Assembly: GCF_000969905.1 (NCBI RefSeq)
Contig: NZ_CP009520.1
Location: forward strand, 4,030,001 to 4,094,000
Source: Methanosarcina vacuolata Z-761
GTDB taxonomy: Archaea > Halobacteriota > Methanosarcinia > Methanosarcinales > Methanosarcinaceae
Length of the DNA: 64,000 nucleotides
Direction of reading: 5' to 3'
The notes beneath the pieces were generated by a model. The model was given only the letters and a program-made list of their open reading frames with translations, was not told the DNA's origin and searched no databases. Positions within the stretch are counted from its first letter, which is position 1; the number at the start of each line of letters is the position of its first letter. Below are positions 1 to 64,000 of the stretch, in pieces. Both the position numbers and the translations under genes were made by a program.

Positions 1-497
1 GACTCAGACACCTGGACTGCAGTGCCAACTGCAGAAAAGATCTCAAGGGCAGTTTTCACGTCTTCGGGAGTGGCATTTTTACCTGGAGCAATGCCTGAAG
101 CAGCTTCGGAAACTGTGGCCGCAATGTTTGGCATTACACGTATGACTCTTGTGCCAGCAGGAAGCGCATTTTCGTAAGTGGAAAGAGGCACACCGGCTGC
201 AATTGAGATTATAAGTTTATCAGAAGTTATGTCAGCTTTAAGATTTTCGAGTACCGAACCCAGGGTCTGAGGCTTTACTGCCAGGATAAGAATATCAGAT
301 GCACTGGCGATAACAGAGTTGTCAGTAGATATATTAATGCCAAGCTTTGCCTTCAGATCGTTCAAGAAAGGCTCGTACACGTCGGCTGCGCCAAGATTTT
401 CAGGCTTTACAATTTCCGCCTTTATAATTCCCTGCATAAGTGCAGAGCCCATTTTTCCTGCTCCGATAAATCCTATCTTTCGGTTCTGATCTACCAT
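1..497 (-). CDS. proC: Pyrroline-5-carboxylate reductase (partial)
   Basis: Last step of proline synthesis: NAD(P)H-dependent reduction of pyrroline-5-carboxylate in the cytoplasm. Reading from ATG at 497, the protein begins MVDQNRKIGFIGAGKMG, a Rossmann GxGxxG loop, and continues with AVKPQTLG and RVMPNIAA, both typical of ProC. About 165 residues are visible; the C-terminal dimerisation part lies beyond the window edge. TAGGAGAAATT just before the ATG gives a good ribosome site. It is the third gene of a proA-proB-proC series on this strand, 234 bp after proB, so co-transcription or a nearby internal promoter are both possible. Confidence 0.93.
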   Translation of the reverse strand, partial: MVDQNRKIGFIGAGKMGSALMQGIIKAEIVKPENLGAADVYEPFLNDLKAKLGINISTDNSVIASASDILILAVKPQTLGSVLENLKADITSDKLIISIAAGVPLSTYENALPAGTRVIRVMPNIAATVSEAASGIAPGKNATPEDVKTALEIFSAVGTAVQVSE

Positions 498-731
498 ATA
501 ATTTCTCCTATTTTCAAAATAAGTGTAAATATTTAGGTAATTGCTTCAAAACGTATTTTAAATAAGTATTGAGTAATTTAAAGGGACTTTATAGCCCAAA
601 TAAATTTATAAGAAATCAGTAGATTGATAAAACTTCCAAACTACAAGAAATTAATTGGATTCTTCAGAAATCCCAAATTCAGAAATTCCAAAAAACCCAG
701 TTTAATTCTTCGAGTATGCTGGAAATTCCAT

Positions 732-1883
732 TCAGTTCTCTATTATGCCGATGTTTTCTTTTTTTATTACATTGCTGTAATTGCTATAGCCCAGAATACC
801 TTCAATTTCGTCGGTGTGGGCTCCTTTGATTTTCATAAGTTCTTCAGAAGTGTAGTCTGTAATTCCTTTTGCAAAGACCCTGCCTTCACACTCTAATCTA
901 ACCACATCTCCCCTATCAAAATTTCCCTCAACTTTCACAACTCCTGCAGGAAGAAGGCTGTTTTTTCCGAGGACTGCGGCTTTTGCTCCTGCATCTACAC
1001 GAATAGTGCCTGAAGCCCTTGCAAGAATGATCCAGCGGGCGCGGTTCTTCTGAATATGCCTTTCAGCCAGGAAGAGAGTGCCTATCTCTTCTCCAGACAA
1101 AACCCTTAGAAGAACATCCTTGATTTTGCTGTTTGCAATCAAGACATAGCAACCTGCCATGCTACAGATCTTTGCAGCTTTTATCTTGGTCCTCATTCCC
1201 CCTACACCTTTGAAGCTTGTAGGGTCACCCCCATAACTTTCGATTTCAGGTGTGATTTTTTCCACGAGAGAGAGAAGTCTGGCATCATCGTGTATCTTTG
1301 GGTTTTTGTCAAAAAGGCCATTGATATCCGAAAGAATAATCAGGAGATCAGCATCGATTTTGCTTGCAACCATTGCAGAAAGTTTGTCATTATCTCCAAA
1401 GATTGCTTCAATCTCGTTTGTACAGGTGCAATCGTTTTCATTTATTATGGGAACTACCCCATATTCCAGAAGGGTAGATATGCTATTTCTGAGGTTAAGA
1501 TAAGATACCCGGTCAGAATAGAATTCATAAGTAAGAAGGATCTGAGCAACTTTTATCCCGTGTTTCGAAAAAGCTTCGCTCCAGTACTGCATAAGGATGC
1601 TCTGTCCTACCGCTGCCGCTGCCTGCCTGATAGGAATTTCACGAGGTTTTGGGGCAATGCCCAGCTCATAGAGTCCTACACCTATTGCCCCCGAACTTAC
1701 CACAATTACCTCTTTTCCGAGCTTTCGAAGTTCGGAGACCTGAGCTGCAATACTTTCCATAAAGGTAGGATCAATACTGCAATTTTCTTTTGTACTGTCA
1801 CAGTTCTGTTTTGTAAGTGAGGAAGTACCTATCTTGATAACGATTTTATTAACATCATCGAGAAATTGATTTCTATCTGTCAA
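732..1883 (-). CDS. proB: Glutamate 5-kinase
   Basis: Phosphorylates glutamate to gamma-glutamyl phosphate, the first committed and usually proline-inhibited step of proline synthesis. The 383-residue product has an N-terminal amino-acid kinase domain (VIKIGTSSLT near residue 15, VVSSGAIGVG near 60, NENDCTCTNE near 148, GVGGMRTKI near 225) and a C-terminal PUA domain (about residues 285-365, with DAGAKAAVL). Its length fits the PUA-containing ProB class. It lies between proA (148 bp upstream) and proC on the same strand, giving the complete glutamate-to-proline route in one cluster. Confidence 0.95.
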   Translation of the reverse strand: MTDRNQFLDDVNKIVIKIGTSSLTKQNCDSTKENCSIDPTFMESIAAQVSELRKLGKEVIVVSSGAIGVGLYELGIAPKPREIPIRQAAAAVGQSILMQYWSEAFSKHGIKVAQILLTYEFYSDRVSYLNLRNSISTLLEYGVVPIINENDCTCTNEIEAIFGDNDKLSAMVASKIDADLLIILSDINGLFDKNPKIHDDARLLSLVEKITPEIESYGGDPTSFKGVGGMRTKIKAAKICSMAGCYVLIANSKIKDVLLRVLSGEEIGTLFLAERHIQKNRARWIILARASGTIRVDAGAKAAVLGKNSLLPAGVVKVEGNFDRGDVVRLECEGRVFAKGITDYTSEELMKIKGAHTDEIEGILGYSNYSNVIKKENIGIIEN

Positions 1884-2032
1884 TCACAAGGCCTCGTAAA
1901 ATGTTTTGGGAATACAACTGAAATAAGTAACAGCTGCAATCCGAATTTCCATCGCTTGCACTCAATTTGAGCTGGTATTCCAATTCAGATATATAAACAT
2001 ATCATAATTCTTCGGAATTCTTCCGCAGGGTT

Positions 2033-3376
2033 TCAATTTACATCTTCAAACTTAAGGTCAAGTTTTCTGTGCGTATAGGGTTTTGCATTTTCTCCTGCGT
2101 AGTCTGCAACAACCTGCCCTTTCCCTAGCAAGATGTATTTGTAGATCAGAAGACCTTCCATGCCTACAGGCCCACGGGAATGGATTTTGTTTGTGCTTAT
2201 TCCAACCTCGGCTCCTTTTCCATAACGATAGCCGTCCGCAAAACGGGTTGAGGCATTTACCATAACACTTGAAGAATCAACAAGCCCTGTGAACTCTTTT
2301 CTTTTTGAAGCATTCTCAGTGATTATTCCATCGGTGTGATGGGAACCGAAAGTGTTTATATGGTCGATAGCTTCCTTTATGGTATCAACGAGTTTTATCG
2401 AAAGAATGAGATCATTGTACTCAAGACCCCAGTCCTCTTCCGTAGCTCGTGAGAGAGTAGAAAGCCCTCTTTTTTCAAGCAGAGTATAACTATCCTCGTC
2501 ACAGCGTAATTCAACCCCTGCACCAAGGTACATATCTGCCATCTTCGGCAGAAAAGCATCTGCAATTTTACGGTTTATCAGAAGGGTTTCAATGGCGTTG
2601 CATACTGCAGGATACTGTACTTTGGCATCGAAGCAGACCTTCCAGGCTGTATCGAGATCCGCATACTCGTCCACATAGATATGGCAGATCCCGCTGGTAT
2701 GTCCCAGTACAGGGATCTTCGTATTTTCCTGGATAAACTTGACAAATTCATTTGAACCTCTGGGGATGAGAAGGTCTACATAAGCATCAAGACTCAACAG
2801 GTCCATTATCTCTTCTCTGGTTTCCATAAGTTGGAAAGCCCCTGCTGGCATGCCGTCTGTGGATTCTATGGCTTTTACAAGAATCTGAAAAATAGTGCGA
2901 TTAGACTCCCGGGCTTCACTCCCACCTTTGAAGATGGTCGCGTTCCCGCTCTTAAGGCAAAGGGACATAACCTGAGGCACCACGTCAGGTCGAGATTCAA
3001 AGATAACACCTATAAGGCCAATCGGACAGCTCACCTGGTAGAGAATGAGGTCTTTGTCCAGCTCAAGAGTAGAGAGAGTATCTCCTACAGGATCTTTGAG
3101 CTTAATTACATCTCTGATTCCTGCAATCATTCCATCGATTTTTGAGTCACTTACTTTAAGCCTGTCTACAAGAGCTTGAGTGAGCTTCCCTTTCTTTTTC
3201 AGTTCTGCTGCAGCTTCAAGATCTTTTGCATTTGCACCCAGAATAGCTGTCCTTTCCTTGTCCAGAGCCTGAGCCATGGCCTCAAGCGCCAGGTTTTTTA
3301 CTTCCGTACTTACACTGGAAAGTTCAATCGATGCCTTTTTTGCCTGTATTACTTTGGATTTAATATCTTCAGCCAT
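2033..3376 (-). CDS. proA: Gamma-glutamyl phosphate reductase
   Basis: Reduces gamma-glutamyl phosphate to glutamate semialdehyde with NADPH. The 447-residue protein is an aldehyde-dehydrogenase fold enzyme: CPIGLIGVIFESRPD near residue 120, the nucleotide-binding FKGGSEA near 150, PRGSNEF near 210, and the catalytic cysteine in the YPAVCNAIETL segment near residue 260. The length is slightly over the usual 415-430, from a helical N terminus. ATG at 3376 follows AGAAGGTGATTAT, a good ribosome site. It is the first gene of the proline cluster. Confidence 0.95.
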   Translation of the reverse strand: MAEDIKSKVIQAKKASIELSSVSTEVKNLALEAMAQALDKERTAILGANAKDLEAAAELKKKGKLTQALVDRLKVSDSKIDGMIAGIRDVIKLKDPVGDTLSTLELDKDLILYQVSCPIGLIGVIFESRPDVVPQVMSLCLKSGNATIFKGGSEARESNRTIFQILVKAIESTDGMPAGAFQLMETREEIMDLLSLDAYVDLLIPRGSNEFVKFIQENTKIPVLGHTSGICHIYVDEYADLDTAWKVCFDAKVQYPAVCNAIETLLINRKIADAFLPKMADMYLGAGVELRCDEDSYTLLEKRGLSTLSRATEEDWGLEYNDLILSIKLVDTIKEAIDHINTFGSHHTDGIITENASKRKEFTGLVDSSSVMVNASTRFADGYRYGKGAEVGISTNKIHSRGPVGMEGLLIYKYILLGKGQVVADYAGENAKPYTHRKLDLKFEDVN

Positions 3377-3509
3377 ATAATCACCTTCTAATATAATGAT
3401 TCATGTATGCCTTAATGAGGGAACTGGGCAGCCAAACCTGTTATTGTATCAGTTAATTTACAGAAGATTCGGCATTATTCAACAACGGATAGAAGTAAGA
3501 TCTTACTAT

Positions 3510-3593
3510 TGATTACAGGTAACGGTCTTATTAGTAAATTACAGGTAACGGTTTTATTACTAAATTACAGGTAACGGTCTTATTACTAAATTA
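3510..3593. repeat. 26-bp tandem direct repeat, three copies plus a partial fourth
   Basis: The unit ATTACAGGTAACGGTCTTAT followed by TACTAA recurs with starts at 3510, 3536, 3562 and a partial at 3588, with only one or two substitutions between copies. It sits about 130 bp upstream of the proA start in an otherwise gene-free spacer. It could be a regulatory array or a simple replication-slippage product. Confidence 0.8.
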
Positions 3594-4620
3594 CAAATGA
3601 TGGGACTTACTATTGAAAGTGCTGAACTTAGATTGAATATCAGAAATAAACTAAAGATCATTTTTTCTTTAAATATCGGGGGTATATCCATAATTCTAAA
3701 GATGTATAAATTCTTCCGCTGCATTCATAAAGTAAACACGACGAAAAGAAAGAGAATACAGTTATGTAATACCTTTTGATACCTTATTGTACGCGATTTC
3801 GGTATATGATATAGCGAAGTCCTAGATAAAAGATGTCATTTTAGCAAGTAACATTTTATTTTTAAGATATTATATATAACATTGTATTTTTAATAGATTA
3901 TTTAGAATTTTTTTACTTTTAATATTTTATAATTAATATTTTGTTTTTAATATTTTATTTAGAATTTTTTACTTTTAATATATGATCATGAAGCTCTTAC
4001 ATTTAATATTCAATTTTAATATATTATACTGAATATATTATTTTTAATATTTAACTTATGATATATACTTTAGGCTTTTAAGTCTGGGAATTTATCTGAT
4101 GGCTTATATCAGCAGCTCAAGTTTGTGAAAATATTCATATTTTAAATTCACCTGAAATAAGTCTCTATCTTATTAAAGTTTATTTTAAACCCCATAAAAA
4201 TTGGCAATTAGCCTTGAGTAGCTTAATAGAATGAATAAAGTTACCATGGTTTTAATTATGTTAAAGTTGAAAATTAATAATAAGCTTATAGGAAATTAAT
4301 TTTTTAATGTATGTTTATAAAAAAAATAGGAATTATATAAAAATACTAGAAAGGTAAAAAGTCAAAAAAGCTTTTTTACTTGGAAAATAAAACTTTTTCA
4401 TTAATAGATATTATTTCAAAACGAATATATATACGATGAATATAACTATAGAATACACGACTCCATTACCTGGAAGCGTATACTACATCTGAAAAAAGAA
4501 ATTGCAAGGTACCCTTATAATTTTTGAAGATCTCTTGGATAAGAGAAATGAAATTTTACAGCCTTGGGGACCAGACCATATATAAGTGCCGTAAAAGCGA
4601 TAAAAAGACCAGAGGAGGTC
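3594..4620. other. Long AT-rich spacer without a convincing gene
   Basis: This stretch is extremely AT-rich, especially 3840-4080. There TTTAATATTTTATTTAGAA-like segments recur with a period near 50 bp (compare 3893-3938 with 3943-3988). Short open frames here (for example 3597-3779) have no coding character. TATA-like runs near 4420-4440 could serve the gene at 4734. Confidence 0.6.
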
Positions 4621-4624
4621 TGAA

Positions 4625-4678
4625 ATGTCCGAAAAAACCTGGCTGTTCAGCATTTCTCATACACAAAGATTATTATAG
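4625..4678 (+). CDS. Possible 17-residue leader peptide
   Basis: A very short frame (begins MSEKTWLF, ends QRLL, stop TAG) starts 6 nt after GAGGAGGT, the strongest Shine-Dalgarno-like sequence in this part of the window. That site lies inside a small perfect hairpin, AGACC-AGAGGA-GGTCT (4607-4622), which could mask it. The frame ends 55 bp before the start of the next gene. Nothing shows that it is translated other than the ribosome site, so this is a tentative call. Confidence 0.3.
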   Translation: MSEKTWLFSISHTQRLL

Positions 4679-4733
4679 GGGTAAATCCATATCGAAATGG
4701 GGATAACTTCAGTATATTGGTGGTGTGTAAAAA

Positions 4734-5147
4734 ATGAAATCATTCGCGTTAGTCCGGGCAGACGACTCGGATAAAGTAAAAATAGCCTTACATGATTTAG
4801 AACGATACGGACATATTCAATTTTCAGCTACTCCAAAATGCATAGAACCAAACTATGCTGATGAGCTTCTTGTTAGTGTAATGGGCGTATCCCTCAAGTC
4901 AAAATGTAACTCTGCAGCACTGGTGGAGTTGAATAATCATGCAGGAGCGGCAATTAGCAGACTAAAAAAAATTCATCCTCCCGCTCACATAATCATCATT
5001 AGTCCAAGGCACAAAATGTTTGAAGAACTGGCTGGCAAGTTTCCAAAATATCCGGAATTTGATCGAACATTCAACCATCAGAAGAATCCACAGAGTATGG
5101 AGATAATTCAGGAAAAAGCAGAACCTAATCCTATGCATAAAGAATGA
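4734..5147 (+). CDS. DUF356-like methanogen protein
   Basis: A 137-residue soluble protein without a signal peptide or membrane segment. The order of motifs, SFALVRADD at the start, LHDLERYGHI near residue 22, a middle section ending in LKSKCNSAALVEL (about residues 55-67), then the HPPAHIIIISP strand-turn near residue 84, resembles the DUF356 family of methanogens as I remember it; the family name is from recall. The C-terminal 25 residues are polar and look disordered. Function is unknown. The ATG follows GGTGGTGTG. It stands alone between AT-rich spacers, with a possible leader peptide upstream at 4625. Confidence 0.75.
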   Translation: MKSFALVRADDSDKVKIALHDLERYGHIQFSATPKCIEPNYADELLVSVMGVSLKSKCNSAALVELNNHAGAAISRLKKIHPPAHIIIISPRHKMFEELAGKFPKYPEFDRTFNHQKNPQSMEIIQEKAEPNPMHKE

Positions 5148-5152
5148 ACTAA

Positions 5153-5245
5153 CTCTGTCAATTGTTAATGTTAACTTTAATATTTGTTTTCAATATTAAT
5201 TATGATATTAATTTTAATATTAATTTTAATATTAATTTTTGAACT
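5153..5245. terminator. AT-rich repeat and likely oligo-T terminator between convergent genes
   Basis: Directly after the stop at 5147 there are repeated TTTTAATATTAA blocks (three near-perfect copies at about 5206-5241) with several T-runs. The flanking genes at 4734 and 5278 converge here. T-runs are the usual archaeal termination signal, but no strong hairpin is visible. Confidence 0.4.
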
Positions 5246-5277
5246 TGACCTTTAAATTTCATTTTTCAGATTTAGAC

Positions 5278-5709
5278 TTATTGGAAATCTTGCTTTGAAC
5301 AAAAGCCCGTTTTTACTCTCAGCCTGGAAACATAAGTGTACAGGCTTTCTACATCTTTAATCTCCTTTTGAGATATGAGTCGGAGTTTGTTTCGGATCTC
5401 AAGTTCGGGTTTCAAACCGAAACTCTGGAAGTATCCTGAAAGTTTTATAGCCAGAATGTCACCTCGTCTGTCCCAATCAGTTAGTATAACTACTTCACTA
5501 CCAAGCCGAGCAATTTTCTCAGAAAAATTAAAAAGAGATTGACGAGTTGCGAGTTCAAAATTACCTTCTATTCCAAGCCTTTTCAGTGAGAGGACATCTC
5601 TTTTTCCTTCAACAATGATAATTGCTCCCCGTCCAGAATATTCGGAGAGTTCTGAGAGCAGTTCTTCAATTCTTTCAAGCCTTTTTCTGTAAATTTCAAG
5701 ATCAACCAC
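5278..5709 (-). CDS. Small Toprim-domain protein (UPF0292-like)
   Basis: A 143-residue stand-alone Toprim domain. After an N-terminal helix ([18 protein letters not shown]) comes the glutamate motif IIIVEGKRD (about residue 30), and later the DxD-type motif [11 protein letters not shown] (about residue 74). These are the metal-binding residues of the primase/topoisomerase fold. Archaeal small Toprim proteins of this size are widespread but their job is unsettled; roles in DNA or RNA processing have been guessed. ATG at 5709 gives the conserved N terminus. The gene is followed by a convergent neighbour and preceded by a 15-bp repeat array. Confidence 0.85.
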
Positions 5710-5752
5710 GTTTTCTGCAACCTTTTTATTAATTAAAACTTTAAGAGAACTG

Positions 5753-5810
5753 CAGTTTACTTATAAACAGTTTACTTATAGACAGTTTACTTATAGGCAC
5801 TTTACTTATC
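5753..5810. repeat. 15-bp tandem repeat upstream of the Toprim gene
   Basis: CAGTTTACTTATA plus two variable bases is repeated with starts at 5753, 5768, 5783 and 5798 (the last copy has CAC in place of CAG). It lies 44 bp upstream of the Toprim gene start, where the promoter should be; each unit contains a TTATAAA-like core on one strand. Either an iterated promoter element or slippage. Confidence 0.75.
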
Positions 5811-5873
5811 AGGAAACAAGGAAATAACTCATAAAGTTCGGTTATTTTCAAATGTAGTTTTTAAATTTCTGGA

Positions 5874-6191
5874 TTATTTTTTTAAATGCGCTCCAAAAAC
5901 TGAAACTGCCTGTTGATATGAAACTCCTTTTAACAATAAAGACTTCTTACTGCTTGTTGCCCCACTGTTTATGAGAATATCCGAACTGTTAATTGCAAAG
6001 AGCTCAGCAAAGCATTCTACCAGCTGTTCGTTTGCCTTTCCTTTCTGGGCATTTTTTGTTAGTTTTACTTCAATTCGCTTGCGCCACTCGTTATAACCGC
6101 TTGGAACCGAAATCGACCTGGAGCCTGGAGTAACCTCTATATCAACAATTACACCTGAACCCAGATCTGTTATTGCCTCTTCGAAGGACAT
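5874..6191 (-). CDS. DUF167 / YggU-family protein
   Basis: 105 residues with the DUF167 pattern: V(D)IEVTPGSRS near residue 15, RIEVKLTKNAQKGKANEQL near 39 (conserved basic patch and KANxxL), and SGATSSKKSLLLKGVS near 76. This is a small alpha-beta protein, conserved in archaea and bacteria, with no established function. ATG at 6191 follows an AGAAAGGTAAAAG ribosome site. Same strand as the Toprim gene, 164 bp upstream of it, so possibly one transcription unit. Confidence 0.88.
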   Translation of the reverse strand: MSFEEAITDLGSGVIVDIEVTPGSRSISVPSGYNEWRKRIEVKLTKNAQKGKANEQLVECFAELFAINSSDILINSGATSSKKSLLLKGVSYQQAVSVFGAHLKK

Positions 6192-6919
6192 ATCTTTTAC
6201 CTTTCTGGAGGGATTCTATAAATCAATAACGGACTGACCCTTTAAAGTAAAGAAATAATAGGAAACAATGGGAGTATAAGATTAAAGAAAGAGCTTTTAC
6301 AAGAAGGAGAAAATAGTGTTGTAGCCCTGGCGCACTAACTCCGAAAGCTCATCCTCTGGTTTTCCGCAGTCACTTTCAGTTACCCTCGTGCAGGGCAGTG
6401 TCACACTATTGATGTACCGCATTGGGGTTGTCTATGCATTCACAGTCAGGATTTTCCATTACCTCGTGCAAGGACCTATACAATGCGACAAAGTCATATT
6501 ATATACATGGTGATATATAAAAATGTCGGCAAACCCTAGATTTACTACATTGTATATATATTAAAAAACTATTTGTATTAAAAACCGATTTCTCTTACAA
6601 GAAACGATTTCGATTATAGGGGCAGTATAAGAACCTGATAATTTGGAAAGATAACTTTAAAGAATGCAGAATTAACTGCGATATGAAAACAACAAACATA
6701 ACAAAAAACTATAAAAGCATGAAATCAGGCGACGGGCGGCGTTCTTAGCAAAATTTCGTTCTCAAAAAAATGCATTCTCAGAAAGTTATATTTTAAAGAT
6801 TTATATATCCTGAAAAAATTATAATGTAAAAAATCTGAAGAAAAACTTATATATTATGTATATGTTTGCTCTTCCAGAAATTAAGCACATATGCTTAATG
6901 AGTAGCTGAGGTGCTATAT
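6192..6919. other. Spacer with a decayed coding tract
   Basis: No intact gene. On the minus strand, 6316-6487 reads as a coding-like tract (LYRSLHEVMENPDCE, then CIDNPNAVHQ, a stop, and CDTALHEGN) interrupted by several stops, so it is probably an old gene fragment of unknown family. The rest (6500-6900) is AT-rich; TTTATATA-type boxes near 6795-6860 are candidate promoters for the gene at 6920. Confidence 0.35.
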
Positions 6920-8029
6920 ATGTACGGCACTGAACAGATAATTCCCGGGACAATTATTGCAGGCCCCGAACTGGAACCTATTGAGGGGTATATCTGCGTA
7001 AAGAGAGGAATAATTACGGAAGTTGGGGAAGAGCGTACACTCTCTAAGAACATAATTGCTCCCTGTTTTGTCAATGCACATACTCACCTTGGAGACTCGG
7101 TATTCAAAGACCCTCCTCTGGGAAAAGTTTCCGGCTTTCGGACTCAAAGAGACCTTGATGCTCTTGTAAAGCCTCCTGATGGGTTAAAGCATAGGATATT
7201 AAGAGACACACCATACAAAACCCTGATTGAGGGCATGAGAAAGTCCTTGCTGGACATGATAGAAACCGGGACCTGTGCTTTTGCGGATTTCAGAGAAGGG
7301 GGTGTTGTAGGGGTAGCAGCTCTGAACAAAGCTCTTGAAGGACTTAACCTTCATTCCATGATATTGGGCAGACCTACAGAGCCTGAACTGCCTCTTCAGG
7401 TTGTACTGGCAGAAGTAAGAAGAATTCTTCTACGCTCTACCGGACTTGGAATGAGTGGGGCAAATGACCTTGATCTCGAACTATTGGAGAATATTGCTAC
7501 CTGCACACGGAAACATAGAAAATTCTTTGCGATCCATGCAGGAGAAAAAGATACGAGCGACATAGAAAAAGCATTGTCACTTGAGCCAGATCTCCTGATT
7601 CATTTGACAAATGCCACAAAAAAAGATCTTGAAGACGTGGCTGATGCAAAGATTCCTGTTGTTGTCTGTCCCAGATCTAATCTAATTACAGGAGCCGGAA
7701 TTGCACCTGTTGCCGAGATGCTGGAAGCTGGGATAAAAGTAGCTGCAGGAACGGATAATGTAATGTTAAATTCTGTAAATATGTTTGCTGAAATGGAATT
7801 TATGTCTAAAATTTATTCCATTGATGACAGGCAAGTATTTAAAATTTGCACACTTAATAGTTCCTTTGTAATGGGATCTGATTCTACGGGTTCGATACAA
7901 AAGGGGAATAAAGCTAATCTCATGATCCTGAATGGAAATTCCAATAATCTTGCAGGGATAAAGAACCCCATAAGTGGAATCACAAGGCGGGCAAGACCCG
8001 ATGACATACTATCAGTACTTCATTCGTAA
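6920..8029 (+). CDS. Amidohydrolase (cytosine deaminase / TRZ-ATZ type)
   Basis: A metal-dependent amidohydrolase of 369 residues. The TIM-barrel metal ligands are visible: NAHTHLGD (HxH, about residue 52), FAIHAGE (about 210), LLIHLT (about 231) and GTDNVM (Asp, about 277). Such COG0402-like enzymes deaminate or hydrolyse ring nitrogen compounds; the substrate cannot be told here. ATG at 6920 is preferred over the in-frame GTG at 6911, because GAGGTG at 6908-6913 is then an ideal ribosome site. UspA follows after 18 bp, so the two are probably co-transcribed. Confidence 0.87.
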   Translation: MYGTEQIIPGTIIAGPELEPIEGYICVKRGIITEVGEERTLSKNIIAPCFVNAHTHLGDSVFKDPPLGKVSGFRTQRDLDALVKPPDGLKHRILRDTPYKTLIEGMRKSLLDMIETGTCAFADFREGGVVGVAALNKALEGLNLHSMILGRPTEPELPLQVVLAEVRRILLRSTGLGMSGANDLDLELLENIATCTRKHRKFFAIHAGEKDTSDIEKALSLEPDLLIHLTNATKKDLEDVADAKIPVVVCPRSNLITGAGIAPVAEMLEAGIKVAAGTDNVMLNSVNMFAEMEFMSKIYSIDDRQVFKICTLNSSFVMGSDSTGSIQKGNKANLMILNGNSNNLAGIKNPISGITRRARPDDILSVLHS

Positions 8030-8047
8030 AGCAAATGGAGAACAGAC

Positions 8048-8500
8048 ATGATGAGCGAATTTTACCGGAATATAGTGATTGCAACAGACGGATCCGAGAA
8101 CAGCCTTAAGGCTATTTCTTACGGTATTGAGATTGCAAAACTCAGCGGGGCCACGGTTCACGCTCTCTACGTAATAGATATAACTTCTTTTTCTTCGATA
8201 CCTATGGATGCGGGATGGGAAGCAATGTATGATACCCTGAGAGAAGAAGGGGAAAAAGCAATATCCATGGTACAGGAACGCGGAAAAGGCTCAGGAGTTG
8301 AGGTAAGAGAAGTGCTGTTGGAAGGTCACCCGAGTAATGAGATTATAAATTTTGCAGAAAACAATAATGCTGACCTGATAGTTGTGGGCACCCTCGGAAA
8401 AACCGGGCTCGACAGGTTTCTGATGGGAAGCGTTGCAGAGAAGGTAGTAAGAGGCTCAAAAGTCCCGGTCCTGGTCGTCCGGAGTGAAAAACAAGGTTAA
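8048..8500 (+). CDS. Universal stress protein, UspA family
   Basis: 150 residues, single Usp domain. The N-terminal strand NIVIATDGSENS and the C-terminal nucleotide-binding loop GTLGKTGLDRFLMGSVAEKV (G-2x-G-9x-G-S) are both intact, so this belongs to the ATP-binding class. Cytoplasmic, usually dimeric; probable role in stress or energy-state sensing. It is the second gene of the group amidohydrolase-uspA-CBS-reductase on the plus strand. GGAG lies 7 nt before the ATG. Confidence 0.9.
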   Translation: MMSEFYRNIVIATDGSENSLKAISYGIEIAKLSGATVHALYVIDITSFSSIPMDAGWEAMYDTLREEGEKAISMVQERGKGSGVEVREVLLEGHPSNEIINFAENNNADLIVVGTLGKTGLDRFLMGSVAEKVVRGSKVPVLVVRSEKQG

Positions 8501-8586
8501 GACTTTCTGCCAACTGGAAGCCTTGTGAGAAAATAGAGATAGGGGAAAGAAAACCAGGATTCAGAGTATACAAAGGTGTAGATTAC

Positions 8587-9441
8587 ATGCCAAAAAACAT
8601 CTTCATTGAAGATATCATGGTAAGGGATGTAGCAAGCGCAACCCTTCCAGGTTCAAGGGATGAGGTTCTTAAAATTCTTAAGAACAAGCACATATCAGGA
8701 GTTCCGGTACTTAAAGACTCCAAAGTTGTGGGAGTTGTAACAAGGACAAACCTTTTACAAAACCCTGAAGAAGAACAACTGGCTCTTCTTATGACACGTG
8801 ATCCGATAACCATATCCTCCGGATCGGATTTGCAGACTGCAGCACGCTTACTTTTGGAGCACCACATAAGAAGGCTTCCAGTGGTCGATGACGGGAAACT
8901 TGTAGGGCTTGTTACCGTGGCAGATATTATAGGCACAATTGCGGACATGAACATCGATATTCCGATAAAGGACTATGTGGAAAAGGAAGTCGTTGCGATT
9001 TACAGTGAAACACCTCTGCCTGTTGCTGCCAGAATTATGGAACTCGCAGGTGTTAAGGCTGTCCCGGTACTTGATTCAAACCTGGAGCTCATAGGAATAA
9101 TCTCGGATCGTGATGTTATTGCTGCCAGCATAATTGAAGACAGTGTAGAGATGTCAGATATGTCTGCAGGCCAGGACGACGATGCGTGGACCTGGGAATC
9201 GATGCGAGACACCATGAGCATCTACTATAGCGTCTCAAGGATTAAGGTTCCCAACCTGAGCGGCAGTGATATAATGATAAGGGAGCCGATCACAGCTACG
9301 TATATTACATCCGTCAGCGACTGTGCACGGAAAATGAAACGGAACAGGATTGACCAGGTTCCGATTATCAATTCAAACCGGAAACTTCAGGGACTTTTGA
9401 GAGACCATGATCTCCTGAAGCCTTTGATAGAAATCGAATAA
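8587..9441 (+). CDS. Four-CBS-domain protein
   Basis: 284 residues made of four CBS motifs, that is two Bateman modules: about residues 5-60, 63-120, 126-185 and 225-284. Typical CBS cores are GVPVLKDSKVVGVVT, RRLPVVDDGKLVGLVT, AVPVLDSNLELIGIIS and QVPIINSNRKLQGLLR. There is no catalytic or membrane domain, so it is probably a stand-alone adenosyl-ligand sensor. Between modules is an acidic linker (GQDDDAWTWE). It follows uspA by 86 bp, and both families bind adenine nucleotides, so a shared energy-sensing role is plausible but inferred. Confidence 0.9.
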   Translation: MPKNIFIEDIMVRDVASATLPGSRDEVLKILKNKHISGVPVLKDSKVVGVVTRTNLLQNPEEEQLALLMTRDPITISSGSDLQTAARLLLEHHIRRLPVVDDGKLVGLVTVADIIGTIADMNIDIPIKDYVEKEVVAIYSETPLPVAARIMELAGVKAVPVLDSNLELIGIISDRDVIAASIIEDSVEMSDMSAGQDDDAWTWESMRDTMSIYYSVSRIKVPNLSGSDIMIREPITATYITSVSDCARKMKRNRIDQVPIINSNRKLQGLLRDHDLLKPLIEIE

Positions 9442-9615
9442 GTTAAGATTAAATCTCGCTTCTAAGAACCGTTAAACGTTTTTAACGTGAAGCGAAGAAT
9501 AATAAAGCTATTTAAGAAAAATAAGGCTATTAATGCCTATTCAAAATTTATTCCAGTAAAGAGGCTTTCTCTCCAGAAACGCCTCCGAAAATTACTTTTT
9601 TCAGGAGCCAGAAAA

Positions 9616-10302
9616 ATGGACAGACCTTTTGTTTTTATTAATTCTGCTATATCAGCCGACGGCAAACTTTCAACAAAGGAAAGGAAACAGGTCAGAATCT
9701 CCGGAAAACTTGATTTTGAAAGGGTTGACGAACTCCGAGCCCAGGCAGATGCAGTTATGGTAGGTATAGGAACTGTCCTTTCGGACGATCCAAGCTTAAC
9801 CGTAAAGTCTCCAGAGAGAAGGGCAGCCAGGAAAGCCGCGGGAAAAAACGAGAATCCAGTAAGGATCATTGTGGACAGTTCAGCAAGGACTCCGCTTGAT
9901 GCCGATATTTTCAAAAAAGGAGACGGACTCCGGATAATTGCCGTTTCAACTTCTGCACCTGACGAAAAGATAGAAAAACTGGAAGAAAAAGCTCTCGTCA
10001 TTAAAACAGGGACCTTTAAAGTTGATCTTACCGAGCTTGCAGCAAAATTAAAGGAAATAGGAATAAACACCCTCATGGTTGAGGGAGGTGCAACCCTGAA
10101 CTGGGGTATGCTCTCTGCGGGTCTTGTTGATGAAGTCTATACTTTCGTTGGAAACCTTATAATCGGAGGAAAAACAGCCCCGACTTTTACGGACGGGGAA
10201 GGATTTTCAGAGGCCGAACTCCTGATGCTTGAATTGTCTTCTGCTGAAACAATCGAAGAAGGGATACTTCTCAGGTGGAAAGTAAAAGGCAAGGCAAAAT
10301 AA
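9616..10302 (+). CDS. arfC: Diaminohydroxyphosphoribosylaminopyrimidine-type reductase (riboflavin pathway)
   Basis: RibD C-terminal / Rib7-type reductase, 228 residues. Archaeal members reduce 2,5-diamino-6-(ribosylamino)-pyrimidinone 5'-phosphate with NAD(P)H in riboflavin and F420 precursor synthesis. Seen motifs: RPFVFINSAISADGKLST at the start, ADAVMVGIGTVLSDDPSLTV near residue 50, IIVDSSARTP near 85, and LMVEGGATLNWGML near 156. An in-frame GTG at 9487 would add 43 basic residues unlike the family; ATG at 9616 with AGGAG 8 nt before it matches the family N terminus and length, so I use it. Confidence 0.88.
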   Translation: MDRPFVFINSAISADGKLSTKERKQVRISGKLDFERVDELRAQADAVMVGIGTVLSDDPSLTVKSPERRAARKAAGKNENPVRIIVDSSARTPLDADIFKKGDGLRIIAVSTSAPDEKIEKLEEKALVIKTGTFKVDLTELAAKLKEIGINTLMVEGGATLNWGMLSAGLVDEVYTFVGNLIIGGKTAPTFTDGEGFSEAELLMLELSSAETIEEGILLRWKVKGKAK

Positions 10303-10346
10303 AATCAAATTGCCAATATATACCGCATTGGTGACTGGTACCAAGC

Positions 10347-11084
10347 TTAAGTACCGGGCTTAAGGTTACATTTTTCAAACTCGCCGTTATAATATACAAA
10401 GACTTCAAGTTCGCACTTGCCTTTAAGAAACTCCCGTATTCTGCGGTCATATACGCTTTGAACGTGCTTCAGTCCGTTTTTTTGGAAGTGAGCTTTCACA
10501 GCTTCAAAAAATCCGATCATCTGTCTCAGGTAAGCCTCTTCATAAGCCCTTGTCTCCCTCGCAATTGCTTCACATTCGGAATTCTCCAGTTCGGAATAAT
10601 AGCTCCCATGCTCGTTTAAGCCGCTTATCTGGCGCCAGTCCACATTGCCAGAGCCGTCAGCTTCCCGATGAAGCATGTATGGATAGACCCTGCAGATTGA
10701 AGGACGCCTGTCATAAATTTTGCATCGCTTATTCTCAAGGAAGATGCAAGAGCCGTCAGGTTTTGTTTTCAAGGCATAGCCTGAGACATAAAACCTGCCC
10801 TTCTGGTCACAAAACTCAGGATATGGAGCAGGAGTAACTGAATCCGGATTTATCTGCCTTATAACGGCCAGGTCTGCATCGAGCAGGAAAACATGATCAT
10901 TAAACTCTTTTGTGCAGCACCGTGCACAAAGTTCACATCTGAACCCCAGCCCTTTAATAATGCCTACAAATTCAGGGTCAGGAAATTTCTTTACGCCTGC
11001 AAGTTCTTCCCTTGCATCTGAAAGCCCTGTTTCAATGTTATTTTTTTTTACGTTAATCACCTTTTTAAGAAAAGAATAGTGCAA
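10347..11084 (-). CDS. YkgJ-type zinc/iron-chelating cysteine cluster protein
   Basis: 245 residues. The cysteine cluster CELCARCCTKEF (about residues 53-64) followed by CIFLENKRCKIYDRRPSICRVYP (about residues 112-134, split around CxIYxxRPxxCRxYP) is the hallmark of the YkgJ/UPF0153 family, which is thought to bind iron or zinc. The C-terminal half is helical and charged. Cytoplasmic; no substrate known. It converges with the reductase at 10302. The ATG at 11084 lies before a lysine-rich stretch; a downstream start is possible because the first 25 residues are not family-like. Confidence 0.8.
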   Translation of the reverse strand: MHYSFLKKVINVKKNNIETGLSDAREELAGVKKFPDPEFVGIIKGLGFRCELCARCCTKEFNDHVFLLDADLAVIRQINPDSVTPAPYPEFCDQKGRFYVSGYALKTKPDGSCIFLENKRCKIYDRRPSICRVYPYMLHREADGSGNVDWRQISGLNEHGSYYSELENSECEAIARETRAYEEAYLRQMIGFFEAVKAHFQKNGLKHVQSVYDRRIREFLKGKCELEVFVYYNGEFEKCNLKPGT

Positions 11085-11594
<510 letters not shown>

Positions 11595-11599
11595 TCTTA

Positions 11600-11690
11600 A
11601 GGGCTTTTAAATTTACTTTTTTGAATTTACTTTTTAACTTAACTTTTTTAACTTAACTTTTTGGCTTTTGTTTTTAAGCCGTAAAATAGA
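11600..11690 (+). terminator. Oligo-T terminator region
   Basis: Six T-runs of four to six bases follow the stop at 11594, in repeated TTTACTTTTT / TTAACTTTTT units. This matches archaeal oligo-T termination without a hairpin, and fits a strongly expressed short gene upstream. Confidence 0.55.
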
Positions 11691-11774
11691 TTTTCTTCAT
11701 GGAATAATAGTTTCTAGAATTCTAGAATAATACATTCCATAGAAAATTTTTCTACTCATCTTTCGGTATTAAAC

Positions 11775-12143
11775 TCACAAACCTTGAGCCAGGTATGCAA
11801 TGCTTACCCCTGCGAGGCAGAGTGCAACGTTAAGAAAGATATTCAGGAAAAAGGAGAAATTTTGCCCTTCTTCAAGCAATTTGAAAGTTTCATATGCGAA
11901 GGTAGAAAATGTGGTAAAGGAACCTAAAATTCCTATATTTACGAGATAGACCATAGATTGGGGTTCAGAAGAAAAAGTGAGAAAAGCGAGTACAATGGTC
12001 CCTAAGAGGTTCACTGTAAGCGTGCCTGCAGGGATATTCTTAATCCTGGGAACCTGGCTTGAAACCATATATCTAAGGCATGCCCCAATGAAACCACCTG
12101 CACCTATCAAAAAGAGTTTTTCCATGCCTGGAAGGGAGAACAT
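11775..12143 (-). CDS. crcB: Fluoride exporter CrcB/Fluc, subunit A
   Basis: 122-residue four-helix membrane protein. Family motifs: [15 protein letters not shown] (about residue 14), [16 protein letters not shown] (about 40) and [15 protein letters not shown] (about 71), with the conserved Asn and Phe residues of the fluoride pore. CrcB proteins form dual-topology dimers that expel fluoride. It lies 4 bp behind a second crcB gene; paired genes normally encode oppositely oriented subunits of a heterodimer. Confidence 0.93.
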
Positions 12144-12147
12144 CTCT

Positions 12148-12528
12148 TCATACCTCCCTACCTGAAAGGGCTTTTATTGTACTCCTACCCATGAACACGC
12201 CGACCAGGGCAAGAAACAGGTTAACACTGATATTTTCCAGAGCAGGGAAAAAGGGCATGGTAAAAGACTGGACTGCAAACGTCGAAAATGTTGTGAATGC
12301 TCCCATAAATCCAGTCCCGAAAGCAAGCTTTCCTTTTGGACCTATAAACCCAATATACTCAGTGTCGTACATTATCAGGCCGAGCATAAAGCTTCCGAGT
12401 ACGTTTACCGAAAGGATACCTAAATGCGATTCCATGAGCTCACAGAGTGAAAAACGGCATATTGCTCCAAGGAACCCGCCAGCACCTATGAGAAAAATCT
12501 TATCCAGGTCTTTATGCATGGAAGACAT
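12148..12528 (-). CDS. crcB: Fluoride exporter CrcB/Fluc, subunit B
   Basis: 126-residue partner of the gene at 11775. It has [16 protein letters not shown] (about residue 14), [13 protein letters not shown] (about 38) and [17 protein letters not shown] (about 73), and four hydrophobic segments. It is the promoter-proximal gene of the pair. Two in-frame ATGs (12528 and 12519) are possible. The upstream region has two GAACGTTTTAGCTC copies (about 12571-12602), but I could not make out a fluoride riboswitch. Confidence 0.93.
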
Positions 12529-12735
12529 TGTTTTTCACTCAGGAATCACTTAAAAGTTTAGATTTTAGATTTGAACGTTTTAGCTCCGAACGTTTTAGCT
12601 CTGGTTTTCTTCGTTTGATTAGCCCTTGAAGTATAAAACTTTATCTCAGAAGGAGGGAAAATTCCTTCCGGGCTTCAATGGAGAAAAACAGAGTAAAGAA
12701 GAGAAAAAAGGTGTTTTTGAGAGAACACAGAAATA

Positions 12736-13929
12736 TCATTCGATTAAGAAGACATCAACCTCTTCTCCTTCATCATACCCTTCAATATTTTCTGGCACCA
12801 GCACATACCCATCAGCCTTTGCAACGGAACTCAGTACCCCGGCTCCAGCTCCGGTAAGAGGGCGCACTTTATCTCCTTCAAATACAACGCGGATAAAATT
12901 AACATATCCTATTTTCGAACTGACTTTTGCAGCCAGGCGTCTTTTAAGAATAAGCTCGGAAATCTCCGGAATTGCTGCCAGTTTCCGGATCCCAGGACGG
13001 ACAAAGAGATAGAGGGCAACGAGTCCGGCAACCGGATAACCTGGCAGGCAAACGACAGGAACGTTATTTATAACCCCAATGGCTGCAGGTTTACCGGGGC
13101 TGACTCCTATGCCGTGAACGAGCAGTTCTCCAAGAGCTGCCACAACCTCAGGGCCATGATCTCTTTTTCCTACTGACGTTCCGCCAGAAAGAAGAATCAT
13201 ATCGGTATCCATGTTTGCTTCTATAGCCATTTTTATACTTTCCGGGCTATCAGGCACTATATCGAGATATCGGGGAATTCCACCCCATTTATTCACATAA
13301 AGAGACGACATCAGCCCATTAGTCTCAAGCACCATACCAGGAAGAAGGACATCCCTGCCTTTCTGACGGCTTACAAGCTCATCTCCTGTGGGAATAACTG
13401 CAACAACCGGCTTTTTGAAAACCTTTGCCCTGTCAAGTCCTAGCAACGCAAGCACAGCAGCATCACAAGGACGAAGAAGATGCCCTTCCTCAAAAACAAC
13501 ATCTCCTTTTTTTATGTCCTCTCCAACCTGTCCCACGTTCCGAGTCGGGTAGACCTGAGCTCTGATCTCAACAAGGTTTCCTACGGCGATGGTATCTTCA
13601 ACCATTACGACAGCATCAGCTCCTTCAGGCACTGCAGCCCCAGTATGGACCCAGGTTAAACTTCCTTCCTCTACTCGGTCAGAAAGCTGCAGCATTACCG
13701 GATTTGTAGGGGAAGCTCCCATAGTGTCGGAAGCCCTTACCGCGTATCCATCCATAGCTGCACGCCGGTAGTGAGGGACATTCCTTTCCGAGATCACGTC
13801 CTCTGCCAGTACCCTGCCTGTGCAGGTTTCGAGTGAGATTTCTTCTGTTTTCTTTAGAGGAGAAATATGCTCAAGAAAAAGTCTCAAAGCTTCATCAACC
13901 GAGGTTCGTTCTTTGAATATCCTGCCCAT
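12736..13929 (-). CDS. moeA: Molybdopterin molybdenumtransferase (MoeA)
   Basis: Inserts molybdate or tungstate into adenylylated molybdopterin. 397 residues from the chosen ATG. Domain order fits MoeA: N-terminal AMDGYAVRASD (about residue 58), VHTGAAVPEGADAVVM (about 92), the MoCF_biosynth core VAVIPTGDELV (about 175) with LLSGGTSVGKRDHG (about 240), then VPVVCLPGYPVAG and the C-terminal domain IV. The start at 13929 is preferred over the in-frame TTG at 13953, as AGGAAGGA lies just before it and the TTG overlaps the upstream stop. Follows moaD by 20 bp. Confidence 0.93.
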   Translation of the reverse strand: MGRIFKERTSVDEALRLFLEHISPLKKTEEISLETCTGRVLAEDVISERNVPHYRRAAMDGYAVRASDTMGASPTNPVMLQLSDRVEEGSLTWVHTGAAVPEGADAVVMVEDTIAVGNLVEIRAQVYPTRNVGQVGEDIKKGDVVFEEGHLLRPCDAAVLALLGLDRAKVFKKPVVAVIPTGDELVSRQKGRDVLLPGMVLETNGLMSSLYVNKWGGIPRYLDIVPDSPESIKMAIEANMDTDMILLSGGTSVGKRDHGPEVVAALGELLVHGIGVSPGKPAAIGVINNVPVVCLPGYPVAGLVALYLFVRPGIRKLAAIPEISELILKRRLAAKVSSKIGYVNFIRVVFEGDKVRPLTGAGAGVLSSVAKADGYVLVPENIEGYDEGEEVDVFLIE

Positions 13930-13949
13930 GATCGTCCTTCCTGAAAAAA

Positions 13950-14243
13950 TCAACCCCCCGAAACCGGAGGCAGGACGGCAAGCTCATCGGCATCCGAAAG
14001 AAGAGTATCAAGCCCATCGAGATGCCGGGCATTGTTTCCATTTATAAGGACATTAATTGAACCGCACATAACTGGAGCTTCGCTTTTTCCTTCGGGCTCC
14101 TCAAAAATAATGTTCTTCAGCTCGGGATATTTTTCAGTAAGGGATAGAAGGACATCAATAACCTTTTCTCCCGATAGCTGCAGTTCCGATGTACCTGCTT
14201 TTTCACGCAAATTTGCAAATAACTTGACTTTAACCTCAGCCAT
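13950..14243 (-). CDS. moaD: MoaD / ubiquitin-like sulfur carrier protein
   Basis: 97 residues, beta-grasp fold: starts AEVKVKLFANLREKAGTSEL, has NVLINGNNARHLDGLDTLL near residue 65, and ends DELAVLPPVSGG. The C-terminal di-glycine is the site of adenylation and thiocarboxylate formation that supplies sulfur to molybdopterin synthase. It is co-transcribed with moeA, supporting the molybdenum or tungsten cofactor role (methanogens need it for formylmethanofuran dehydrogenase). Confidence 0.9.
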   Translation of the reverse strand: MAEVKVKLFANLREKAGTSELQLSGEKVIDVLLSLTEKYPELKNIIFEEPEGKSEAPVMCGSINVLINGNNARHLDGLDTLLSDADELAVLPPVSGG

Positions 14244-14322
14244 GAGAGAGACTATTTCATCCTATCCCTTAAATATATCTATGCTCATAAAGAAGCAGCT
14301 ATGCTGGAGGATTGGGGGAATT

Positions 14323-16032
14323 ATGCAGCGAGGCCGGGATTACAATACTAAAAACTCGCCAGAACTTTCTGAAAAAAAATATAAAATACTCGGATTTCTG
14401 ATCATCTTTTTTGCTCTGTCAATAAGACTGTTTGATCTGGGAGAGCGAGTTTTCCATCACGATGAAAGCGTACATGCCAGTTTTACCCTTAGACTTCTTG
14501 AAACCGGACAATATAGATATAATCCGGCTTATCACGGCCCTTTTCTTTTTCATTCTACTGCTGTTGTCTTTCACTTTCTGGGAATAAACGACACAACAGC
14601 ACGCTTGATCCCTGTCTTCTTCGGAGTAGCGGCAATTCTTCTGCTCTTTTTACTTAAGAAGGAACTTGGAGAAAGAGGTGTACTCTGGTCGGCTTTCCTG
14701 CTCTCTTTTTCTCCAAGCATGGTGTACTTTTCAAGGTTCTTCAGGAATGACCCAATCATTGTTTTCTGCACACTGGCAACTGTTATAGGGGGAATTCGAT
14801 ACCTTGAGAACCTTCACAGCCCAAAGAGATACCCTTATCTTATCCTTACAGCATCTTCTCTTGCAATTGCCGTATCTTCAAAAGAGAATGCCTATCTTAT
14901 TATTCTCATGTTCGGAGCCTATGCAGGGATTTATTCTTTGTACAGGTTCTATTCCGACTGGAAAAAAGAAAAGTTGAGCCTTAAAAAAACTCTTATTCTC
15001 AAGATTTCAGCTATTTTTCCATTTATACCGGAAGTTCTGCTTTCAGGTACTCTGTTTATTTTTATAGTAATGTTATTCTACACAAGCCTTTTCAGAACCC
15101 CGGAAACCCTCTTTTCAATTGTGGAAAGGGCTTTTTCTCACTGGATGGAGATGCACAGAATTGAACGCATAGGAGGCCCTTTTTACTTTTATATTCCTAT
15201 CCTTCTTGTATACGAAAGCCCGATTCTGATTTTTGGGACTGCGGGTATTGTTCATTTCCTTAAAAAGAAAGGAGAAAATGCCTCCTTTTTCATGTTTCTT
15301 TCCTACTGGGCAGTTGCGAGTTTGCTGCTCTATTCCTATCTTCAGGAAAAAGTCCCCTGGCTTGTTGTGCACATTGTCCTACCCTTCGGGATTCTGGCGG
15401 GAGCTTATCTGGGGGATTTTTTTTCCAGGGCGCCTGGCCAAAGACAGAAGAATTTACTCGGAACAGAAAACATGAATTTATCCGGAACAGAAAACATTAC
15501 TTCCGGAACAGAAAACATGAATTTACTCGGAACAGAAAACATTACTTCCGGAACAGACAAAAACCCCACTTTCGAGACAAAACGTTCCAGAGCCCATATC
15601 TTTGTTGTGGGGATTCTGGTGCTTACACTAATAATATCCCTGGCCCAGTGCATTTCTGTAAATTTTTATAGAAGTATGGAACCTGATGAGCTAATGACGT
15701 ATTCACAGGCATCTCCGGATATCCGGCAACTTATGGAGAAAATTGAAGAATTTAATATTGGGCCTGAAACTCTAAGTATATCAGTTGTAGATCCCGAAAA
15801 CCTTTACTGGCCCCTTCCTTGGTACCTCAGGGACTATGAGAAAGCAACATATTATACAGAACCTCAGGCTAAGGCAAAATACGATGCAATAATCGTGCCT
15901 GCAAAATATCGGATGTATGAGGTAATTCCGGAAGAAAAATATGCCTCATATAATTTCTCCTTACGCCCTGGAAAGGAGTTCACTCTTTATTATAATAAAG
16001 AACTGGAAAATACAGAAGAAAAAAGAATATGA
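14323..16032 (+). CDS. Agl23-type membrane protein (TIGR03663 family)
   Basis: 569-residue polytopic membrane protein related to PMT/ArnT glycosyltransferases. After the first membrane segment comes RVFHHDESVHASF (about residue 46), the extracytoplasmic acidic motif of the GT-C fold, and YHGPFLFH (about 70). Roughly 11-12 membrane segments follow and a soluble C-terminal part. The family is linked to lipid-linked sugar flipping or N-glycosylation in archaea. ATG at 14323 after GGGGGAATT is chosen; longer upstream frames overlap moaD antisense. Residues about 377-413 hold an unusual repeat of GTEN(M/I) units inserted before the last membrane helix. The stop abuts a transposase remnant, so the C terminus may have been reshaped. 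Confidence 0.85.
   Translation: MQRGRDYNTKNSPELSEKKYKILGFLIIFFALSIRLFDLGERVFHHDESVHASFTLRLLETGQYRYNPAYHGPFLFHSTAVVFHFLGINDTTARLIPVFFGVAAILLLFLLKKELGERGVLWSAFLLSFSPSMVYFSRFFRNDPIIVFCTLATVIGGIRYLENLHSPKRYPYLILTASSLAIAVSSKENAYLIILMFGAYAGIYSLYRFYSDWKKEKLSLKKTLILKISAIFPFIPEVLLSGTLFIFIVMLFYTSLFRTPETLFSIVERAFSHWMEMHRIERIGGPFYFYIPILLVYESPILIFGTAGIVHFLKKKGENASFFMFLSYWAVASLLLYSYLQEKVPWLVVHIVLPFGILAGAYLGDFFSRAPGQRQKNLLGTENMNLSGTENITSGTENMNLLGTENITSGTDKNPTFETKRSRAHIFVVGILVLTLIISLAQCISVNFYRSMEPDELMTYSQASPDIRQLMEKIEEFNIGPETLSISVVDPENLYWPLPWYLRDYEKATYYTEPQAKAKYDAIIVPAKYRMYEVIPEEKYASYNFSLRPGKEFTLYYNKELENTEEKRI
15451..15560 (+). repeat. In-frame 21-24-bp tandem repeat inside the agl23-type gene
   Basis: Five imperfect copies of a unit with the core CGGAACAGAAAACAT, linked by AATTTACT or TACTTC. 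They encode repeated LLGTENMN / ITSGTEN units, always in frame, in the loop between two membrane segments. Repeat number may vary between strains. Confidence 0.85.
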
Positions 16033-16044
16033 AATTATGAATCT

Positions 16045-16310
16045 TCTTCACAGAAAAGTCATTTCCTGCCAGCTTTTTAAGCGACTTTTCTGCTTTTTCA
16101 AGCTCTTTTTCAAACTTCCTTCTGAGAGTTATCTCTTTTTTTCTTTCATTTTATGAGAGAGTAACAAAACCCACTTTTGTTTAACTCCACCATATTCCAC
16201 AAAGGTTTGATAAAATGAGTATCTTTCGTTGCTTTTCAACGTTTTCAGGTTTAGATTTGCAGTTAGCAGTTCCTTTGCCTCATTAATTGTTGCAGGAACA
16301 CATCGCCATA
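16045..16310 (-). pseudogene. IS1634-type transposase remnant
   Basis: Minus-strand reading gives WRCVPATINEAKELL, then RYSFYQTFVEYGGVKQKWVL and SHKMKEKKR, a frameshift in an A-run near 16145, then TLRRKFEKELEKAEKSLKKL and AGNDFSV. The YGGVKQKW step and the KxLEKAEKxLKKLA helix are typical of IS1634-family transposases. Both ends are missing. It starts about 13 bp after the stop of the upstream membrane protein. A perfect 8-bp inverted repeat CTGACACT-TAT-AGTGTCAG lies at 16315-16333 at its edge. Confidence 0.6.
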
Positions 16311-16464
16311 AACGCTGACACTTATAGTGTCAGAGTGTAAGGAATGATAAAAATATAATTTCAAATTTTCAGTCTGGGAATTGATCTATAGTTCCATTTC
16401 CCTAAATAATCATTTTTGGCAACGGAAAACTTTGATATTATATTTGAATCATTCCTTATTTAAT

Positions 16465-16926
16465 TCATGGAAGAACAGTGGTCAGGTCCAATGGACTACT
16501 GGCTATCATATCTATGTCAATGTATAGTACTAGGTCTGTCAAATCCTCTGAAACCGGCTGGGTCCTGGTGATATTGTTATCTAATGTAACTACAACTTGT
16601 CCCCCTGTTACCGGTGTAACTGGAAATTGATCTTCTATGGTTTCTCCAGGAACCGAGGTATATGATTCGCTAAATACAGAATTGTTTTTTGAGTTAAGAA
16701 GTTCTACAGTAACTTCATGGTTTGCGTTACCCCAATTATTTATGAAGAAAGAATTCGGACTAGCGCTTTCACTATTGTTTTCTTCTTCACTGTTGTTTTT
16801 GTTCTCACTGTTGTTTTCTTCTTTGTTAGTTGGAGAATTCTGCTGCATAAAAGGGTTTAGAATAATAATTCCTACTAACAAAAGGCATATGCCTGCAACT
16901 ATTATTAAAGATTTTTTTCCTGACAT
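16465..16926 (-). CDS. Membrane-anchored secreted protein, function unknown
   Basis: 153 residues. One N-terminal hydrophobic segment (LIIVAGICLLLVGIIIL, residues 6-22) would serve as signal anchor. It is followed by an Asn/Glu/Ser-rich low-complexity linker (about residues 29-57) and a beta-rich domain with SFFINNWGNANHEVTVEL and LVLYIDIDMIA. The second part looks like a small Ig-like surface domain. No family recognised. It stands alone; TATA-like sequence TTATAAATATATATTTG lies just upstream of the ATG. Confidence 0.7.
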   Translation of the reverse strand: MSGKKSLIIVAGICLLLVGIIILNPFMQQNSPTNKEENNSENKNNSEEENNSESASPNSFFINNWGNANHEVTVELLNSKNNSVFSESYTSVPGETIEDQFPVTPVTGGQVVVTLDNNITRTQPVSEDLTDLVLYIDIDMIASSPLDLTTVLP

Positions 16927-17178
16927 TTGATTCCTTAATTAAGTTTATAAATATATATTTGTATTCAAACCTTTATATAGATTACGTACCTTGAAAATAA
17001 ATTGTGTGATTTCGACCTTCAGTTCTTCATAGCTTTAATTCCATATATTTAATTTTTCAATTTTAATACAGGTTAATTATAATTAGATACTGGTTAATTT
17101 ATATTATATTAGGACAAATTAATTATAATTAGGTACTGGTTAATTGATGTTATTTTAATACAGGTTAATTTATATATT
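16927..17178. repeat. Spacer with GGTTAATT-type direct repeats
   Basis: Between 17066 and 17175, GGTTAATT with flanking TTTAATACA or TAGATACT recurs five times, and TTAATTATAATTAGRTACTG occurs twice (about 17094 and 17128). No gene seen. The array lies upstream of the helicase gene at 17339. Confidence 0.5.
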
Positions 17179-17235
17179 TGGTTCTTCGTCATTCCCTGTG
17201 GATAAGACAATTTTCAATTCGAGACCGCATTTTTC
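17179..17235 (+). mobile_element. Half copy of the GGCTCTTCG miniature element
   Basis: GGTTCTTCGTCATTCCCTGT, then GGATAAGACAATTTTCAATTC and GAGACCGCATTTTT match the left half of the elements at 21101 and 41896 base for base with few changes. The right terminal repeat is absent, so this copy is truncated. Confidence 0.65.
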
Positions 17236-17338
17236 TATTTTTTTACTCACTTTATTTATGCACTTGCAGAGAAACATTTATACTGGTGCCAACTAACACA
17301 ATAATTGAACAATTTAACCAAAAATTGATTACAAAAAC

Positions 17339-20206
17339 ATGACATTTTATAACATCTTTAACACTTTTCATCCAAAGATTCAGGAAGCCATCAAAACTCT
17401 TGGCTTTACAAAACCCACAGAACCTCAGGAAAGGTCATTTCCTCACATAATGGATGGAAAGCATACTCTTTTGATAGCTCCTACGGGTTCAGGCAAGACC
17501 GAATCAGCTGTGCTGCCTGTTTTTGACAGTATCCTGAAAAAGAAACCTGAAGCCAGAAAGGGAATTTCAGCCCTTTACATAACTCCATTGAGAGCACTTA
17601 ACAGGGATATGCTTTCTCGTATTGAAATCCTCGGGCAGTTGCTCGACATCAAAGTCCAGGTTCGGCATGGTGATACTCCGCAAAGTGAAAGGCAGCGCCA
17701 GTCGAAAAATCCCCCTGATGTACTGATCACTACTCCTGAGACCTTGCAGGCAATGTTTACCGGCTCCCGCCTGCGCCAGAACCTTGAAACCGTAACTCAT
17801 GTCGTGATAGACGAAATCCATGAGCTTGCAGGTTCAAAACGTGGAACTCAACTGGCTGTTGGGCTTGAGAGACTTGTGGAAATTTCAGGAGAGTTCCAGA
17901 GAATCGGGCTTTCTGCAACAGTCGGGAACCCCTGGGAAATTGCAAAGTTCCTAGCAGGTAATGGAAGGGATTTTACTGTAATTGAGGTAGCCCTGTTGAA
18001 ACTGCTTGAATTTGATGTGGTCAACCCTCAGGTTTCAGAAAAAGGAAAGATAAGGGAAAAAGAAGTCCTGGAAATTGCAAAAACAGTTGGCTGCGAGCCC
18101 GAATTTGCATCTCACCTGCTCTGCATCCGGAAAATTGTTGAAGATAGTCAGTCCACTCTTATTTTTGTAAATACGAGGCAGAGTGCCGAAGCTTTAGCTG
18201 CCGGTTTTCGGAAACTCGGGACATCCATAGGTGTACACCACGGCTCGCTTTCTTTTGAAGCCCGTGTGGAAGCTGAGGAGGCGTTCAAATCAGGAGCCCT
18301 TAAAGGCCTTATCTGCACCTCGTCAATGGAGCTTGGAATCGATATAGGAAACGTCGACCGGGTAGTTCAGTACGGGTCTCCGCGCCAGGTTTCAAGGCTT
18401 CTCCAGAGAGTCGGAAGAGCCGGGCATAAGCTGCATTCGATTTCCTGGGGTACTATAATTTCTATGGAAGTCGACGATACTGCAGAAAGTATGGTAATTA
18501 CAAAAGCTGCACTGGAAGGCAGGGTGGAAGAAGTTTCTCCGCATATAAAATCCCTGGACGTCGTGGCAAATCAGATCGCTGGCATGGTTATGGATTTTGG
18601 GGAGATTGAAATTGAGAAAATTCTCAAGATTCTTCAACGGACTTACCCATTCCGGGATCTGCGGCTTGAGGAACTGCAAAGAGTTGTGGACCAGATAGGG
18701 GATTACAAACTGGTCTGGCGCGAAAAAGGTTCAAATATCGTCAAAAGACGCAGGAAAAGCCGGGAATACTATTACGAGAACCTTTCCATGATCCCGGACG
18801 AGAAAAAGTACGAGATCTATGATATTGTAAGCGGAAAATCAGTCGGCGTGCTGGACGAAGCCTTTGTCGTAAATTTTGCAGAACAAGGTACCGTTTTCAT
18901 AACAAAAGGCTATATGTGGCGTGTCGTTGAGATGCCTGACCGCGAGCAGGGAAAGGATAGGATCAAAGTCGAACCTGTGGAAGGCACAGGTGAGGTTCCG
19001 AGCTGGACCGGTGAAGAAATCCCTGTGCCTTTTGACGTAGCCCAGGATGTAGGAAAGCTAAGGGCGGAAATTGCGGCTTTTATTCGGGCAGAACTTGATG
19101 ATGAATCAATTGCCGAAAAACTCCAGGCAAAATATCCCGTAGCAAGGAATGCTGTGCTTGAACTGGTCCGCCTTGTGCGTGAACACGTAGAAGGAGGCTT
19201 TCCCCTCCCTGATGCGGATACGATTGTGATCGAAGACGAAGGAGATGCTGTAACCCTGAACGCCTGTTTTGGCCATAATACAAATGGTACCCTTGCCAGG
19301 GTTCTAACCTCGCTTCTTTCAGCCCGCTTCGGAAGCAGTGTAGCCCAGGAGGTGGACCCTTACAGGATAAAGCTAAACCTCCCAAGGCGGGTAGGCTCTT
19401 TCCAGATCCGGGACATGCTGCTTTCCCTCCGCCCTGAACACGTTGAGCCGATCATAGAAATGACCCTGAAAAACACAATGCTGATGAAATGGAAAATGGT
19501 CCACGTTGCCCGAAAATTCGGAGCCCTATCCAGAGACGTTGACTACGACCGGATAAGCATGAAAAAGCTGCTGGAAATATACCAGGGTTCCTCAATGTAT
19601 GACGAAGTCATCCGGGAAATCTTCCACGACCTGCTTGACGTCCCGAGGACAAAAGAAGTCCTTAAAAGACTTGCAGCCGGCGAAATTTCAGTTGAAGTGT
19701 CCTTGCCAACTCCGATTGGTTCAGCCGGTTTTGCCATGAAAAAAGACCTGGTCGCACCGGAGAAAGCCGACCGATCAATAGTGCTTGCCCTTAAGGAACG
19801 CATTATGAACGACCGAATTATTTTATTTTGTACTAACTGCAAGAAATGGACTTCCCGCCGGCAGGTCAAGAACGTCCCTGAAGAAATCATCTGCCCGGTC
19901 TGCGAGTCCAGGATGATTGCAGCCCTCAAACCCTGGGAAGAAGAGGAAATTAACCTTGTCAAAAAACAGGCAAAAAAGGTCAAAGTCTCTCCCGAAGAAA
20001 AGAAACGGATACAGAGAGTTTACAGAAACGCAAGCATAGTACGCTCGCAGGGGAAAAAGGCGGTTATTGCGCTTGCGAGCAGGGGAGTTGGGCCTGATAC
20101 GGCGTCAAAGGTTATTGAAAAGATGAGGGTGGACGAAGAAGCGTTTTACAGGGATATTCTGGTTGCAGAGAGAAATTATGTGAAGACCAAGAAGTTTTGG
20201 GAATGA
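17339..20206 (+). CDS. lhr: Lhr-like superfamily 2 DNA helicase
   Basis: 955-residue ATP-dependent helicase of the Lhr family (archaeal DNA repair and recombination helicases). Motif [10 protein letters not shown] near residue 47, DEIHEL (DExH box) near 157, GLSATVGNP near 194, VNTRQSAE near 280, [12 protein letters not shown] near 328 and QRVGRAGH near 357. Then the Lhr winged-helix and beta-barrel core, and near residue 832 a CTNC...CPVC zinc ribbon. The length fits the archaeal Lhr-core plus a C-terminal extension. It has its own promoter region; the 3' end is duplicated downstream at 20460. Confidence 0.93.
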
Positions 20207-20328
20207 AAAACAGGATATAATGTATACTGGTGCACTATTGAAAGTAAGAATATGAGTACTGAAATAAATGCATGATAAATAGCAGTAGATAATAGCACTT
20301 ATATAACGATCCCTAAATATTATACAGC

Positions 20329-20401
20329 AAAGACATCTGGCCCAATCAATTTATAATGTATACCATTACTCGCCCTCCGTCTACAATACTCAGATGTCTT
20401 T
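20329..20401. repeat. 11-bp inverted repeat pair, 73 bp overall
   Basis: AAAGACATCTG (20329-20339) and its exact complement CAGATGTCTTT (20391-20401) flank 51 bp between lhr and its duplicated tail. It could be a small hairpin terminator for lhr or a remnant of a miniature element that took part in the duplication. Confidence 0.5.
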
Positions 20402-20459
20402 ATCCCCAATTCAATTTTTTTTGTTTATTTATGATTTGAATCAGTTGGCTACTATAAAA

Positions 20460-20745
20460 ACAAGATGATTGCAGCCTCAAACCCTGGGAAGAAGGGGAAA
20501 TCAACCTTGCCAAGAAACAGGCAAAAAAGGTCAAGGTTTCCCCTAAAGAAAAGAAACGGATACAGAAAGTTTACAGAAAGTTTACAGAAACGCAAGAATA
20601 TTACGCTCGCAGGGGAAAAGGCGATTATTTCTCTTGCCAGCCGGGGAATTGTACCTTATACGGCGTCACAGATGATTGAAAATATGAGGGTGGATGAAGA
20701 GCATTTTACAGGGATATTTTGGAAACGATTTACATAGAATGAAAA
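20460..20745 (+). pseudogene. Decayed duplicate of the lhr 3' end
   Basis: From AGATGATTGCAGCC onward this stretch matches lhr nucleotides from about 19911 to the lhr stop. It has a one-base loss (GCCCTC to GCCTC) near the start and an 11-bp internal duplication (AGAAAGTTTAC repeated at about 20564-20586). The last quarter is shortened. The original frame is regained at GEKAIISLASRG (lhr: [12 protein letters not shown]), then TASQMIENMRVDEEHF. There is no start or helicase core, so it cannot be functional as a helicase. Confidence 0.85.
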
Positions 20746-20792
20746 AGGTATTTTTATATATTGAAGGAGAAGGATAAATTACTTATCCGGAC

Positions 20793-20906
20793 ATGGAAAC
20801 CATTTTAAATGATCTATATAATATAAATAAAGCTATTGAGACTTTGGAGACATCTAAGAGGCATCTGTCTGAGCAGTTGGCTATCAGAAACAGTAATGGA
20901 AAATAA
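20793..20906 (+). CDS. Possible 37-residue coiled-coil peptide
   Basis: Short frame METILNDLYNINKAIETLET, then SKRHLSEQLAIRNSNGK. It has a regular heptad pattern of Leu/Ile and would form one amphipathic helix. A stop lies just upstream in frame, so this is the full extent. GGAGAAGG lies about 20 nt upstream, rather far for a ribosome site. The gene is below usual annotation limits; coding is plausible from composition only. Confidence 0.35.
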   Translation: METILNDLYNINKAIETLETSKRHLSEQLAIRNSNGK

Positions 20907-21100
20907 TATGGAGATATTCAGGTCTTAGCCTGCTTGTCTATTATCTTACTTTTCTATTAGATATAACGGTTACAACACTTCTCTGATAGGTTCTAAGTTA
21001 AAACTGCGATTTATTTAAAGGGATCTGAAAAAAGAAATCTCTTTTTCAGCCTGGATTGCATAATTTCATCTTGGATTTAACGTAAAAGATAGAAAAAATA

Positions 21101-21204
21101 TGGCTCTTCGCTATTCTCTATGGGTAAGATGATTTTCAATTCAAGAACGCATTGGTTTTTATGAGGACGTTATGCGGATACCCACACAAAACAACGAAGA
21201 GCCA
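21101..21204 (+). mobile_element. Miniature inverted-repeat element, full copy (104 bp)
   Basis: Begins TGGCTCTTCGCTATTCTCTA and ends ACAACGAAGAGCCA; the terminal inverted repeats match over about 26 bp with mismatches in the middle (outer 10 bp perfect, GGGTA/TACCC also paired). AAAAATA / AAAATA flank both ends and may be a target duplication. No coding capacity. Related copies lie at 37550, 41896 and (half) 17179. Confidence 0.8.
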
Positions 21205-21396
21205 AAAATATATGTCTTTTCTGGAGTTTCCATTATTGTTTGTATGTGTAGAATGACTGTTTTTAATTGTTTTCATTTATACTCTTAAATATCAGTCAAT
21301 TTATATTAAAGAAAAGAAATAAATATATGGTCGTATCTAATATTAGAAAATAGGAATTATTTAATTAGAGAAAAGCCATCTCTGAGATGAAAAACA

Positions 21397-21684
21397 ATGG
21401 ATAAATTAGAAAAAATATTCGGGAAAACCGCACAGATGACAGTCCTTAAGAATCTTATTGAACGACAAAACGAACCAACTTATCTTTCAGGAATAGCTGA
21501 AGAAACTGGATTGTCACACGCAAGTGTATCAAGGGTTATCACACCTCTGGTTGGATCAGGAGTTGTTACAGAAAAACCCTTCGGAAAGCAAACTCGAATT
21601 TTCCAGTTAAACATGGAAAGCGAAGCTGCAAAGTTGATAGTTGATTTTTACAATAAACTTAACCAGATCGAAGTTGAAGCCTGA
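21397..21684 (+). CDS. Small winged-helix transcriptional regulator
   Basis: 95 residues that are almost entirely one winged helix-turn-helix: MTVLKNLIERQNEPTYLSGI (helix 1-2), EETGLSHASVSRVITPLVGS (recognition helix about residues 42-60), VVTEKPFGKQTRIFQLN (wing), and a short dimer helix. It is ArsR/MarR-like without a ligand domain, as is common in methanogens. Its target is unknown; the decayed and acquired genes downstream (21772, 22021) are not clearly linked to it. Confidence 0.8.
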   Translation: MDKLEKIFGKTAQMTVLKNLIERQNEPTYLSGIAEETGLSHASVSRVITPLVGSGVVTEKPFGKQTRIFQLNMESEAAKLIVDFYNKLNQIEVEA

Positions 21685-21771
21685 GCAACAATAAGTATGG
21701 GATTCATCAACTTCCCCATTATTTTATAAGCGTTTGCTTATCAGGTTACTATCGTTTTAATGAAAAACACA

Positions 21772-21968
21772 TTAACTCCACTTTTTGCAGGTGCGACAAG
21801 AAGCTATCCTATGAATTGCTTCATAGCTACTTTCCATTTGAGGTAATCCTGGTGTGACATGCACAAATGGTAACTTTTGTGTGTGAAGCTCACATGACAG
21901 CAATGTTAATGGGCTGTTATCCAGAATCACAATATCTGATGTATTCATCATCGGGTTATATGGTGTAA
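21772..21968 (-). pseudogene. Orphan coding fragment
   Basis: The minus strand is open between a TAG at 21969-21971 and a TAA at 21772-21774. It reads VTPYNPMMNTSDIVILDNSP, then LTLLSCELHTQKLPFVHVTP and GLPQMESSYEAIHR, with good coding character (VILDNSPLTLL, FVHVTPGLP). No ribosome site precedes the ATG pair at 21951/21948. I take it as the remains of a larger gene whose family I cannot name. Confidence 0.45.
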
Positions 21969-22020
21969 CCTATGACTGAGGGAAATAAATAAAGTACTTG
22001 ATCGTTTTAAATCGCACTAC

Positions 22021-23244
22021 ATGTCGGAAGACGGAACCTACTATTCTAAAAAGGACACATTCCATACAAGAAGTGCCTCTGAGCCAGGTAAAGGGCTTGT
22101 TTTTGCGATGGCCTGTGCATGCGGAATCGCAGTGGCGAACATCTACTATAACCAGCCAATGCTTGGTGTTATCACTCGCTCTTTCCCAGGCGAATTGGCT
22201 CCCAGCCTGATTCCAACTGCTACCCAACTCGGTTACGCACTTGGGTTGCTGCTTCTGGTACCTCTGGGCGATCTGATAGAACGTCGCCGACTCATCGTGT
22301 TGCAGTTTCTCGTTTTGGCCTTATCACTGCTTTTTGCCGCTACATCATCTACTGGTTGGGCCCTGCTGGGCGCCTCACTTTGCATTGGCTTTACCGCCTC
22401 TGTCACGCAGCAGATAATACCGGCTGCCGCATCGCTTGCCTCTGATAACCGCCGAGGTGCAATTATCGGCAGCGTTATGAGCGGATTGCTGAGCGGCATG
22501 CTTTTGAGCCGGATTCTCGCCGGTTTTATTGCCACTCACTACGGCTGGAGAGCGATGTTCTGGCTTGGTATTCCTCTGGTTCTGGTTGGTGCGGCATCAA
22601 TGGCACTGTTATTGCCGCTCAGTCGGCCCACAACTTCTATGCAATATGGTCCGCTGCTTCATTCACTCCTACAACTTTGGCGCGAAGAATCCAGTCTACG
22701 TCGAGCCACCTTGACACAGGGATTAATCTTCGCCGTGTTCAGCGCCTTCTGGACGATCCTTGCGCTGCATCTCGAACAGCCTCCTTTCCACCTCGGCGCT
22801 GATGTTGCAGGACTTTTTGGAATCATTGGGGTGGTTGGAGTGCTTGCTGCTCCCATAGCTGGACGTCTAGCTGACCGCCGGGGACCAGGCCAGGTTGTTT
22901 CTACAGGTGCGTTTGCAGCTCTGCTATCCTGGCTGATTCTCGCAGGCTGGAACTCTCTTGCAGGCTTAATCTTCGGGGTTATTCTTCTGGATTTCGGGAT
23001 GCAAAGCGCCATGGTTGCCAATCAGCAGATAATTTACGGGCTTAAGCCGCAAGCACGCAACCGGGTGAATAGTTTGTTCATGGTAGGGATGTTTATTGGC
23101 GGCAGCATGGGGTCTGGAGGTGCAATGCTGGCCTGGAAGATAGCAGATTGGCAGGGAGTTGCCGGCTCTGCTATTGCTGTAGCACTTACAGCTTTCCTTA
23201 TAGCTTTCCTGGCGCCGCTTTTGCTTCAACATAAACATTCATAA
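22021..23244 (+). CDS. MFS transporter (drug/metabolite efflux type)
   Basis: 407 residues with 12 predicted membrane segments. The MFS signature between helices 2 and 3 is GDLIERRRLIVLQF (about residue 82), and its counterpart in the second half is GRLADRRGPGQ (about 281). The N terminus CGIAVANIYYNQPMLGVI is typical of bacterial MFS efflux proteins (YgaY/AraJ-like group). The gene is visibly more GC-rich than its surroundings, with codons such as CGC, GCC and CTG, and it sits between gene fragments, so it was probably acquired from bacteria. Substrate unknown. Confidence 0.88.
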   Translation: MSEDGTYYSKKDTFHTRSASEPGKGLVFAMACACGIAVANIYYNQPMLGVITRSFPGELAPSLIPTATQLGYALGLLLLVPLGDLIERRRLIVLQFLVLALSLLFAATSSTGWALLGASLCIGFTASVTQQIIPAAASLASDNRRGAIIGSVMSGLLSGMLLSRILAGFIATHYGWRAMFWLGIPLVLVGAASMALLLPLSRPTTSMQYGPLLHSLLQLWREESSLRRATLTQGLIFAVFSAFWTILALHLEQPPFHLGADVAGLFGIIGVVGVLAAPIAGRLADRRGPGQVVSTGAFAALLSWLILAGWNSLAGLIFGVILLDFGMQSAMVANQQIIYGLKPQARNRVNSLFMVGMFIGGSMGSGGAMLAWKIADWQGVAGSAIAVALTAFLIAFLAPLLLQHKHS

Positions 23245-23617
23245 AAGAGTTTCAGAATTTCAAAATTGTATGGATTATTGATAGTTGCTTGATATTCAAC
23301 AATGGAGTTAATTGAAAATATTTTCCCGCAGGAGCAGAAACAGGAAACAATAAAAACGCACATGAAATTTTCAGTACAAAAATAGTAATAATGTGATTTA
23401 TAAGTTTAAAAGTATTATATTTATGTAATTTAATTAATATATAGTGTAAAAAAGATAGTCATGATAAAAATACAGATCAGTAAATAGCACTATTGAGTTA
23501 TTTTAAAGCTAAAGATTACTTTCGTAAATCACTGAAATTTTATTATATATAAAAAGAGATAATTAGTAGTACGATAATTACAAATAATTTGTAAATAATT
23601 ATTGAAAGTCAGATATT
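23245..23617. other. Spacer without a gene
   Basis: AT-rich. TATA-like runs at about 23435-23445 (TTAATATATAG) and 23541-23550 (TTATATATAA) are candidate promoters for the kinase gene downstream. Nothing else seen. Confidence 0.5.
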
Positions 23618-23650
23618 TTGTCACTTAAGAAAGGGAGATTTGAGGGGAAA

Positions 23651-26600
23651 ATGAAATTGAAAAATGAGCAGTCTCAAGCAATAGACTCGAATCCTGTGCT
23701 CAGTGTGGCAAAGGACGGAGTTATTCTTTACTCCAATAAGGCGGGGGAGCCCTTATTGCGTGATTGGGGCGTGGTAGTCGGGGAAAAATTACCTCTAAAC
23801 CTCGAAATTTTCGTTCAAAGGGCAATTTCTCGGAGAAGTATTGAAAAAATAGAAGTTGCTATGGGTAAAAAAGTCTATTTTATCGTTTTTCATCCCTCTC
23901 CTGAACAAGAATGTGTAAACATTTACGGATTTGATATAAGTGACCGTAAAAAGGTTGAGGGAAAACTTCAGGGAAGTAAAACTCAAGAAAAGGCGAACCT
24001 GGATCTTGCCAGGATTATTGATACTAAAGCGGTCCAGTCCCTTATGAGTGACTTTTATGCGCTTGCTCATGTTCCCATGTGCCTAACCGATTTGGAAGGA
24101 AACGTTCTGGTAAGTGCTGGATGGCAGGATATCTGCATGAAATTCCATAGAGTTAGTCCTGAAGCCTGCAAGCATTGTACAGAAAGGGACATACATCTAA
24201 CTGCGGACGTTGCTCCGAAAGGATATAAGTTGTACAAATGTAAAAACAACATGTGGGACGTTGTAACTCCAGTTATGGTAGAAGGTCAGCACGTTGGCAA
24301 TATCTTTTCAGGACAGTTCTTTTTTGATGACGAGCCCCTTAACTATAAGCTTTTTCGATCTCAAGCTCGGCAGTGCGGCTTTAATGAAGATGAATATATA
24401 AAGGCGCTTGAAACAGTTCCTCGGCTTAGTAAGAAAGCTGTGGATGCGAGCATGGCTTTCTTTATGACATTTGCTAATATGATATCGCAACTAAGTTACA
24501 GCAATATCAAGCTATCTCAGTCACTGGCTGAACGGGATACAGTTGTAAATGCACTGCAGGAGAGCGAGAAACGTGAGCGTGCTCGTTCAGAGGAACTGGC
24601 AGTATTATTGGATGCTGTGCCTGTTGCCGTGTACATAGCACATGACCCTCAGGCGCTTCAGATAACTGGTAATGGGCTTTCCTATGAATGGTTACGAATT
24701 CCTGCAGGCACAAACTTTTCTAAATCTGCTCCTGAGGGAGAGAAGCCAGAGATATTTAAATTATTCAAGGATGGGGTAGAGATCCCACCTTCAAAAATGC
24801 CATCACAGTTAGCAGCTACGGGCATAGAGATAAACAACTGCGAGTTAGACATCGTATCTGCTGACGGCCAGATGCGACATGTACTGGGCAATGCCAGACC
24901 CCTACGTGACGAGCAGGGAAAACTACGTGGGTCCATTTCTGCGTTTATAGACATCACAGCACGAAAAAGAGCAGAAGAAGCTATCAGGTTGTCAAACGTT
25001 TATAACAGGAGTCTGATTGAAGCAAGTCTGGACCCTCTGGTAACTATTGGGCGTGACGGTAAGATTACCGATGTAAACAATGCTACAGAACAGGTTACTG
25101 GATATTCCAGAAATGAGTTGATTGGAACTGATTTTTCAGATTATTTTACCGAACCTGAAAAAGCACGTGCAGGCTATCAGCAGGTATTCATGCAAGGTGA
25201 GGCTAGGGATTATACCCTGGAAATCCAACATAAGGACGGACATATAACTCCTGTTTTGTATAATGCTTCAGTTTATAAAGATGAGAATGGCAAGGTTATG
25301 GGTGTCTTTGCTGCTGCACGTGATATCACAGAGCGCAGGCGAGCAGAGGAAGCACTTCTGGAAAGCGAATCACGTTTGAGGCTGGCCCAGATCTCTGCAG
25401 GCGCAGGCATATGGGATTGGAATATGTCTGCCGGCAAGATTGAGTGGTCCGAAGACCTATTCCGCCTCTTTGGTTTAGATCCCAGGAAATCTGATGCTAG
25501 CTTTGACTTATGGAGAAGTGTGACCTATCCTGACGACAGGCTGGTTGCGGAAAGACGGATTGAAACAGCAATTAACAACCACACCTCCCTCGCAAACGAA
25601 TACCGGATCGTGCTCCCATCGGGAGAAGTGCGGTGGATCAACGCCCTTGGCAATACGACCTATGACAGCAATGGAAAGCCTCAGCGCATGTCCGGTATTT
25701 GCATTGACATTACCGAGCGCAAACGGGTCGAAGAGGCGCTGCGGGAGAGTGAAGAACGCTTCCGTGCTCTGGTGACTGCCAGTTCAGAAATGGTATATAG
25801 CGTGAACCCTGATTGGAGCGAGATGCGATATTTCCATGGTCGAGGTTTTCTTGCCAATACGGAAAGCCCAAGCAACACATGGATTCATGAATATGTTCCT
25901 CCGGAAGATCAGCCGCATGTGATGGCAGTCATCAATGAAGCCATACGGACGAAGAGTACTTACGAAATGGAACACAGGGTCCGTCTAGCAGACGGAAACC
26001 TGGGATGGATTTTCTCGCGTGCGGTTCCGATACTGGATGCAAATGGCGAAATCGTTGAATGGTTTGGAGCAGCAAATGACATCACGGAGCGCAAAGAAGC
26101 AGAAGTTAAGTTAAAAAAAGCACATGAAAATTTAGAAAAAATGGTTGAAGAGCGTACCGCAGAACTTGAAAAAGCTTATAACTCGCTGAAAGAAAGTGAG
26201 AAAGGTCTTGCTGAAGCTCAAAAAATGTCTCATATTGGGAATTGGGAGTGGGATATGGCAACGGACGAAGCATACTGGTCTGAGGAAATGTATTGTATTT
26301 TTGGACGTGCTTCTCAAGAATCCGCACCACCTTATAACGCGTTTTTAAATTACATACATCCAGATGACAGTGACTATGTTGATGGTGCCCTTGCCATTAA
26401 GAAAGCTGTAAAAGGGCAAACTAACAGTATTGAATACAGGATTATCCTGGCTAATGGGGAAGAGCGTATAGTCCACATGCAATCTGAAGTTATTTTTGAT
26501 GAAAAAAACAACCCTATTAGAGCTAAAGGAATTATTCAGGATATTACCGAACGTAAAGAAGCAGAAAAAGCCTTAGCAAATGTTGAAATTACCCGTAAAA

Positions 26601-27235
26601 AGGAGATTCACCATAGGATTAAGAATAATTTGCAGGTAATCTCTTCCCTTCTTGACCTTCAGGCTGATAAGTTTGATAACCCGAGAGTTATCGAGGCTTT
26701 CAAAGAAAGCCAGAACCGGGTTATATCTATGGCGCTCATCCACGAAGAACTTTATAAAGGAGAAGGAACCGATACATTAGATTTTTCGACGTACATAAGA
26801 GAGTTAGCTGAAAATCTTTTCCAGACTTACAGCCTTAAAAGCAAAAATATCCACCTTTCAATGGATCTGGAAGAAAATGTCTTCCTTAATATGGATACTG
26901 GTATTCCTTTAGGAATAGTTGTCAATGAACTCGTTTCCAACTCTCTCAAACATGCATTTCCCGGCAAAGACAGGGGAGAAATCCAAATTAAATTACATAG
27001 AGAAAAAAACAGTAAATATAAAAATGAAAAGGAAGCCGATAGGGCTACCAGTTTTATTCTAGTTGTTTCAGACAATGGTGTAGGCATTCCTGAAAATCTT
27101 GATATTAAAAATGTTGATAGCCTTGGCATACAACTGATAACTACTCTCGCAGATCAGTTAGATGGAGAGTTTGAATTAAAAAGGAACAATGGCACAGAGT
27201 TCACGATGAGATTTACAGTAATAGATAAAAGATAA
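23651..27235 (+). CDS. PocR/multi-PAS sensor histidine kinase
   Basis: 1194 residues, no membrane segment, so a cytoplasmic sensor kinase. Order: an N-terminal PAS-like segment (to about 95); a PocR ligand or redox domain (about 120-290) with EACKHCTERD cysteines near residue 172; PAS/PAC units at about 315-440, 450-560, 570-695 and 700-820; a coiled coil (KKAHENLEKMVEERTAELEK); another PAS at about 860-975; HisKA_2 with the phospho-acceptor HHRIKNNLQVIS (His near 987); and HATPase_c with NELVSNSLKHAFPG and DNGVGIP. No receiver is adjacent. ATG at 23651 after GAGGGG is preferred to the TTG at 23618. Confidence 0.9.
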   Translation: MKLKNEQSQAIDSNPVLSVAKDGVILYSNKAGEPLLRDWGVVVGEKLPLNLEIFVQRAISRRSIEKIEVAMGKKVYFIVFHPSPEQECVNIYGFDISDRKKVEGKLQGSKTQEKANLDLARIIDTKAVQSLMSDFYALAHVPMCLTDLEGNVLVSAGWQDICMKFHRVSPEACKHCTERDIHLTADVAPKGYKLYKCKNNMWDVVTPVMVEGQHVGNIFSGQFFFDDEPLNYKLFRSQARQCGFNEDEYIKALETVPRLSKKAVDASMAFFMTFANMISQLSYSNIKLSQSLAERDTVVNALQESEKRERARSEELAVLLDAVPVAVYIAHDPQALQITGNGLSYEWLRIPAGTNFSKSAPEGEKPEIFKLFKDGVEIPPSKMPSQLAATGIEINNCELDIVSADGQMRHVLGNARPLRDEQGKLRGSISAFIDITARKRAEEAIRLSNVYNRSLIEASLDPLVTIGRDGKITDVNNATEQVTGYSRNELIGTDFSDYFTEPEKARAGYQQVFMQGEARDYTLEIQHKDGHITPVLYNASVYKDENGKVMGVFAAARDITERRRAEEALLESESRLRLAQISAGAGIWDWNMSAGKIEWSEDLFRLFGLDPRKSDASFDLWRSVTYPDDRLVAERRIETAINNHTSLANEYRIVLPSGEVRWINALGNTTYDSNGKPQRMSGICIDITERKRVEEALRESEERFRALVTASSEMVYSVNPDWSEMRYFHGRGFLANTESPSNTWIHEYVPPEDQPHVMAVINEAIRTKSTYEMEHRVRLADGNLGWIFSRAVPILDANGEIVEWFGAANDITERKEAEVKLKKAHENLEKMVEERTAELEKAYNSLKESEKGLAEAQKMSHIGNWEWDMATDEAYWSEEMYCIFGRASQESAPPYNAFLNYIHPDDSDYVDGALAIKKAVKGQTNSIEYRIILANGEERIVHMQSEVIFDEKNNPIRAKGIIQDITERKEAEKALANVEITRKKEIHHRIKNNLQVISSLLDLQADKFDNPRVIEAFKESQNRVISMALIHEELYKGEGTDTLDFSTYIRELAENLFQTYSLKSKNIHLSMDLEENVFLNMDTGIPLGIVVNELVSNSLKHAFPGKDRGEIQIKLHREKNSKYKNEKEADRATSFILVVSDNGVGIPENLDIKNVDSLGIQLITTLADQLDGEFELKRNNGTEFTMRFTVIDKR

Positions 27236-27302
27236 TCGGCTTAAATAGAAGATAAAAGATAATCGACTTAAGTAGGGCTTAAAATCACAAGAATGTAGAT
27301 AT

Positions 27303-27375
27303 AAATTTGGTAATATATATTATAATTTGGAAATATATGTTATAATTTGGCAACATATATTATAATTTGGTAATG
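27303..27375. repeat. 20-bp tandem repeat, four copies
   Basis: AATTTGGTAATATATATTAT-type units begin at 27304, 27324, 27344 and 27364. Just before it, at about 27224-27275, GATAAAAGATAATCGRCTTAA is present twice. The spacer separates two genes that end here (kinase and purA), so termination is one possible role. Confidence 0.7.
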
Positions 27376-27478
27376 ATGAGAAAGATAAATACAATTGGAT
27401 ATGTGTATTGTTACATATCCATCACAGTTACTATACACATTTTTTGAGTAATTACCCTTGCAAGCCTGATAAATTGCA

Positions 27479-28753
27479 TTACTCTTTTTTAAAGGTCTGT
27501 TCCCTGCCCGGACCTACTGAAATGTAATTAATCGGTACTTTCATCAGTTCTTCCAGTCTATTGACGTAATTTCTGGCATTTTCCGGAAGTTCCTCGAAGG
27601 CTTTTACTTCGGTGAGGTCAGTTTCCCAGCCAGGAAGGTCTTCGTAAATAGGCATACACTCAGCAAGATCTTCTGTAAGTTCAGGAGGATAGTCAAGGTT
27701 TTCTCCCTTGAAGGTGTAGCCGGTGCAGATCCTGATTGGGTTAAGGCCTGAGAGTACATCCAGTTTGGTCAGGGAAATCTCGGTATATCCATTAAGAGCA
27801 ATGGCTTTCTTCAGCAGAGGCAAATCGAACCATCCACATCTTCTGCCTCTACCGGTAGTTGTCCCGAATTCTCCTCCGGCTTTCTGTAGTCTTTCTCCGA
27901 GTTCTCCTGTCAGTTCCGTTGGAAGCGGGCCTTCACCGACTCTTGTGATATAAGCTTTTACTATAGCAATTACGTTATTTACTCTTGTAGGGCCAACTCC
28001 GAGGTTGGCACAGGCAGAACCTGCAATTGTAGAAGAAGAAGTTACGAATTTCTGGGTCCCATGTATAACATCGAGATGTGTACCCTGAGCAGCCTCAGCC
28101 ATTACATGTTTTCCTTCATCAAGAGCCTTGTTGATTTCTCTGGAAACATCTGTTACATAAGTGGCAAACTGCGTTCCCAGCTCGAGATATCTTTCAATTA
28201 GCACAGGGTCTCTAACGATTTTAGGATCTCCTCCAAGTGCTGCTATTTCCTTTTCTTTCTGGGGAGCAAGTTCCTCAAGTCTTGCAAAAAAACGCTTACG
28301 GTCCACAAGCTCAGCCATACGGAATTCGTCTCTTGCCACTTTATCGATATAAGCATAGCCTATTCCACGTTTTGTGGTTCCAATTTTCGTTTTCCTTGAC
28401 GCTTCCCTTAGCCCATCCATTTCGATATGGTAAGGCATGATTATGCTTGTCTTTGCATCGACCCCAAGTTTTTCGGCATCTACTTTTATGCCGTGTTTCT
28501 CAAACATCTCGATTTCTTCGGCAAGAACCTCAGGATTCAGGACAACCCCAGGCCCAATCAGAACTCTGGAATCAAGCAGAATACCTGAAGGAATCAGGTG
28601 CAATTTGTAAACCTCATCTCCTACCTTGACTGTATGGCCTGCGTTGTTCCCTCCCTGGAAGCGGGCAACAATATCAAAATTCTTTGAAATAAGATCGACA
28701 ATTTTGCCTTTTCCCTCGTCACCGAACTGCGAGCCTGTGATTATCGTAAACAT
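27479..28753 (-). CDS. purA: Adenylosuccinate synthetase
   Basis: Joins IMP and aspartate with GTP to give adenylosuccinate, the first AMP-specific step of purine synthesis. 424 residues, the normal length. GSQFGDEGKGKIVD at residue 7 (P-loop with the catalytic Asp), NNAGHTV near 39, GTTKRGIGYAY near 127, GTTTGRGRRCGWFDL near 297 and TKLDVLSG near 330 are all intact. ATG at 28753; a three-copy 14-bp repeat lies 40 bp upstream. Single-gene unit. Confidence 0.96.
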   Translation of the reverse strand: MFTIITGSQFGDEGKGKIVDLISKNFDIVARFQGGNNAGHTVKVGDEVYKLHLIPSGILLDSRVLIGPGVVLNPEVLAEEIEMFEKHGIKVDAEKLGVDAKTSIIMPYHIEMDGLREASRKTKIGTTKRGIGYAYIDKVARDEFRMAELVDRKRFFARLEELAPQKEKEIAALGGDPKIVRDPVLIERYLELGTQFATYVTDVSREINKALDEGKHVMAEAAQGTHLDVIHGTQKFVTSSSTIAGSACANLGVGPTRVNNVIAIVKAYITRVGEGPLPTELTGELGERLQKAGGEFGTTTGRGRRCGWFDLPLLKKAIALNGYTEISLTKLDVLSGLNPIRICTGYTFKGENLDYPPELTEDLAECMPIYEDLPGWETDLTEVKAFEELPENARNYVNRLEELMKVPINYISVGPGREQTFKKE

Positions 28754-28793
28754 AAAGCTCTGATTCGGGCTTAACTATTAATAACTTTTTGTT

Positions 28794-28835
28794 ACCCGAG
28801 TTCCGTCACCCGAGTTCCGTCACCCGAGTTCCGTC
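28794..28835. repeat. 14-bp tandem repeat upstream of purA
   Basis: ACCCGAGTTCCGTC occurs three times in direct succession, followed by TCGGGAGGACGGGG, which can pair back with the last copy. It lies where the purA promoter or leader should be and is much more GC-rich than the spacer. Confidence 0.75.
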
Positions 28836-29173
28836 TCGGGAGGACGGGGCCCTTTTCGCTACGCTACGCTTCGCTCAAGAGGGATGAACGATAATGAAGA
28901 TACTGAGCTGAACCAATAGGATCGACTTATGGCAAGAGAGGCTGCATTATCAACGCGCTTCAGGAAGGTGATTTACCTGAGTTTCGTTTTGGATCAGGTG
29001 GTGCAAGCTTTTTAAATGAAGGGCTGACCGCAAACTTTTTTTGAAATGTTTTGATCGCAACTGTTATGGCGGAAAGCTTGACCAAAAGCTTCATCCGGTG
29101 TGATCAAATGGCGCAATGCAAACTTTTTCAAAAATAGTTGATTTCAACCTGGCAGGAACGACGATTATGGGAT
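28836..29173. other. Spacer without a gene
   Basis: Contains the palindromic-looking GCTACGCTACGCTTCGCTC at about 28858 and scattered short frames (longest 27 codons). I see no gene or stable RNA here. Confidence 0.45.
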
Positions 29174-29554
29174 TTAAATAAAGGAGGATCTGAGGATCAG
29201 AAGGCTGAGAAGCATGAGTATTATTGCAAGGATTGCGGCGGTTTTTGCACTTTCTTTGTCGCTTCCGAAGATGATTGGGATCGGGCCGATCATGATTACT
29301 CCTCCGGTTTTGATTTCGGATTCGACTTTTCTTTCGGAGGGCTTTTCATGGAGAGGGCTATCAGAGTTTGAAGTGCTCTCAAAGCGTGAATCTATTCCGG
29401 ATGTGTCTGTTCTGTTTGAGTAGCTTTGCGTCGATCTGGATTCCTGGTACATGCTTAAAGCTACGCCGATCATAATTAGCAGAAATCCGATGAGTATTGT
29501 GATAATTCCAATAGAAAAAAGCATGCTTCCATCAGTCAACGTTTCGTTTTCCAT
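29174..29554 (-). CDS. DUF131 / TIGR00304-type membrane protein
   Basis: 126 residues. Two N- and C-terminal hydrophobic segments (FSIGIITILIGFLLIMIGVA, residues 14-33, and TAAILAIILMLLSLLIL near 106) flank a serine-rich loop and the signature GGVIMIGPIPIIFGSD (about residue 84). This GGxIMIGPIPIxFG motif defines an archaeal membrane family of unknown role. The start overlaps the stop region of the upstream paralogue by 19 bp, so both are translated from one message. Confidence 0.85.
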   Translation of the reverse strand: MENETLTDGSMLFSIGIITILIGFLLIMIGVALSMYQESRSTQSYSNRTDTSGIDSRFESTSNSDSPLHEKPSERKVESEIKTGGVIMIGPIPIIFGSDKESAKTAAILAIILMLLSLLILRSSFI

Positions 29555-29781
29555 AGGAATAGATAGATTACTGAGATTATTAATCCAATTCCCAGCATAT
29601 TTGTTGTTATTTCAGGAGAAGAGCCAAAAACTATCGGGATTGGGCCGATCATTATAAGTCCACCCATCTGGCTGTTTGCAGGATGCTGTATAATAGTAAG
29701 AACTGTACCTAGCAATAATATAATAATACCAACAAATATGACTGCTGTGCCTACTCTTAGAAAATCCTGAGATGTACGCAT
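29536..29781 (-). CDS. DUF131 / TIGR00304-type membrane protein, short paralogue
   Basis: 81 residues, the same layout as its downstream neighbour but without the serine-rich loop: a first membrane segment (VIFVGIIILLLGTVLTII), GGLIMIGPIPIVFGSS near residue 40, and a second segment near the C terminus. The pair probably arose by duplication and may form a hetero-oligomer in the membrane. ATG at 29781. Confidence 0.85.
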   Translation of the reverse strand: MRTSQDFLRVGTAVIFVGIIILLLGTVLTIIQHPANSQMGGLIMIGPIPIVFGSSPEITTNMLGIGLIISVIYLFLWKTKR

Positions 29782-30598
29782 GTCGAATGATATAATGCTT
29801 TTATTATTAAATCTATCTTTCTAACTTTTTGCATCCGTAGTTTGTTATGCCTTAAAGGCTTACAAAAAGGGATACCATTTTCCTGAAAGTTTTTTCGCTC
29901 AAGTCGGGAAATGGTTATATTCTTTGTCCTTTTCAGTAAGGATTAAAACTAATTAAAAATTTAACGCCGGAGCTAAAAGAAATATATAAGTAAAATAGTT
30001 AAAGAGTTAAGTTTAAGAGCTTAATTGAAAAGGTAAGTTAAAAGCTCAGTTTTTTCTAAATTTTCTGTCTGGTTTTTTTTCCGGAATAATTTGCTGGAAT
30101 CTGGAGAATGCAACGGCATGTATAATATAGAAAAAAGAAATATGATGACTGAACGGAATACAAATGTTGACAAATTTCAAGCGAGTGTCCGAAAGCAATT
30201 TAATCAAATAACTGAATAGATCCTTAATTGGGATATTATAAAGGTAGTCGGGATATAAAAATAGTCACAGGAGTTGCAGTAACTTATATATATCCATTTT
30301 ATATTTATACATATATTTAATTTCAAACATTTTAACATTCACTGTGAAAAGTAAGAGTACCTTTTAAATGTCATTTTACCCTTTGATCTTTGTGAGTCAT
30401 ACTATAACGGGAGATATTAGGAAGAAAATTCATGATTTCCCCGTTTCTCAGGCTTTATTTCCTGCTTTATTCCTTGTAAAACCAGGACAAAATGTGATCA
30501 TCCTGAGAGACAAACTATATAGGAGAATAATACCTCCGGAAAATAACGCTTAAAGCTTAAATGGGTAACTTGACCGGGTAACTGATCATGACTGGTTT
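29782..30598. other. Spacer without a convincing gene
   Basis: AT-rich, with TATA-like sequences at about 30281-30290 and 30318-30322. A 61-codon frame at 30368-30553 has no ribosome site and poor coding character. It could be the start of a non-coding transcript ending at the hairpin near 30600. Confidence 0.4.
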
Positions 30599-30637
30599 AC
30601 TGGTTACGGACCTGTATTATAGGTCCCGCAGGCCAGT
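30599..30637 (+). terminator. Two-part hairpin upstream of pan
   Basis: Outer arms ACTGG (30599-30603) and CCAGT (30633-30637) enclose a perfect inner stem GGACCT-GTATTAT-AGGTCC (30608-30626). No T-run follows at once, so it is either a weak terminator or part of a structured RNA; the class is not recognised. Confidence 0.35.
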
Positions 30638-30680
30638 TTGCCTCCAAATCAATTTATTATAAATCAATAATTTCTGAGTG

Positions 30681-30755
30681 AACTAATCTTTAGATCATAA
30701 ACTAATCTTTAGATAAAAACTAATCTTTAGATAAAAACTAATCTTTAGATCATAG
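30681..30755. repeat. 18-19-bp tandem repeat, four copies, upstream of pan
   Basis: AACTAATCTTTAGAT plus AAA or CAT starts at 30681, 30700, 30718 and 30736. The array ends 44 bp before the pan start codon, so it overlaps the expected promoter or leader. Confidence 0.75.
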
Positions 30756-30798
30756 ACAGTATAAACTCAATTTCATGCGATAAAAAAGGTGGTTTCAA

Positions 30799-32040
30799 GT
30801 GCCAGAAGACAGTGCAATAAGATCTTCTCTGGAAGATATCAAAACAAGGGTAGAGTTCCAGCTTGAGAGCGGGAAGATCAATGCTGAAGATGTGAAATCT
30901 CTCTTAACCGAAATCGAAATAATGAGAGTCCAGAACGAGAACATGAAGGCACGGCTCCTGGAAGCAAGTGTGGCAACAGGCAGGCACCTTCAGGAAATCA
31001 ACAAATTGAAAGCTCATCTGGAACAGCTTACCGAGCCTCCTCTCTTTATTGCAACTATTCTTGAGGTAAATGGAGAAATCGCACTTATAAGGCAGCATGG
31101 GAATAATCAGGAGGTTCTTACGCAGATCCCTGAAGAATGTATTGGAAAGATTGAACCCGGCATGAGAGTTGCAGTAAATGGAGCATACTCAATTATTTCC
31201 GTAGTCAGCAGAGCTGCCGATGTGCGGGCTCAGGTAATGGAACTCATTAACTCTCCTGGGGTGGACTACAGCATGATTGGTGGGCTGGATGAAGTGCTTC
31301 AGGAAGTCCGGGAAAGCGTTGAACTGCCACTTACCGAGCCCCAACTTTTCGAGGACATCGGAATCGAACCCCCTTCAGGTGTCCTGCTCCACGGAGCCCC
31401 GGGCACAGGCAAGACCCTTATTGCAAAGGCTATAGCTTCTCATGCAAAAGCAACCTTCATCCGAATGTCGGGATCTGACCTGGTTCAGAAATTCGTAGGT
31501 GAAGGTTCAAGGCTTGTCAAAGACATTTTCCAGCTTGCGCGGGATAAGTCTCCAAGCATTCTCTTTATAGATGAAATAGATGCTGTAGGCAGCATGAGGA
31601 CCTATGACGGAACCAGCGGTTCGGCTGAAGTCAACAGGACAATGCTTCAGCTCCTTGCAGAGATGGACGGTTTTGATCCGAAAGGCAATGTAAAGGTCGT
31701 TGCTGCAACCAACAGGATTGACCTGCTTGATCCTGCTCTCCTCAGGCCTGGCAGGTTTGATCGGTCTATAGAAGTCCCACTCCCTGACGAGAAAGGAAGG
31801 ACTGAAATCCTTAAAATTCACACCCGCAAGATGAACCTTGCAGATGATGTGGACTTTGAGAAACTCGCAAAAGTCATGACAGGCATGAGCGGGGCAGAAA
31901 TCAGCGTTATCGTCAAAGAAGCCGGAATTTTTGTGCTCCGCAGGCGCGGTAAACAGATCACCATGGCTGATTTCCTGAAAGCACACGAAAAGGTCGTAAA
32001 TACCGAAGAACCCTCAATTCCCCAGGCTATGTTCGTATAA
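30799..32040 (+). CDS. pan: Proteasome-activating nucleotidase
   Basis: AAA+ ATPase that unfolds proteins and feeds them into the 20S proteasome. 413 residues: N-terminal coiled coil (about 15-75), OB domain (about 77-145), then the AAA domain with GAPGTGKT (near 199), ILFIDEIDA (near 254), AATNRIDLLDPALLRPGRFDR (sensor and arginine fingers, split near 310-330) and a C-terminal helical lid. GTG start after AAGGTGG. The last residues are QAMFV; the usual HbYX proteasome-docking tail has Tyr as the next-to-last residue, here Phe. Methanosarcina species often have more than one PAN-like gene. Confidence 0.93.
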   Translation: MPEDSAIRSSLEDIKTRVEFQLESGKINAEDVKSLLTEIEIMRVQNENMKARLLEASVATGRHLQEINKLKAHLEQLTEPPLFIATILEVNGEIALIRQHGNNQEVLTQIPEECIGKIEPGMRVAVNGAYSIISVVSRAADVRAQVMELINSPGVDYSMIGGLDEVLQEVRESVELPLTEPQLFEDIGIEPPSGVLLHGAPGTGKTLIAKAIASHAKATFIRMSGSDLVQKFVGEGSRLVKDIFQLARDKSPSILFIDEIDAVGSMRTYDGTSGSAEVNRTMLQLLAEMDGFDPKGNVKVVAATNRIDLLDPALLRPGRFDRSIEVPLPDEKGRTEILKIHTRKMNLADDVDFEKLAKVMTGMSGAEISVIVKEAGIFVLRRRGKQITMADFLKAHEKVVNTEEPSIPQAMFV

Positions 32041-32132
32041 AGCTGTCCTGACAGCCAAAACTTGAGAAACTGGAACCGGATTACAACCGTATTACTATTA
32101 AGTTTAGGAAAGCTTTCAGGAATATTTTCTTA

Positions 32133-32178
32133 AGCTTGCCGGATGGAGAATATCCTTCCGGCAGTTTCTCTATTTTTT
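32133..32178 (+). terminator. Hairpin and T-run terminator after pan
   Basis: GCCGGA-TGGAGAATATCCT-TCCGGC forms a stem with an inner TGGAGAATATCCT near-palindrome, followed within a few bases by TTTCTCTATTTTTTT. It lies about 100 bp after the pan stop and before the tRNA. Confidence 0.65.
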
Positions 32179-32192
32179 TAAAACTCAGACGA

Positions 32193-32216
32193 AAGATTTA
32201 TATTTTATAAATTACT
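32193..32216 (+). promoter_or_regulatory. TATA box of the tRNA gene
   Basis: AAAGATTTATATTTTATAAATT is a strong archaeal TATA element. It lies about 55-60 bp before the tRNA 5' end, leaving room for a short 5' leader. Confidence 0.5.
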
Positions 32217-32262
32217 TGAAGATATGCTGCCTGAGAGGTAAAGCATAGCAAGATAACAAGTT

Positions 32263-32337
32263 GCTCCGATAGTGTAGCTCGGCCAATCATTCAGGACTCT
32301 CACTCCTGCGACTGGGGTTCAAATCCCCATCGGAGCA
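32263..32337 (+). tRNA. tRNA-Glu (anticodon CUC)
   Basis: The cloverleaf can be folded by hand. Acceptor stem GCTCCGA pairs with TCGGAGC; the anticodon stem CAGGA/TCCTG encloses the loop CTCTCAC, giving anticodon CUC (reads GAG); the T arm is TGGGG-TTCAAAT-CCCCA; the discriminator base is A. The 3' CCA is not encoded, as is normal for archaea. The GTGTAGCTCGGCCAATCAT D-arm is typical of archaeal tRNA-Glu. Confidence 0.95.
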
Positions 32338-32592
32338 CTTTTCTTTGTTACAATTTTTTTGATGTTGTATTTTAGGGTTTCTGCAGTTGAACTTTAAAAT
32401 CAATAGCTATATCCTTAAAAGTCTAAGAACCTAAATTTATAAACACTCTATCTATTCTATTTGATCTTATACTTCAATATGTAAATTCCAAATATGTAAT
32501 AGGAAGAAAGCGTTTAATTTTAGCAGAAAACAATGTTATGAGAGTAAATCATTAAGGATTACTTGAGATAGATGAAGTGAGGTTACTAATCA

Positions 32593-33153
32593 TTAATTTT
32601 TATATATCTTCATGAAAATCGTTTTTTCAGAAATTGTGCTCTCGACTCTGACTCCATAAGTTTCAAACATGCTTTCAATTCCCATTTTGTTTATCTTTGA
32701 ACTATTAAGTCCCAAACTATGAGTAATTAGCATCGTATAATGGTTGTCATCATCCGTATAATCTATCGTATCAAACCAGTTTGACATAACCCCCGTAATA
32801 ACTACTCCATCAAGGAGTTCTTTTAGACTAATTTCCTTAAGAGGCTTCTGAAAGTAGTACTCCATTGTGTATTCTAGGGGTTTATACTTGTTCAAGTACT
32901 CATTAAACATCTCAATATTAACAGTTTCCAATAGTACTTTTATACTATCTTTCAGGCTAGAACATATCGTTTTCATCGATCTTTGAGTCAACCAAGTTCT
33001 TTCTTCCTCAGTTAACGCTGGACTATGTTTTGAGCCATTTTCTAGGCTTTCCAGCGCGAGTTCTAAGACTTTTTGCTGTGTTCCGAATTCTTCTGTGTGC
33101 TTTTTCAGCAATTCCCAGTGTTTCTGCGAGATAGTTGTAGAAATGCGATGCAT
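32593..33153 (-). CDS. Putative ribbon-helix-helix-type regulator, otherwise unknown
   Basis: 186 residues from ATG at 33153. The N terminus MHRISTTISQKHWELLKKHT followed by EEFGTQQKVLELALESLE looks like a ribbon-helix-helix DNA-binding segment (a strand then two helices). The remaining 130 residues are mixed helix and strand with VVITGVMSNWFDTIDY and no known motif. A longer in-frame start at 33219 adds a basic segment that looks like leader. No close partner gene. Probably a Methanosarcina-specific regulator; the DNA-binding assignment is inference from pattern only. Confidence 0.6.
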   Translation of the reverse strand: MHRISTTISQKHWELLKKHTEEFGTQQKVLELALESLENGSKHSPALTEEERTWLTQRSMKTICSSLKDSIKVLLETVNIEMFNEYLNKYKPLEYTMEYYFQKPLKEISLKELLDGVVITGVMSNWFDTIDYTDDDNHYTMLITHSLGLNSSKINKMGIESMFETYGVRVESTISEKTIFMKIYKN

Positions 33154-33535
33154 TTTCAAAGTACTACACCCATTTTTAGACCTCTTCTTTAATTCAAAAG
33201 TTTTCCTATACGTATACAAACCGAATTATGCGCATACTAAACGTATGCCATCTGGATAACCTATTTTTAAATGAGTATCCTATTTTAGCCTAGCTAACCG
33301 CAAAAAATTCCTATGGAATTTATACAGTTGAACTGAAAAATCAATATCATTAACTTGCTACTACCTAAAATGTAAACTGAACTATAGTGTTTATTGTACT
33401 TGATTTTTATTCCTTTCTTGCAGTCTCTGCAATGATACTGAATCCCAAATTCAAGAAGCAGAGAGTGTTATTATAGTATGACTGCTACTAAAAAGAAGAT
33501 AGTGTCTGAAAATTTTAAGATAATGGAGAAAAAAT
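33154..33535. other. Spacer between divergent genes
   Basis: About 380 bp, AT-rich, holding the promoters of the genes at 33153 (minus) and 33536 (plus). AGATAATGGAGAAAAAAT places GGAG just before the plus-strand ATG. No other structure seen. Confidence 0.5.
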
Positions 33536-34621
33536 ATGCCAGATAGTCAATATCCCCCAACAGTAAAAACTGGGAAAATAGGTGTAGACTTTAATACTCT
33601 TGGAAAAGTTGAGCATAGTGCAGAACTTCCAGAAGAGATTCAAGAACATACCAACGAACTTTTAGAACGTTATCGCCTTATGTCCGAAAATGTGATTTTG
33701 AATGAAAAAAATTTAACCAAGAAAATTGGTGTCATCAGAGGTGAGAATCTAGTCAAAGGTGATAATGTACCTACTGATAGATGGGACATCTTTGCAGCAA
33801 TGTATACTATTGGATCAAATGACGGCAGTTGCGGCATCACATTTGAGACCCGAAAGAGTCCAGGCTCTATTGTCGAAAGAATGAGGATAGATACTGCTGG
33901 CAATGTAGGTATCGGAACGACAACTCCTGAAGCTGGGCTTCATATTGATAAAGCAAGTACGAATGATGTAGCTTTGAAGCTATCTTCTAATGGTCCTGGA
34001 TGGGGTTCGGGGATTCAATTAAAAAATAAAGATATCAAATATGGAATCTATGCAGGTTTTGGACAATTTAAAATTTGCGATGCGAACAAGAATGTAGACC
34101 GATTAATCATAGATGCTGCTGGCAATGTAGGTATCGGAACGACAAGCCCATCAGCTAAACTAGAAGTAAGTGGGGATGTTAAAGTAACGGGAGACATCTT
34201 TCTTACGGGCGGTGCGGACTGTGCTGAGGATTTCGATATTGTAGGTGCAGAGTCAATAGAACCGGGTACCGTAATGGTCATCGATAATAATGGATCTTTA
34301 CGAGCAAGTGAGCAAGCTTACGATAGGAGGGTGGCTGGGGTGATTTCAGGGGCTGGTGATTATCGTCCAGGCATTACGCTCGACAGGCAAAAAGCGAGAT
34401 CTAATCGTTTACCCATTGCCCTAACTGGTAAGGTGTATTGCAAAGTAGACGCAGAGCACAGTCCAGTCGAGGTTGGTGATTTGCTGACTACATCATCTAC
34501 TATAGGTCACGCTATGAAAGCCGATAGTCGTACTAAGGCATTTGGTGCTGTTATTGGGAAAGCTCTACATGAATTGGAGGATGGAAAGGGACTTATTCCG
34601 ATTTTAGTTGCTCTGCAATAA
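33536..34621 (+). CDS. Phage tail-fibre-like repeat protein
   Basis: 361 residues. Two copies of a fibre repeat ending GNVGIGTT(T/S)P occur at about residues 121-131 and 196-206, preceded by RMRID(T)AG / RLIIDAAG. This repeat is characteristic of trimeric fibre and S74-chaperone-type proteins. After KLEVSGDVKVTGDIFLTGGA comes a C-terminal domain (about 230-361) with CAEDFDI, GTVMVI, RRVAGVISGAG and PIALTGKVYCKV, common at the end of such bacterial proteins. There is no signal peptide. The phosphoesterase gene follows at once. A role in surface attachment or virus-like structures is possible; no other phage genes are present. Confidence 0.7.
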   Translation: MPDSQYPPTVKTGKIGVDFNTLGKVEHSAELPEEIQEHTNELLERYRLMSENVILNEKNLTKKIGVIRGENLVKGDNVPTDRWDIFAAMYTIGSNDGSCGITFETRKSPGSIVERMRIDTAGNVGIGTTTPEAGLHIDKASTNDVALKLSSNGPGWGSGIQLKNKDIKYGIYAGFGQFKICDANKNVDRLIIDAAGNVGIGTTSPSAKLEVSGDVKVTGDIFLTGGADCAEDFDIVGAESIEPGTVMVIDNNGSLRASEQAYDRRVAGVISGAGDYRPGITLDRQKARSNRLPIALTGKVYCKVDAEHSPVEVGDLLTTSSTIGHAMKADSRTKAFGAVIGKALHELEDGKGLIPILVALQ

Positions 34622-34634
34622 AGGACTGGTCAAA

Positions 34635-35822
34635 ATGACTGACTTGAGTTTGAGACAATATATACAAATGGAAACTGACCCAACTCAAGGGGTTCGGTCT
34701 TGTTGCGCTCCTAGTATGAATACGAGAACAATTAGTTTGAGAAATCTCATATCGGGATTAAAAATTATCCATATCTCTGATCTTCACTTTACTAGCTCTG
34801 CACACACATTAAATTCCAGGAACGATAAGCCTATTTATGTTGATTCTCAGAATAGTAAGGTAAGGAGTGATACCATTGCTTCATTTATCATTGAGAACAG
34901 GTCTCGCTTTGGAACGAACAAGGTTGTTATCACCGGAGATCTTACTGATAGCGGTGATGATGCCGATTATAAAATAGCTCAGACTTTTGTTCAGAGACTG
35001 AAAGATGCCGGATTTGAAGTCTATGCAGTTCCTGGCAACCACGATTATTGCAAGGAAGGAAATATTGTCGCGAATACAGCAGTAAATGAAGGATTAAAGG
35101 CTATCTTCTGCCCTTTGTGTCCCTCCCTCCCTTCACCCCTCCTACCCTTTGGTTGCTGTGTACATACTATTTTTGGTAGTCTGGCCCCTCGAGGGGCTAA
35201 GTGCCCAATAGATGTTTTCCTTGCAGATAACGCATCAAAAGAAGAACGCCGACAGAGATTCATCAATTATATCACTCATTATAACCAGTACCCACATGTT
35301 GTGGATTTCGACAGTGGGCGATTAATATTGTTAGACTCCATGCAGGGAGAACTCGATGAGATCACTACTGATATATTCGCTCAAGGGAAATTAGGAGATG
35401 CACAATTATCCGAGTTGAATCACTTTATTGATGAATATCAAGAGCAGCGAAAAGTAGGGAAAAAAATTATTGTATGCCTTCATCATTCTCCTTTTGCTAC
35501 AGATTCAAAGATATGTTTGAAAGACTCCAGTAAATTTTTGAAAATTATTTGTGATAAAATTGATTGTCGTGATAAAATTGATTGTCTACTATTTGGCCAC
35601 ACAACTCCAGACAATGTATTTCAGCGACCATGGCTACAAGACAGCGAGTTCGAAGGTTACGAGAAAAATAATAAAACGCCATTAATTAATTGCGAGAATC
35701 TAGAATGTGTGTCTGAAGGATCACCCTACCCAATAACAGTTCTTGATCTCGGATCTTTGAGAAGGTTAGTTTATAGGACAGATGGATCTGAACCCAAACG
35801 CTCGTGGGGTAATCCGTCCTAA
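34635..35822 (+). CDS. Calcineurin-like metallophosphoesterase with N-terminal tag
   Basis: 395 residues. The metallophosphatase motifs are IHISDLHFT (about residue 46), VITGDLTDSGDD (about 99), VPGNHDY (about 133) and VCLHHSPF (about 281). The last motif reads LFGHTTPD, so the second His of the usual GHxH is missing. Residues about 157-188 form an odd Cys/Pro-rich insert (CPLCPSLPSPLLPFGCCV) encoded by a C-rich stretch. The first 20 residues (LSLRQYIQMETDPTQGVR) closely resemble the start of the lectin gene at 36213. The start at 34635 is chosen over 34608 as it follows AAGGA and avoids overlap. Confidence 0.75.
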   Translation: MTDLSLRQYIQMETDPTQGVRSCCAPSMNTRTISLRNLISGLKIIHISDLHFTSSAHTLNSRNDKPIYVDSQNSKVRSDTIASFIIENRSRFGTNKVVITGDLTDSGDDADYKIAQTFVQRLKDAGFEVYAVPGNHDYCKEGNIVANTAVNEGLKAIFCPLCPSLPSPLLPFGCCVHTIFGSLAPRGAKCPIDVFLADNASKEERRQRFINYITHYNQYPHVVDFDSGRLILLDSMQGELDEITTDIFAQGKLGDAQLSELNHFIDEYQEQRKVGKKIIVCLHHSPFATDSKICLKDSSKFLKIICDKIDCRDKIDCLLFGHTTPDNVFQRPWLQDSEFEGYEKNNKTPLINCENLECVSEGSPYPITVLDLGSLRRLVYRTDGSEPKRSWGNPS

Positions 35823-36006
35823 ATAAATGGAAGGGGTCGCATAATTATGAGAAATGAGCGTACTTAACGCAAATGTAAACGAAGTTAACAGTTCGACTAC
35901 GGAGCGTATGATGATACGCGGAGCGGAAATGGATTGGACTGTCCATCCATTTGACGAAACAAAGATGAGCCTAAAGAATCCCCTGGGTAGCAAAAAGATG
36001 CATAAC
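35823..36006. other. Spacer with small hairpins
   Basis: GCGTAT-GATG-ATACGC (about 35905-35920) is a perfect hairpin inside a CGGAGCG...CGGAGCG direct repeat, and ATGGATTGGACTGTCCAT (about 35929) is another. No gene. It lies directly before the miniature element at 36007. Confidence 0.4.
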
Positions 36007-36164
36007 AAGCTGTCTCAAAAATAGATCAATTTCTATAATTGGATAATTGCCATTGTTGACTTTAAAATTAGACCGGAAATTATTCTGAAATTCAGGCATA
36101 TATTTGCCTTAAAGTAGGACAAATTATCCCGATTGTAGAATTAACTGTAGTTTTGAGACAGCTT
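36007..36164. mobile_element. Second type of miniature inverted-repeat element (158 bp)
   Basis: Perfect 14-bp terminal inverted repeats AAGCTGTCTCAAAA (36007-36020) and TTTTGAGACAGCTT (36151-36164) flank a non-coding AT-rich core. TGTCTCAAAA ends are common in transposons. No target duplication could be made out. Confidence 0.7.
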
Positions 36165-36212
36165 GATAATTAAAATATCTCATAAAGATGCTTCTTCGAG
36201 GAAGGTGCTGAT

Positions 36213-37433
36213 ATGTCTTTTACTAGCTTAAGAGAGTATTTAGAATGGAATAGATTTGACCCCTCAGAAGGTATTCGTCAAGTTCCTATTTTTCAAACTC
36301 ATTCGTCAGTGAGATCTCTATTTACGTGTAAATATAGAATTCGTAATGTGCTGTTGTCCAAACAACAGCTTAAACAAAGAGACCAATTAGTCTCAAAAAA
36401 CCATTTTTTAAAATTAAATATGCAGGCTGATGGAAACGCTGTCTTGTATCGGACTGACAACAATAAAGCATTATGGGCATCAAATACATCAATGAAACCA
36501 GTTAATCGAATTGTCATGAAAGAGGACGGGAATCTGAAGGCTTGCGATCCTGCTGACAATGTTTACTGGGAATCTGGGACGCAAGGATGCCCTGACTCAA
36601 AATTAGTGCTTCAAGATGACGGTAATTTAGTTATCCTGGATAATTCGGGCCAGATAAGATGGATAACACATACTGAACAGGGATGGGATTTTAATGTTGT
36701 GGATTTGTTTAACTTCGATATTAAAGAGTTGTTTTACAATCTCAATGTATGGGAAAAGATACTTAATTTAATTTCTTTAGCAGGCTTTCTGTGGGACGAT
36801 AAGCAGAATATATTCTACTCCAAAGTAGATCCATGGCAGGCAAACTTTGGGTACCTTAACCTTTACGATGAAGCATCACCATTGGCAGGAATGTTTATCC
36901 ACTGCGAACCTATCCGCTTCAAAGCAGGAGGAAAGAGTTGGAAAATAGAGTTCTGGAAAGGGCGCTATGGAATTTTTATTGGAGCCGAGATTGGAGTGTA
37001 TACAGGGGAATTCGAAATCGACACAGGCATAGAAGTAATCGACAGATCAATAAATAACCTGGATTCAGACAAAGACACGCGATGCGCGTGCGGTGAAGAT
37101 GAAATGCTTCAGATGTCATTTGAATTATACGACAATAACGATTTACTTTTCAGTAGAAACAGCGACGATCCGGATACAGATATGATTGAGAAGCACTGGT
37201 GGTTAACAGGTTTTAAATTTCCGACGCCAGATACGGTTTCTGTCAGTTATAATGATCTCATCATGAACATAGAGATTGCATTTATGGATCAAGAGATGAC
37301 GGATGGATTTATAAATGGCTTAGAAAGGTTAGGATACTCAAGGAACACAGATTTCTTTGTTTATGGCAATACAGTAAGAGTCACCTTTAAGAGACCTCGT
37401 TCAACGGCTCATCAGCCATTTTTACAACCCTAA
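36213..37433 (+). CDS. Bulb-type lectin plus DUF4474 protein
   Basis: 406 residues. After the N-terminal tag SLREYLEWNRFDPSEGIR comes a mannose-binding bulb-lectin domain (about 55-150) with three QxDGN-type repeats: MQADGNAVLY, MKEDGNLKAC and LQDDGNLVIL. The C-terminal part (about 190-400) has WQANFGYLNLYDEASPLAG, CEPIRF, WKIEFWKGRYGIFIGAEIG, HWWLTGFKF and VYGNTVRVTF, which match my memory of DUF4474. No signal peptide. DUF4474 has no known function. Such lectin fusions are rare in archaea and point to transfer from bacteria. AGGTG precedes the ATG. Confidence 0.78.
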   Translation: MSFTSLREYLEWNRFDPSEGIRQVPIFQTHSSVRSLFTCKYRIRNVLLSKQQLKQRDQLVSKNHFLKLNMQADGNAVLYRTDNNKALWASNTSMKPVNRIVMKEDGNLKACDPADNVYWESGTQGCPDSKLVLQDDGNLVILDNSGQIRWITHTEQGWDFNVVDLFNFDIKELFYNLNVWEKILNLISLAGFLWDDKQNIFYSKVDPWQANFGYLNLYDEASPLAGMFIHCEPIRFKAGGKSWKIEFWKGRYGIFIGAEIGVYTGEFEIDTGIEVIDRSINNLDSDKDTRCACGEDEMLQMSFELYDNNDLLFSRNSDDPDTDMIEKHWWLTGFKFPTPDTVSVSYNDLIMNIEIAFMDQEMTDGFINGLERLGYSRNTDFFVYGNTVRVTFKRPRSTAHQPFLQP

Positions 37434-37549
37434 ACTTATGGTCGTCCATCATTATGCGGTTGATGTTTGCTTGATTACTTTTTCCAGTGCTGGAAATGCC
37501 TTATGTTTTGTGCATCAAGCATGCTATTAATCTTACTGAATTACAAAAA

Positions 37550-37654
37550 TGGCTCTTCGTTGTTTTGTGTGGATATCCTCATAATATCACCATAAAAACC
37601 AATGCTGTCTTGAATTGAAAATCATCTTATCCCATAAAGAATGACAAAGAGGCC
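37550..37654 (-). mobile_element. Miniature inverted-repeat element, full copy, reverse orientation
   Basis: Same family as 21101: in reverse it ends with AAACAACGAAGAGCCA and contains TCAATTCAAGACAGCATTGG and GGGATAAGATGATTTTCAAT. About 105 bp. It lies between the lectin gene and a broken hydrolase gene. Confidence 0.8.
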
Positions 37655-37714
37655 AAAAAATGTATGATGCGCAACTAAAAGTGTTTTGGAAATAACATCA
37701 ACTACCAACTAATA

Positions 37715-38708
37715 ATGCACGACCAAGAGATGCACGGGATTAAAAACCATGAGTACAGAAAATATGCGGGATATTCAAAATCTCAAAAAAAACTTCGCGG
37801 CTACCTTTTCGGCACCGTCTGTGCTGATGCTCTCGGTCGTCCTGTAGAACACCTGGCCCTTGAGCAAATAAAGGAGAAATACGGAGAAAACGGAATCCTT
37901 GAACTCCCACCCAATTCTCCCTGGACTGATGATACCCAGTTGATGCTTGTACTTGCCAGGGCTCTGCTTCGAGGAGCATAACTTGAACTTCCCAAACTTA
38001 TGGATAAGATTGCAAAAGAGCTTGTCCTATGGCTGGACGAACCTGACCTGGGTGCAGGAGCAAACACAAAAGGCGCAGCCCTGAACCTGAGGGATGGTAT
38101 TCACTGGAGCAAATCCAGACTAAATTCAAAAACATGCGGAAGCCTCATGCGGATTGGAATCCTTGGCTTTATCTTCCGGAACGATCCTGAAAAACTGATT
38201 AAAGCAGCTTCAATTTCCGGCAGAATTACTCACACCCATCCAACTGCAAATGCTGCCTCGGTTGCAGGAGCATACGCTGTAAAATTGGCTCTTGACGGGG
38301 TGGAACCCACGGAAATGTTTGAACCGCTTCTTGAGGGAACTCAGGGAATTTCTCAAGAATTTACTCAGGCACTGGAAAGTTCCTATAGAACGGCTTATAG
38401 CGATATTGGAAACGAAGACGGTTTGAAGAAACTCGGGCAAGGCTGGTATGCAGACGAAACTTTTGCCCTGGCATACTTTCTGCATATTGCGTTATCCGAA
38501 CGATTACAAAAAAGTAATACAGACCGCAGTGAATATAACCGGAGATTCGGATTCGGTTGCAAGTGTGGCAGGAGGCATTCTTGGAGCCAGACTGGGGATT
38601 GAAGCAGTGCCTATTTCCTGGATTGAAGCGCTTAAGGAAAAAGAAATACTGGAGGAAATGGTGGGGCCTCTGCTTGAAAAATATTTTCAGCTTTCAGGAA
38701 GTAAATAA
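37715..38708 (+). pseudogene. ADP-ribosylglycohydrolase, disrupted
   Basis: The family (DraG-like) removes ADP-ribose from proteins or small molecules with two Mg ions. Motifs are visible in order: RGYLFGTVCADALGRPVEH, WTDDTQLMLVLARAL (metal site), TKGAALNLRDG, TCGSLMRI, ITHTHPTANAAS, and GDSDSVASVAGGILGARLG (metal site). An in-frame TAA at 37979 splits the N terminus from the rest. A +1 frameshift near 38470-38480 then moves the C terminus into another frame (reading continues at FCILRYPND). With both lesions it should be inactive, unless recent sequencing errors are involved. Confidence 0.88.
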
Positions 38709-38721
38709 TAGTCAGTTTTTA

Positions 38722-39206
38722 TCCGATTGATGTTTTAAAATACCTGAATGTTAGCAGTTCCTTTAAAGTCCATCTTGAGTCCACAATTCCTGCCTCTCTT
38801 GCAGGTGTATTTTTACATTCAACCCCTCTTTCATCTTTGTACTTTAATCCTCCATGACCTCTACAGAAGTTAAAGTGGGTACAATATAACCTCATTTGAT
38901 GCTCTAACCATTCTTTCGCTTTTGAAGACCCCATTGTTTTTCTTGAAAATTTGTTGTTATCCTGCCTAAAAGTCAGGTTTTGTGTTTCAAGTAAAGTTGT
39001 TGATATTTCGCTTTGTTCAATGTTTTTTCCAGAGAGAATCTTCTTCTCGACTTTCTTAAGTATCCCATTTATTCTTATTTTGACTATCTGTGCATCTGTG
39101 ACAAAAAGAGGGGTTTTATCAGAAAGATGTTTTTTAACTGACTCAACTAACTTATCTGCAACGTACTGTTTTCTGGGTCCTATTGCAAACTCAAGTATTA
39201 GCCTAC
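38722..39206 (-). pseudogene. DDE transposase C-terminal remnant
   Basis: The minus strand is open for about 160 codons: RLILEFAIGPRKQYVADKLV, then SVKKHLSDKTPLFVTDAQ, LYCTHFNFCRGHGGLKYKDE, NTPAREAGIVD and RWTLKELLTFRYFK before the stop. The FNFCRGH...TPA...AGI..RWTLKELL ending is typical of archaeal insertion-sequence transposases (IS1-like, I think). The N-terminal half is missing upstream of 39206, so it is inactive. Confidence 0.7.
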
Positions 39207-39283
39207 ATTCCGATAACAGATGTCATCAATGTTAATATTTTTTATATGTAAACGTTCATTATATATTAACAAAGAGGAGGAAC

Positions 39284-39418
39284 ATGAACGTGAGTTTTTT
39301 GGAAAAAATGGACGTTTTCTGGTATCAATTAGGCAAAGGAATTAAATTATCAGTATATATATTTTTGATATTAGTTATAGTGTGGGAGTTGACTAAAATA
39401 ATGCAAACCGTGCCATAG
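39284..39418 (+). CDS. 44-residue single-pass membrane protein
   Basis: MNVSFLEKMDVFWYQLGKGI is followed by a clear membrane segment (SVYIFLILVIVWELT, residues 23-37) and a short tail ending QTVP. GAGGAGG lies 5 nt before the ATG, one of the best ribosome sites in the window, and TATA-like sequence precedes it. Function unknown; it stands alone between a transposase remnant and a long spacer. Confidence 0.6.
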   Translation: MNVSFLEKMDVFWYQLGKGIKLSVYIFLILVIVWELTKIMQTVP

Positions 39419-40235
39419 TTATAAACACTTGAGCTACAATCACACAGTTTCAAAAGAAATCCCCTATTGTTTAGCAAAGTTTCTATAGAGGGACAGTCAA
39501 TAATTATTTAATAAATATTAAAAATTACCAGATTCGTTTGTTCGACTAGATTTAAGAGCTACTTTAATTGCGGTTATGAGAAATGTTAGAGAGTCAGTCA
39601 ATTATAAATATAGCTAAGCAAAAATCAGTAAATTTGTGAGAAGGGGGAGTAATTTTACTTTAAAAAAAATCAGTTACGTATATTTATGGGGGAGTCAGGG
39701 CATAGTTATTCTTTATAAATATTTACAAATGTAAGTATGTTTTGTACAATTATAAAATATCAGCATGTAATTTAAGAGAGTTAACTGTGAATATATAAAA
39801 AATTATAGGAAAATATATATATAAGAAAAATATAAGAGAATTTGAGGGTGTATATTTTATAGCTTAATATATAGTGCTACATAAACAGCACACATTAGCA
39901 AAAGGGGGATGAATAATTCATACTCAGGTAAAGAAACTGGCCGCTCTGAAATGGTTACCAAAATAAGGGTACATACAGAGTTTTCAATCTCTAGCTTAGA
40001 GAAAATGCTGTATTAAGTTAACACTTTCAATATTTTGTCATAACTGAAGACAGATGAATAATCTTGTTATTCAGCGGACTTTAACCTGACAAACAACCTG
40101 GAAACACAGCAGGTTCTCTTGGTTATTTTTATGAACCTAAGATAAGGTAGGTAATCTTTCGCTGGCAGGACAGAATTCTCCGGCTGGGATTTATGAAAGT
40201 AAGAAGATCTGTACTTGTGAAAGTGAGGGAATGTC
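39419..40235. other. Long spacer without a convincing gene
   Basis: AT-rich with several GGGGGAG purine blocks (about 39643, 39688, 39903). A 34-codon frame at 39909 (begins MNNSYSGKETG) has GGGG too close to its ATG. TATA-like sequences near 39790-39830 may give the 5' leader of the gene at 40236. Confidence 0.4.
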
Positions 40236-41837
40236 GTGAAAATTAATCCAAGAGTCATATATCTGTCAATAGTTTTTATATTTCTTATGATTATGATATC
40301 AAACGTAGCAGTAGCTGATGACCTAGAATCCGATAAGTTAACAAAAGTAGCGTCCAGTGTTACGTCCGACTCAAATCCGGTTTGGTCACCGGATGGGAAG
40401 GAAATTTTGTTCTCACGGGAATACGGACTTTATAAAGTGTTTTCAGATGGCACAGGAGAAAAGAAACTCACCTCTACAATGGGAAAGAATTTTACATCCG
40501 ATTACGCTTGGTCTCCAGATGGATATAAAATTTCATATATTGAAAACAGATATGATGACGCTGCGGGACCCAGGAGTGATTTATGGATAATGAATTCAGA
40601 CGGGACAAAAAAAATCCAATTGCTTGATACCATTTGGTACAGATATTATTACATATACACCTGGTTCCCTACAGGTTCAAAAATACTCTACTCTGAGATT
40701 TATGAAGAGATTGGGGGCTCCTATTGGGAAATGGATTCTGATGGATCTGATAAACATAACCTTGGGAACATGGGTATTGCTGACAGTATCGCCCTGTCTC
40801 CCGATGCGTCAAAAATAGCAATTTGTGCACATGGACCAGCTGACATAGACTACTATATTGACATTGGAAAAGTAGGTAAAGATTTGACCAGCTTCCGGCC
40901 GGGATTAATTAGTCATCAAACTCAGTCCAAACAGTCACAGATATGGTCCCCAGATGGTTCAAAAATAGTATACTATGCCGGGAAAAATGAGTCATATTAT
41001 GAAGACGAAAACTCGGAAATATATACTATGAAAGCTGACGGCACCGGAAAAACTCAACTCACATCAGATTTGGCAAATGATAATTCCCCTATGTTTTCAC
41101 CTGATGGAAGTAAAATTGTGTATGTGTCAGATAAAGCCGGAAGTAAAGATATATGGGTTATGAATGCTGATGGAAAAAACAAAGTGCAGTTAACGTCAAA
41201 TTCAGCGTCGGATTCATTTCCGGTATGGAGCCCAGACGGCAAAAAAATTGCTTTTTGGTCTGATAGGGAAGGAAACAACGGTATATATATTCTGACTCTA
41301 AAAACCGAAAACCCACCTGTTGCTGCTTTCTTTGCATCCCAAACTTCAGGAAACCCTCCTCTGAAAGTCAGTTTTACGGATCAGAGTACAGGCACACCAA
41401 TTTCATGGAAATGGAGTTTTGGAGATGGAAATGTTTCAACACTCCAAAACACTGTACACGTATATAATAAAGAAGGAAAATATACGGTCAGCTTAACAGT
41501 AAAGAATGAAGCTGGAACAAACACGAAAACAATAAAGAACTATATAACTGTAAAAACAGTTTATTTAAAACCGATTACTGCGTTTTCAGCCTCTCCAAAT
41601 TCAGGAAAAGTCCCGTTGACTGTAAGATTTACTGACAAAAGTATAGGATCGCCTACTTCATGGAAATGGAGTTTTGGAGACGGAAAAACTTCAACAGCCC
41701 AGAATCCAGAACATCAGTATTTACAGGAAGGAAAATATAAAGTTACACTTACAGTAACCAACGCTGCAGGCAGCAGTACTATAACGAAGACAAATTACAT
41801 AACAGTGACAACAAATACAAGACCTGGAATATTCTGA
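40236..41837 (+). CDS. Secreted TolB-like beta-propeller protein with two PKD domains
   Basis: 533 residues with a signal peptide (LSIVFIFLMIMISNVAVADD). Six or so TolB/WD40-like repeats with (N/D)PVWSPDGKEILF, AWSPDGYKISY, IWSPDGSKIVYY, MFSPDGSKIVYVSD and VWSPDGKKIAFWSD form a propeller (about 45-360). Two PKD domains follow (about 363-440 and 447-528), each with SWKWSFGDG. It probably acts outside the cell in adhesion or binding. It is related to the protease at 42510 by its PKD part and its end, TTNTRPGI. A GTG start follows GAGGGAATGTC. Confidence 0.85.
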   Translation: MKINPRVIYLSIVFIFLMIMISNVAVADDLESDKLTKVASSVTSDSNPVWSPDGKEILFSREYGLYKVFSDGTGEKKLTSTMGKNFTSDYAWSPDGYKISYIENRYDDAAGPRSDLWIMNSDGTKKIQLLDTIWYRYYYIYTWFPTGSKILYSEIYEEIGGSYWEMDSDGSDKHNLGNMGIADSIALSPDASKIAICAHGPADIDYYIDIGKVGKDLTSFRPGLISHQTQSKQSQIWSPDGSKIVYYAGKNESYYEDENSEIYTMKADGTGKTQLTSDLANDNSPMFSPDGSKIVYVSDKAGSKDIWVMNADGKNKVQLTSNSASDSFPVWSPDGKKIAFWSDREGNNGIYILTLKTENPPVAAFFASQTSGNPPLKVSFTDQSTGTPISWKWSFGDGNVSTLQNTVHVYNKEGKYTVSLTVKNEAGTNTKTIKNYITVKTVYLKPITAFSASPNSGKVPLTVRFTDKSIGSPTSWKWSFGDGKTSTAQNPEHQYLQEGKYKVTLTVTNAAGSSTITKTNYITVTTNTRPGIF

Positions 41838-41895
41838 AAGCAAATAAACGCTTAAATTGAAAAAGTCAAGTAAAGGGTAGTGGAGAAATTATTAA

Positions 41896-41998
41896 TGGCT
41901 CTTCGTCATTTCCTATGGATAAGATGACTTTCAATTCAAGATCGCATTGGTTTTTATAAACACATTGTGAAAATATCCACACATAAAAACAAGAGCCA
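41896..41998 (+). mobile_element. Miniature inverted-repeat element, full copy (103 bp)
   Basis: Starts TGGCTCTTCGTCATTTCCTA, has GGATAAGATGACTTTCAATT, and ends ATAAAAACAAGAGCCA. Same family as 21101 and 37550. The right end is slightly degenerate (CAAGAGCCA for CGAAGAGCCA). Lies 58 bp after the propeller gene stop. Confidence 0.78.
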
Positions 41999-42509
41999 TT
42001 TTGAGTTTTTGTATTGAAAAGCATTTTTTCCAGGCTTTGATACGACTAAATATTCACATTCTTGTATCCTCTTCAAATTCAATGGAGAATTTTCCAACTC
42101 GAAAAGTGTGCAACAATTTTTATACATTTATAAAGTTGAATGCATCGCATGACGTTGTTTTTCAGACTTGGATAAATTCTTAAATTTTCAGTAAATACAT
42201 AAAATTTACTTTTACTTATACAATTTGGGAGGATACTAATTCTTCTATTTTTAAGAATATTCCGATATTAAAATAAATACCAGACCTTTTAAACTCAGAA
42301 GTATTTTATAATTGGACACCGATCTCTATAAGGGTCTTATGTTCTGTAATAAAGTTTAACACCTGCATATCAACCACAAAAATATAGTTACTCAACAGGT
42401 ATTTACTTTAATTCTCTGGGATGAAAAGTCTGAAAACCCAGGTAATTTTGTTACAGAAAGTTATACCCATTAATAATGAAAGAATAACTTTGAAAAGGAG
42501 TGTGAATAG
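41999..42509. other. Spacer without a gene
   Basis: AT-rich leader region of the protease gene. TATA-like sequence TTTTATAATT near 42303-42312; AAGGAGTGTGAATAG at 42495-42509 is the ribosome site for the GTG at 42510. A 60-codon frame at 42001 shows no coding character. Confidence 0.45.
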
Positions 42510-44402
42510 GTGGAAAAAAAAAGCCAGAAGCCCTTAAGAAACACGGTTTCTGAACTGTTATGTGTAATCTGCACATTATTTTTATTAGTATCTCTGTTTT
42601 CATTTAACGCTTTAGCTGAAGACTCAAATGATAAGATCTCAGCGAGTTTATCTTCTAAACTTGCTGAAACTTCAGCGACGGAAAAAGTCCCAGTAATTAT
42701 AATGCTACCAGATCAGCAGATCTCATTTACTGCTGCTGGAAAAGAGAAAATCGAGAGTAAACAGAAAGATCTCATAACGTTTCTCGAGACTGAGAAATCC
42801 AAAAACAATGTAAAAGATATAAAACCCATGTCAATTATTAATGCTGTAGCAGCCAGTGTAACCCCTGACGTTTTAGCGTCTCTTACCGAAAGATCCGATG
42901 TTTCAACTGTCGAGCTTGATGCAATTTACTCCATAGGACAATCCGAAACTTCCTCTGTAGAAACAGAGGCATCGACTGCCCAGGAGAGTACGGCATGGGG
43001 AGTTGACAAAATTGGAGCGCCTGCTGTCTGGCAGCAGGGTATAACTGGGAAAGGAATAACTGTTGCTGTCGTGGATACGGGAGTCGATGCGACACACCCC
43101 GATCTTGATGACCTTGACGACAACCCCAGTACAACCGATCCGAAAGTTATCGGTTGGGTCGACTATGTAAACTCAGAGTCGTCTCCTTATGACGATCACG
43201 GGCATGGCACTCACGTATCAGGAACTATTTCAGGAACCGGAGCTAATGGCATACAAACCGGAGTTGCACCAGGCACAAATTTGATTGTAGCAAAAGTATT
43301 CGATGCAAGCGGTTCTGGATATTTATCTGACTGTATTCTTGGCTTTGAGTGGGCGGTTACTAATAATGCCCGTATTATAAGTTTCAGTGGTGGATCATCA
43401 GTACATAGCACGGCATTTGCAGATACAATAAACAATGTTGTAGCAGCAGGTGTAATTCCTGTTGTAGCGGCTGGCAACAGCGGACCTGCATCTAGCACAA
43501 TTAATTGCCCTGGTGATGAACTCAATTCATGCACTGTCGGTGCAACAGATTCCTCCGATGTAATAGCGTATTTCAGCAGTAGGGGTCCCGTTACTCTTGA
43601 TGACCAGACATACATTAAACCTGATGTATCTGCACCCGGTGTAGATGTCACTTCAACACTTCCAGGCGGCGGATATGCGGACTGGTCTGGAACTTCCATG
43701 GCAACACCACACGTTTCCGGTACTGCAGCATTAATTCTGGAAGAGAACCCAACTATGAAGCCGGCTGCTGTAAAGGAGAAGTTAGAAGATACATCAGTAG
43801 ACCTTGGATCATCAGGAAAGGATAACAATTATGGTTCAGGCCGGATCAATGCATATGATGCGGTATTTGGCGGAATGCCTGTAGCAAGCTTTACTGCGAA
43901 GCCTACCTCAGGAAAAGTCCCATTGACAGTTGCCTTTACTGACACCAGCACAGGAACACCTACCAAATGGAAATGGACCTTTGGAGACGGAAAAACTTCA
44001 ACAGCCCAGAATCCAAAGTATAAATATTCCAAAATAGGTAACTATACTGTGACTCTAACAGCAACAAATACTGCAGGCAGTAACACGGTAACAAAAACAG
44101 ATTACATAGTAGTAGTCTCAAAACCCACTGCTTCGTTCTCTGCATCCCCTACCTCAGGAAAAGCAACATTAACAGTTAAATTTACAGATAAGAGTTCCGG
44201 AAACCCCACTTCATACAAATGGAGTTTTGGAGATGGAGCAATTTCAAGAGAAAAGAATCCAACCCATCAGTATTCACAGGCAGGAAACTATAAGATTACA
44301 CTTACAGTAAGCAATGCAGCAGGCAGCAGTACTATATCGAAGACAAATTTCATAAAAGTGACAACAAACACAAGACCGGGAATATACGCCGAAAGTCAGT
44401 AA
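42510..44402 (+). CDS. Secreted subtilisin-like protease with two PKD domains
   Basis: 630 residues. Signal peptide (LLCVICTLFLLVSLFSFNALA), an inhibitor-I9-type propeptide (about 50-145, with VPVIIMLPDQ and RSDVSTVELDAIYS), and an S8 catalytic domain with the triad Asp189 (VVDTGVDATHPDL), His232 (HGHGTHVSGT) and Ser396 (GTSMATPHVSG). Two PKD domains follow (about 453-535 and 540-622). It should be exported and self-activated, then degrade extracellular protein. The C terminus ends TTNTRPGIYAESQ, shared in part with the propeller protein upstream. GTG start. Confidence 0.93.
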   Translation: MEKKSQKPLRNTVSELLCVICTLFLLVSLFSFNALAEDSNDKISASLSSKLAETSATEKVPVIIMLPDQQISFTAAGKEKIESKQKDLITFLETEKSKNNVKDIKPMSIINAVAASVTPDVLASLTERSDVSTVELDAIYSIGQSETSSVETEASTAQESTAWGVDKIGAPAVWQQGITGKGITVAVVDTGVDATHPDLDDLDDNPSTTDPKVIGWVDYVNSESSPYDDHGHGTHVSGTISGTGANGIQTGVAPGTNLIVAKVFDASGSGYLSDCILGFEWAVTNNARIISFSGGSSVHSTAFADTINNVVAAGVIPVVAAGNSGPASSTINCPGDELNSCTVGATDSSDVIAYFSSRGPVTLDDQTYIKPDVSAPGVDVTSTLPGGGYADWSGTSMATPHVSGTAALILEENPTMKPAAVKEKLEDTSVDLGSSGKDNNYGSGRINAYDAVFGGMPVASFTAKPTSGKVPLTVAFTDTSTGTPTKWKWTFGDGKTSTAQNPKYKYSKIGNYTVTLTATNTAGSNTVTKTDYIVVVSKPTASFSASPTSGKATLTVKFTDKSSGNPTSYKWSFGDGAISREKNPTHQYSQAGNYKITLTVSNAAGSSTISKTNFIKVTTNTRPGIYAESQ

Positions 44403-44936
44403 ACCATTATAAACTCTTTAATTGAAAAAGAGAAAAAATAATGGATAAAGGGAGTGGGGAAATTATTTTATCAAATCTGACAACAAGATTATCTTATCTT
44501 GTATAACCAATTTGAAAACTGACTTTCTCTTTTGCGATTTTGAGAAACCTATCTTATTATCTGGTTTTTAGTTGTCCGTGAGCTATTGATTTAATTGGAA
44601 AAACAGGGCATATTCTTCATATTATGAAAAACATAGATTGATGCTTACACATTTTAGACTTTTACAATTATATTAGTACACTTACGGTTTCAATAACTCA
44701 CTCTCGCAAACTAATTCACATATTAAGTTTAGTGTAGCATCAATTTTCAAGGATTCAATGCTTACAAATAATTGCAATTGATTTGAAACGACATTTTACT
44801 GTTTACGCAACACCAGGATGTTTCGGATTTTCGTACTATAGACTTTCATTATGCCTAAACCCTGCCCTGTACAACCTAAGCCTGTACAGCCAAAGAATCT
44901 TCTAAGAAAATTTGTTGATCACCGAACCTGATAAGA
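44403..44936. other. Spacer between convergent genes
   Basis: About 530 bp without a gene. CCCTGTACAACCTAAG / GCCTGTACAGCCAAAG at about 44867-44896 is a 16-bp imperfect direct repeat. Otherwise AT-rich and unremarkable. Confidence 0.45.
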
Positions 44937-47393
44937 TCACCTATGTCGGACTACACAATTTGAAAGCCCGATTATCTCCACGATATCGCTGTTGTCTGGA
45001 GAATGAATTATCATCTGTCCTTTCTTAAGATAGGGAATTCTCCGCTCGTATTCTTTCGGAACTTTTAGAGATGTAATAGCTGCGTCATTGTTGAGGTTAA
45101 GGATCAGTTTCGTATTAATCTGCTTGAAAACCGTATCATCGATGTCCTGAGGGTCCTGGGTTATCAAGAAAAGGCCTAGTCCTTCTTTTCGGCCCTGGCG
45201 GGCTGCATCTGCAAAGCGTGAAATAATAAGGCGAGAATGTTCCCCATTTGCATTTGAGAGATATCGATGAGCCTCATCCAGTGCAAGAATGATTGGAGTT
45301 TCTTTAATAGCTTCCTTTCCCGTTGTACTTAATTTGTTGTCCACGATCAGGCTCATGATTGTGAGTACTATAAGGTCACGGATTCTCGGAGCACTTATAT
45401 ATTCAGTCGGGAAAACCGAAATCTGCCCTGGTTTGAAGATCTTATCCACAAGGTCAGTAATTGAAGTCGCATCCCGGTCAAAAACCTTCGAGAAGAAGTG
45501 ACTTCTTACTCTTCTTACAATCCCATCGTATGAGGACTCGTGAAGCTTCCCGCTGTCAACATAGTAGGAACGGGTACCTTCATTATCAACATGGTTGATG
45601 AAATTCAGGTAAGTATGGGGTACACTTGACTTGAAGAAATCTCCAAGAAGCACTTCAAGCCCGATATACTGGAGTTCTGACATTCCGGCTGCTGCAATAA
45701 GCCAGGAATTGTGTTCTACAAGCGAAAAAGGAATTGTAAACTCAATCTGCTCGGCTCTGGATTTATCTCCGGGATATCTTTGCCCATCGACTTTTGCCAC
45801 GAAAGCCTTTGTAGAGAGTACCCGGCCATAGGTTACATTTTCGGATTCAAACCGGAATTTATCGTCCTCAGTGAGGTTTTCGTTATCCTCAAAAAGCTGG
45901 GAATACTCGTCCTGAGGGTCCATAATTACCAGGCAAGGATTTTTCCGCGCCTTGTCAGGAGAACCCCGCAGCCTGTACCTGTTGCTTTCATTCATAAACT
46001 GGCGGAGGATATTCTTAGAGAGGAAAGTTTTTCCTGTCCCTGTGCTCCCGCAAATAAGCATATGCCTGAAAATAAGGGGATCACCCATGGAATAGTCGTT
46101 TCTCAGGTAATATGCAACCGTTTCGGGCTCGGAATTGGTTTTTAAAAGCTCGCCCCCTACACTCAGGTGGCCGATAAAGATCCCGTTTTCGGGAATGTTA
46201 AGCCCTGTCTGGACTTCAAGCCTGTCAGTAACCGGCAGGATAGGAGTGTTAGGGTGAGGAATCCGGTCTGCCATCCGCCGAGTGAGTTTTCCTTCGGCTT
46301 TTCGGTAGAGAATACAGAGCGGATCAAGACAGGCAAGGAACTTGTAATCGTCTTCATTTACAGGGTTTCCACGGGCACTGAGCATGCGCCTTGAATGAAT
46401 TTCAGTTGCATCGTCTACAACAAACTCCTGCCTGTACTGGAGTTTTCCCACCCTGGCAAAGAGTTTTTCTCCGTTTTCATAAGGCACAACAACGTATGTT
46501 CCCAGCCTTATCTCATCCCGTCGAGCTGATGTAATGTAGCCGGTAATTACAGCTCCTGAAGGGGTTAATTCAAGGGGCTCTATGCCTGTAGTGACAATCC
46601 CGAAAGCTTCTGAAACCGGAGAAACTTTCAGTACATTATCATCACATCCGGCAAAACCTTCAAAAGGATAATTTTCCTTTACGGATCTCCCGAGAACTTC
46701 GGATTCAAGAGAGAGATCTGAAATAGACAGAGAAGCAGTCTTAGATACAGGAGCAGTTCTGGGTAGAGAGGAAGATTCAAAAATTGCTTCGGCAGGGTCT
46801 GAAAAAATGTTGGATTTACTATCAGATTCAGTGCTGGGTTCAGTACCTTGTTCAATGCCAGATTTAATACCGGATTTAATGTCGGATTCAGTACCATGTT
46901 CAATGCCGAATTCAGTATCGTATTCAGTACCGGATTCAATACCGGATTTGGTTGGGATAAAATCGGGTACATCCTCCAGACAATCTTTCCTTAGATCCTC
47001 GGATAAGGGGATTTGAAGTATTTCCTCAGTATCAGGTGTGAGTATAGAGGTGACCTGATTAGAGGCGACCAGATCGGGAGCGTCTTCAATGGAATTTGCT
47101 GTTTTGCTTATATTCCTGTTTTCAGGATTTATTTCATCAAGATTTTCATTTCTTGGCTCAGCAAGACTTTCATTTCTTGGCTCAGCAGGAATTTCATTTC
47201 TTAGCTCAGCAAGATTTTCATTTCTTGACTCAGCAAGATTTTCATTTCTTGACTCAGCAAGACTTTCATTTCTTAGCTCAGCAGGGCTTTCCCTTGAACC
47301 TGCATTTTCTTCCGTTCCTGAATTGACAGGAGTTGACTCCTTTTTTGGTTTGTAAGAGTTAAAAGTAAAAATGTCGACATTTTCATATTTCAT
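44937..47393 (-). CDS. herA: HerA-type DNA translocase with long repeat-rich N terminus
   Basis: 818 residues. HerA is a hexameric FtsK-like ATPase that works with NurA (and Mre11-Rad50) in DNA end resection. The HAS barrel lies at about 255-345 (ITGYITSARRDEIRLGTYVV). Walker A is GSTGTGKTFLS (about 450), Walker B IILALDEAHRYL (about 700), and then FLITQDPQDIDDTVFKQI. Residues 1-240 are unusual: ten-residue repeats (SRNENLAE type, from a 30-bp repeat at about 47140-47290) and Gly-Thr-Glu/Lys-Ser units (46790-46960). The extension is probably disordered. The ATG overlaps the nurA stop by 4 bp. Confidence 0.9.
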   Translation of the reverse strand: MKYENVDIFTFNSYKPKKESTPVNSGTEENAGSRESPAELRNESLAESRNENLAESRNENLAELRNEIPAEPRNESLAEPRNENLDEINPENRNISKTANSIEDAPDLVASNQVTSILTPDTEEILQIPLSEDLRKDCLEDVPDFIPTKSGIESGTEYDTEFGIEHGTESDIKSGIKSGIEQGTEPSTESDSKSNIFSDPAEAIFESSSLPRTAPVSKTASLSISDLSLESEVLGRSVKENYPFEGFAGCDDNVLKVSPVSEAFGIVTTGIEPLELTPSGAVITGYITSARRDEIRLGTYVVVPYENGEKLFARVGKLQYRQEFVVDDATEIHSRRMLSARGNPVNEDDYKFLACLDPLCILYRKAEGKLTRRMADRIPHPNTPILPVTDRLEVQTGLNIPENGIFIGHLSVGGELLKTNSEPETVAYYLRNDYSMGDPLIFRHMLICGSTGTGKTFLSKNILRQFMNESNRYRLRGSPDKARKNPCLVIMDPQDEYSQLFEDNENLTEDDKFRFESENVTYGRVLSTKAFVAKVDGQRYPGDKSRAEQIEFTIPFSLVEHNSWLIAAAGMSELQYIGLEVLLGDFFKSSVPHTYLNFINHVDNEGTRSYYVDSGKLHESSYDGIVRRVRSHFFSKVFDRDATSITDLVDKIFKPGQISVFPTEYISAPRIRDLIVLTIMSLIVDNKLSTTGKEAIKETPIILALDEAHRYLSNANGEHSRLIISRFADAARQGRKEGLGLFLITQDPQDIDDTVFKQINTKLILNLNNDAAITSLKVPKEYERRIPYLKKGQMIIHSPDNSDIVEIIGLSNCVVRHR

Positions 47394-48718
47394 TCAATCT
47401 TACCCCACCGAGTGTCATTGTAAGTAGTATCGGGATTCATATTTTCAAAGAATTTATCAATCTCTTCCCTCTCTACTTTCCTGATTTTTGCCAGATGGTC
47501 TGCTTTTGTGAGGGTAAGAGGAAAACCATACAAAGAAAGGTCAAAGAGCACTTTTTTGGTCATTTGCATACGGAGAAAATCGTCTTTAACAAGCCCATAT
47601 GGGGCTTCGACCTTGAAGACCACATCTTTGTAGGGTACATAAAGCATGAAAAAACAAAGAGCATAATCTTCAGGCGGGAAATCGTGCCTGAGTTTCTGCT
47701 GGAGAGGGTCTGCGGCTGCAAGGGGTGAAGTCCCGTTAAGCAATTTTTCGTAAAACCTGTTGGGCTGCAAAAACCAGTTCGTGTAAGTAATGTAATCATT
47801 TTTGGAGCCGTTGTGCTTGCCGTTCTTCCCGTTATTGTTCGAATTTCGTCCCCCGTGTCCTGAAGCTTTGTCAACTTTTTCCAGGGAGAGTAGATTCTTG
47901 AAAAACTGTGAATCCAGCATCCAGGGCAGATCGAGAGCGTTTCCTTTTTTCCGGACGCTGTCCATAATCTGCATGTCAATTGGATTTTTTACAAACCCAA
48001 TTACAGGCTGCCTATTTTTCAGGAAATGATCCATAATATCGATGTAATTCTGGAGGATTTTTCGGGCGTCGGTGTTCTGCCGGACCCTTACGTCCTCGTC
48101 GTCCAGCACCATCCAGTACATTAGCTGTTTTGGATAAATCGGCCCGTCCATTATGAAAAAGCTCTCGGGCTTTATCCTGTCTTTCATGAAAAGAATATGT
48201 TCGGATTCTGCCAGGTACATGGCAAAACTGTGCACCATGTCAGAAGCTTTTCTTTTTAACTCATCAGGCGCGATTGTAACCAGTTTTGCCCTTCCAAACC
48301 CTTCATCGAAGGTTTCCCAGATTGCGCTACCCTGCATGGATACCCTCTGGGAAGAAGAATAAGCGGCGCATACGATTGTTCGGAATCTCTGAATATCAAG
48401 ATTAGTAGGCGTTGAAGCCAGACCACAGTGGCAGAAATCTACAAAAAGCCCGCTGTCATAAGTCCTTGGGTTGGTACTTCCGCTGTCGCAGGCATAAGTA
48501 AGAGGATACGGGTCTTCACCCTGTGCCATCAGTTGAGTCCTTACAATTCCCCGAAAGAGCCTGTCTATAGCTTTAAGAATGACCTTCCCATCGAGACTCA
48601 GCTCCTCAAGCAGAGAATATATATCCGAAGCTGTTTTTACCTCCTCAGACTCAAACGAGCAGTCAATCTTTTTTGCAAGCTCCGAGATTTTATGCATATG
48701 CACGGGCTCAAGGGTCAT
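47390..48718 (-). CDS. nurA: NurA-domain nuclease
   Basis: 442 residues. NurA is the 5'-3' nuclease partner of HerA. The first metal motif is in YACDSGSTNPRTYDSG (about residue 80), preceded by a helical N terminus, and IVCAAYSSSQRVS follows near 115. GPIYPKQLMYWMVLDDEDV (about 200) and the later FKVEAPYG belong to the core. An Asn/Gly/Lys-rich linker (about 297-310, GGRNSNNNGKNGKHNG) is a local oddity. The ATGA overlap with herA means translational coupling. Mre11 and Rad50 are not nearby in this window. Confidence 0.85.
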   Translation of the reverse strand: MTLEPVHMHKISELAKKIDCSFESEEVKTASDIYSLLEELSLDGKVILKAIDRLFRGIVRTQLMAQGEDPYPLTYACDSGSTNPRTYDSGLFVDFCHCGLASTPTNLDIQRFRTIVCAAYSSSQRVSMQGSAIWETFDEGFGRAKLVTIAPDELKRKASDMVHSFAMYLAESEHILFMKDRIKPESFFIMDGPIYPKQLMYWMVLDDEDVRVRQNTDARKILQNYIDIMDHFLKNRQPVIGFVKNPIDMQIMDSVRKKGNALDLPWMLDSQFFKNLLSLEKVDKASGHGGRNSNNNGKNGKHNGSKNDYITYTNWFLQPNRFYEKLLNGTSPLAAADPLQQKLRHDFPPEDYALCFFMLYVPYKDVVFKVEAPYGLVKDDFLRMQMTKKVLFDLSLYGFPLTLTKADHLAKIRKVEREEIDKFFENMNPDTTYNDTRWGKIE

Positions 48719-49142
48719 GGATAAAAGATACTTTGAGGAGTCATATATATTTATTGAATGGAAAGGGGAAAAGAAGATTCTTTATTGGAAAATGAGTGAT
48801 GGAATATACAACTTTTTTCCATGAGAATCTTCTCAAGTGATAGAGAAAGTTTAAGAAAGTCTAATCAATGTTTCCATTTAATTAATAAAAAATGTGTATA
48901 TGGGACACAATGCCAAAGTCCAGTGATAACCATAAAATCAAAAATCACTAGATTTGAAAATGGTCACAATCCTTGAACGTTATCTATTGATTGATTCTGG
49001 AAGATCTTGAATATTTAGTTTGATTGAAGTCTGAATTCTTCCTGGAAATTAAGGATTTTAATCAAAAAATGCAAAAAGCACTAGATTTGGGAACTGAGTG
49101 GGATATAGTATTACTTTATTACAAAAAGTATGAGGTGGTCTT
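48719..49142. other. Spacer between divergent genes
   Basis: Promoter region of nurA-herA (minus) and of the pentapeptide protein (plus). AT-rich, no other gene. TATGAGGTGGTCTT at 49129-49142 supplies the ribosome site for the GTG at 49143. Confidence 0.45.
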
Positions 49143-50375
49143 GTGACCGGTCTGGAAAATCCGTACTTAAGTGTCACTGTTGCTATTTCAGGCATCATCA
49201 TTAGTATCATTGCTCTACATTACAATCGTAAACAAACTTTTGCTGCAGAAAAAAGCATAAATATCGCTCAGGAAGGCCTGAAAAATGGGCTTATTGAGCA
49301 GCTTCGTGGAGCTGTTGATCAGTTGGGAAATGAAAAATTAGAGATTCGCTTAGGTGGAATATATGCACTTGAGAGAATCTCAAATGAATCTGAAAAAGAC
49401 TACTGGCCAATCATGGAAATATTAACTGCTTACGTCAGAGAAAATTCAAGTGCTGAAATAAGCGAAGTTCCAGAGGTAAGAAAGATTTCACCAGATATTC
49501 AAGCAATTCTCACAATCATTGGAAGACGTAAGTACTCCTTTCATAAAGGAGAGGACAAACGTTTAGAACTACAAGGAACTTGTCTTCAAAACGCCGACCT
49601 TATAGAGGCTCATCTTGAAGGGATTAACTTTGAAGGAGCTCACCTTGAAGGGACCAACTTTGAAGAAGCTCATCTTGAAGGAGCAAAACTTAAAAAGGCT
49701 TATATAGGAGAAGCAAAGTTTAAAAAGGCCCATCTTGAAAAAGCTAATCTAATAGAGGTTTATATGAAAAAAACTAGTCTTGTGGAGGTTCATCTTGAAG
49801 GAGCTCACCTTAATGAAGCTCATCTTGTTGAAGAGACTAACCTTATGAATGCTCATCTTGAAGGAGCTTACCTTATGAACGCTCATCTTGAAGGAACTAC
49901 TCTTGGAAAAGCTCATCTTGAAGGAGCAAGACTTAGTGGAGCTCATCTTGAAGGAGCTTATCTTAATGAAGCTTATCTTGAAGGGGCTAACCTTATTAAT
50001 GCTCATCTTGAAGGGGCTAATCTTATTAATGCTCATCTTGAAGAAGCTGATCTTTCAGGAACTCATTTAGAAGAAACTTACCTTAATGGAGCTAATCTTG
50101 AAAAAGCTTGCCTTATAGAGACTCATCTTGAAGGAGCAAAACTTTACGGAGTTAATCTTGAAGGAGCTTACCTTAATGAAGCAAATCTTAAAGGAGCTGA
50201 ACTTAATGATGCTCATATTGATGGAGCTGACCTTAGAGGAACTCTGAACTTTACACTAGACCAACTTTCCAAAGTGAAAACACTCTATGGTGCAACATTA
50301 AGCGAAGATCTTTGCAGATTACTAGAAGAGAAATACCCAGAGAAATACCAGTCCCTTATTAAAAAATCGTATTAA
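49143..50375 (+). CDS. Pentapeptide-repeat protein with membrane anchor
   Basis: 410 residues. One N-terminal membrane segment (LSVTVAISGIIISIIALHY), a helical linker with EIRLGGIYALERIS (about 70-84), then about 45 pentapeptides of the A(D/N/H)L(x)(x) type, from LQNADLIEAHLEGINFEGAH near residue 143 to near residue 365. It should fold as a right-handed quadrilateral beta-helix. The repeat is also visible in DNA as CTTGAAGGAGCTCAT. The same N-terminal layout is common in bacterial and methanogen proteins; function unknown. Confidence 0.9.
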   Translation: MTGLENPYLSVTVAISGIIISIIALHYNRKQTFAAEKSINIAQEGLKNGLIEQLRGAVDQLGNEKLEIRLGGIYALERISNESEKDYWPIMEILTAYVRENSSAEISEVPEVRKISPDIQAILTIIGRRKYSFHKGEDKRLELQGTCLQNADLIEAHLEGINFEGAHLEGTNFEEAHLEGAKLKKAYIGEAKFKKAHLEKANLIEVYMKKTSLVEVHLEGAHLNEAHLVEETNLMNAHLEGAYLMNAHLEGTTLGKAHLEGARLSGAHLEGAYLNEAYLEGANLINAHLEGANLINAHLEEADLSGTHLEETYLNGANLEKACLIETHLEGAKLYGVNLEGAYLNEANLKGAELNDAHIDGADLRGTLNFTLDQLSKVKTLYGATLSEDLCRLLEEKYPEKYQSLIKKSY

Positions 50376-50474
50376 AGCACATATCTTTCAACATACTAAT
50401 TTTCATCATTTTTCAAAAATTTAATATATTTCACTTCCTATATTACTAGAAAATAGAATAGGAAATGAAATAAC

Positions 50475-50759
50475 ATGGCTACAAAACAGAAACCTGAGGA
50501 GAAGAAGCCTGCGGTCATGAGCTTAACATATGTCTTTAGGCCAGACCCTGTAACATCGGAACTTAGGGAACTAACGGCTGATGAATTCCAACAGCTCATT
50601 GATAAAGGAATTGATCCGAAGCATACCACTGCTGAAGAAGTTTATACTCTTTGTGGTTGGTGGCCTGCCATAGAAACGATTTATTATGTAAAAGGGCAAG
50701 AAAATTTTATCACTGAGTTGTATTTAAACTGGACATCTGCCTACGAGACTGATAAATAA
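50475..50759 (+). CDS. Small protein of unknown function
   Basis: 94 residues, acidic, no membrane segment: MATKQKPEEKKPAVMSLTYV, then DPVTSELRELTADEFQQLID, CGWWPAIETIYYVKGQ near residue 66. The N-terminal Lys/Glu tail looks disordered. ATG follows AGGAAATGAAATAAC. I do not recognise a family. It lies 99 bp after the pentapeptide gene with its own TATA-like upstream sequence. Confidence 0.6.
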   Translation: MATKQKPEEKKPAVMSLTYVFRPDPVTSELRELTADEFQQLIDKGIDPKHTTAEEVYTLCGWWPAIETIYYVKGQENFITELYLNWTSAYETDK

Positions 50760-51086
50760 GTTGAACATGCCTGTTATTCGAAGAATTTCATATGCATTTA
50801 GTTCTTGAACAGTATTTTTTCCTTCTGGCTTTAAAAAGTTAAATCTAAAAAAATTCCCATTTTCAATGGAATTTCTTAAAATTAGTTTTTCAGATTTGGC
50901 GTTTTACCTGGAATTCCCCTTATTCCCCTCCAACGTGCTTCAAATTATGGACCGAGGATTCTGCTGAGCTAGATCCTCCCCGGAAATCATATTTTGTATG
51001 ACCTTTAACGAAACCGCAGACGAGAACGGCACCAAAATATTTACTAATGTTTCGACTTCAGAGTTCGGAAATTGGGTTGTTCAGAA
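50760..51086. other. Spacer between convergent genes
   Basis: Around 330 bp. From about 50930 the base composition rises toward that of the acquired-looking operon to the right, so the transferred segment may begin here. A 53-codon plus-strand frame from 50998 (begins MTFNETADENG) runs into the antisense of the next gene and is not called. Confidence 0.4.
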
Positions 51087-52496
51087 CTACTGTGTATCAC
51101 TAGTGATTTTCGTCATGAGAAGATCCCGCTCCTTATTGGCTATTCCAACAGTCTGGTAAGCGATTCCGGTGCTATATCGTTTTGCGAAATCTATTGCTGC
51201 AGCAGGGTCGCTGGCATATATCTTCATTAATGTCTCTCTAATGGGCTCATATTCCCGGAAAGATTGCTCTTCATAGTCTCGCCACAACTTCTCTACAAGG
51301 AATCTATATTCATCATGGTTTACTTCGCAGAGTGAATAGAGCCCCCTGAAAGACCAATATGCTGATAACGGACTGTACTGATTTCCTTCAAGGCTAAAAC
51401 CGTGAGGGATATCATCCATAACGCTATAGAGAGGGATGTAGGGTGCGCCCATAGGGGTGCTGACAACCTGCCATATCAAACCTTTTAGCTCCTGAGGCAT
51501 CTTTGGATCAAGAACCATAATATGGCTTTCAGCAGTCCTATCCACCCCAATCGGCCGCTCCGCTATGCCTTCAAGCTCCGTTCCCTTGTAGGTAGCACGT
51601 AGCACGTTCATAACGTCACGGACATGGATTTTTTTGTCCGGCTTGAGAAAAAGCGGATACTGGCATTCCCGGGATTTTTGTTTCAATGAAGGAGTAAGGA
51701 TTTTCTGTGCGAGCCATATGCGGTCGACATTATAAGGATCACCTGGAATGCCAAAAGCTTCGGCAAAGTTAAAGTTATGCCGATCAGGTGCCTCAAGCAG
51801 TTTGTGTTCGCAAACAAATTTAAAGAGTTTTTTGGAATGCAGAACATCTTCGTTGTCAAGATCAACAGAATGCACCCTCATGCCATTTGCCACTACGAGG
51901 TATGAATCTTCGGGGATTTTAACAGCAATCCAGTGATGACATGATCCTATCTCAAAGTACCATGACTCATCGGGGTCGCCTATTAAAATACCATTAACCT
52001 CGCTTGCGCCATACTTTTCGACATATCTGCCAAGAAGCTTTACAGCCTCTTTTGCCGATTCAACCTGCGGTAGAAGAAGGGTTGGTATTACCGATTCAGC
52101 AATGCCGCCGGAAGCTAGCAGAGGGTCGGCACCACTTGCGTTATCATTAATGGTAAGGGAGTTTGTCGCGGAAATAGCAACATTGCGTTCGTTAATACCA
52201 CGCTCTTCAAAGAAAAAACGTCTTCCGATAGCGTACGTTGCCTCTTCATAACCCGCGGCGTCCGGCATTGCGTTATACCGGTACATTTTTTGCGGGACCG
52301 GGACTTTCAGTCCGTTCCCCAAAGTCCATACATTATCAGAAACAGCGGCGTTGTCGTCTTGCTTGTTGTAATACTCCGGAAATGGACGAAAGATCATATA
52401 TTTATTCCAGTTGTTCCGGGTATAGTCTTCGTTTCTGGACAACAAAATTGTCCCGTCGCAGGTCGCTTTTTTGCCTGCCATTAAGCTTGTGCACAC
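51087..52496 (-). CDS. C69-family peptidase / N-terminal nucleophile amidohydrolase
   Basis: 469 residues. Begins MCTSLMAGKKATCDGTILLS RNEDY; Cys2 would become the N-terminal nucleophile after Met removal, as in dipeptidase A (family C69). Other family features: EERGINERNVAISATNS (about 101) and GDPDESWYFEIG (about 172). No signal peptide, so it is likely cytoplasmic, with dipeptides or other amides as substrate. Third gene of a three-gene operon behind a PSD-like decarboxylase and a deiminase. Composition is more GC-rich than the flanks, suggesting acquisition. Confidence 0.82.
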   Translation of the reverse strand: MCTSLMAGKKATCDGTILLSRNEDYTRNNWNKYMIFRPFPEYYNKQDDNAAVSDNVWTLGNGLKVPVPQKMYRYNAMPDAAGYEEATYAIGRRFFFEERGINERNVAISATNSLTINDNASGADPLLASGGIAESVIPTLLLPQVESAKEAVKLLGRYVEKYGASEVNGILIGDPDESWYFEIGSCHHWIAVKIPEDSYLVVANGMRVHSVDLDNEDVLHSKKLFKFVCEHKLLEAPDRHNFNFAEAFGIPGDPYNVDRIWLAQKILTPSLKQKSRECQYPLFLKPDKKIHVRDVMNVLRATYKGTELEGIAERPIGVDRTAESHIMVLDPKMPQELKGLIWQVVSTPMGAPYIPLYSVMDDIPHGFSLEGNQYSPLSAYWSFRGLYSLCEVNHDEYRFLVEKLWRDYEEQSFREYEPIRETLMKIYASDPAAAIDFAKRYSTGIAYQTVGIANKERDLLMTKITSDTQ

Positions 52497-52572
52497 ACTC
52501 TCACCTTCATTAATAAGGCGAGAAGAAGAATCGTGGATTTCTCACGACACCCCTCTCATCCCCAGGGTTTTG

Positions 52573-53928
52573 TTATTTAACGATAGCCAGTTTTGAATTA
52601 ACGAAAAGATTGTATGAATTCAGGCCTGGCGGATTGTCCTTCGGCAAATCAAATTCAATATTCACCCCCTTTCGGAAGAAGAGACAATAAGTTGAACCGC
52701 CGAAGTGGAATGTTCCGATAGGTTGGCCTTTTGTGACCTTTTGACCTTCATAAACCTGTATGTCACAAGAAGATACCTCTGCCATGCCAATGGGCATAAA
52801 GCACATCAGCCCTATTTTTGGATTGTCGGCCTCGATGAAAATAAGCGCCCGCGTTGCGACTTCGCTTATATACCCCTGTGAGTCATTTGGTGCAACCGGG
52901 TCATAACCTTCCGTCGGGGTCTCTGAGTAATATGTCCCGTCAATGACCTTTGTTTTAACAATCCTCCCCGATACAGGGCTGTTCCATCGATGGTAGCTTC
53001 TGGCACTCAAAAATGCCTGATAGACAGAGCCTCCCACAAACTGTTCGGTTCTCTCGTCACCATCAAACATATGCGCAAGTGAGTATGGTTGCCCTTTGAT
53101 CCAAAACTTTGTGCGCAGTTGTACTTCCTTATCACCCTGTGCAATTTTATAGGGAGCGGATTCACATGCGTTAACAATGATGGAATCATCACCCTCCCCG
53201 GCAGTTGGACGTTTCCCGTCCCGGAATTCCCTGGTGAAAAAATCGTCCCAGCAGGCAAAGCCGTAATGCGGTTTTTCCGGGTCACATTCAAATGTCTCGA
53301 TAAACTCTAACCTCGCCTTTTCATGCTCATCGGGTCTGAGGAGCGGATTTCCCTGCCTCATCATATTCATCATCGCCACCATGGCCTTGTCGCTAAGCCA
53401 ATAATACTGCTTTGTTCTGCGTTTTTTCGTCCCTTTGATCGGGTTATTGTCCTCCACTAGAACATAATTTGAGTCCACGGACTTAAGGAACGTCCCCCAA
53501 TGGTTCAGCACCTTCTTGAACTGGGCGTTGAGTTTATCATTAAGGAACGCCGCAAAACCGCCTTCGGTGCCCATTGCCCAGTCGAGAATCGCGTTAATAG
53601 GAAAACCGACGCAGCCGGTGTCGTTATAAGTAGGGGATTTTGTCATTATGGCATTCAGCAGATCTAAAAAATGCTTATAGTCTCTTACCTGTTTTCCATA
53701 CACGCTATGTTCATACTTCTTCGGCACCTGGGCGAACATCATGGTTACAAGCGCGTAAATTTCAGCGTCTGATTCAATAAGCTCCTGAAGCTCTTGTATG
53801 ACCGGATGAAACGGCTTTTTTTCAGCGTCTACTTCGTCAATAAGATCGGCCAACCAATCATTCAAAATTTTTTGGTCAGAAGGGAGCCATTCTCCAATCC
53901 GGTATTGTGCGGTGTTAGTCTTTTCCAT
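52573..53928 (-). CDS. Phosphatidylserine-decarboxylase-like enzyme (PSDC plus PSD domains)
   Basis: 451 residues. The N-terminal part (about 30-175, FHPVIQELQELIESDAEIYA, DTGCVGFPINAILDWAMG) looks like the PSDC accessory domain. The C-terminal PSD domain has FTREFRDGKRP (about 228), SARSYHRWNSPVSG (about 307) and the self-cleavage site HFGGSTYC, where Ser412 would give the pyruvoyl group. No membrane anchor. PSD proteins with this N-terminal domain include free-amino-acid decarboxylases (fungal PsiD), so the substrate may not be a lipid; this is inference. Middle gene of the operon, 25 bp after the deiminase. Confidence 0.85.
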   Translation of the reverse strand: MEKTNTAQYRIGEWLPSDQKILNDWLADLIDEVDAEKKPFHPVIQELQELIESDAEIYALVTMMFAQVPKKYEHSVYGKQVRDYKHFLDLLNAIMTKSPTYNDTGCVGFPINAILDWAMGTEGGFAAFLNDKLNAQFKKVLNHWGTFLKSVDSNYVLVEDNNPIKGTKKRRTKQYYWLSDKAMVAMMNMMRQGNPLLRPDEHEKARLEFIETFECDPEKPHYGFACWDDFFTREFRDGKRPTAGEGDDSIIVNACESAPYKIAQGDKEVQLRTKFWIKGQPYSLAHMFDGDERTEQFVGGSVYQAFLSARSYHRWNSPVSGRIVKTKVIDGTYYSETPTEGYDPVAPNDSQGYISEVATRALIFIEADNPKIGLMCFMPIGMAEVSSCDIQVYEGQKVTKGQPIGTFHFGGSTYCLFFRKGVNIEFDLPKDNPPGLNSYNLFVNSKLAIVK

Positions 53929-53953
53929 ACATTTCTCTCCTCTATTGAATGTT

Positions 53954-55333
53954 TTAAATTAAAGGTTGGGTCTGGCTTTTCAACCAGTTGTCTACTACCT
54001 CTCTTGGAACGCCCATTGTCCTGCAATGCAAAGCATCGGTACCCAGCCATGGGAATTCAGGTTTTCCAGGTATGCCGACAACTTCGTAACCCGGCAGAGC
54101 TTTGCGATAGACATTAAGGGCTTCATCATCGAATTTTGTGTATTCGCCACCCGCTATAGGCACATACACATGTTCGTTCAGGATTAGGCTGTTAGTGTAA
54201 GCGGCGGTGGTTGACGGGGTGTCGGCTATTGGGACATAAATGTCCTGGCACATTACCCGGAAAACCTCAAATCCCTCTTGTTTAAAGAAATCCGAGATGC
54301 CGTCAAAAGCCTCATTGGTTTTCTTGTCCTGAGACTGCGCGATCAGCACTTTATTTGGCGCGAGGAATTTTCCCCAACAATCAATATGACCGATATAGGT
54401 GCCAGTCGGATCAGTCAGAACAAGATATTTTTTGGCGCCGAGAAAGCGGTTGCATTGGTCCATGATATATTCCATACGCTTTTCGACGGTAGTCGCATCG
54501 GGATTCGTAACCTGCTCTTCCGAGTCTACGGGGAGTTCGTTTTGTGTGGCGACGAGATAAGACGAAGCGATAATACCATCCCCCGTGACCATATAATTTC
54601 CACCAACGTTAAGGAGTCCGGTGAAATACCAGTCATGTGTCTGGATGGGGGGAAGTTTTTTGCCGTTCCAGCCCGCATTATTCCATTTTCGGATGGGAGC
54701 GTTCAGCCAATCGGAAAACTTTGTCGCTCCGGCATCATCGTTCGGCCTGAATATCCCGGAACCTTCCCGCGGGTCAACCTCTTCCGCTCCTTCTATCATA
54801 CCTACAGAGCCACCGCCAAGGGAGGTGTAGATATGTTTTGCAATGGCGAAACATCCGGTTTTTTTGTTTTTAATCCACCAGGGGCCATAGTCCCTTGTCC
54901 AGTAGGTGTCGGTGTCCCATGGAACGAGATGTACCAGATTGGGATCAAATGCGATCTTTAACGACTTTGCAGTTTCCTCAAGACTTTTAATAATTAAAGG
55001 CAACTGGGTCTCATCGTCGCACATGACAAAAATTCTAACAGGAGCTCCTTTTGAATCCAACTGCTGCATACGGATAATAAGCTCGTTGGGAACACCAAAA
55101 GAGCGCGGTCCCGACGGCGGCAATTGTTTTTTATCTTCCGGAGGGGCGAGAGTTCCCGGATAAGCAACCAAAACCCCTCCCATTGGGGCGAATTCAGCGA
55201 CAGCGTTTACCGGCGAGGGCACGTCGCAGTAATATGTTTTGTGTGCGGGCGGTGAGGGACATTTGCACATTTTGTTAAACAAAGTCGCCAACTGTCTCGC
55301 TGTTGGTTTGGCAAAATGGTATTTTTTAAGCAT
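53954..55333 (-). CDS. Agmatine deiminase / porphyromonas-type peptidylarginine deiminase family
   Basis: 459 residues. Guanidino-group modifying fold: AEFAPMGGVLVAYP near residue 46, the acidic motif WTRDYGPWWI near 144, GGNYMVTGDGI near 244, HIDCWGKFL near 321, and the nucleophile Cys437 in ALHCRTMGVP. All catalytic residues (Asp, His, Cys) are present. Hydrolyses agmatine or a related guanidino compound to a ureido product and ammonia. No signal peptide. First gene of the operon; ATG follows AAAGGAGATATGT. Confidence 0.88.
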   Translation of the reverse strand: MLKKYHFAKPTARQLATLFNKMCKCPSPPAHKTYYCDVPSPVNAVAEFAPMGGVLVAYPGTLAPPEDKKQLPPSGPRSFGVPNELIIRMQQLDSKGAPVRIFVMCDDETQLPLIIKSLEETAKSLKIAFDPNLVHLVPWDTDTYWTRDYGPWWIKNKKTGCFAIAKHIYTSLGGGSVGMIEGAEEVDPREGSGIFRPNDDAGATKFSDWLNAPIRKWNNAGWNGKKLPPIQTHDWYFTGLLNVGGNYMVTGDGIIASSYLVATQNELPVDSEEQVTNPDATTVEKRMEYIMDQCNRFLGAKKYLVLTDPTGTYIGHIDCWGKFLAPNKVLIAQSQDKKTNEAFDGISDFFKQEGFEVFRVMCQDIYVPIADTPSTTAAYTNSLILNEHVYVPIAGGEYTKFDDEALNVYRKALPGYEVVGIPGKPEFPWLGTDALHCRTMGVPREVVDNWLKSQTQPLI

Positions 55334-55495
55334 ACATATCTCCTTTGTTTAATTTAGTTCACTCCTAAGTAAACATCTAGATGTCCTTGACTGTATCACT
55401 ATGTAACTTCTATAATTAAATTTTACCATTATATAAAAATATTTGAAATTATGGAGACCGATTTATGAATATATAATTAAGATTTGTATATTAAA

Positions 55496-55683
55496 CTCAA
55501 AAATCAAATAGTGTCAATGCAAAATTAGACGAAGGACACGCTTCATTAAAAGAGAAGTGCTCTGCCTTTTTCGAGAAAACTCATAACAATAAATTATCAG
55601 AATTACCAGAACTTCCACTATTGTTTATCAGGCCTAATCCCAGCATAGATGCTACCAAGTGCCAACTCATTGATAAAGTATAA
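55496..55683 (+). pseudogene. Open coding-like fragment without a start
   Basis: Plus-strand frame between two stops reading NAKLDEGHASLKEKCSAFFE, then KTHNNKLSELPELPLLFIRP and NPSIDATKCQLIDKV. It has amino-acid-like composition in an AT-rich spacer but no start codon with a ribosome site. Likely a fragment of an unknown gene; it could be chance. Confidence 0.25.
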
Positions 55684-55788
55684 AATACTGCAAAAAGGGA
55701 CTATGTGTTTCTTACTTTTTTTCATTTGATGAGCAGTAATCAACAAAATGTCCTGTATTCCTATATGCAGTAGAACGATTTAGTTTAG

Positions 55789-55872
55789 AAAAGCATAACC
55801 AAAAGCATAACCGAAAGCATAACCAAAAGCATAACCGAAAGCATAACCAAAAGCATAACCAAAAGCATGATC
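55789..55872. repeat. 12-bp tandem repeat, seven copies
   Basis: AAAAGCATAACC / CGAAAGCATAAC units run without gaps from 55789 to 55872, alternating A and G at one position; the last copy reads AAAAGCATGATC. In a gene-free spacer between the deiminase operon and the TetR module. Confidence 0.9.
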
Positions 55873-56065
55873 AAAAAAGAGAGACAGTTAAAACATGTAA
55901 GGTCGAACACTTTCCATTTTATTGTACCTGTTACTCAAATAATTCAGGCACATTCAGTATAAAAACTAACATTTGGCGTTTTGCTATTTAGTTCAACACA
56001 AGATAAAAATAACTTGTCGTTATAAAATTACTTGTTGTTATAAAATGGCTTATCGTTACATTTCT

Positions 56066-56422
56066 TCACATGTTGTTCAGCTCATCGGCCTTTGCCTGTG
56101 CTGCTTCCTCTGTTTCGAAGATCTCGGTTTCTAAGGAATAACAATATAGATACATTCCATTCACAACCCGTACAGTTCTGTATATAAGAGTGTACACGGG
56201 TTTATCCATGGCTTCTGCTTTCAGGTAGCTGATTTCATGCTCACCCCAATTTACCAATATATATTCTAAGCCACCTATTACTATTGTTTCAGGAAATTCT
56301 ACACCATCAACTACCTGTTTTCCGACTGAAAAATTCAAGTCTTTATATAGTAATATAGAGCGAACAAACACTTTCGGGAGCTTCGATTCTTTGTCCTTAT
56401 CTGAAAAATATGACATATTCAC
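56066..56422 (-). CDS. Small unknown protein, predicted TetR target 1
   Basis: 118 residues, soluble, beta-rich: KVFVRSILLYKDLNFSVGKQ, ETIVIGGLEYILVNWGEHEI near residue 46, and a helical end FETEEAAQAKADELNNM. No family recognised. Its promoter carries a strong TATA box and a TATAGACCGGCCTATA palindrome placed at the expected transcription start. It follows the broken TetR gene in the same direction, 172 bp downstream. The parallel gene at 58763 has the same promoter but an unrelated product. Confidence 0.7.
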   Translation of the reverse strand: MNMSYFSDKDKESKLPKVFVRSILLYKDLNFSVGKQVVDGVEFPETIVIGGLEYILVNWGEHEISYLKAEAMDKPVYTLIYRTVRVVNGMYLYCYSLETEIFETEEAAQAKADELNNM

Positions 56423-56546
56423 TTTCTCATCTGCATAGTCAGAAAAACTTGCATTTCGAGATGCATATTCATATACTGATTATATAATTGTACAACGTTT
56501 CCATCAATTTCGATATGAGTTGTCATAGATTTCAGCCTCGTGAGTA

Positions 56547-56589
56547 TATAGACCGGCCTATACATCAGTTGGTAAAAATATATAAAAAC
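56547..56589 (-). promoter_or_regulatory. TATA box and TetR-type operator of the 56422 gene
   Basis: On the minus strand, TTTTTATATATTTTT (56573-56588) is followed by GTATAGGCCGGTCTATA (operator at 56547-56562, palindromic except for two positions). The operator centre is 26 bp after the TATA centre, i.e. over the transcription start, a classic repressor position. The same arrangement and flanking CCAACTGAT / CCCACTGAT occur at 59142-59184. Confidence 0.6.
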
Positions 56590-56594
56590 TTAAG

Positions 56595-57154
56595 TTACTT
56601 AGTATTCAATAAAATTGGAATTTTTTCAGCAGCGGATACCAGCATGGTAGTATCATTACGAATCAAAGATATCGTTATCGCGCCTTCTATCATTAATTGA
56701 AGAATTAAGCTTAGTTCTCTCGCTTTTTCTGATGAAAATCCACTATCAACCAATTTCTGATAATATGTATCCGTCCACAGATCATAGACTTCAATACAGG
56801 TTTTTCGTAAAGACTCACTTATCGAGACCGTCTCTAAGGCTAGCAAATTGATAGAGAAACAATTTTCGTGATCTTTTTCATTGAATTTCTGTGCTATATC
56901 CAGAATAAATTCCTCGATGGATTGAATAGGATTGCTGTTCTTTGATAATTCTTCTTCTATATAGTGTTGAATTGTATCTCCTATCAATTTTATAGTAGCT
57001 GTCACTAATTCCTCTTTTCCATCTGGGAAATGATAATACAATGATCCTTTCGGCGTTTCACTTTCTGTAATGATTTTATTTAACCCAGTTACATGATAAC
57101 CATTTTTCTGGAAAAAAAAGCAGCCGTAGTAAGGATTTTTTCACGTGTATTCAT
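56595..57154 (-). pseudogene. TetR-family regulator, frameshifted copy
   Basis: Close paralogue of the intact gene at 59189 along its whole length. The reading begins MNTREKILTTAAFF and then shifts out of frame. In the paralogue the DNA has six T, an A and two T (AAFLFQ); here there are eight T in a row, one base short. After the shift the frame gives KNGYHVTGLNKIITESETPK, GSLYYHFPDGKEELVTATIK and the ligand/dimer domain up to IPILLNTK. The lesion lies in helix 1 of the DNA-binding domain. A downstream TTG start (57041) would give a protein without the helix-turn-helix. Confidence 0.82.
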
Positions 57155-57166
57155 TTTAGATCCCAT

Positions 57167-57341
57167 AGAATTATTGGTAACAGGCGTGAGTTACTGAAAA
57201 ACGTGAGAAAATAATGGCTTTTCACTATTTACCAAACATGGAGGATTTACTCTTTTTTGAAATTGATCAGTAACTCACGCCAATAACCGAATAATTTTCC
57301 GATTGATTATAATGACTGGTCTACATATTATTTATATTTTA
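57167..57341 (-). promoter_or_regulatory. Shared promoter-leader, copy 1 (broken tetR)
   Basis: Minus-strand order: TATA box AAAATATAAATAAT (about 57327-57340), operator TAGACCAGTCAT (57312-57323), then a leader of about 150 nt. The leader is bounded by a perfect 15-bp inverted repeat, GGCGTGAGTTACTGA (57183-57197) and TCAGTAACTCACGCC (57267-57281). Near-identical copies precede the TBP gene and the intact tetR. Confidence 0.65.
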
Positions 57342-57638
57342 CTGACTGCTCTAAAGCATAGGTTTATACGAAAAGTATCGAACTCATCTAATTTTTTCAA
57401 TCAACCGAAGACTTGGCAGAACAAGTCTCAAAGAGTCATGAGCTCCAGGTCAGAGCAAATAACCTTAACTAGATCAATACTTGAACCTGCAGGAAATAAT
57501 CATTATATGTTGTTTCAAGGTCTCTGTTTATCCAGACATACTTTTTCGAGTTATTTATTTTTGAGGCAAAAAACGTGTTTAACCTGGGAAATAAGGCACT
57601 GGGATCTTTAAAAATAGATCATTTTTGTGAGTGTCTAG

Positions 57639-58196
57639 TTAATAAAGAAGTCCTAATTCTTCAAACTGTGTCTTAATGATCCGCAGGCCCTCCTCGCAAT
57701 CCTCTGGACATTTTCCACCTGTAATTACCAGCTTGCCAGTTCTGAATACAAGCACTACCACTTTGGGAGCCTCAAGCTTATAAACAAGCCCAGGAAATAC
57801 CTCTGGCTCGTACTCGACGTTTTCCATTCCAAAGGCTGTCAAAATGGCGTTCAAGTTTAAATTCGTGTTCAAATCTGCGGAGGCTACTACATTTTGAACG
57901 TGAATCTCAGGCTCTGGATCTATTTCCTTGCAACCTATAGAACTGAGTTCATTAGCCAGATTGATCAGAGCCATATGAGCTTTATCGGTACTCCTGGCTC
58001 CAGCGCATACCACTTTTCCAGAGGTGAAAATTAGAAAGACAACCTTTGGATTCTCAATTCTGTATACAAGGCCGGGAAACTTCGTTTTGTTATATTCTGC
58101 GCCTTCAAGCCCAGCGTCCATTAATTTTTGCAGGTCGAAATCTTCTGCCAGCCTGGTAGATGCCACTATGTTCTCTATAGTTATTGTGGGTTCCAT
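57639..58196 (-). CDS. tbp: TATA-box-binding protein (accessory paralogue)
   Basis: General transcription factor that binds and bends TATA boxes. 185 residues with the two direct TBP repeats: IENIVASTRLAEDFDLQKLM...FPGLVYRIENPKVVFLIFTS (split) and VQNVVASADLNTNLNLNAIL...FPGLVYKLEAPKVVVLVFRT. Each ends GK(V/L)V(C/I)(A/T)GA/GK with the phenylalanines that wedge into the TATA box. ATG at 58196 is chosen: the earlier ATGGGAT is common to all three duplicated leaders, so it belongs to the leader and can serve as ribosome site. Methanosarcina species carry several TBPs; the TetR context and fast divergence suggest this is not the main one. Confidence 0.93.
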   Translation of the reverse strand: MEPTITIENIVASTRLAEDFDLQKLMDAGLEGAEYNKTKFPGLVYRIENPKVVFLIFTSGKVVCAGARSTDKAHMALINLANELSSIGCKEIDPEPEIHVQNVVASADLNTNLNLNAILTAFGMENVEYEPEVFPGLVYKLEAPKVVVLVFRTGKLVITGGKCPEDCEEGLRIIKTQFEELGLLY

Positions 58197-58208
58197 ACAA
58201 CATCCCAT

Positions 58209-58381
58209 AGAATTATTGGTGATGGGCGTGAGTTATTGAAAAACATGATCACAAGAATACCTTCCTTTTTTTCAAACATGAGGATGAATTCTCTTTTTCG
58301 GAATTGGTCAGCAACTCACGGACATGACCTGATAATTATCGAATAATTATAATGACTGGTCTACATATTATTTATATTTTA
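58209..58381 (-). promoter_or_regulatory. Shared promoter-leader, copy 2 (tbp)
   Basis: TATA box AAAATATAAATAAT (about 58367-58380), operator TAGACCAGTCAT (58352-58363), and leader arms CGTGAGTTATTGA (58227-58239) and TCAGCAACTCACG (58308-58320), which pair apart from one mismatch and a G-U. TGACTGGTCTACATATTATT is identical to copy 1. Upstream (58382-58660) no gene is seen. Confidence 0.65.
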
Positions 58382-58762
58382 CTAATTACTTTAAACAACA
58401 GTTACATTTCCTCCAACAAGACTCGCTTAGGGCAAAGTTTTGTTACCACATTCTGTAACCGCAATGCAAGGAAACCTTACATTAAAAAGAAAAAATAGTA
58501 CAGAGGTTTAAGCGAATCCGAAATGAAAACAGGGTTCACTTCATCCCCTATCAAAAACAGAGTAGTCGTTGCTCTGTGATCCCGATGAAATAAACGCGTT
58601 CAGTAGGTATTTTATTTATGCAGAAAAATATCTAATTAATCTGATCTTGTTATATCAACCGAAGACATGACAGAACAATATTCCATTTTTAACTTTTCAA
58701 ATAGGTTCTTACTACATATATTTCCTGGCAATGACAATTGCCTATATGTAAATTTTGATATC

Positions 58763-59047
58763 TTACAACCCAACTCTCTTAGTAAGTTCATTCACATCAG
58801 TGTCGTCAAAAGATACAATTACCAGATTTATATGTTCGTCATCGTAAAAAACTATACATCCAGAATGCATTTCATATCTATCTATCTCTATTCCTTGCAA
58901 CTGCTTATAATCCGGGGTGTTGATCATTTTGAGAAAATGTTGATATAAGTCTATTGACTGAGTGTCCCAGTCAGTAAATCTATTTTTTTCAAGATGAACC
59001 CGTAGTTTTTCAAGCCATTTCGTATTGTGAAATTCTATTCTACTCAT
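58763..59047 (-). CDS. Small unknown protein, predicted TetR target 2
   Basis: 94 residues from ATG at 59047 (a TTG at 59110 would add 21). Helical N terminus RIEFHNTKWLEKLRVHLEKN, then DRYEMHSGCIVFYDDEHINL and VIVSFDDTDVNELTKRVGL, an alternating strand pattern. No family recognised and no similarity to the product at 56066. Its promoter holds the most perfect operator of the region. It lies directly downstream of the intact tetR. Confidence 0.65.
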   Translation of the reverse strand: MSRIEFHNTKWLEKLRVHLEKNRFTDWDTQSIDLYQHFLKMINTPDYKQLQGIEIDRYEMHSGCIVFYDDEHINLVIVSFDDTDVNELTKRVGL

Positions 59048-59141
59048 AATATCACTGTTCAAAGATTTAAAATACAAGTTTAAAGTTTTGGGAAGTTTGA
59101 CAATCTGCAATCTTCCTTAAACAAATCACCCACAGCAGAAA

Positions 59142-59184
59142 ATAGACCGGTCTATATATCAGTGGGCAAAAATATATAAAAATT
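59142..59184 (-). promoter_or_regulatory. TATA box and perfect TetR-type operator of the 58763 gene
   Basis: TTTTTATATATTTTT (59168-59182, minus strand) is followed by the perfect 14-bp palindrome ATAGACCGGTCTAT (59142-59155). Centre-to-centre distance is 26 bp, as in the parallel promoter at 56547. The promoter lies between this gene and the tetR stop at 59189. Confidence 0.65.
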
Positions 59185-59188
59185 TAAA

Positions 59189-59749
59189 TTAGTTATTATC
59201 TAGTAAAATTGGAATTTTTTCCGCTGCAGCTACCAGCATGGTAGTATCATTACGAATCAAAGATACCGTTATCGCGCCTTCGATCATTAATTGAAGAATT
59301 GAGCTTAATTCTGTAGCCTTTTCTGATGAAAACCCACTATCAACCAATTTATGATAATATATATCCGTCCATAGATCATAGACTTCAATACAGGTTTTTC
59401 GTAAAGACTCACTCATCGAGACTGTCTCTAAGGCCAGCAAACTGATAGAAAAACAATTTTCGTGATCTTTTTCATTGAAGTCCCGTGCCAAATCCAGAAT
59501 GAACTCCTTAAAGGCTTGAACGGGATCGCTATTCTTTGCTAATTCTTCTTCGATTTGATGTTGAATTTTATCTCCCATCAATTTTATAGTAGCTGCTACT
59601 AATTCCTCTTTTCCATTTGGAAAATAATAATACAATGATCCTTTCGGAGTTCCACTTTCTTTAATGATCTCATTTAATCCAGTAGCATGATACCCATTTT
59701 TCTGGAATAAAAAAGCAGCCGTCGTAAGGATTTTTTCACGTGTATTCAT
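59189..59749 (-). CDS. TetR/AcrR-family transcriptional regulator
   Basis: 186 residues. The N-terminal helix-turn-helix is intact: TREKILTTAAFLFQKNGYHA, TGLNEIIKESGTPKGSLYYY and FPNGKEELV are textbook TetR. The all-helical ligand-binding and dimer part follows (CFSISLLALETVSMSESLRK, then YDLWTDIYYHKLVDSGFSSE). The ATG at 59749 after GGGATCTAAA is preferred over 59761, by comparison of the three duplicated leaders. Expected to bind the ATAGACCGGTCTAT-type sites around it, and thus repress itself, tbp and the two small genes. Ligand unknown. Confidence 0.9.
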   Translation of the reverse strand: MNTREKILTTAAFLFQKNGYHATGLNEIIKESGTPKGSLYYYFPNGKEELVAATIKLMGDKIQHQIEEELAKNSDPVQAFKEFILDLARDFNEKDHENCFSISLLALETVSMSESLRKTCIEVYDLWTDIYYHKLVDSGFSSEKATELSSILQLMIEGAITVSLIRNDTTMLVAAAEKIPILLDNN

Positions 59750-59761
59750 TTTAGATCCCAT

Positions 59762-59940
59762 GGAATTATTGGTAAAGGGAATGAGTTATTGAAAAACGTA
59801 AGAACAAATTATCTCTTTCCGCTTTTTTCAAACATGGAGAATGTGCTCTATTTTTTAGAATTGATCAGTAACTCACAGGCATGACCGAATAATTTTCCTA
59901 TTAATTATAGCGACTGGTCTACATATTATATATATTTTAC
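59762..59940 (-). promoter_or_regulatory. Shared promoter-leader, copy 3 (intact tetR)
   Basis: TATA box AAAATATATATAAT (about 59924-59938), operator TAGACCAGTCGC (59910-59921), leader arms ATGAGTTATTGA (59781-59792) and TCAGTAACTCAC (59865-59876). Same order and spacing as copies 1 and 2; similarity continues about 20 bp further upstream (ACTGACTACTCTAATGCAGAGG against ACTGACTGCTCTAAAGCATAGG in copy 1). Confidence 0.65.
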
Positions 59941-60248
59941 TGACTACTCTAATGCAGAGGTTTTTTTCAGGTAAACCCAGCATTTAACTGGATTACTACA
60001 GCTATAAGACTTAAAGCTATTTAAGAACAGATGAGAAAAATACTTCTTATACCAAAACTTAACTACTTTTATATTTTTACTACTTTTATATTTTTAGCAG
60101 TTTGCTAATTTTAGATACCCAACTTTGTGTTTTATCTTGAAATGATTTTACAGATTCAAAATTATTCAAAATTTCATTGCATGATACAACAGTTACAAGG
60201 TGTATCAGTGGAGATTCTAAATCTAAATATTAAGGTTTTGTGAACAAT

Positions 60249-60318
60249 TAGTTGTGTCAACAACTATTTATGATATTAGTGCAGGTATACACAACGATTA
60301 TGGTTGTAATTGCAACTA
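60249..60318 (+). promoter_or_regulatory. Two MarR-type operators upstream of marR
   Basis: TAGTTGTGTCAACAACTA (60249-60266) and GGTTGTAATTGCAACTA (60302-60318) are near-palindromes with the same AGTTG...CAACTA arms, 53 bp apart. The second lies 31 bp before the marR start codon. This is the expected layout for an autoregulated marR-efflux unit. Confidence 0.6.
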
Positions 60319-60349
60319 TTTCAATTAGACAATATGGTGGATAATAAAA

Positions 60350-60817
60350 ATGAATACAATTGAATTCAATGGAAGCTCACATGCTAGATTGTGTGATCAG
60401 GAGTTCATTGGAAAGGCCATCTCATATCTCTACAGATATGGACAAATCTATATTGGGAAAAAAATTGAGCCATATGGTATTGGAAGCGGACAGTTTCCTT
60501 TTCTTATGAGACTATATCGCGAGGATGGGATCAATCAGGAGAGTCTTTCTGACTATCTAAAAATTGATAAGGGCACTACTGCAAGGGCTATACAGAAACT
60601 TGTTGATGAGGGTTATGTTTTCAGACAGAGGGATGAGAAAGACAAACGATCATACCGGGTTTTTCTTACCGAGAAAGGGAAAAAGCTGGAACCTGATATG
60701 AAAAAAATAGCTTCAGAGTGGGGGGACATTCTCTTCTCCAGTTTTGATGACAGTCAAAGAAGAGAGATTACGAATTCACTTGAAATTATGTTTGAAAATG
60801 GACTCAAAATAATGTGA
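60350..60817 (+). CDS. MarR-family transcriptional regulator
   Basis: 155 residues. Winged helix in the middle: GSGQFPFLMRLYREDGINQE, SLSDYLKIDKGTTARAIQKL (recognition helix about residues 65-84) and VDEGYVFRQRDEKDKRSYRV (wing with the family DxRD pattern). Flanking helices form the dimer interface. It precedes an MFS transporter by 16 bp in the same direction, the classic repressor-efflux pair; two palindromic sites lie upstream. Cytoplasmic DNA-binding protein; inducer unknown. Confidence 0.9.
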   Translation: MNTIEFNGSSHARLCDQEFIGKAISYLYRYGQIYIGKKIEPYGIGSGQFPFLMRLYREDGINQESLSDYLKIDKGTTARAIQKLVDEGYVFRQRDEKDKRSYRVFLTEKGKKLEPDMKKIASEWGDILFSSFDDSQRREITNSLEIMFENGLKIM

Positions 60818-60833
60818 ATAACGGGACAAGATC

Positions 60834-62038
60834 ATGCAATTTAAAAGTGCTCATCTTCTTATTATTTGTATTGTTGCATTTTTTTCAATGGCAGGAGGCG
60901 CTCTTTTATCACCAGCATTGCCAGCGATGATGAAACCTCTGCACGCAACATCCCAAGACGTAGGACTGTTGATATCGGCGTACACTATCTCAACGGCTAT
61001 TTTCGCCCTGGTTATTGGGCATTTCATTGACCGTGTAAACCGGAAGAATCTACTTGTCCCTGCCTTGTGATTTACGGTCTAACAGGACTTGTAAGTTATT
61101 TTATCTCTGACCTGCAATCACTTTTTCTCTTGAGGTTCATACAGGGTATCGGGGTAGCAGGGATGACGTCTTTGCCCATGATGATCATAGCGGATGTGTA
61201 CAAAGGCCATAGAAGTTTGTACGCCATGAATAAGGTTAGTATGGCTCTTGCCATTGGCTCAGTATCTGCCCCTCTTATAGGCGGAGGACTGGCAAGTTTG
61301 AGATGGAACTATCCATTTCTTTTCTATGTACTTTCACTTCCGCTTGCTTTTGTTGCGATGGCCTTCCTTCCAGAGACAAGGGTTCAGAGGGACAATGAGG
61401 CTCACAAAGGTATATTAAACGGGTTTACAGCACTCAAGGAATTAAGAATATTATACACGGTATTCCTAAGCTTTGCGGTTTTCTTTATACTATTTTCAGT
61501 GCTCATCTACGTTCCCTTTATGCTTCAGAATGTATTAGGCTATACTGCAAAGGGAGCAGGAATTGTATTGGCTTTTCAGGGAATAGCTGTCATTTTGATT
61601 ATACCCCGCGTGAAGATTCTGGCTAGTAAACATTCAACCATGCTAATTATTGCTACTGGTTTTACACTTACTGGACTGGCAATCTTTTCTGTTTCATTTG
61701 CGTATTCGATTTTCACAGTTCTTCTCTTAATGTTGCTATTCGGAGCAGGTTTTGGGCTTGCTCAAACCGCAATTGATGCACAGATAGTTCAGATCGCTCC
61801 TTCAGAATCAAAAGGTAGTGTGTTATCTATTCACAACACCATGAAGTACGTTGGTCAGAGTCTTTCTCCCATAGTGCTTGGTATTGTCCTGTCACATTTT
61901 GATCTTGACACGGTTTTTAGGATAGCAGGTTCCTTTGGGTTGCTTGTTGCTCTGATAACGTATTTAATGAAGAATTCTTTTGAAAAACCAGGTGACAAAC
62001 ACATAAAAGAGACGAAAATATCGTTGTCAAATCAATAA
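60834..62038 (+). pseudogene. MFS efflux transporter, frameshifted
   Basis: The first 78 codons (two membrane segments, GHFIDRVNRKNLLVPAL) run into a TGA at 61068. The rest (IYGLTGLVSYFISDL, LRFIQGIGVAGMTSLPMMII, down to the C terminus at 62038) continues in another frame that opens at GTG 61067. Together they make a normal 400-residue MFS protein of the MarR-regulated drug-efflux kind. The junction GTGA could be a start-stop overlap giving two polypeptides, but a split after two helices is not a known MFS form, so a one-base indel is more likely. Possible sequencing error. Confidence 0.8.
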
Positions 62039-62665
62039 TTTGTTGAACTTTTAGATGATATAGTGTAAGGGGTCGTCTCAAAACTTCATCTAACTAATTA
62101 TTGATGCCAACATTAAAGCTCCAGGGTATGATCTTTCTTTGATCCTATTACATGAAATTTCCTTTTACCCATGCAATTTGAAGAGAATACAAAGAATCCA
62201 TTTATCGATAAGACTATTTCGAACAATGGAAAATAATGGAATACTACCGGAAGAAATGCATCACTAAATCCAATTCCGTTCCAAACTGACACCCGGAAGG
62301 GTAGTAGTGGCTCGAGCCGGATGAATTGAAAAATTCTAGGCCGGTTCCTGGAAGACGGGGTAGGGAGCAATTCCACCCTGTTATTCAAATCTCACCTTGC
62401 AATTGCTCTTGGGATTGAAGCAGTAAAGCAGGTATTTCGGTTTATTTTAACAATACAGGAAACCTTATTTAAAGATTGAAAACAGCAAATCGAGAAGGAA
62501 TGCTTGAAAAGAAACTCAGGGATTTGGTGAAGTATAAATTGCGGATTCCTGGTGCTCTGAAACTTTACTTATAGTAAAAACCTACAAAAATGATTGATTA
62601 AGTCCGTTCGATTACCGATTAACCTGATTAAAGAAAATTTTATTCCTTTTCTGGAAGTGAGAATT
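62039..62665. other. Spacer, possibly with an old insertion
   Basis: About 620 bp. GGGGTCGTCTCAAAAC at 62069-62084 resembles a transposon end (compare TGTCTCAAAA at 36011), but I find no matching right end. A minus-strand 91-codon frame (62113-62388) has unusual composition and no ribosome site. The second half is the leader of the scpB-like gene. Confidence 0.35.
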
Positions 62666-63781
62666 ATGAGTGAGCTTGAGATTATCGAAGCTGCGCTTTT
62701 TGCTGCTGGCAGGGCAGTAAGCCTCGAAAAACTTATGAAAATTACAGGAAAACCCAAAAAAGCCGTCCTTTCGGCAGTACAGAAATTGACAGAGGCTTAT
62801 TCTTCCCGAGGGTCCGGAATTGAGATTCTTGATCTTGGGGAGCGGTATGTTATGCAGGTCAAGCCCGAATACTCCGAGCTTATGCGGGAAGTCGCCCCAA
62901 AAGAGCTTTCAGCCCCAAAACTTCGTACCCTTTCCATGATTGCCTATCATCAGCCCCTGCTCCAGTCAGACCTCATTGATATGAGAGGAAGCGGAGCCTA
63001 TGATCATATAAAGGACCTTATAGAGCGAGGTTTTGTAGAGTCCGTGCCCTGCGGGAGAAGCAGGCAGCTTTCAACAACCCCTCTTTTTGCAGATTACTTC
63101 GGGCTTAAAAGAAATGACCCTAAAGCCATAAAAGAGAAAATCCTTGACCTTTTGAGGTCTCAGGCAGGGCAGAGTGAGATCAACCTCTGGATAGGAAAGA
63201 AGACCATTGCCGTAACCCCCATGTATGAATCTCTTATGAGCATGTGCGGGATCAGGGAATACTTCGTAGCCAATGCCTACTCGCCTTCAAAAGAGGAAAT
63301 CTCTCGCCTGCTTGAAGCCGATGTTGTCGTGGTCTCGGCCGGTTACGCTGATACTGTACGGCAGTACTGCGACGGAGAGGTCCTTGAAATGCATTCAACA
63401 ACTTTTGAAGACCTTATAGAATCAATTGCCTTACTTGCTGAAGAACTCCCCGATGATGTAGACTCCAAAACCATGGAAAAAAGCATTAAGAAAATTCGAG
63501 AAACCAGAGAAAGATATGTTTCTGCTGCCGTTCTTATCGAGAAGAAGGTCAAGCCGGCAACTGAAATGGTCTCAAGAATCGTAAACGACCTTTCCCTTGG
63601 AATTTCTGCAGATGGAGTTCTTATCGCACCTGACTATGGAACTTCGAAAAGCGGAGTTAAAATTGAAAAAGGGGCTCAGATCCTCATACCCACACACCGC
63701 AGTGTTAAAGGCGACCTTCTCCAGAGGGTCTGTGCAAAGTATGATTCTATTCTTGAAGGCCTTGAGAAGTTAAAAGACTGA
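62666..63781 (+). CDS. scpB: ScpB-like protein with long C-terminal extension
   Basis: 371 residues. The first about 150 match ScpB, the winged-helix partner of SMC-ScpA in chromosome condensation: IIEAALFAAGRAVSLEKLMK, GIEILDLGERYVMQVKPEYS, SMIAYHQPLLQSDLIDMRGS and LIERGFVE. Bacterial ScpB ends near 190; here a further 220 residues follow, with TIAVTPMYESLMSMCGIREY, ADVVVVSAGYADTVRQY, a helical segment (about 255-300) and VLIAPDYGTSKSGVKIEKGA. The extension is not recognised. ATG at 62666 after GGAAGTGAG is preferred to the upstream TTG-type extension at 62594. Confidence 0.8.
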   Translation: MSELEIIEAALFAAGRAVSLEKLMKITGKPKKAVLSAVQKLTEAYSSRGSGIEILDLGERYVMQVKPEYSELMREVAPKELSAPKLRTLSMIAYHQPLLQSDLIDMRGSGAYDHIKDLIERGFVESVPCGRSRQLSTTPLFADYFGLKRNDPKAIKEKILDLLRSQAGQSEINLWIGKKTIAVTPMYESLMSMCGIREYFVANAYSPSKEEISRLLEADVVVVSAGYADTVRQYCDGEVLEMHSTTFEDLIESIALLAEELPDDVDSKTMEKSIKKIRETRERYVSAAVLIEKKVKPATEMVSRIVNDLSLGISADGVLIAPDYGTSKSGVKIEKGAQILIPTHRSVKGDLLQRVCAKYDSILEGLEKLKD

Positions 63782-63974
63782 TGTACCTTATTGGTGCACA
63801 ACCTTCCTCATCTCTGATTATTTTTTTTGAATTACGGGCGCCCTTAATTTAAGTTTTTCTGTGGCATTTATATTCTATATATAAAGTATTTATATAGTAA
63901 CCTGGCTATTTAGCTATAGCTTTATATACTGGGTAGAGGATATTACCTTTGCTTTATATACTGAGGGTTGACTA

Positions 63975-64000
63975 ATGAGCGAATCTAGCATCAAGATCGA
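63975..64000 (+). CDS. Start of a gene cut by the window edge
   Basis: ATG followed by SESSIKI in frame to the last base. GAGGGTTG a few bases before and TATA-like repeats (TTTATATACTG at about 63921 and 63954) support a real start. Too short to identify. Confidence 0.45.

Follow-up and report, generated by a model that had tools for sequence, protein, structure and literature searches.

Two unrelated proteins encoded behind a fibre-like gene of Methanosarcina vacuolata Z-761 begin with a common tag, and the same kind of tag was found on unrelated proteins next to genes of this fibre family in other phyla. The tag has a repeat structure, lies at protein termini, moves between cargoes and is linked to the fibre family. 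We consider it fairly probable that this segment serves for docking, its three half-sites binding to the three-fold fibre.

Two neighbouring proteins share a tripartite N-terminus

The window analyzed here is a stretch of 64,000 nucleotides (contig NZ_CP009520.1, positions 4,030,001 to 4,094,000, forward strand) of a genome that was searched as 4.56 Mb in two contigs. It contains a row of three genes on the plus strand (Table 1). The first encodes a fibre-like protein in which a variable N-terminus is followed by a shaft of VGIGTT-P-AKLEV repeats and a conserved C-terminal domain. The second, a metallophosphoesterase gene, starts with an ATG 13 nt behind the fibre stop, while the third combines B_lectin and DUF4474, its lectin part matching putidacin L1.

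Table 1. Features of the fibre/cargo cluster (window coordinates)
Feature	Position	Strand	Evidence
Fibre-like protein, 361 aa	33536..34621	+	PHROGs tail-fibre matches; shaft vs Bdellovibrio MAT fibre Bd2133, 8OND
C-terminal fibre domain, aa 213-361, putative docking platform	34172..34618	+	Alignments A2/A4; AF2; Foldseek
Tagged cargo 1, calcineurin-like metallophosphoesterase, 395 aa	34635..35822	+	PF00149 (Metallophos), E 1.6e-12
Phosphoesterase half-site 1, LSLRQYIQ	34644..34667	+	Matrix score 16.0
Phosphoesterase half-site 2, QGVRSCCA	34686..34709	+	Matrix score 3.0; conserved column in A3
Phosphoesterase half-site 3, ISLRNLIS	34731..34754	+	Matrix score 16.9
Tagged cargo 2, B_lectin + DUF4474, 406 aa	36213..37433	+	PF14751, E 1.2e-52; PF01453, E 4.7e-7
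Lectin half-site 1, TSLREYLE	36222..36245	+	Matrix score 12.0
Lectin half-site 2, EGIRQVPI, degenerate	36267..36290	+	Aligned A3 column; missed by matrix
Lectin half-site 3, SSVRSLFT	36303..36326	+	Aligned A3 column; sequence inspection

The initial annotation had pointed out a motif common to the N-termini of the two cargo proteins, which we could confirm (MTDLSLRQYIQMETDPTQGVR from 34635 and MSFTSLREYLEWNRFDPSEGIR from 36213), and the Pfam assignments (Metallophos, PF00149, versus B_lectin and DUF4474, PF14751) bear out that their remaining parts are unrelated. The pattern described there holds but was ended too early, as the shared stretch continues to about residue 40 and takes in another half-site, the third, which reads TISLRNLIS in the phosphoesterase and SSVRSLF in the lectin protein. 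Over its roughly 40 residues the tag repeats a short half-site, hydrophobic-S-[LVI]-[RK]-x-[LY]-[LAI], three times, and in this pair the middle copy is degenerate (QGVR, EGIR). With a matrix trained without it, the phosphoesterase tag scored 35.9, where 14.4 marks the 99th percentile of the background; owing to its degenerate middle half-site, the lectin-protein tag reached only 11.5. The AF2 model of the phosphoesterase, a weak one built on two sequences, has a low-confidence N-terminus in which residues 6-12 and 35-39 form short helices, corresponding to half-sites 1 and 3.

Since the window offers just two such sequences, a chance resemblance, or shared descent of two neighbouring genes only, might be suspected. 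When the first 45 residues of the 42 window genes were compared, however, the two proteins formed the second-best of 861 pairs, behind two adjacent CrcB-like genes that appear homologous, and none of 20,000 shuffles reached their score. Together with the cross-phylum data below, this leaves the suspicion with hardly any credibility.

The cluster is probably an import. A profile of the two tag sequences found nothing comparable beyond the two window genes in 295 genomes of the phylum, which gives the cluster an imported look, and import is made probable by a search of 31 genomes of the genus, which found no phosphoesterase orthologue in any of them and the fibre C-domain in four, one copy being divergent. 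Within the genus, the direct relatives of this enzyme are generic phosphoesterases. Upstream of the fibre gene, at a distance of about 1.2 kb, lies a tRNA-Glu gene (32263-32338), at which the imported cluster may have integrated. Just behind the cluster, an ADP-ribosylglycohydrolase (37715-38602) is spread over two reading frames and is therefore probably a broken gene.

The tag recurs at fibre loci of other phyla

The portion of the fibre that is conserved elsewhere comprises its C-terminal 149 residues, an alignment of which retrieved 80 loci, spread over many bacterial phyla and including some from archaea; the fibre was present in only three of 339 cyanobacterial genomes sampled. Scanning the flanks of these fibre genes and listing the genes downstream revealed that the motif recurs beside them. 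A half-site at a protein terminus, defined as no more than 60 residues from the N-terminus or 45 from the C-terminus, was found in 30 of 63 first-downstream genes versus 9 of 771 others (Fisher p about 1e-29), while counts in protein middles and with control patterns were flat.

Because part of these data had already been inspected when the half-site pattern was picked, we added two held-out tests, and only these are clean. After training on half of the loci, repeated half-sites were detected in 29 of 65 held-out genes versus 23 of 1076 background genes and in none of 58 protein middles. When entire cargo families were withheld, 27 of 65 genes, belonging to 13 unrelated cargo families, exceeded the background 99th percentile, compared with 17 of 1300 shuffled termini. 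The background is conservative, since its best matches were mostly genes that themselves lie near a fibre. At a permissive threshold, 22 of the 32 tagged N-termini contained three sites and ten contained two; none contained four.

A Bacillota locus (L086) reproduces the window operon, with fibre, tagged phosphoesterase orthologue and second tagged protein in this order. Its phosphoesterase is 47% identical to that of the window and bears the tag sequence MAGLSLRSYLERQGIVPGQGLRGYCAPGLNPIGLRSLIS, while the next gene carries the tag MPDISIRQFLHWNGFDPTVGLRGLLPGGGGSVRRLLAF. By eye the second protein had been taken as DUF4474-like, which was rejected given the lack of a Pfam match and a BLASTP alignment covering mainly the tag. 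One more locus with a fibre and an unrelated tagged protein behind it (score 29.2) comes from a different genome of the window's genus and lies outside the training data. Copies of the tag at the C-terminus were observed at L078, L102 (RRLRIFLQNSGVNGADGLRPLLPNSKAISLRNLLGV, A3 alignment), L103, L154 and L082.

Cargo that is exchanged as modules while the gene ahead of it is conserved would also be expected of a recombination relic, that is, a common 5' segment that permits cargo swapping behind the fibre gene by homologous recombination and has no role at the protein level. The conservation of the protein pattern despite wide sequence divergence and the existence of C-terminal tags speak against such a relic, and we regard it as very improbable. 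Only slightly less improbable is a pro-peptide, intramolecular chaperone or self-assembly segment that works independently of the fibre. The tag is terminal, short, repeated and carried by many hydrolases that possibly need to stay inactive, all of which would suit this role, but it is attached to unrelated folds, including a lectin protein, and at either end. Moreover, strong matches (E 1e-12 or better) of the window-type tag profile A3 in 16 genomes, all of them members of the profile, were confined to fibre loci.

Not every fibre gene is followed by a tag. About a third to a half of the first-downstream genes carried no clear tag, and among six loci of the same fibre class found after training, L230 alone passed the strict threshold; L192, L190, L219 and L228 contained one or two half-sites by eye and L189 none. 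The tag is thus common without being universal, or else the matrix is too narrow. Searches of plasmids and viral contigs with the tag alone yielded nothing useful. When loci with unrelated cargo were compared, tag similarity did not follow fibre similarity (Spearman -0.004). A platform as strongly conserved as this one would be expected to give such a result, which is neither decisive nor counted as support.

A fibre family with a predicted decoration-type C-terminal domain

The fibre shaft is homologous to that of the solved, trimeric Bdellovibrio MAT fibre Bd2133 (8OND; phmmer E 3e-16). The C-terminal domain, which is 52-70% identical across phyla (alignments A2/A4), had no solved relative by sequence. 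Foldseek with its AF2 model (mean pLDDT 90.7) returned the C-terminus of phi29 gp12 and phage head decoration proteins (3GQH, 3SUC, 6QYY, 8HDT) with E-values of 2.6e-4 to 9e-4, a probability of 1.0 and TM scores of 0.39-0.65 at high rmsd. Both phi29 gp12 and the head decoration folds are trimeric. The chain was modelled singly, and from relatives we infer a homotrimeric fibre. The fold of the C-domain is supported by prediction and the trimeric state of the fibre by homology.

Hydrophobic N-termini were nearly absent from fibres of the window class (1 of 85). More divergent fibres from Acidobacteriota and Chloroflexota had signal-peptide-like N-termini in 20 of the 26 cases with a start, and none of the scored genes downstream of them passed the tag threshold. 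These look like a different, secreted class. As tags accompany the fibres without a signal and not the divergent ones, the tag and a cytoplasmic fibre go together.

In the divergent class (L193-L226) the C-domain sits on long fibres, most of them with the signal-peptide-like N-termini just described, in up to seven copies per genome and without tagged neighbours. Two fibre genes of L118 (9224-10447 and 6478-7860) share the same starting segment ahead of the shaft, which Pfam identified as a PqqD-like domain in the one gene scanned.

Cargo families and possible release

The majority of cargo proteins had no Pfam family, although both window proteins have assignments. The families recognized were M12/reprolysin-like metalloproteases, a PF04185 phosphoesterase, class 3 lipase, GDSL lipase (whose own tag was not clear by score) and fn3 proteins. 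A HEAT-repeat gene often follows the tagged metalloprotease (Pfam HEAT_2 for L112, L113 and L117, annotation for L072, by eye for L084 and L095) and perhaps encodes an inhibitor, immunity or assembly partner.

Only two of 65 cargo proteins had a hydrophobic N-terminus. The near absence of such N-termini from both cargo and fibre resembles payloads of extracellular contractile injection systems (eCIS), and small soluble hydrolases would be plausible eCIS payloads. The tag could accordingly direct loading into a contractile injection system, or into some other machine for release, and the fibre would then be only a neighbour or a further payload. In line with this, the eCIS_core domain PF13699 was detected in 15 of 30 fibre-bearing genomes (G317-G349) versus 10 of 80 genomes from three phyla that lack the fibre and, within the Acidobacteriota, in four of five versus one of 40, an association to which habitat or genome size could contribute. 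On the other hand, half of the fibre-bearing genomes lack PF13699, the window genome had no match to it, and inspection of genes around the window revealed no recognizable eCIS cluster. The signals of eCIS payloads are likewise N-terminal and found on cytoplasmic hydrolases or toxins, but they have no conserved sequence (PMC11297309), whereas the present tag has a recognizable pattern and can be C-terminal. As an explanation of the tag, loading of this kind appears unlikely; we retain it as a rival that may instead be a downstream step.

A docking model and its relation to known systems

According to the initial annotation, the shared motif would serve docking, sorting or loading, perhaps with the adjacent fibre as carrier. 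This proposal gained support, with fibre binding still putative: the tag is carried by unrelated proteins that cluster with fibre relatives across phyla, and its carriers are many and extend well beyond orthologues of the window pair. The case for binding is made by gene linkage, by a tag that sits at the end of the protein and can switch both terminus and cargo type, and by three half-sites matching a trimer. In the docking model, some 35-45 residues at the end of the protein would form a flexible tag whose three half-sites lie about 13-18 residues apart. Each half-site is probably a serine-capped turn of an amphipathic helix, as suggested by the serine ahead of a short amphipathic segment. 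The platform would be the conserved C-terminal domain, of the phi29 gp12/head-decoration fold, of the homotrimeric fibre, and one tag probably spans three equivalent trimer sites with one half-site per protomer. Occupation of all three sites by one tag would result in one enzyme per fibre. The likely end use is delivery of hydrolase and lectin to a target surface.

Encapsulin cargo-loading peptides and the dockerin-cohesin pair also rely on a short terminal module that brings unrelated enzymes to one scaffold. The present system would share with them the scaffold and the short terminal module for unrelated enzymes but differs in having three half-sites and a fibre as the putative partner, and neither encapsulin nor cohesin was among the Pfam matches of the window operon and about 36 fibre-linked proteins. 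The phi29 gp12 and decoration proteins resemble the fibre C-domain in predicted fold, yet only at 13-17% identity and high rmsd, and the window fibre sits outside any phage gene neighbourhood. We know of no cargo tag for these proteins.

Bdellovibrio MAT fibres have a homologous beta-helical shaft and, according to the parts of the published account consulted, are trimeric, with a signal peptide, a conserved N-terminal domain of about 130 aa and modular C-terminal tips on the trimeric beta-helix; tagged cargo is not described in those parts (PMC10769870). Unlike them, 84 of 85 window-class fibres lack a hydrophobic N-terminus, and the C-domain of the window fibre has another fold. As modelled, the tag system works like scaffold-plus-docking-tag systems and is a member of none of those tested. 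A literature search of papers outside subscription returned no published description of the tag, which is weak evidence of novelty. That the whole constitutes an undescribed cross-domain arming system, in which a signal-less homotrimeric fibre with a decoration-type cap receives exchangeable enzymes through a terminal peptide of three pseudo-repeats at a cargo:trimer ratio of 1:3, is a tentative proposal that we hold at slightly less than even confidence.

If the docking model is true, one fibre family would, in bacteria and archaea alike, hold hydrolases and lectins of unrelated kinds through a peptide of 40 residues. This would explain how such fibres become armed, assign functions to many hypothetical proteins encoded beside tail-fibre-like genes, and supply a transferable tag by which a single enzyme could be mounted on a trimer. 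The pattern of tags and fibres suggests a putative general means of plugging enzymes onto a three-stranded fibre.
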